Source: a virus. From it: a DNA stretch of 22,566 nt. The notes beneath the pieces were generated by a model. That model was not told the origin of the DNA. It saw only the letters and a list, made by a program, of their open reading frames with translations, and made no database searches. A program made the translations under genes and the position numbers. Position 1 is the first letter of the stretch. Each line of letters starts with the position of its first letter. The DNA lies in IMG/VR virus record IMGVR_UViG_3300044712_001827, positions 1-22,566 of that record, one strand, 5' to 3'. Shown here in pieces: positions 1-22,566 of the stretch.

Positions 1-255
1 CACTTCACCGAGGTCCTGGGCAACGGCGGGGCCAAGGTCTACATCGCGACCTGGCAGCGAGACGTCACCGCCGAGAGCGAGATGAAGGCCGCCGCCGACG
101 CGAGCCTGGCGGCGGGGGTGCTTCAGGGCCCGACGGCGCCGCGGTGGCGGGTGAAGTGGGTCGTCGTTGATTCCAACGGGTCCGGCGGGGCGGCCGACGG
201 AGACGTCAGCTTCACCTTCTCGCTGGCCGCGGAGACGCTGCGCGCCAGCCGATGA
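1..255 (+). CDS. C-terminal 84 residues of an unidentified phage head-region protein (partial)
   Basis: The frame is open from the first base and stops with TGA at 253-255, overlapping the ATG of the next gene at 252 in the ATGA arrangement typical of translationally coupled phage genes. The visible part is rich in small residues and ends in a beta-type stretch (WRVKWVVVD, then DVSFTFSLAAETL). I do not recognise a family. Lying directly before the head-tail connector gene, it occupies the position where capsid, decoration or small virion proteins are usually encoded, so a virion role is an inference from context. The start lies outside the window. Confidence 0.7.
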   Translation, partial: HFTEVLGNGGAKVYIATWQRDVTAESEMKAAADASLAAGVLQGPTAPRWRVKWVVVDSNGSGGAADGDVSFTFSLAAETLRASR

Positions 256-668
256 CCTTCACCTACACGCCCGGGGCGGCGACGGACCTCGACGACATCC
301 GGTCGGCGATCGGGGACACCGTCAGCACGGCGAAAGAGGCTGAGCGCCTCGAGGACGAGGAGATCACGCGCCTGCTGGCGACGTCCGGATCGCTCGCCGC
401 GGCGAAGATCGCTTGCGCGCGCGCCCTCCTGGCGAAGATCGCCCGGCGCGCCACCGACCGCACCATCGGCGGCCTGCGGCTCTCCTACGCCCAGCGGGCG
501 GACGCCCTGCGGGACCTCATCCGGGACCTCGAGTCCGCCATCACCACGGCCGTCGCGCCCTACTGCGGCGGCATCTCAGTGGCCGACGTCGAGGCCGTCG
601 AGAGCCAGGACGACCGCGTGGCGCCTGACTTCAAGTCCGGGATGCTCGACAACCCCAGGGGCCTCTGA
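252..668 (+). CDS. putative phage head-tail connector (gp6-like adaptor)
   Basis: This 138-residue protein is mostly helical. It has the pattern seen in phage head-tail connector adaptors: a short N-terminal segment with an 'IGDT' turn (about residues 18-22), an acidic 'LEDEEI' start of a helix (about 33-38), a long Ala-rich helix, and 'SYAQRADALRDLIRDL' (about 76-91). Such proteins form a dodecameric ring under the portal and join head to tail. The assignment rests on this pattern, on length, and on the gene order (connector, closure protein, gp10-like, tail terminator, major tail protein). The ATG at 252 overlaps the upstream stop and the TGA overlaps the next ATG at 668, so it is co-translated with its neighbours. 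Confidence 0.65.
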   Translation: MTFTYTPGAATDLDDIRSAIGDTVSTAKEAERLEDEEITRLLATSGSLAAAKIACARALLAKIARRATDRTIGGLRLSYAQRADALRDLIRDLESAITTAVAPYCGGISVADVEAVESQDDRVAPDFKSGMLDNPRGL

Positions 669-1012
669 TGGATCCGGAACTCGAGGACCTCTGTACCACG
701 CGGCTCTTCTACGAGAAGTTCCGCGGAACGGATCCCCGGACGGGCGCCCGGCTCTATGACGATCCTCCCAGCCTGATCCCCGTTCATGGAAAGGTCGAGC
801 CGTTCGTTCGGATCGTTACCGACGCCGAGAAGCGCTCTGTCCAGAGCAACACCCGGGTCTTCCTGCCTGCCCAGGATGACCTGGGAGGGGACGTCAGCAT
901 CTCGGAGCACGATCGGCTGACCCTCCCATCTGCAGTTCACCCGGTCATTTCGGTCCAGCGTGAGGACGACCCCGAGACGGGCGAGGCGTACGCCTGGGTG
1001 GTGTACCTGTGA
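668..1012 (+). CDS. putative phage head closure / head-tail stopper protein
   Basis: The protein is 114 residues long and predicted to be largely beta. It contains 'VHGKVEPFVRIVTDAEKRSVQSNTRVFL', which resembles the barrel strands of head closure (stopper) proteins, followed by 'DVSISEHDRLTLP' and a C-terminal strand 'AYAWVVYL'. Such proteins close the connector channel after DNA packaging. The position, directly between a connector-like gene and an HK97 gp10-like gene, is the main support. The ATG (668) overlaps the previous stop by one base, and the stop TGA overlaps the GTG of the next gene. An alternative is another small minor capsid or joining protein of the same module. Confidence 0.55.
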   Translation: MDPELEDLCTTRLFYEKFRGTDPRTGARLYDDPPSLIPVHGKVEPFVRIVTDAEKRSVQSNTRVFLPAQDDLGGDVSISEHDRLTLPSAVHPVISVQREDDPETGEAYAWVVYL

Positions 1013-1446
1013 TCACGATCAAGGGACGCTTCATCGGCGGCGCCGAGATCCGCGCGAACCTGCGCGAGCTGCCGAAGGCGGTGCAGGGCCGGGTCCTGCT
1101 GTCCGCCGTGCGCGCCGAAGGCCAGGCCCTCGCTGACGAGATGGCCTTGGCCGCGCCGCGCGCGGAGGGACTCCCGGACCTTTCCGACTCTCTCGGCACG
1201 ACGACCATCGTCTCGACACCGAGCTCTGCCCGGGTAGCGGTTGGCCCGCGGCGCGGATCCGGAGCCCTGCAGCACTGGTACCTGTGGCTCTTCCATGAGT
1301 TCGGGACGTCGAAGATGGCGGCCCGCCCGTTCATCCGTCCCGTGTGGGACCAGCGCGGGGACGCTGCGATGCGCTCGATCCTCGAGGCGCTCTGGCAGCG
1401 GATCCAGTCCCGGATGCGCCAGCTCAAGAAGGCGGCAGCCCGATGA
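1009..1446 (+). CDS. HK97 gp10-like head-tail/tail completion protein
   Basis: This 145-residue protein starts at a GTG that overlaps the stop of the upstream gene in a GTGA junction. It shows the HK97 gp10-like pattern: an N-terminal 'FIGGAEIRANLRELPKAV' segment, a long helix ('AVRAEGQALADEMALAAPR'), a central region 'SSARVAVGPRRG', and the characteristic 'WLFHEFGTSKMAARPFIRPVWDQRG' near residues 92-115. In this family the E-F/Y-G-T.....P-F-hydrophobic-R-P signature is diagnostic. The protein acts in tail completion at the neck. It is followed, with a four-base overlap, by the tail terminator gene, which is the usual order. Confidence 0.85.
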   Translation: MITIKGRFIGGAEIRANLRELPKAVQGRVLLSAVRAEGQALADEMALAAPRAEGLPDLSDSLGTTTIVSTPSSARVAVGPRRGSGALQHWYLWLFHEFGTSKMAARPFIRPVWDQRGDAAMRSILEALWQRIQSRMRQLKKAAAR

Positions 1447-1829
1447 TCGAGGCGGCTGTCCAGCAGGCGCTGAAGGACCACCCGGCCGTGGCCGCCCTGG
1501 TCGGGGACCGGGTCTATCCGACGACCCTGCCACAGGCTGCCGTCCTGCCGGCCGTGACCTACAAGCAGATCTCGCTGCGGTCGCTCGGCGACACCAACGA
1601 CGGGCCGGGGGACCTGTTCAATCCGCGCTTCCAGATCGACGCCTGGTCCTCGGACTACCTCGAGGCCGTCAGCCTCGCCGAGGCGGTCCGTGGCGTGCGC
1701 GGCCTACGCGCGGTCGTGGCCGAGACCGAGATCCAGAACGTCAAGCTCGACGGGGCCCGCTTCTTCTTCGAGGCCGACAGGGAGCTGCACCACGTCGCGC
1801 AGGACTTCTTCGTTTGGGGGAAGGAATAG
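1443..1829 (+). CDS. tail terminator / completion protein (DUF3168-like)
   Basis: The 128-residue product matches the DUF3168 (gp17-like) tail terminator pattern: N-terminal 'AAVQQALKDHPAVAALVGDRVYPTTLPQ', then 'LPAVTYKQISLRS', then a strand 'FQIDAWSSDYLEAVSLAEAVRGV' and a C-terminal 'FFFEADRELHHVAQDFFVWGKE'. Family members cap the tail tube and form the head-joining surface. An in-frame start at 1344 exists but would bury the gp10-like gene. The ATG at 1443 overlaps the upstream stop by four bases and gives the family's usual length, so I chose it. The gene ends just before a small hairpin and the strong ribosome binding site of the next gene. Confidence 0.8.
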   Translation: MIEAAVQQALKDHPAVAALVGDRVYPTTLPQAAVLPAVTYKQISLRSLGDTNDGPGDLFNPRFQIDAWSSDYLEAVSLAEAVRGVRGLRAVVAETEIQNVKLDGARFFFEADRELHHVAQDFFVWGKE

Positions 1830-1830
1830 C

Positions 1831-1845
1831 GCCCCACTTCGGGGC
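1831..1845 (+). promoter_or_regulatory. small hairpin next to the ribosome binding site of the signal-peptide gene
   Basis: GCCCC (1831-1835), loop ACTTC, GGGGC (1841-1845) form a perfect five-base-pair stem directly after the tail terminator gene. The ribosome binding site AAGGAG (1846-1851) follows immediately, six bases before the ATG at 1858. It may isolate the downstream ribosome binding site, or act as a weak attenuator or processing point that lets the next two highly expressed structural genes be translated independently. There is no U-run, so a strong terminator is unlikely. Confidence 0.35.
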
Positions 1846-1857
1846 AAGGAGCAAGCC

Positions 1858-2445
1858 ATGAAGCTGAATCGTAAGTGGACGACGTCCTCGATCGCGTTCC
1901 TCGCCATCGCCGCCTTGCTGTGGCCTGCCATCGCCTCGGCGGAGACCCTCACCACGAACGTCCTCCTGACCGTCAAGGGGCACCAGACGAGCGTGGGTGA
2001 CCTGGGCACGGCAACGGTCGAGCCGGAGCTCAAGAGCGCCCTCGCCCTTACCAGCGGCGTCGGAGCGAACCAGGCCGACAAGATCTTCGCCGACACGCGC
2101 ACCATCGCCGCGTCGACCACGGAGGACCTCGATGTGTCCGCCGGCGGCCTCCTCGACCAGCTGGGCGGGACGTTCACCATCGTCAAGCTGAAGGTCTTCG
2201 CCGTCTGCGCGGCCAGCACCAACACCAACAACGTCGTCCTGTTGGGCGACGCGAACTCGGTCCCGATCTTGAGCACGGCCGCGACGACGATCACGATCCA
2301 CCCGAACTCGTGTGTCGTGCTCGCAGACCCCTCGCTCGCTGGGTACGCGGTGACGAACGCCACGGGCGACGTCATCCAGGTCGCGAACAGCGGCGCCGGC
2401 ACCAGCGTCACCTACTCGATCGTGCTGATCGGGACCTCGTCCTAG
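1858..2445 (+). CDS. putative virion protein with an N-terminal Sec signal peptide
   Basis: The 195-residue product starts at ATG 1858, six bases after AAGGAG. A longer in-frame reading from 1690 would overlap the tail terminator and lacks such a site. Residues 1-28 are a classical Sec signal peptide: basic MKLNRK, hydrophobic core 'SIAFLAIAALLWPAI', and an ASA cleavage motif before Glu29. The mature part is beta-rich, with 'FADTRTIAASTTEDLDVSAGGL', two cysteines (C117, C152) that could form a disulfide, and a C-terminal 'GTSVTYSIVLIG'. The body resembles uncharacterised structural proteins I recall from similar tail clusters. The signal peptide is odd, because virion parts are normally assembled in the cytoplasm. 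Function is unknown; a secreted or decoration role is inference. Confidence 0.75.
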   Translation: MKLNRKWTTSSIAFLAIAALLWPAIASAETLTTNVLLTVKGHQTSVGDLGTATVEPELKSALALTSGVGANQADKIFADTRTIAASTTEDLDVSAGGLLDQLGGTFTIVKLKVFAVCAASTNTNNVVLLGDANSVPILSTAATTITIHPNSCVVLADPSLAGYAVTNATGDVIQVANSGAGTSVTYSIVLIGTSS

Positions 2446-2476
2446 TCGGACCTCGATCCCAGGAAGGAGCAAGACG

Positions 2477-2902
2477 ATGACCGACAAGTACATCGGCTAC
2501 GGCCAGCAGATCTACCGCGGCGACGGCGCCACGCCCGAGGTCTTCACGAAGATCCCGCAGAGCAAGGACATCAAGCCCCCCTCCCCCAAGGTGAAGGAGG
2601 TGGGGATGACGAACAACGACTCCCCGGCCAAGACCGAGGAGTCGGTCCCCGGATTCATCAACCGCGGCGAGTGCACCTTCAAGCTCATCTACGACGTGGC
2701 CGATCCCATCCACGCGGCCCTGCTGGCGGACTGCGGCGACATGGACTCGAAGGGCAACTACCGGATCCTGCACCCGGACACCGCGGGCACCAAGGAGACG
2801 TTCGAGGCCTGGGTGTCCGGCTTCGACCGGGACATGCCCACCGAGGACGGCGTCACCGCCACCGTGACCCTGAAGGTCACCGGGCCCTCGACCTTCTCGT
2901 AA
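2477..2902 (+). CDS. major tail (tube) protein
   Basis: The 141-residue protein is translated from ATG 2477 with a strong AAGGAG at 2464-2469, as expected for an abundant virion protein. The pattern 'YGQQIYRGDG..PEVFTKIPQSKDI', 'NNDSPAKTEESVPGFINRGECTFKLIYDV' and C-terminal 'FEAWVSGFDRDMPTEDGVTATVTLKVTG' is that of lambda V-like and related siphovirus tail tube proteins: a conserved loop, then 'sFev.D..d..H..ll', then the closing beta strands. It polymerises as hexameric rings around the tape measure protein. The next genes are the tail chaperone and tape measure, which fits. No sheath gene accompanies it, so the tail is probably non-contractile. Confidence 0.85.
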   Translation: MTDKYIGYGQQIYRGDGATPEVFTKIPQSKDIKPPSPKVKEVGMTNNDSPAKTEESVPGFINRGECTFKLIYDVADPIHAALLADCGDMDSKGNYRILHPDTAGTKETFEAWVSGFDRDMPTEDGVTATVTLKVTGPSTFS

Positions 2903-2910
2903 GGAGACCG

Positions 2911-3339
2911 ATGGCCAACCGTCTACGTTCTGAGGCGGACGTCAACAGCGCGGACGGGAAGACCTACACGCTCTTCTTCGGCACGAACGCGTGCGTGAAG
3001 ATCGAGGACGAGCTGAAGGTCAACCCGCCCACGCTGCTGAAGGAACTCCAGTCGCGCACGCGGCGGGAGTTCCGAACGCTGGTGCGCATCCTCCTCGAAC
3101 GGCACCACCCGGAGTTTGCTTCCGATGGGCTGACCCCAGCCGAGCGGGAGCGGCTGGACGAGCTCGCCGGGGACGTGATCGACCAGATCCCCTCTGGCGA
3201 GCTCGGCCGGGCCATCGTCTGTGCCTTCCACGGCATGACCCCGGAGCAGCTGGCGGCGGCGGTCAAGAAGCAGCCGAAGCGTCCCAAGGAGAAACCGGAC
3301 CCGGAAGCGGCGGCCGCGGCTGGACAGCCGATCTCCTAG
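2911..3339 (+). CDS. tail assembly chaperone, upstream frame (gpG-like)
   Basis: ATG 2911 follows AAGGAG (2901-2906). The 142-residue product has 'KTYTLFFGTNACVKIEDELKVNPPTLLKEL' and 'REFRTLVRILLERHHPEFASDGLTPAERERLDEL', the fold pattern of the first product of siphovirus tail chaperone genes (lambda G, HK97 gp13 type). Its C-terminus is low complexity (KKQPKRPKEKPDPEAAAAAGQPIS), which is where ribosomes usually shift frame in this gene. It binds the tape measure protein during tail assembly. The reading frame one base back stays open through this region to 3641, as expected for a programmed -1 shift. Standing between the major tail protein and the tape measure gene makes the assignment strong. 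Confidence 0.85.
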   Translation: MANRLRSEADVNSADGKTYTLFFGTNACVKIEDELKVNPPTLLKELQSRTRREFRTLVRILLERHHPEFASDGLTPAERERLDELAGDVIDQIPSGELGRAIVCAFHGMTPEQLAAAVKKQPKRPKEKPDPEAAAAAGQPIS

Positions 3340-3341
3340 CC

Positions 3342-3641
3342 GCGGCTCTCGCATCCGGTTGGTCGTGTGAGGCGTTCTGGTCCGCAGGGCTGGCGGAGGT
3401 CTGGATCATGCTGGAGGCCGCATCGCAGCGGGGGCTCGAGCGGGCCAAGCTGGCGGTGAGCACCGCCTGGCACACGGAGATGTTCGCCCGTGTGAAGAAG
3501 CTGCCAGACCTGGCCGAGCGACTTGAGGAGATGGACCGGGCCGCGCATCAGGGGCCCGCCACTCAGGAGTCGATCGACCGCGGCGTGGCGGGCCGACGGA
3601 AGGAAATGGAGCGCATCGAGCAGCGTAGGGGCAAGCAATGA
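3342..3641 (+). CDS. tail assembly chaperone, -1 frameshift extension (gpT-like part of a G-T fusion)
   Basis: This frame lies one base back from the upstream chaperone and has no good independent start: the first in-frame ATG is 3408 and lacks a ribosome binding site. It encodes 'TADLLAAALASGWSCEAFWSAGLAEVWIMLEAASQRG', then a long charged helix ending 'MERIEQRRGKQ'. The second chaperone domain of siphophages has this form. Expression is probably as a fusion made by a -1 shift between about 3262 and 3339. The stop overlaps the tape measure ATG at 3638. No perfect X-XXY-YYZ heptamer sits in the right phase; TCCCAAG (3282-3288) and GGAGAAA (3288-3294) are the nearest candidates. Confidence 0.7.
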   Translation, partial: AALASGWSCEAFWSAGLAEVWIMLEAASQRGLERAKLAVSTAWHTEMFARVKKLPDLAERLEEMDRAAHQGPATQESIDRGVAGRRKEMERIEQRRGKQ

Positions 3642-6600
3642 CCGAGAAGCTGGGCGGCGGCTACGTCGAGCTCGGCGCGGACACCACGAAGCTCGACAAG
3701 GGCGTCGACGACGCCGCGCGCGTCACGCAGAAGCTCGAGCAGCGCATCGAGAAGGCCTTCGCGAAGATGGCCGACGCGCCCAAGCGCGCGCAGGCCGAAA
3801 TGGACGTTTGGGCGAAGACCGTCGAGAAGGGTGGCGGCGTGGCGTCCCTCGCGGCCGCCCAGGTCGAGCAGCTCGCCCGAAAGCTCCAGTACCTCCAGAA
3901 GGCCGGCGCCGAGGTTCCGCCGGCGCTGCGCAATCTCCCCGGGATGACGCAGCCCCTGGGCCTGCTGGGGAAGGCAGCCAAGGACGCCCGCGCCGACGTT
4001 GAGCAGGGCATGCGGGGCGTCGCCTCCTCGCTCGGCCCAGTTGGGGCAGGACTCACAGCTCTCGGCCCCGCGGGCCTCATCGCTGCGGGAGCCATCTCCA
4101 TCGTGACGGTTGAGATGAAGGCCCTGGAGGCGGTCATCTCGACCCTCGTCGAGTGGACCAAGGGTGCCCTGGAGTACTCCGACAACCTCGTCGAGACCGC
4201 TGGCCAGATCGGCTTCTCGACGGACGCCCTCCAGGAGTGGAACTTCGCAGCGTCGCAGGCTGGCGCCGCCGAAGGCACGGTCTCCACCTCGGCGATCAAG
4301 CTGTCGAGAGCGCTCGCGGATGGATCAAAGGAGACCCGCGCCGCGATTGACGATCTCGGTCTCTCGATCGACGAACTACGCCAGTACAACCCCGAGCAGC
4401 AGTTCGAGGTCATCACGAGGGCCCTGGCCGGTATCGCTGATCCAGGCCTGCGCGCGGCCATTGCCGCCGATCTCGGCCTGGGCAAGAACCTCGACTATCT
4501 CAAGCTGCTAGCCTCCAACTTCGATGAGGCCCGCGGCGCCGCGGAGAGCTTCGGCGCCAAGCTGTCGGGTGAAGCTCTCGCGTCCACAGCCGAGATGCGC
4601 GACGCCCTCGACCGGCTGGACGGAGCCTGGGCCGGCTTCAAGATCGGCATCGTTGCCGCGATCACGACGTCCCCTGAGGCCAAGCGCGCGCTCGACGACG
4701 TGGCTCAGGCGATCGGCCAGGTCACGGCCAAAGTGCTCGAGGCGCTGCCGACGCTGGTCAAGTTCGTCGACCTCCACGTCCGGATGGCGCGGGGAGCGGT
4801 CGAGGCGGCCAAGGCGGCCGCCTCTGGCCCGGTCGGGATGTTCGCTGCCTACGTCAAGGGATCCTCTCCAGGTCCGGCGAGCACCGCTCCAGAGCCTCCC
4901 TCGCCAGGTCGGCAGCCCGGGCCGCGCCGGGATGCGGAGGCCGACAGGGAGGCGACGCGGGCCGCGAAGGAGTTGGCTCGGACCCGGGAAGCAGCCGCGG
5001 AGAAGCAGAAGAAGGCCGAGGAGGATCTCGCGCGGCTGATCGAGAGGGCCCGCACCGCGAGCCGCATATCCGCCGAGAAGGGCATCCAGGAGATCGTGGA
5101 CGGGTTCGACGCTGCGCGCGCGGCGCACCAGCGGTACCTGGACAAGATAGCCCAGGCGGACGCCAAGGCCCGCAAGGACGAAGAAGAGGCGGACGCCAAG
5201 GCTCGCAAGGAGGAGGAGGAGGCAGAGGCCCAGGCCGAAGCGAAGATCGTACAAGCCGAGGAGGAAAGGCAGGCTCGAACCCAAGCGTGGATCGACAACC
5301 TCCAGGAGGCATCGCGCGTCCTCAGCCAAATCGCGGGCCAGCTGGAGGGACAGAGCGCACAGTTGGCCGAGGCGGCGTCCTCGGCGGCGGGGCTGGCCGT
5401 CTCGATCCAGTCTGGCGACATCGCCGGAGCTGTAGGTCAGATGTCGGGGCTGGCCGCCTCACTCAATGAGGCGTTCTTCTCTGAGCCGGAGCGCTGGGAA
5501 ACGGTAGGCGCCGACCTGGGACGCTTGCTGGGTCAGGCCGTCTCGGATGAGTTTGCCAAGACCGTCTCGGAGGCGATGGACGAGGAGGTTGACAAGCTCA
5601 AGGCCGACCTCCTGACCCAGATGGGCCAAGACGAGGGCGGCTTCTTCGAGGGGGTCGCCGAGAAGCTCGCGCGCGCGATCGCGGACCAGTCCGGCCTCAC
5701 CGACAAGACCTTCCTGTCACTGCTGCCGGAGTGGGCCGAGGAGCAGGGCGTCGCGCTCTCGTCGCTCACGGAGGAGATGGACGACTTCTTCCTGACCGTC
5801 TTCGATGGCTCGGCGGACGCCCGAGCCTCGATGGACGCCCTGCTCGAGGGCGTCATTGGCGAGTTGGGCGAGGGGGTCCCGAGCGCAGTCGGGGCTCTGG
5901 GCGACATCACGGACCACACGCTGAGCCTCATGGCCAGCGGGCTGTTGGAGTCGTACCAGGGCACGGCGACCCTCGGCGACGCCTTCGCGGCCCTGGGTCA
6001 GGCGGCCGAGGACGGCACGGCTGGGGCCCATGAGCAGATGCTCGAGCTGATTCAGTCGGCCCGGGAGGCCGGCCTCGAGGTGGCCGAGATTGCGAAGGCC
6101 GTCGCGCAGAGCCTAACCGAGGGGATCGGATCCCTCGGCAAGATGCCGCCGATTGTGACGCAGGACGACGCTCAGGCACAGGCCGAGCTGTTCGCGACGA
6201 CTTGGGACGCGGCGGTCCAGGAACTCGGGATCTTCGACGCGGCCAAGCAGTTCGCGCCCCAGTGGGAGGCGCTACAGAAGCAGCTCGGCGAGAGCGGGTT
6301 TGACGTGTCGGGCATCCTCGGCTCGGGGATCTCCGAGATCATGGGGGCCTACACGGACGAGAAGCTGGGCCCTGTGCTGCAGGGTGCCGAGGCGGTCTCG
6401 AACCTCATGGCGAGCCTCGACGAGAGTGGCTTCATGACGTCGGGCGCCCTGGCCTCGGGGGAGCAGCAGGCCCAGTCCATCTACGACCGGTTGCTCGCGG
6501 GCGGCATGTCCGAGGAGAGCGCGCAGCAGGCGATCGGCCCACTGCTAGCCCAGCTGCAGCAGGCGGCCGAGGACTACGACCTCACCCTGAGCGAGGGCAC

Positions 6601-7099
6601 GCAGAAGCTGATCGAGAACGCCGACATCTCCATGAAGGAGGACAAGCTCGGATCGGTAGCCGACGCCACGGCGGCCTCCCGTGATGCCCTCTGGCAGCTG
6701 GTCGAGCTCAACGGCGGCGTGGTCCCTGCGCTTGAGAGCATGAAGGCCGCGATGGATGCTGTGGGCGCGCCCGGGGCCTCCGGCCCGTCCGGAGCGCTCC
6801 AGTCGGCGGCGGCCGCGATGACCTTCCTCGAGGTGCCCAAGCTGGGCGGCGGCGGCCACGTCACGGCACCGATGCTGGCGATCGTGGGGGACGTCCCCGA
6901 GACGATCGTGCCGGATTCGGTGCAGGGCGCGCTGGGCGCCCAGGTCACCTTGAACGTGTCCGCCCCGGTCCTCCAGTTCCAGGGCCCGGTCTCGAAGGAC
7001 GCGGAGAGCTGGATCCTGGGCGTCGTCAACGAGGCCTGGCGCAACAACACAGAGCAGATGGTTTCGGCCGCGGCCGCGGCCCTGAAGGGGTCTCGCTGA
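3638..7099 (+). CDS. tail tape measure protein
   Basis: At 1153 residues this is the longest gene in the window and sits directly after the tail chaperone, overlapping its stop. The N-terminus (GGGYVELGADTTKLDKGVDD) is typical of tape measure proteins. A hydrophobic Gly/Ala-rich stretch covers about residues 129-171 and may insert into the host membrane. A long charged coiled coil spans about 440-560, with two exact-phase 33-base repeats (5156-5188 and 5189-5221). Ala/Gln-rich helices follow. The C-terminus (LGGGGHVTAPMLAIVGDVPETIVPD) is the common tape measure ending. By the usual ruler rule of about 1.5 angstrom per residue, it predicts a tail of roughly 170 nm. No lysozyme or peptidase motif is obvious. 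Confidence 0.93.
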   Translation: MTEKLGGGYVELGADTTKLDKGVDDAARVTQKLEQRIEKAFAKMADAPKRAQAEMDVWAKTVEKGGGVASLAAAQVEQLARKLQYLQKAGAEVPPALRNLPGMTQPLGLLGKAAKDARADVEQGMRGVASSLGPVGAGLTALGPAGLIAAGAISIVTVEMKALEAVISTLVEWTKGALEYSDNLVETAGQIGFSTDALQEWNFAASQAGAAEGTVSTSAIKLSRALADGSKETRAAIDDLGLSIDELRQYNPEQQFEVITRALAGIADPGLRAAIAADLGLGKNLDYLKLLASNFDEARGAAESFGAKLSGEALASTAEMRDALDRLDGAWAGFKIGIVAAITTSPEAKRALDDVAQAIGQVTAKVLEALPTLVKFVDLHVRMARGAVEAAKAAASGPVGMFAAYVKGSSPGPASTAPEPPSPGRQPGPRRDAEADREATRAAKELARTREAAAEKQKKAEEDLARLIERARTASRISAEKGIQEIVDGFDAARAAHQRYLDKIAQADAKARKDEEEADAKARKEEEEAEAQAEAKIVQAEEERQARTQAWIDNLQEASRVLSQIAGQLEGQSAQLAEAASSAAGLAVSIQSGDIAGAVGQMSGLAASLNEAFFSEPERWETVGADLGRLLGQAVSDEFAKTVSEAMDEEVDKLKADLLTQMGQDEGGFFEGVAEKLARAIADQSGLTDKTFLSLLPEWAEEQGVALSSLTEEMDDFFLTVFDGSADARASMDALLEGVIGELGEGVPSAVGALGDITDHTLSLMASGLLESYQGTATLGDAFAALGQAAEDGTAGAHEQMLELIQSAREAGLEVAEIAKAVAQSLTEGIGSLGKMPPIVTQDDAQAQAELFATTWDAAVQELGIFDAAKQFAPQWEALQKQLGESGFDVSGILGSGISEIMGAYTDEKLGPVLQGAEAVSNLMASLDESGFMTSGALASGEQQAQSIYDRLLAGGMSEESAQQAIGPLLAQLQQAAEDYDLTLSEGTQKLIENADISMKEDKLGSVADATAASRDALWQLVELNGGVVPALESMKAAMDAVGAPGASGPSGALQSAAAAMTFLEVPKLGGGGHVTAPMLAIVGDVPETIVPDSVQGALGAQVTLNVSAPVLQFQGPVSKDAESWILGVVNEAWRNNTEQMVSAAAAALKGSR
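5156..5221 (+). repeat. two tandem 33-base repeats in the tape measure coiled coil
   Basis: Positions 5156-5188 and 5189-5221 encode near-identical 11-residue units, ADAKARKDEEE and ADAKARKEEEE, directly adjacent and in frame. They differ at only a few bases. An 11-residue (hendecad) step fits a coiled coil, and changing the copy number would change tail length. A third, degraded unit (AEAQAEAKIVQAEEE) follows. Confidence 0.8.
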
Positions 7100-8415
7100 T
7101 GGGTCGCCTGCCCGCCGCCCTCCTCGCCGAGCTGCAGCGCCCGGACCCGGACGTGACGACCGTCTTCGAGATCGACCTCCCGGACGGCACGACCTGGAAG
7201 CTCAGCGAGCAGGGCGTCTCGATCCGCGGCGAAGGGCACTACGAGCAGAGGATCAAGGCGGGCAGCCTGTCGGCCTGGTCCATGCACGCGATCGACTGGA
7301 ACTACCGGCTGGTCACGCCGCAGCCCTCGTTCCGGCTGCTCGACCACGATCGACGGCTCTCGGATCTCCTCGGCACGCAGGAGCCGCTCGAGGGCTGCTC
7401 GGCGCGCGCCTACCTCCTGCAGAAGGGCGCGCTCAGGGCTGACTGGTGGCAGAGCTTCGGCGGAATCGTCGCCGCGTTGCCGCGGCAGAGCGAGCGGGAC
7501 GAGTGGGACGTGTCGTTCCGGCCGGATGACCGCGCCCTCGGCAACGACCTGACGCGCACCAAGATCGCCACATACGACTTTCCCAACGCGCGCCAGCGGG
7601 CGGACGAGACGGTGGAGGGCATGGTCGCCCCCATCCTGGTGGGCGTGATCAGCGACCTGGGCGGCACGCAGAGGGGCCGGGTCAAGTGCCGCTGCGTCGA
7701 CACGGTCGCCTACAAGTACCTGGTCGGCCGCGGGTACTACCAGGTCCCCGTGGTGTACTCGCCCGCCGGGACGCGCAAGACGACCGGCTACTCGATCATC
7801 TACGAGCTCCGCGGGGGACGCCTCTACACCCTGATCGACGCCACTGCGGACTGGGGCGATGACGTCTGGTGCGACGTCTACGGCCACGACACGGACGGGG
7901 ACGGGACGGGAGACCTGATCTGCGAGCCGACCGCCGTGGTCACCCACGTGCTCTCCAACTGGGCCGCGGAGGACTGGGAAAGCGGCCCCTGGTTCGGTGC
8001 GCCGGCGTGGCTCAACGTCGCGAATCTCGCCGCGCTGGTGTCGGTATTGCGCGGGCGCGCGGGAGGGGCCTCGTTCGCGTCATCCTGCAAGATCGACGGC
8101 TCCCTCACGGGTCTGGAGTTCCTCCAGCGGTGGAGTGCGAGCGCCGGCGTGCACCCCTATTGGTCGCACGACGGCTTGCTGTCCTGGGCTGTGGACGAGA
8201 TCCACGTCACGGGAGAGGGCGTCTACCCTGCCGCGATCATGCGCCCCTGGCACGACCAGGGGGACTCGCTACGGCACTCGTGCGTCGACCGGCAGTTCCG
8301 GGAGGTCGACATCACCTACGCCGAGACGCAGCAGTTCGAGGTCTTCGATCCTCTCGCGAAGGGTGGCGGACGCGACAGCGTCGACGCGCCCTTCGGAGTC
8401 AACACCCAGCCGTGA
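7099..8415 (+). CDS. distal tail / baseplate-hub-like protein with an EF-hand-type Ca2+ loop
   Basis: The 438-residue protein overlaps the tape measure stop by one base. Its layout resembles tail-tip proteins that I recall from similar clusters. An N-terminal beta domain comes first ('VFEIDLPDGTTWKLSE', 'WSMHAIDWNYRLVTPQPSFRLLD'), then 'DFPNARQRADETVEGMVAPILVGVISD', a segment with 'VDTVAYKYLVGRGYYQVPVVY', and a C-terminal domain with 'TGLEFLQRWSASAGVHPYWSHDGLLSWAVDE'. Residues 264-272 read DTDGDGTGD, a perfect D-x-D-x-D-G-x-x-D calcium-binding loop. The C-terminus ends soon after a strand 'REVDITYAETQQFEVFD', where relatives may continue. A tail-tip structural role is inferred from position; no enzymatic motif is seen. 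Confidence 0.6.
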   Translation: MGRLPAALLAELQRPDPDVTTVFEIDLPDGTTWKLSEQGVSIRGEGHYEQRIKAGSLSAWSMHAIDWNYRLVTPQPSFRLLDHDRRLSDLLGTQEPLEGCSARAYLLQKGALRADWWQSFGGIVAALPRQSERDEWDVSFRPDDRALGNDLTRTKIATYDFPNARQRADETVEGMVAPILVGVISDLGGTQRGRVKCRCVDTVAYKYLVGRGYYQVPVVYSPAGTRKTTGYSIIYELRGGRLYTLIDATADWGDDVWCDVYGHDTDGDGTGDLICEPTAVVTHVLSNWAAEDWESGPWFGAPAWLNVANLAALVSVLRGRAGGASFASSCKIDGSLTGLEFLQRWSASAGVHPYWSHDGLLSWAVDEIHVTGEGVYPAAIMRPWHDQGDSLRHSCVDRQFREVDITYAETQQFEVFDPLAKGGGRDSVDAPFGVNTQP

Positions 8416-8423
8416 GGTGAGGC

Positions 8424-10814
8424 GTGCCCATTCTGGAAGACGTCACCGGCCTGACCGCGCTCTACGATGCGGAGGCCTGGGTCAGGCCCGAGATGGACAA
8501 GCCGGCGGCCGCCGCTGTGGCTACCGTCTGGCGAGACATCGGCTCGGGATCCAGCCGTTACCTCCAATCCGCCGGCACTGGAGCGCTGGCCCCCTATCAG
8601 TGTTCAGGGGGCCCGAATCGCAAGCCCTACATCTGCTTCAGTGGCGCCGCGGGCTGCTACTACACCAGCTCATATGCGGGGCTGACCCTGGCCAACTTCA
8701 TCGACGCGGCCGCTGCGACGGTGGTGCTGCTCGCGCGGGTGAAGAGCGTCGCGGCGTCCCAAGAGGTGCTCTGGGGCCAAAGCACGGCGCTCCCCGCGCT
8801 CGTGGTGAAGGACACCGGCGGAGTCCCAACGGTCTACTCGCGCGACACCTCGGGCTCCGCGGACAAGATCACCGCCGGCCTGGCCTTTGCCCTGAATACG
8901 TGGCACCTGTTCGCGCTGGTGCACCGCAGCGGTCAGCTCCTGGTGTTCGTTGACGGCATCGAGAACAAGGCCGCAGTCGCCTGCGGAAACTCGGACGCTT
9001 TGGGTGGACGGATGCAGCTGGGCTACGGGCCCGCGAGCCTCGGCGTTGGCGATCTGGACCTCCAGAAGGCCCTCATCTACAACGTCGGAAAGACCGACCT
9101 CGAGCTGGGCAAGATCTTCTCCTACCTGAAGGCCTGCGGATGCTCCCCAGAGACGACCACCGTGGCCGAGCGTGTCCGCGGTGCGGCTGAGGACCAGGCC
9201 CGCGTGGTGGCTGGCGCGCGGTGCTGGAGGGATCGCGCGCCACGGAAGACAGTCGTGGTCACCTACCCGCTTGCGGCGCTCGACCAGGAGATGCTCTCGG
9301 ACGTGGCGATCGCCCATCCGCGCGGGCTCGATCCGGAGGGCGCGGGTGGCGGGTGGCCGGACGTCGAGACGGGGCGCCGCCTGATGCGCGTGATCAAGCA
9401 GACGCCGAACTGGTCCAAGAAGACGGTCGCCGTGGAGTACGCGGACCTGCGCTCCTACGTCGCCAACTACGTGGAGTCGGCGGAGACCATCCGCCTGGCA
9501 ACGCCGGCGAGGATTGGATCGGTCGTCCTCGGGCGCGCCGCCGTGCGCCGCTTCATGCGCGAAACGCCCGCCTGGGTCCGTGATCCGTCCTCGGGCCTGG
9601 TGGTCAAGGTGGCCGCGGGACGCGAGCGCAGCTCGTCCGAGGGGTTGGTCCTCGAGCGAGCGGCCGCGAACAGGATCCTGCGTGGCGCGCTGATCGCGGG
9701 CTCGACGGGACTCACGGCGACGAACGGATCGGGGTCGACGAGCGTCGAGACCACCCCGCCATTCCTCTTCGACACGAGCGTCCAGCCGACGCAGCAGTGG
9801 CTGAAGCTGACCGCGGGGGCCCCCAACACGACGGGGCCGAAGTGGGCCTGGCCGACGACGGCTGATCTTTCCGGCTACCTGCCCACCGGGTGCCACGGAT
9901 GGCTCGTCATCGACCACACGGACGACGCCACCCAGGCGCCGAAGTACGTCCGCGTGACGGCTGTGATCAATGGGAACACCCGCTACCTGGACGCCGCGAC
10001 GGGTGCCTGGGTCGTGGCCAACACCACGAACGAGATCCCGGCGGCACCGGTGGGGACGATTGCGAGGTGGGCGACCAAGATCCCCACCTCGGGCAGCCAA
10101 CCGATCACCATGACCGTTGAGATCGGCCTCACCAACGGCGGCGTCGCGTCGCGCTCGGGCGGCATCTACTCGGTGGAGATCCAGACCAATGTCGTCGCCG
10201 GCAGCGGGGTGGCTCCTCGGTGCCCGACCTCGTGGATCCCGACGAACACCGCGGCCGTCGTCCGCTACGCCGACTTCCTGTCGATCGACGACGAATCGAC
10301 GGACGGAATCCTGAACGGTGGCCAGGGCGTCTTCCGCTTCTTGTTCACGCCCGCCTGGTCCGCCAGCGACTTCGCGGCCGGAGAGTCGGCGGTCTTCGCG
10401 ATGGCGGGAGAGTACGCCGACGGCGCCTACTGGAGCCTCGGCTACGACAAGGACTCGGCGTCGTTCCAGGTCGTCCGCGTCCAGGGTGGCAACACCTACA
10501 CCGCCTCGGCCCCCTGGGCGCCTGTCGCAGGGACGGAGAGCGAGTTGGGGATGCGATGGTGCGGCAGCCGCGGCGCGCCCGGCATCGCGCCCTACACACT
10601 GTCCGCCTTGGTGAACGCGGTCCCGGGGACGGACGTGGTGCTCGGCGGCGCCGTCGCGGCCGCGCAGCACCTGCACTGGCACAACGCCCCGGCCGTCGCG
10701 AACGCCTACGCCGCCGACGACGTCACCACGCCCGACGGGACGATCCGCTGTATCGAGTCGCTCCCCCTCGTGCTATCCAACCGCGAGCTGCTGGCGCGGC
10801 TGCGGAGGATCTGA
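8424..10814 (+). CDS. tail/adhesion protein with N-terminal LamG-like lectin domain
   Basis: This 796-residue product starts at a GTG with a GAGGTGAGG ribosome binding site. Residues 1 to about 236 look like a concanavalin/LamG-type lectin domain: 'LTALYDAEAWV', 'FIDAAAATVVLLARVKS', and the diagnostic 'NTWHLFALVHRSGQLLVFVDGIE' followed by 'LDLQKALIYN'. Residues about 250-370 ('KTVVVTYPLAALDQEMLSDVAIAHPRG', 'RRLMRVIKQTPNWSKKTVAVEYADLR') look like the closing segment of a tail-tip protein rather than a lectin. Residues about 614-796 form a second lectin-like beta region. A function in binding host surface glycans at the tail tip is inferred. The stop overlaps the next gene's ATG. Confidence 0.6.
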   Translation: MPILEDVTGLTALYDAEAWVRPEMDKPAAAAVATVWRDIGSGSSRYLQSAGTGALAPYQCSGGPNRKPYICFSGAAGCYYTSSYAGLTLANFIDAAAATVVLLARVKSVAASQEVLWGQSTALPALVVKDTGGVPTVYSRDTSGSADKITAGLAFALNTWHLFALVHRSGQLLVFVDGIENKAAVACGNSDALGGRMQLGYGPASLGVGDLDLQKALIYNVGKTDLELGKIFSYLKACGCSPETTTVAERVRGAAEDQARVVAGARCWRDRAPRKTVVVTYPLAALDQEMLSDVAIAHPRGLDPEGAGGGWPDVETGRRLMRVIKQTPNWSKKTVAVEYADLRSYVANYVESAETIRLATPARIGSVVLGRAAVRRFMRETPAWVRDPSSGLVVKVAAGRERSSSEGLVLERAAANRILRGALIAGSTGLTATNGSGSTSVETTPPFLFDTSVQPTQQWLKLTAGAPNTTGPKWAWPTTADLSGYLPTGCHGWLVIDHTDDATQAPKYVRVTAVINGNTRYLDAATGAWVVANTTNEIPAAPVGTIARWATKIPTSGSQPITMTVEIGLTNGGVASRSGGIYSVEIQTNVVAGSGVAPRCPTSWIPTNTAAVVRYADFLSIDDESTDGILNGGQGVFRFLFTPAWSASDFAAGESAVFAMAGEYADGAYWSLGYDKDSASFQVVRVQGGNTYTASAPWAPVAGTESELGMRWCGSRGAPGIAPYTLSALVNAVPGTDVVLGGAVAAAQHLHWHNAPAVANAYAADDVTTPDGTIRCIESLPLVLSNRELLARLRRI

Positions 10815-12082
10815 TGCCGATGGAGACCCTGATCGCCACGGGGAAGCGGTCGAATCTCCTGGCCCGCGGAACGGTGACTCACTCGTCCGAGGATACGGAC
10901 TTCCCGTGGGAGAACGCATGGGACGGGAGAGGCCGGACCCCGGGGGCGTTTGCTGCGGCCGGCCTGAACGACTACCTCCGCGTCGACCTGGACGAGGTGC
11001 CGGACCCCGGCTTCGAGGTGGCGGCGCTGACAGCGTGGACGACGGCCACCAACGGCGCCGGCAATACGGCCGCGCTCGCGACCGACCAGAAGAACGCCGG
11101 GGCGAAGAGCCTGAAGCTGCACCTGGCCGCGGCCGGCGCCGGCAACTACGCGCTCGGCCAGGTCGACCTGGAGGAGATCCCGAGCGGCGAGCGCCGGACC
11201 ATCCAGGCGGCCCTGCGCGGGGACGGGACCGTCTACTGCCGGGTGCGGGCCTACATCCCCGAGCTGGGCCTCTACCTGACACCGGCCGCGGCCTGGACAG
11301 CGACGCCGACGGACCTCTGGACCCAGCAGACGGCGAGCTGGACGGCGCTGACGACGACGATGCTCACGTTCGTGATGCCCACCTACGCCGCCTCCGCGCG
11401 CGCGCTCCTGACCCTGAGGATCATCGCCTACGCCGAAGAGGCGAGCTCCACCGGAGACGCGTGGGTGGACGACGTCGCCTGCTGGGCTTCGATGTCCTTC
11501 CTCGGCGTCCATGGCCACGAGCTCGGGCCGGTGGCACCGCAGTGGCGCCACTCGACGGACGGGTTCGCGGCCAGCGACGACCTGGTCCTCGCGCTCACGA
11601 TCGCGGAGGGGAAGTTCTACGGCTACTCGGCTACGCCCTCGGATCGCCGCTACCAGGAGCTGCTGCTGTCCGGGACGAACCACGAGGCCGCAGCCTTCGG
11701 CGAGGTCGGTTTCTGCCAGGCCTACGCCCATGAGCGCTACGGGATGGACTCGCTGACCACCACCGAGGGACTGGCGCAGGAGCGCCTCGAGGCGCCCGAC
11801 GGCGTCGTCGCGGTGATCGCGCTGGCCCAGCGCCCGACGACGTCCAAGGAGCTGGCCCTCGCATGGCCGACCGAGACGAACTTCCTCGCATGGCTGAGGG
11901 AGGTGGCGCGCAGGTCGGAGTACGGCCGCTGGCCGGCGTGGTTCGTCCTCGATTCGGACTCGGCCGACGTGCTTTTCTGCTGCCTGCCCAAGGATCTCGT
12001 CGACGCACTCGAGCTCGTCGGGGTGCACCGCGCGTCGTCCAAGATCCAGGTGACAGAGCAGCCCTTCCCCATCTGGTACTGA
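10814..12082 (+). CDS. tail-tip protein with nested carbohydrate-binding module
   Basis: The 422-residue protein begins at ATG 10814, one base into the upstream stop; ATG 10820 is an alternative. Residues about 12-58 ('NLLARGTVTHSSEDTDFPWENAWDGRG', 'DYLRVDLD') resemble the start of a discoidin-like domain. Residues about 62-225 match a CBM4/9-type beta sandwich: 'DPGFEVAALTAWTTATNGAG', 'AGAKSLKLHL', 'LYLTPAAAWTATPTDLW', ending 'GDAWVDDVACW'. The discoidin-like part then resumes with 'FLGVHGHELG'. The C-terminus ends 'KIQVTEQPFPIWY', a common last-strand motif of phage tail proteins. It closes the tail operon, directly before the attachment region, and is probably a receptor-binding or tail-tip component. 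Confidence 0.6.
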   Translation: MPMETLIATGKRSNLLARGTVTHSSEDTDFPWENAWDGRGRTPGAFAAAGLNDYLRVDLDEVPDPGFEVAALTAWTTATNGAGNTAALATDQKNAGAKSLKLHLAAAGAGNYALGQVDLEEIPSGERRTIQAALRGDGTVYCRVRAYIPELGLYLTPAAAWTATPTDLWTQQTASWTALTTTMLTFVMPTYAASARALLTLRIIAYAEEASSTGDAWVDDVACWASMSFLGVHGHELGPVAPQWRHSTDGFAASDDLVLALTIAEGKFYGYSATPSDRRYQELLLSGTNHEAAAFGEVGFCQAYAHERYGMDSLTTTEGLAQERLEAPDGVVAVIALAQRPTTSKELALAWPTETNFLAWLREVARRSEYGRWPAWFVLDSDSADVLFCCLPKDLVDALELVGVHRASSKIQVTEQPFPIWY

Positions 12083-12176
12083 CGACGCCGCCGCCGTCTG
12101 CCAGGACGCCCGCCTCGACGCGCAGGAGCCGCGCTGCTGCGTTCTGCCGAGGGACCTGTGGTGTTGGGGCCTGGAG

Positions 12177-12382
12177 AGGCCAAGGACGGGCGGTTCTGCC
12201 CACCAGCTGCCCACCAGGGTTCCGCACCCTCTTGGGCTGTCCCGCGTAAGTTGTTGTCTGGTTTGGAGCCGACGCTCGGATTTGAACCGAGGACCTGCTG
12301 ATTACGAAGCAGGCCAAGGCCCTGGGACACTGCGTCTCATGGCTCGTCACTGTCACTGAGCGAGCCGCATAACCCTTGGCCT
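12177..12382 (+). repeat. AGGCCAAGG nonamer, three copies (candidate accessory-factor sites)
   Basis: AGGCCAAGG is found at 12177-12185 and 12311-12319 on the plus strand, and as CCTTGGCCT at 12374-12382. One copy abuts the tRNA-derived core, one lies next to the left GCCCACC pair and one overlaps the proposed integrase promoter. Three copies of a nonamer within about 200 bases is unlikely by chance, and the placement suggests binding by an excisionase or by a core-binding domain. The assignment to a protein is inference. Confidence 0.5.
12264..12308 (-). tRNA. partial tRNA-Thr(CGU): 3' half from anticodon loop to CCA (attachment core identity segment)
   Basis: Read on the minus strand, the segment starts with the anticodon loop TTCGTAA (anticodon CGU), then the 3' anticodon stem TCAGC, variable loop AGGTC, T arm CTCGG-TTCAAAT-CCGAG, the acceptor strand CGTCGGC, discriminator T and CCA. 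The 5' half is absent: no acceptor GCCGACG and no D arm lie upstream of 12308 on that strand. It therefore cannot be a functional tRNA. Phages that integrate in tRNA genes carry exactly such a 3' portion so that the host gene is rebuilt on integration. Confidence 0.85.
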
Positions 12383-12405
12383 AGCTTCTCGTTGGGGCGT
12401 ATCAT
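12376..12405 (+). promoter_or_regulatory. candidate integrase promoter giving a nearly leaderless mRNA
   Basis: TTGGCC (12376-12381) and TATCAT (12400-12405) are separated by 18 bases. The expected transcription start, near 12412, is only a base or two before the integrase ATG at 12414. No ribosome binding site is visible before that ATG, which fits leaderless translation. The -35 element overlaps an inverted AGGCCAAGG copy, and GCCCACC copies lie just downstream, so integrase or its partner could repress this promoter. Confidence 0.4.
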
Positions 12406-12413
12406 GCTCCTCC

Positions 12414-13745
12414 ATGCGCGCCCACCATAGCAAGGGCGATTCTGCCCACCAGCTGCCCACCGGCAAGCATCGACCTGACGCGCTGACCGTCCTCGCGCTG
12501 GAGAAGGCGGCGCGCGGAGGGAAGCGCCAGGAGCTCGCCGACGGGCAGACCCGCGGCCTCTTCGCCTTCGTCCTGGCGGACGGTCGCGTGACGTTCGGTC
12601 TGCGCTACGTGGTCGACGGAGAGCGCCGACGGATGAAGATCGGCGAGTGGAAGGCGGCGCCGACGAGCTCGGGCCTGACGCTGCAGGAGGCGCGCGTCCG
12701 AGCGGGCAAGCTTCTGGCGGAGGGCGACCCGAAGGCGAGAGCCAAGGCTCGCGCGGCTGCGCGCCTGGCGGAACGCGAACGGGACGTTCGAACGCTCGAG
12801 CGGATCACGGAGGCCTGGCTCAAGTCGCGCGAGGCGCGGGCGTGGCGCGAGGCGACGCGGAGGGAGATCGTCAGGGTCGTGCACCGCGAGATCCAGCCCG
12901 CCCTCGGCGCCCACGACCCGAACGACCCGGAGCTGCGCCCGAGGATCGTCAAGCTCATCCGCGGTATCGCCGACGGACACCCGCGGCGCGGAGCGACGAA
13001 GCACGCGCCGAAGAGGGGGCGCCGGCCGGAGCGGAGTCGACCGGCGCCGGTGATGGCGAACCGCGTCCTGACCATCATCCGGATGTGTTACCGCTGGGCT
13101 CTGGCCGAAGAACAGGCCGCCCTCGGCGTGCGCGTCGACGCGACCGCCGGCCTGCGCCGGCCGCACGTGGAGGACGCGGTGCCGCGGGTCTACAGCCCGA
13201 CCGAGATCCGCGCGCTCTTCGCCGCAGCGAAGGCGATCGACGAGCTGCTCGACCTGGTGCCCCTGCTGGCCTACACGATGGCCCGCCTCGGAGAGGGCCT
13301 CGGGGCCGAGGTCCAGGAGGTCGACTTCGACGAGAAGGTCTGGACGATCCCGGCCTCGAGGTCGAAGGACGGACGCCCGCACGTCGTCCCCCTGAACGAC
13401 CCGGCGCTCGAGCTCCTCAAGAAGCGCCGCGACTCCCCCTCTGGCCTCTTCTTCCCGGGACGCTCGATCGAGATTTCAAGCACCGCTCGCCGGCTGTGGC
13501 GTCAGTTGTCGGAGGTGCCCGACGCCACACTGCACGCCTGGCGCGACACGGCGGCCGCAGCGCTGCGCGAGCTGGGGTACTCGACAGACGTGAGAGAGGA
13601 CCTGCTGTCCCACACACCGCCGCGGCTCCACAGGGCCTACCAGGGTGAGTACCGCACGAGCCTGGCGGAGCGCCGCCGCGCGATCGACGCCTGGGGTGAG
13701 AAGCTCGCGCAGATCCTGGCCGCTGGCCAAGGGGCGGCCAGCTAG
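12414..13745 (+). CDS. int: tyrosine recombinase / phage integrase
   Basis: The 443-residue protein has the complete tyrosine recombinase signature: R291 (TMARLGE), K318 in the beta hairpin (SRSKDGRPHVVPL), H374-x-x-R377 (LHAWRDT), H400 (LLSHTP) and nucleophile Y409 (HRAYQGEY). The N-terminus (about 22-115) contains 'FAFVLADGRVTFGLRYVVDGERRRMKIGEW' and 'LTLQEARVRAGKLLAEGDPKA', an arm-binding domain of the P4-integrase type, followed by a core-binding SAM-like helical domain. It would recombine attP with a host tRNA-Thr gene and, with an excisionase, reverse this. It sits next to the tRNA-derived core, and its first codons carry repeat copies. It lacks a visible ribosome binding site at ATG 12414. 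Confidence 0.95.
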   Translation: MRAHHSKGDSAHQLPTGKHRPDALTVLALEKAARGGKRQELADGQTRGLFAFVLADGRVTFGLRYVVDGERRRMKIGEWKAAPTSSGLTLQEARVRAGKLLAEGDPKARAKARAAARLAERERDVRTLERITEAWLKSREARAWREATRREIVRVVHREIQPALGAHDPNDPELRPRIVKLIRGIADGHPRRGATKHAPKRGRRPERSRPAPVMANRVLTIIRMCYRWALAEEQAALGVRVDATAGLRRPHVEDAVPRVYSPTEIRALFAAAKAIDELLDLVPLLAYTMARLGEGLGAEVQEVDFDEKVWTIPASRSKDGRPHVVPLNDPALELLKKRRDSPSGLFFPGRSIEISSTARRLWRQLSEVPDATLHAWRDTAAAALRELGYSTDVREDLLSHTPPRLHRAYQGEYRTSLAERRRAIDAWGEKLAQILAAGQGAAS

Positions 13746-13761
13746 GGCCCAGGAAGACGAA

Positions 13762-13779
13762 GGGGGCCGCGTGGCCCCC
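13762..13779. terminator. hairpin between convergent integrase and cargo genes
   Basis: GGGGGCC (13762-13768), loop GCGT, GGCCCCC (13773-13779) form a perfect seven-base-pair GC stem. It lies 17 bases after the integrase stop and about 40 bases after the stop of the minus-strand gene. On the minus strand it is followed by the T-rich TTCGTCTTCC, better suited to intrinsic termination than the plus-strand side. It probably serves as a bidirectional terminator. Confidence 0.65.
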
Positions 13780-13820
13780 GTGGTTGCTGGTCGCGATCTA
13801 GCGAAGGAAGCGTAGCACGT

Positions 13821-14774
13821 CTAGCCCGCGCTCTTGTCGGGGGCGTTCGCCGGGGCCCCGTCGTCGGGCAAAAGCGACCTCTGGATGGGTACACGCGCGA
13901 AGACGAGGTCGAAGACCTTCACGACTGAGTACTCAGTCTTGATCGAGCCGTCCTGGCCCCGTTCCTGCCTGGCGCGCAGGCGAACCTTGAAGGCGTCTCC
14001 CTTGCCGAACCGCAGCCCTTCAGACTCGATCCTGTTCCAGAAAGCTTCATCCTCGATCGCTGCGCCGAAGGTGTTCGTTCCATCGGACACGCCCCAGCGA
14101 TGACCTCTGACGAAGTGAGGCCGGACGATTCCCAGCAGCATCGTCATCTCGCGATCCTCGACGTCCGGGACGTCCCCTTCTGCAGAGAAGCTCTCGACGT
14201 CTTCGGACGTGGCCAGAGTCAGCCTCTGGTCTCCCTGTCGCGCCTCGATCTTGGTGATGCCTTCGCCCCGCAGCGGCTCGACGAATCTCTTGGCTGCCCG
14301 TCGGAAGTCATGGTTCTCGGAGACGTCGATCACGAACTGGTTCTCGACCACCATCACGTCGCCGTTTACCGTGACCGCCACCCGCCCGTCCCCGAGTGCC
14401 TCGCGCTTCTCAATCCTGCGGCCTCGGCGCCATCGGATGAACGCGAGGACACCGGCTCCAGGAATACCAATCAGGGCCGCAAGATCCGCCGCGCCGCTGA
14501 TGACGGAGCTGTTGGATCCGAGCCAGCCGGTGACAGCGCGAAGGATTCCCTCGGCCACTTCCACTTGGACGGGGAACGACCCGACCCTATCCGAAACCCT
14601 GACGCGGACCTGCGCGGCAGGTGCGTCCGCCCCCGATACGATCCGCCTGGCCGCGCTGAACATGTCGGCGAAGCCGAGGAGCGACGGGGCGAAGTCGCGA
14701 ACGTCCATTGACCCGTCGTCGACTGACGTCCCTTCGTACGCGAGGACGAACCTGGCAGTGCTCACGTCTGGCAT
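13821..14774 (-). CDS. 317-residue cargo protein of unknown function with a central membrane segment
   Basis: I do not recognise a named family, although the layout resembles uncharacterised proteins that I recall from mobile regions. Residues 8-40 have 'FVLAYEGTSVDDGSMDVRDFAPSLLGFADMFSAA'. Residues 55-78 are beta-rich ('VRVRVSDRVGSFPVQVEVAEG'). A hydrophobic stretch at about 93-114 followed by RWRRGRR looks like one membrane helix with a positive cytoplasmic flank. The C-terminal part contains 'HRWGVSDGTNTFGAAIEDEAFWNRIE', 'FGKGDAFKVRLRARQ' and 'IKTEYSVVKVFDL', a probable small beta barrel. ATG at 14774 has only a weak G-rich ribosome site. It lies convergent to the integrase, where lysogenic-conversion genes are often found. 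A role in superinfection exclusion or defence is speculation. Confidence 0.8.
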   Translation of the reverse strand: MPDVSTARFVLAYEGTSVDDGSMDVRDFAPSLLGFADMFSAARRIVSGADAPAAQVRVRVSDRVGSFPVQVEVAEGILRAVTGWLGSNSSVISGAADLAALIGIPGAGVLAFIRWRRGRRIEKREALGDGRVAVTVNGDVMVVENQFVIDVSENHDFRRAAKRFVEPLRGEGITKIEARQGDQRLTLATSEDVESFSAEGDVPDVEDREMTMLLGIVRPHFVRGHRWGVSDGTNTFGAAIEDEAFWNRIESEGLRFGKGDAFKVRLRARQERGQDGSIKTEYSVVKVFDLVFARVPIQRSLLPDDGAPANAPDKSAG

Positions 14775-14835
14775 TGTACCCCCCCCACCGGCCCCTTCAG
14801 TGCCCTTCCCACCAGCGCCGCGACCCGCACCGTAG

Positions 14836-15405
14836 CTAGTTCACCACCGAAACGGAGAGCGCGAGGATGCGCCCGGTCTTCGAGTCCTTCACCGGCGTCA
14901 CGTCGTAGATGCCGCTCGCTGTGATCACCCTGAAGGCGATCCCCGCCTGCCGGCTGGTGGCGTTGCGCACGTCCGCTCCGACGTCGGTCGTCAGCACCTG
15001 CTTCACCGCGGAGGCGAAGACCGCGTCTGTGCCAGGGAGCGGGGGGTCAAAGAAGAACACCTTGGCCTGCCGACCACCGATGATCTCGCTCTTGAACGTG
15101 TAGGCATGCTTCCCGAACCGGCCTCTTCCCTCGCGCGCGGCAGGCTTCGCGGTCGCTGTTGGCGCGGCTGGAGCCGCGGCTCGAGGTTGGGGCGTCGGCG
15201 TTCCTGAGCCGGAGAACATCGAGACGACGATCCCGACGACTCCGAGGCCCAGCAGCCCGGCACAACCCATCGTGACGCAGCCGGTCTTCTTCTTCGGCGC
15301 CACGAGCTGTACCTGTGCTGCTCCGGTCTTGAGGTCCCGGCCGCAATGCTTGCAGGCGATGGCTTCGTCCTGAATCTCCTCGGCGCAGTACGGGCACTTC
15401 TTCAT
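14836..15405 (-). CDS. zinc-ribbon, single-pass membrane protein of unknown function
   Basis: Starting at ATG 15405, with AGGGGAGA just upstream, the product is 189 residues. Residues 1-24 are a zinc ribbon (C4-x-x-C7 ... C18-x-x-C21, '[19 protein letters not shown]'). One membrane helix follows at about 43-64, then a Pro/Ala-rich linker (69-92) and a C-terminal beta-rich domain of about 95 residues ('[20 protein letters not shown]', '[18 protein letters not shown]'). The frame is open back to 15765, but that part reads as high-GC shadow and overlaps the neighbouring gene. Together with the two genes upstream on the same strand it forms a likely operon. It resembles zinc-ribbon bacterial membrane proteins of chromosomal type rather than phage proteins. 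Confidence 0.75.
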
Positions 15406-15464
15406 CGGCGGTCTCCCCTCTATCCGATCCTGATCCGGGTTGTCGTCGTCGGTCGCTGTGGCGC

Positions 15465-15701
15465 TCAGTGTCCCTCCCACCAGCGCTGCGCGCCGCACCG
15501 CGGGCACGTCGCCGGCGGCTCGCAGTCCGCCTCGTGTATCGGCCCAGGGTCCACGTCCGGAACCTCCCCATCGGGCCCCCCGGGGAACGCCAGGCACCGG
15601 CACGCCGCCACCCACGTGTGCCCGCACCGCGCGCAGATGCACATCCACGCGGACGCCAGCGCGGGGCGTCCGCGGTGCGAGATGGGGATCTGCGGGTTCA
15701 C
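15465..15701 (-). CDS. small zinc-finger-like protein
   Basis: I chose the GTG at 15701 because it overlaps the stop of the upstream gene (GTGA junction) and follows AAGGA at the right distance. An ATG at 15785 would overlap that gene by 88 bases. The 78-residue product has two pairs of cysteines typical of a zinc ribbon: '[10 protein letters not shown]' near residues 20-29 and '[10 protein letters not shown]' near the C-terminus, separated by an acidic linker. It has no membrane segment. Its place between two zinc-ribbon membrane protein genes, with coupled translation, suggests it belongs to the same pathway. I cannot assign a function. Confidence 0.65.
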
Positions 15702-16423
15702 TTCCTTGGCGCCGCCCCAGACGCGTAGAGTCGCCGCCAGGCCTCTTCCTTCGAGATTTCCCCATTCGCAGTCACCTGGCCGCATTTCACGAGCGTCCAG
15801 CCGGTGACGGGGATCGCACGACTCTCAGGAACGAAGATGAGCGTTACGTTCGCCGCCTTGTACTCCATGATCCTGGTGACAATGAAGGGCCGCGGCCTGT
15901 CCCGGTCTGTCGAGTCGTCTCGGTCGGGCCGGCCGTAGAGAGCGACGATGGCGTCCGGAGTCTTCGGAAGCGAACCGCCTACCATGGTCACTGCCGGCCG
16001 CGCCGGCCGCGCCGCGGGAATCGTCGGCGGCTGGCGCGCGGCCCAAATGAGCAGGGAGATGAAGAACCCCGCGAGGAGCACGAGCACCAAGGCGCCGCCG
16101 AGCAGGAGTCTCAGGTTGGTCTTCCTCAAGGCCCGCTCCTTTTCCTGCTCTTCTGGGTCGTCGCGCCTCCGCTCCGCTTCTGCCTCGAGCTGCTGGCGCC
16201 TCTCCTCGAGGTAACGCCGCTCTTCGGAGAAGTCGTAGGCGAGGCCGCAGCGTGAGCACCGCCAGGGGCGCTGCTTCATCGAGTCGATCATCCAGACGAT
16301 GCCCCACAGGCCGCAGGTGAAGATTGTGAGGAGCGCCCACAACACGTGATTGGGCTGCTCCTGAAGGTGGAGGGTCCGATCCCCGCAATGACTACACGGA
16401 TACGACGCCTGCCTGGTGGACAT
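15698..16423 (-). CDS. zinc-ribbon membrane protein with C-terminal 'DDSTD/RPRP' domain
   Basis: ATG 16423 follows AGGAG by seven bases; a longer frame to 16474 would run upstream through the proposed promoter. The 241-residue protein has C10-x-x-C13 and C56-x-x-C59 forming a split zinc ribbon around a hydrophobic helix (about 27-47). A charged coiled coil (66-102) and a second membrane helix (105-127) come next, with a Pro-rich linker. The C-terminal domain (about 152-236) has '[35 protein letters not shown]' and 'VTLIFVPES'. I associate that C-terminal pattern with uncharacterised proteins of soil bacteria, which suggests recruitment from a host genome. It is the first gene of a three- or four-gene minus-strand operon. 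Confidence 0.75.
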
Positions 16424-16452
16424 GGCCGGGCTCCTGGGTAGGTATACGGCGA

Positions 16453-16481
16453 ACGTTAGCGCGAGAGGCGACAAGCGTCAA
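16453..16481 (-). promoter_or_regulatory. sigma70-like promoter for the minus-strand zinc-ribbon operon
   Basis: On the minus strand, TTGACG (16476-16481) and TAACGT (16453-16458) are separated by 17 bases. The expected start, near 16446, leaves a leader of about 23 bases with AGGAG before the ATG at 16423. The cargo genes therefore probably have their own promoter, outside the phage regulatory circuit, as is usual for genes expressed in the prophage state. Confidence 0.6.
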
Positions 16482-16585
16482 GGAAGCGCAACTGGTCGTC
16501 GTGCGCCCCGGGTCCTCACACAGGATGTGGAGCCGGACCTGCCGGGGCGTCCTCAGCGTCTACAGTCTCCAGCCTGGAGGACGAC

Positions 16586-16858
16586 GTGCCCAGCCCGCCC
16601 CGACGCACCGCGACCACAGCCGAAGAGGACGCCCGCCTGGCGGAGACGCTCCTCGCGCTCGCCGAGGCGCAGACGACGCTCGCCCACCAGCTGCGCCTGC
16701 TAGCTATCGGGGTTCGAGGTGGCCGGCCAGGTCCCGCAGCTGCCGCGCCGCGAGGCGCGCGGCCTCGGCGCCGTCCGGGCCCTGAAAGAAGGCGACCAGG
16801 CGCTGCTGGTCGGTCGTCCCGAGCTTCGTCTTCCCGGCCTTCTCGAGGCCGTGGATGA
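16586..16858 (+). CDS. small ORF reading into the antisense of the repressor gene (uncertain)
   Basis: GTG 16586 is preceded by GGAGGA at an ideal distance. The first 38 codons encode a convincing helical peptide with typical codon use ('EEDARLAETLLALAEAQTTLAHQLRLL'). After about 16700 the frame enters the antisense of the minus-strand HTH gene, and the residues become Arg/Pro/Gly-rich, as in shadow frames, until a stop at 16858. It may be a genuine gene overlapping convergently by about 155 bases, or a gene whose original 3' end was lost in recombination. Function is unknown. Confidence 0.4.
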   Translation: MPSPPRRTATTAEEDARLAETLLALAEAQTTLAHQLRLLAIGVRGGRPGPAAAAPRGARPRRRPGPERRRPGAAGRSSRASSSRPSRGRG

Positions 16859-17018
16859 CGTTCAGAAGGGTATCCACGCTGGCGGAGTTCCGCCCCCCCT
16901 CGATATCCGAGATGCGATGGGGAGTGACGGAGCGCGGGCACGCTTGACCAACCTGATCCTGGGTCAACCCTAGGAACAGACGCCACTTGCGGGCCAACGC
17001 CCCCTCGAGATTGGACAT
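16704..17018 (-). CDS. XRE-type helix-turn-helix transcriptional regulator (lysogeny switch)
   Basis: The 104-residue protein from ATG 17018 contains a Cro/C1-type HTH: 'LARKWRLFLGLTQDQVGQACPRSVTPHRISDIEGGRNSASVDTLLNVIHGLEKAG'. The C-terminal 'LVAFFQGPDGAEAARLAARQLRDLAGHL' probably dimerises. In-frame ATGs at 17075 and 17087 exist, but they lie inside the divergent promoter, and the likely minus-strand -10 (TATCAT, 17065-17070) would start transcription downstream of them. The gene is divergent from another XRE gene at 17114 across about 95 bases, the classical layout of a phage immunity switch. Which of the pair is the repressor cannot be told from sequence. No peptidase S24 domain is present, so RecA-induced self-cleavage is unlikely. 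Confidence 0.8.
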   Translation of the reverse strand: MSNLEGALARKWRLFLGLTQDQVGQACPRSVTPHRISDIEGGRNSASVDTLLNVIHGLEKAGKTKLGTTDQQRLVAFFQGPDGAEAARLAARQLRDLAGHLEPR

Positions 17019-17064
17019 CGGCGGATGTTCGCCCGGCTCCCGGCCCGAGTCTAGGCGCTCTTTT

Positions 17065-17113
17065 ATGATATTCATCCTTGACAGCATGCACAGCGCGGAC
17101 TATATTCACGGAC
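17065..17113 (+). promoter_or_regulatory. divergent switch promoter region with near-consensus plus-strand promoter
   Basis: TTGACA (17078-17083) and TATATT (17101-17106) are exactly 17 bases apart, a near-perfect sigma70 promoter. Transcription should start at about 17112-17114, on the ATG of the HTH gene, so the mRNA is probably leaderless. On the minus strand TATCAT (17065-17070) is a possible -10 for the opposing regulator, with overlapping promoters. ATATTCA occurs at 17068-17074 and 17102-17108, and an AGCATGCA palindrome-like stretch lies between them; these are candidate operator half-sites. Confidence 0.75.
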
Positions 17114-17344
17114 ATGAGCCGACTGAAGCAGCTTCGGGAGGAACGGGGGCTGACGAAGGAGGCCCTGGCCGCCGGAGCTGAGATCTCCTACAGCTCCGTC
17201 CAGCGCCTCGAGACGCCGAACACTCCGAACCCCACCCTCTCGGTCGCTCGCAGGATCGCCGACGTCCTCGGCGTCACCGTCGACGAGGTCTTCCCGCCGG
17301 AGGGCGCCGTCGCCGGCGCCACGGACAGCACCGAGGCTGCGTAG
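17114..17344 (+). CDS. XRE-family helix-turn-helix regulator
   Basis: ATG 17114 gives a 76-residue protein starting MSRLKQLREERGLTKEALA. The HTH covers about residues 4-60 ('GLTKEALAAGAEISYSSVQRLETPNTPNPTLSVARRIADVLGVTVDEVF'), a standard XRE domain of the small antitoxin/Cro-like type with little else. The frame opens further back at a TTG in the -35 box (17078), but that cannot be the start. The gene begins right at the predicted transcription start, has no ribosome binding site, and heads the long plus-strand early operon. It may be the Cro-like or the CI-like half of the switch with the divergent XRE gene. Confidence 0.85.
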   Translation: MSRLKQLREERGLTKEALAAGAEISYSSVQRLETPNTPNPTLSVARRIADVLGVTVDEVFPPEGAVAGATDSTEAA

Positions 17345-17347
17345 GCC

Positions 17348-17560
17348 ATGGTCCCCGCGATCCCTGTCCCCGGCACGCCGCGCGTCCTGGTTCGAAAGGG
17401 CGGGGCCGAGTTCCTCTGCGAGCGCTGCGGGGCCCGCATCACCCTCGCTCTCCCCATGCCGGTCTACACGTGGGCCAGGAAGGCGAAGGCCTTCGAGGCC
17501 CTGCACACCGACTGCGTCGCGCCATCTCTCCCGCCCGGGGCTCCCCCCGAGGCGGACTGA
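17348..17560 (+). CDS. small Cys-containing protein of unknown function
   Basis: The 70-residue product begins three bases after the upstream stop. A possible zinc site is formed by 'FLCERCGARITL' (about residues 22-33) and 'ALHTDCV' (about 51-57). The N-terminus is Pro/Val-rich and the C-terminus is Pro-rich. No family is recognised. It has no clear ribosome binding site, so it may rely on coupling to the HTH gene. It is the first of several small Cys-pair proteins in this early operon. Confidence 0.6.
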   Translation: MVPAIPVPGTPRVLVRKGGAEFLCERCGARITLALPMPVYTWARKAKAFEALHTDCVAPSLPPGAPPEAD

Positions 17561-17570
17561 GGAGGGTCCC

Positions 17571-17693
17571 ATGCCAGACACACAGGCGCTCCTGGGTTTC
17601 TTCTTCTGGTGGAACGAGGTCAGCGACAGGTCCGAGGCGGAGGCGAAGCACTGGTACGAGGAGCGCGTCGCGGCGCTCGAGGGACGTCGATGA
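17571..17693 (+). CDS. 40-residue small protein
   Basis: ATG 17571 follows GGAGGG by four bases, and the TGA overlaps the next ATG (17690). The product (MPDTQALLGFFFWWNEVSD, then a charged helix ending VAALEGRR) has an aromatic patch FFFWW followed by an amphipathic helix with 'HWYEERV'. It is too short to be a membrane protein with certainty. The good ribosome binding site, the four-base overlap and the codon use support a real gene; function is unknown. Confidence 0.6.
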   Translation: MPDTQALLGFFFWWNEVSDRSEAEAKHWYEERVAALEGRR

Positions 17694-17983
17694 GAGCCGC
17701 CTACTCCGTCCGTCTGGCGAGCGCCCCGGGCCGGCTCTCCACCTGCGTCCCGGAGGGACGTGGCGTGATCGAGGGCGTCTGTTCGGTCTGCCACCGCGCG
17801 CGCCCGGCCTCGGAGGACGTCACCGTGGAGGCCAAGAACGACGGGCTGCTGACGCACGGGATCGAGCCGGGCTGCGTCCAGGAGTACCTGCGGAGCTACT
17901 GCGGCTCCTCCGCGGGCCGGATCGCGGCCTCGCTGGCGAGCCAGCGCCCCGCCCCTGGTGGTCCCCTTTCCGTCGCTGCCTGA
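17690..17983 (+). CDS. small protein with CxxC motif, unknown function
   Basis: ATG 17690 overlaps the preceding stop in an ATGA junction; the frame is open further upstream, but that part overlaps the 40-residue gene. The 97-residue product has 'GVCSVCHRARP' (about residues 29-39), 'LLTHGIEPGCVQEYLRSYC' (about 53-71) and a Ser/Pro/Ala-rich tail. Cys29-region, His and Cys spacing could bind zinc. I recognise no family. Confidence 0.6.
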   Translation: MRAAYSVRLASAPGRLSTCVPEGRGVIEGVCSVCHRARPASEDVTVEAKNDGLLTHGIEPGCVQEYLRSYCGSSAGRIAASLASQRPAPGGPLSVAA

Positions 17984-17992
17984 GAGGTCATC

Positions 17993-18565
17993 ATGCCATC
18001 CGCTCCACGCCGGCATCTTCGCGTTCCCGTGGCCGACGAACAAGGGTCAGCCGCGCAGCGCGTGACCCGCGCCGACCGCGCCCTCGAAGGCCTGGCGCAG
18101 CAGTACCCCGACATCGAGCGTGAGCGCCCTGCGATCCTCGATCTGGCGGCCCGCGTGCTCTCCCGCTGCCACGACGAGCTCGACGGCCGCGTCTGCGAGC
18201 TCACGGCGGTCATGAGCGCCAAGCACGCGCGAGAGACGCTGCGCGGAGAGAGGCCCGCGGCCTCCCTGCTCTTCCTCTGCGAGTTGGCACTCGACGAGCC
18301 GGAGGCCCTGGCGGCCGGTATAGCCGAGCTGCTCGGCCCTGCCGGCTTCGAGGTCCGCCCGCTCGGCCAGGCCGTCCCACCCCGCCGGCTTGCGCTCGCC
18401 AGCGCCATTCGCGAGACGGCCGAGGCCTTCGCCGTGGCCACAGCCGCCGAAGAGAACGGGATCGACCCTGAGGAGCAGGCCGTCGTCATCCGCGAGCTCG
18501 ACCAGGCGGGCGAGGCGCTGGCGCAGACGCGCGCGGCGTACGCCCGCGAGGAGAAGCAGAGATGA
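17993..18565 (+). CDS. helical early-operon protein of unknown function (possible degenerate HTH)
   Basis: ATG 17993 follows GAGAGG. The 190-residue product is predicted all-helical. Residues about 66-85 ('ELTAVMSAKHARETLRGERPAASLLFL') resemble the recognition end of an XRE-like HTH ('...sGerp...l'), followed by 'ALDEPEALAAGIAELLGPAGFEV'. The last third is a long charged helix. A regulator of the phage CII or replication-control type is possible but unproven. The stop overlaps the ATG of the AlpA-like gene by four bases, so the two are co-translated. Confidence 0.6.
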   Translation: MPSAPRRHLRVPVADEQGSAAQRVTRADRALEGLAQQYPDIERERPAILDLAARVLSRCHDELDGRVCELTAVMSAKHARETLRGERPAASLLFLCELALDEPEALAAGIAELLGPAGFEVRPLGQAVPPRRLALASAIRETAEAFAVATAAEENGIDPEEQAVVIRELDQAGEALAQTRAAYAREEKQR

Positions 18566-18906
18566 TCCGCATCACGCCCGTCATCGTGGCGACCGACCAG
18601 GGCCCGGCCCTGCTCTCGTGCGCCGAAGCTCGGCGGATCTCAGGCGGGATCTCGCGCGCGACGCAGGCCCGCCTGATCGCCGCGGGCGACTACCCGCAGC
18701 CGATCGTCCTGTCGGTCACGCGTCATGGGAAGCACGCCCGCGTGGCCTGGGTCGAGAGCGAGGTTCGGGCGTGGGTGGCGCGCCGGATCTCCGCATCCCG
18801 CCGCCCTCATACCGTAGTCGGTCCTCAGGACGTCCTTCCCGTAGTCTCCTCGTCCGCCAACCGTGGGGAGGGGGCGCCACAACGTCCCCTCCCTCCCTCC
18901 GCCTGA
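18562..18906 (+). CDS. AlpA-like helix-turn-helix DNA-binding protein (excisionase candidate)
   Basis: The 114-residue product overlaps the upstream stop (ATGA). Residues about 17-80 follow the AlpA/MerR-like winged-helix pattern: 'LLSCAEARRISGGISRATQARLIAAGDYPQPIVL' then the wing '...GKHARVAWVESEVRAWVARRI'. The W-x-E-x-E-V-x-x-W-V ending is characteristic. Proteins of this class activate or repress phage genes or act as excisionases; the presence of an integrase and an attP with a second repeat family makes an excisionase role plausible. The C-terminal 35 residues are low complexity. Confidence 0.7.
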   Translation: MIRITPVIVATDQGPALLSCAEARRISGGISRATQARLIAAGDYPQPIVLSVTRHGKHARVAWVESEVRAWVARRISASRRPHTVVGPQDVLPVVSSSANRGEGAPQRPLPPSA

Positions 18907-18916
18907 GAGGCATCCG

Positions 18917-19672
18917 ATGAGCAACCTCACCCTGTCCCTGTCGTGGGAGGGCCGCCCGGTCCGGGTAGTCGGCACGCCCGAGGCCCCGGAGTGGGTAGCC
19001 GCCGATGTCTGCTCCGTGCTCGGGATCGTCAACAACCGCGACGCCCTGCGCCGAGTTCCGATCGCGGAGAGGGGTGTCGTTCTGACCGACACCCCTGGAG
19101 GCCCACAGAAGCTGGTGACGGTGAGGCTTTCGGGCCTGTTGCGCCTGATCCTGCGCAGCGACAAGCCTGAGGCGCAGCGCTTCCAGACCTGGACGGTGAC
19201 GGAAGTCCTGCCGTCCGTCCTGAAGCACGGCTGCTACCCTCCCCCGGCCGCTGCGGCGGGCACCTCCGCCATCGCCGTCGCCGAGGCGGCGCTGTCCGGT
19301 GGCCAGGCCCTGCTCGCCGTCGCCAAGGACCACGAGGCACGCCTGGCCGCGATCGAGGCCGCCCAGGCCGAGGGCCGGAGGACGATCGCAGCCCTGCCAG
19401 ACGCTGACGGGCACGTCGACGAGGCCACCTACGGGGCGATGACCGAGAAACGGATCCGGTCGTACGCCCGCGTCCGTTCTCTCGAGTACTCCTACGTCTA
19501 CCGCGAGTTCTACGACGCGGCCGACGTCCGGATCCACGTGAGGCTCGGGCGGGAATACCGCACCCAGAAGCTGCTGCGCGACGCGATCGACTCCTACGCA
19601 GCCGACAAGGCGAAGGCCATCTACAACCTGGCCTGCGAGATGTTCCCGTCGGATCGCCAGAAGGCCGCCTGA
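18917..19672 (+). CDS. BRO-N domain phage antirepressor
   Basis: ATG 18917 follows GAGAGG with good spacing. Residues 1 to about 112 are a BRO-N domain: 'LSWEGRPVRVVGTPEAPEWVAADVCSVLGIVNNRDALRRVPIAERGV', then 'LVTVRLSGLLRLILRSDKPEAQRFQTWTVTEVLPSVLKHGCY', with the diagnostic 'W(V/F)xAxDVCxxLG' and 'F..W...eVLPsv...G' elements. The remaining ~140 residues hold an Ala-rich coiled segment and a basic helical domain ('TEKRIRSYARVRSLEYSYVYREFYDAADVRIHVRLGREYRTQKLL'), different from the usual ANT domain. Such proteins counteract the prophage repressor during induction. Total length is 251 residues. Confidence 0.88.
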   Translation: MSNLTLSLSWEGRPVRVVGTPEAPEWVAADVCSVLGIVNNRDALRRVPIAERGVVLTDTPGGPQKLVTVRLSGLLRLILRSDKPEAQRFQTWTVTEVLPSVLKHGCYPPPAAAAGTSAIAVAEAALSGGQALLAVAKDHEARLAAIEAAQAEGRRTIAALPDADGHVDEATYGAMTEKRIRSYARVRSLEYSYVYREFYDAADVRIHVRLGREYRTQKLLRDAIDSYAADKAKAIYNLACEMFPSDRQKAA

Positions 19673-19684
19673 GGAGCCACGGAG

Positions 19685-19939
19685 ATGCCACGCCACGTCG
19701 GCTACGAGACGGCGAGAGAGCACCTGGCCCGCGGCTGCTATTCCTGCGGCCTGGCCGATCGCAAGAAGCTCGGGTGCGGGCACTGCTGCGCCCTCCTCGG
19801 GTCCGCTCCCCCATGGGATCGCATCCGGCGCCAGTGCTCGCGCTGGAAGCCGTTGCCACAGCCGGAGAGGCGTCAGGCCACAGCTGAGGTGGCGGAGCTG
19901 GCGGCCTCGGTCATCGGAGGTGAGTGTGAGCGAGCGTAG
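19685..19939 (+). CDS. small Cys-rich protein (putative zinc-binding)
   Basis: ATG 19685 has GAGGAG eight bases upstream. The 84-residue product has six cysteines in its first 50 residues, 'GCYSCGLADRKKLGCGHCCALLG' then 'RRQCSRW', spaced like a compact zinc or metal-binding module, followed by an Ala/Glu helix. No family is recognised. It overlaps the following gene by about 14 bases. Confidence 0.65.
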   Translation: MPRHVGYETAREHLARGCYSCGLADRKKLGCGHCCALLGSAPPWDRIRRQCSRWKPLPQPERRQATAEVAELAASVIGGECERA

Positions 19940-20267
19940 CAAGTGCGAGGACGTCACCCGGCTCGTCCCCGGGCAGGCCGTGTGGGTGAAGACCCACGTG
20001 CTTCACCAGTGGAAGTGGGGTGTCGTCCAGAAGGTCGGCCGTACGCGCGTCCTCGTCAAGTTCGCGCAGCGGGGCGGTCGCCCGGAGCGGGAGCGGTGGT
20101 TCTACGCCGAAGAGGTCCAGCTCGACCGATCTGCCGCGGAGCCGCCGCCCGCCACAGCCCCGGCCATCACTACCGGAGGCGCCGCTCCCCTCGCAGACGG
20201 CACGTGCATCCATGGCCTGTCGGGGCCCTGCCCGGAGTGCGAAGTCGCCCAGGAGGTAGTGGCGTGA
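19926..20267 (+). CDS. small protein with SH3/KOW-like barrel and C-terminal Cys motif
   Basis: Two in-phase GTG codons are available, 19920 and 19926. I chose 19926 because GGAGG (19916-19920) lies five bases upstream of it. The 113-residue product has 'LVPGQAVWVKTHVLHQWKWGVVQKVGRTRVLVKFAQ', the spacing of a small SH3/KOW-like barrel, then 'ERWFYAEEVQ'. A linker leads to a C-terminal 'CIHGLSGPCPECEVA' with a possible zinc site. It may bind nucleic acid or protein; function is unknown. The TGA overlaps the GTG of the ParB-like gene, and AGGAGG at 20251-20256 is that gene's ribosome binding site. Confidence 0.65.
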   Translation: MSERSKCEDVTRLVPGQAVWVKTHVLHQWKWGVVQKVGRTRVLVKFAQRGGRPERERWFYAEEVQLDRSAAEPPPATAPAITTGGAAPLADGTCIHGLSGPCPECEVAQEVVA

Positions 20268-21931
20268 CGAAGCAGCAAGAGCAGAGCGAGCAGCCCCTCG
20301 ACGTTGTCGGGTTGAAGCTCACGGAGATCCGCCCGTCGACGACGAACCCGCGGAAGTACTTCGACCCGGATCAGCTGGGCGAGCTCTCGGAGAGCATCGC
20401 CAAGCACGGGGTCCTGCAGCCCATCCTGGTCCGCGAGGCGGAGCCGGAGGGCGACACCGACCGCCTGCGCGGCGTGCGCTACGAGATCGTCGCCGGAGAG
20501 CGCCGCTACCGGGCCGCCGAGCTCGCCGGACTCGCCTACATCCCGGCGTTCGTGCGGACGCTGACGGACTCCGAGGCCCTCGAGCTGCAGGTGATCGAGA
20601 ACCTCCAGCGCGCGGACCTCCACCCGCTCGAGGAAGCGGAGGGGTACGAGCAGCTGCAGCGGCTGCACGGCTACCCGGTCGAGGAGCTCGCGGCCAAGGT
20701 GGGCAAGAGCGCCAGCTACATCTACGGCCGCCTGAAGCTCTGCGCGCTCTCGACCGCCGCCCGGGAGGCGTTCTACGCCGGGGACCTCACGGCGACGACG
20801 GCCCTGCTCGTGGCGAGGATCCCGGTACAGGAGCTCCAGGACGAGGCGCTCAAGCAGATCATACAGGGGGACTACGGCTCGGGGCCGATGCGTCTGGAGG
20901 AGGTCCGGGACCTGGTCCAGCGCGACTACATGCTGCGCCTGTCGTCCGCTCCCTTCCCCACCTCGGACCCCGATCTCGTCCCGGAGGCGGGGCCCTGCGG
21001 GACGTGCCCCAAGCGCACGGGCAACCAGCAGGCGCTCTTCGAGGACGTGAAGAGCCCGGACGTCTGCACCGACCCGCGGTGCTTCTCGGCCAAGCGGGAC
21101 GCCTCCTGGGGCAAGGAGGCCGCGGAGCACCAAGCGGCCGGCGGAAAGGTGATCGAGGGCGCGGCCGCGGCGAAGGCCCTCGCGGCCACGCACAGCCACA
21201 ACTCGGCGACCGTGCAGCTGGCGGGGACGTGCATGGCCGACCCGAAGTATCGGACCTGGGGCCAGCTGCTTGGGAAGTCGCTGCTCAAGTCCGACATCGT
21301 CCTCGTGCGAGACGAGCAGCTCCAGGTCCACGGGCTCGTCAACCGGGAGTTGGCGCTCGAGCGGATCGGCGCCAAGCACGAGTGGGCAAAGAAGGCCTTG
21401 ACGAGCGGCGGCGCGGGCTCCTCGAGTCTCTCCGACTCCGATGCCGCCCGCCGGAAGAAGGCGGAGGCCGAGCGCCGCTGGCGGCGGTACCTCTTCGACC
21501 ACGTGGTCGCCCTCATCAAGGGAGACCTCGGCCTCGAGGACCTTCGCGCCATCGCCCTCGCCTACTCCGAGGAGATGTGGCACGAGAGCCGGGGCATGGC
21601 CGTCTCGGTGCTGCTCCCGACCGGCGCCGGAGAGGGCAAGGCCAGGAAGAAGGCGCCCAAACCCAATCCAGAGGGGACCCTCAAGAAGGTGATCTACGGC
21701 TGCACCTCGGAGCGCGACCTCGGCCGGGTCCTGATGGTCTTCGTGCTCGTGCGCGAGCTGGCCGTCTCGGCCTGGGATACGTCCACGCCCGATCGGCTCC
21801 TCGCCGCGGCGAAGCGGCACGGGATCGACGTGAAGGCCCTGCGCGCGGAGATGGCCCGCAGCCAGGCCCCGCCCCCGCCGAAGAAGACGGCCACGAAGGC
21901 CAAGGCAGCGTCTGCGAGGGCCCGGAAGTGA
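20264..21931 (+). CDS. ParB/Spo0J-like DNA-binding protein with Cys-rich insert
   Basis: GTG 20264 follows AGGAGG by seven bases and overlaps the previous stop. The 555-residue protein opens with a ParB N-terminal domain: 'LTEIRPSTTNPRKYFDPDQLGELSESIAKHGVLQPILV', the nucleotide-binding 'GERRYRAAELAG' (residues 79-90), and 'ENLQRADLHPLEEAEGY'. An HTH segment follows ('LAAKVGKSASYIYGRLKL'). Residues about 245-275 carry 'CGTCPKRTGN....DVCTDPRCF', a four-Cys motif seen in some mobile-element ParB relatives, including PRTRC-type proteins. The C-terminal half is helical and ends in a Lys/Ala-rich tail (PPPPKKTATKAKAASARARK), likely DNA-binding. No parA gene is visible. It may partition the genome, or act in replication or recombination. 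Confidence 0.88.
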   Translation: MTKQQEQSEQPLDVVGLKLTEIRPSTTNPRKYFDPDQLGELSESIAKHGVLQPILVREAEPEGDTDRLRGVRYEIVAGERRYRAAELAGLAYIPAFVRTLTDSEALELQVIENLQRADLHPLEEAEGYEQLQRLHGYPVEELAAKVGKSASYIYGRLKLCALSTAAREAFYAGDLTATTALLVARIPVQELQDEALKQIIQGDYGSGPMRLEEVRDLVQRDYMLRLSSAPFPTSDPDLVPEAGPCGTCPKRTGNQQALFEDVKSPDVCTDPRCFSAKRDASWGKEAAEHQAAGGKVIEGAAAAKALAATHSHNSATVQLAGTCMADPKYRTWGQLLGKSLLKSDIVLVRDEQLQVHGLVNRELALERIGAKHEWAKKALTSGGAGSSSLSDSDAARRKKAEAERRWRRYLFDHVVALIKGDLGLEDLRAIALAYSEEMWHESRGMAVSVLLPTGAGEGKARKKAPKPNPEGTLKKVIYGCTSERDLGRVLMVFVLVRELAVSAWDTSTPDRLLAAAKRHGIDVKALRAEMARSQAPPPPKKTATKAKAASARARK

Positions 21932-22209
21932 GCCCGGCGCCGCTCGACCTCCTCAACCAGACCGCCCTGAGCTGCGTCGTCGACGCGATCCTCGAGTTGC
22001 CGATCCGCTCCCTGCTCGCCACCCAAAGCGGGTCACGCGACCAGGAGCGCGGCATCCTCGAGAGCCTGGGAGCCATCCAGCGCGCCGTGGGCCAGGCCGC
22101 CACCGAGCTCCAGCTGCTCGCCGGCCACGAGCACAAGACGGACGGACTCGGCGACACCTGCGTCGTCTGTGGCGTCGAGGTTCAGGTCCAGAAGGGAGCG
22201 GCGTCATGA
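21928..22209 (+). CDS. small early protein with His/Cys zinc-like motif
   Basis: GTG 21928 overlaps the ParB-like stop (GTGA). The 93-residue product is helical for about 70 residues ('QTALSCVVDAILELPIRSLLATQ', 'GILESLGAIQRAVGQAATELQLLAG'), then has 'HEHKTDGLGDTCVVCGVEVQ', a His-x-His ... Cys-x-x-Cys arrangement suited to zinc. The stop overlaps the ATG of the next gene. No family is recognised; the tight coupling suggests a partner of its neighbours. Confidence 0.6.
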   Translation: MSPAPLDLLNQTALSCVVDAILELPIRSLLATQSGSRDQERGILESLGAIQRAVGQAATELQLLAGHEHKTDGLGDTCVVCGVEVQVQKGAAS

Positions 22210-22343
22210 GGGCCTGGCACGTCGCACTGGGCGTTCTTCTGGCGGCGCTCGGATGGCGCGCCCTGTCTGCGCGCCGGCGCCGCCAGGCCGCCGTCCGCAT
22301 GTCCGACGACTGGATGCGGGACCTGCGGAGGGGCGGCCTGTGA
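22206..22343 (+). CDS. 45-residue single-pass membrane protein
   Basis: ATG 22206 overlaps the upstream stop and the TGA at 22341-22343 overlaps the next GTG. The product (MRAWHVALGVLLAALGWRALSA, then RRRRQAAVRMSDDWMRDLRRGGL) has an N-terminal hydrophobic helix followed by a strongly basic segment, giving an N-out/C-in small membrane protein. A holin would usually have a longer or second helix, so I leave the function open. Confidence 0.6.
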   Translation: MRAWHVALGVLLAALGWRALSARRRRQAAVRMSDDWMRDLRRGGL

Positions 22344-22566
22344 CGCCAGACGCGCGTGTCGTGGTCGTGGCCGTGGGCCTGATCGCCATCGCCCTCGGCC
22401 TGCTCGTCCTGATCGCGGTCGCGTCTTTGTCGGGCGAGGATCTCGGCCGCCTGATTCCTGGCCGTGCGCTGGTGCGCCACGGCGCCGTCCCTGAGGCCTC
22501 CCACTTCGGCTCGTTCCGGTACGTGGAGCGTCAGACGGAGGGGATTGGTTCCGACCAATCGGGCGC
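22340..22566 (+). CDS. membrane protein, partial (runs off the window)
   Basis: GTG 22340 overlaps the upstream stop, and the frame stays open to the last base (75 complete codons). Residues about 7-30 (VVVVAVGLIAIALGLLVLIAVASL) form one strong membrane helix near the N-terminus, followed by 'SGEDLGRLIPGRALVRHGAVPEASHFGSFRYVERQ', probably outside or in the cytoplasm. Together with the preceding 45-residue gene it makes a pair of adjacent small membrane proteins. Such pairs can be holin/antiholin or Rz-like, but nothing visible decides this. Confidence 0.6.
   Translation, partial: MTPDARVVVVAVGLIAIALGLLVLIAVASLSGEDLGRLIPGRALVRHGAVPEASHFGSFRYVERQTEGIGSDQSG

Follow-up and report, generated by a model that had tools for sequence, protein, structure and literature searches.

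Attachment sites of the mycobacteriophages can have 43-44-bp tRNA cores, with crossover in the anticodon loop and paired arm sites (PMC10865867, PMC3706429). In the attPs of Boilgate and of Omega/cluster J the core is the 3' half of a tRNA gene, its left end lying in the anticodon loop, and arm-type direct repeats flank it in pairs on either side (PMC10865867, PMC3706429). Cluster J has in addition arm-like sites over the start of int (PMC3706429). Anticodon-centred islands are numerous, with 2083 catalogued, and those of Islander class A have an attP of ~250 bp, a tRNA 3' fragment with which integration rebuilds the gene, and a tyrosine integrase (PMC4383910). In KplE1 the intS promoter lies within the attachment region (attL), and directionality-factor sites next to its −35 box mediate repression (PMC2951348).

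The window analyzed here is a virus record of 22,566 nucleotides, in which the locus at 12177-12461 lies in the interior. On its sequence the locus exemplifies well an architecture that is known and widespread, the anticodon-loop attP of a lambda-type (arm-binding) integrase. The core, the arm-type pairs on both sides and the arm-like sites over the int start are all as in the mycobacteriophage sites, but those phages use tRNA-Lys or tRNA-Leu where the window has tRNA-Thr(CGU), their arm motifs are unrelated, and in cluster J attP is 3' of int whereas here it is 5'. An anticodon-loop 3' part, an adjoining tyrosine integrase and in silico restoration of the tRNA are found here as in Islander class A. 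The window holds a free attP rather than an integrated island, and since int lies on the anticodon side it would end at the tRNA-distal junction, unlike Islander class A. Comparable with KplE1 is a promoter-like consensus match that falls within the attachment region, with candidate directionality-factor sites at −35, but the arm and factor motifs are unrelated and repression, shown for KplE1, is for the window a prediction. The features are collected in Table 1.

Table 1. Features of the predicted attachment site and associated genes, in window coordinates.
Feature	Position	Strand	Basis or remark
AGGCCAAGG copy 1, outside left arm	12177-12185	+	
Left arm, GCCCACC pair 12198-12204 and 12209-12215	12183-12215	+	33-nt direct repeat, 91% to right copy
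attP core: tRNA-Thr(CGU) 3' half, anticodon loop through CCA	12264-12308	−	Matches tRNA-Thr(cgt) genes at 42-44/45 positions
Predicted 7-bp strand-exchange region (anticodon loop, TTACGAA on +)	12302-12308		Placed from where host tRNA identity ends
AGGCCAAGG copy 2, beside core	12311-12319	+	
AGGCCAAGG copy 3 (inverted), over predicted int −35	12374-12382	−	
Promoter-like TTGGCC-18-TATCAT	12376-12405	+	9/12 consensus; mean 0.0 in shuffles; consensus match only
Tyrosine integrase, 443 aa	12414-13745	+	PF00589 1e-12; phrog_1 6.5e-48; alignment to L053 integrase
Single further right-hand GCCCACC	12420-12426		24 bases ahead of 12444
Right arm, GCCCACC pair 12444-12450 and 12455-12461	12429-12461	+	33-nt direct repeat; overlaps int frame start
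AlpA/excisionase-like protein, candidate recombination directionality factor	18562-18906	+	PF05930 2.4e-5; phrog_66 excisionase 1.3e-5; predicted function

We are confident that a temperate tailed phage has its complete attP at 12177-12461, with the anticodon loop in a host tRNA-Thr(CGU) gene as the predicted point of action of its integrase. The first-pass annotation had proposed a complete attP, and the core, the identical arm pairs, the adjoining integrase and the phage genes on both sides support it. The sequences themselves show how the site is built, that its repeats exceed chance expectation, that it recurs in many elements and that the arms are split in an integrated relative. The window offers a complete attP-int module from an unplaced phage lineage, together with a predicted attachment gene.

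The core is 45 nt long, with the minus-strand sequence TTCGTAATCAGCAGGTCCTCGGTTCAAATCCGAGCGTCGGCTCCA. Comparison with 14 intact tRNA-Thr(cgt) genes (ARAGORN calls) confirmed the earlier claim of a 3' half that starts at the anticodon loop. Identity begins exactly at the first base of the loop, where the hosts read CTGA|TTCGTAA and the window CTGC|TTCGTAA. The best host match is 44/45 (L018), and none of the matching genes is exact. An exact search of genome_contigs for the 42-nt core and a search of viral_contigs with a 28-mer gave no match. A pattern of T-arm plus anticodon loop was found at 17 places in bacterial genomes, mostly MAGs of Vicinamibacteria/Acidobacteria and Myxococcota/Deltaproteobacteria; 14 are tRNA-Thr(cgt) by ARAGORN, two are contig ends (L003 and L007) and one is a displaced half (L017). 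Both contig ends, L003 (3594-3623) and L007 (1-30), belong to Myxococcales MAGs and stop at the tRNA-Thr anticodon loop, which is what an assembly break at a duplicated attachment core would produce. Neither Rfam nor ARAGORN calls a whole tRNA in the window, as expected of a half, and joining a host 5' half to the window core in silico gave a tRNA-Thr(cgt) by ARAGORN in 4/4 joins. Inverted repeats CCTGCT/AGCAGG had been noted around the loop. Both are present (12294-12299 and 12308-12313), but CCTGCT belongs to the tRNA stem and variable loop and is shared by all matching host genes. AGCAGG on the phage side is the one addition, and we reject the pair in part as a special signal.

The attP of a lambda-type integrase is expected to carry repeats of an arm-type site to either side of its core. 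Here the arm pairs lie at −113 and +133, both bearing the motif CTGCCCACC. They sit in a 33-nt direct repeat, an addition to the first-pass annotation, each copy of which contains two GCCCACC with an 11-base step (one helical turn). The copies match at 30/33 positions, with 22 nt exactly common to both, compared with a best 33-base direct match of ≤26/33 in 300 dinucleotide shuffles. Dinucleotide shuffles also gave P of about 0.007 for a 7-mer occurring five times, as GCCCACC does, and about 0.013 for a 9-mer occurring three times, as AGGCCAAGG does. The earlier count of two GCCCACC on the left and three on the right stands; the 11-base spacing applies to the left pair and to the right-hand copies at 12444 and 12455, but not to the one at 12420. 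Similarly, there are three copies of AGGCCAAGG as claimed, but one is inverted and the description needs correction.

The integrase gene adjoins the tRNA half and looks intact. Alignment to the L053 integrase and motif positions place the catalytic residues R291, K318, H374, R377, H400 and Y409. The promoter-like site stops 8 nt ahead of the start codon, so that the int transcript may have little or no leader, and there is no evident ribosome-binding site for the start at 12414. With this start the right arm falls within the reading frame. The position of the right arm and the lack of an evident ribosome-binding site count against the attP reading. The third copy of AGGCCAAGG is a candidate directionality-factor or operator site. 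Because the arm sites and AGGCCAAGG overlap the int promoter and start, we speculate, by analogy with intS of KplE1 and with the cluster J phages, that int could be repressed by its own product, or by the AlpA-like factor acting on AGGCCAAGG at the −35 box. A second repeat family is also seen near the core, and again some 60-80 bp further on, in three other loci: L043 (+14, +94), L048 (+23, +85) and L019 (+13, +95). These repeats may be the counterpart of AGGCCAAGG, perhaps as directionality-factor sites.

The N-terminal domain of the integrase would bind the paired GCCCACC arm sites and its catalytic part the core. Strand exchange is predicted within the 7-bp anticodon loop of the host tRNA-Thr(CGU) gene. 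Integration would leave the tRNA gene whole, its 5' half coming from the host and its 3' half from the phage. The host's own 3' half would be displaced to the far end, beside int, which would then probably lie at the tRNA-distal junction.

Relatives of the integrase were sought by protein similarity alone, without using the tRNA half. Sequences of 29-35% identity were found beside the same tRNA half in MAGs of Myxococcota/Deltaproteobacteria. At six of these loci (L019, L020, L021, L043, L048 and L049) a tRNA-Thr(CGU) 3' half is found upstream of int at a distance of <300 bp, with orientation and geometry as in the window; the int regions of L019 and L020 are nearly the same. Viral contigs contained no close integrase relatives, and among the matches listed those in phages were of <30% identity only. 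Searches with the integrase, the sequence and the tail protein (7099-8415) found no close relative of this phage. The tail protein had no relatives in phages or viral contigs and two weak matches in 1/297 genomes from the phylum to which G003, a Vicinamibacteria MAG, belongs. Within the class of G003, the integrase that matches best (L031/L057, 8890-8979) lies beside a whole tRNA-Ser(GGA), and related integrases elsewhere adjoin other tRNA halves. We made a quick tree of 55 integrases, with long branches. It contains no clade of integrases using only tRNA-Thr; the tRNA label changes seven times among the 55, which suggests that the tRNA target shifts repeatedly. The window integrase pairs with L033, beside which the half of another tRNA seems to lie.

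One MAG, G005, contains an element of this kind in its integrated state. The arm pair AATGGTACCC, with a step of 12, lies at −114 by an intact tRNA-Thr (L177); the arm pair AAATGGTACCCA, also with a step of 12, lies at +141 by a displaced half (L183) that adjoins int. Across the displaced half from int are genes for a P-type ATPase and a transketolase, which look like host genes from their translations. On its sequence this is a single element whose two arms integration has separated, as predicted, in contrast to the joined arms of the window. The first-pass annotation had named host DNA on one side of the boundary as the mark of an integrated site. Such a boundary is seen beside a homologous integrase, and the window is without it. 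Two further MAGs each contain five matches to the tRNA-Thr(CGU) 3' half with differing arm motifs (L178, L184, L189, L192 and L194 in G352; L180, L186, L191, L193 and L195 in G006). As read from the sequence, several elements are stacked or scattered there at one tRNA target.

To survey such sites we used the 17-mer GACCTGCTGATTACGAA as query, which matched at least 119 stretches of viral contigs. Of these, 92 were not whole tRNA genes, and a few without a T-arm were dropped. The final set comprised 70 non-redundant half-sites with enough flank, 64 of them from viral contigs, the others being 5 from MAGs and that of the window; some are closely related. A left arm pair was found in 39/70 and a right pair in 43/70, compared with 1.9% (left) and 3.9% (right) in shuffles and 0/53 on either side when the spans were moved 0.8-1.2 kb away. 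The search spans were picked after the first loci had been seen, so the survey is partly post hoc; against this and the relatedness of some sites, the displaced control and the step spectrum serve as safeguards. The pairs lie about 120 bp to the left and 60-160 bp to the right of the loop, distances that the window shares. Steps of 10, 11 and 12 bp occurred 17, 38 and 35 times, with ≤9 for any other step from 8 to 30. Where both pairs are present the same motif occurs on the two sides in 15/24 viral contigs and 0/4 MAG half-sites, compared with 4% for mismatched pairs. Of the 70 half-sites, 60 have an integrase within 3.5 kb, in all four relative positions and orientations. This regularity of pairing, step and distance is a modest addition, which we did not find stated in a limited literature search, and provides a simple finder for the arms of an attP in raw viral contigs. 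A motif shared by the two sides would point to a free attP, and different motifs to an integrated or stacked junction.

The window could in principle represent something other than the attP of a free phage. Similar-looking junctions do occur in MAGs; around one core L020 and L043 carry the left arm of one element and the right arm of another. That the window is likewise an attL or attR, or the junction of two different stacked elements, is nevertheless very improbable, since its arms are identical over 22 nt, where those of the four MAG half-sites with both pairs differ across the core, and phage genes flank it on both sides. To the left is a tail module (neck, tail terminator, major tail protein and tape measure); to the right of the core, the integrase is followed by genes for repressor-like, AlpA/excisionase-like, anti-repressor and ParB proteins. 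It is equally hard to believe that the half is a relic tRNA fragment with no present role in integration, the integrase being inactive or using another site. In its favor, no exact core in genome_contigs confirms a host site, and the integrase is far from all others found, with an identity of 33% at best. Against it are the exact boundary at the loop, the matched arms on both sides and the intact catalytic residues.

A complete attP implies an excised, circular or packaged origin, as had been put forward at first. This is supported, although a head-to-tail array of the same phage in a chromosome would yield the same attP sequence. Elements do pile up at tRNA-Thr, as G352 and G006 show, but those arrays mix arm motifs and hence are of different elements; an array of identical phage is rarer. 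The contig stops before either neighbor in an array would show, its first and last frames running off the ends, so that the window is probably a fragment. We regard the array as unlikely, if less so than the alternatives above, and favor the attP of a free phage genome.

More tentatively, tRNA-Thr(CGU) might be a broad integration hub, at which attPs follow a common arm-pair rule while the motif itself diverges freely, giving each element a private address. If so, such addresses would allow unrelated elements to occupy one tRNA gene in a stack and not excise each other.

The remaining observations concern other genes of the window. In viral contigs, relatives of the ParB-like protein (20264-21931, + strand) have no clear tRNA half beside their integrases. 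A C4 zinc-ribbon frame (14836-15765, − strand) has a 25-aa stretch that is 88% identical in the viral contig L073. The ParB-like protein is up to about 46% identical to proteins of Acidovorax and Variovorax phages, and occurs in apparently integrating phage.
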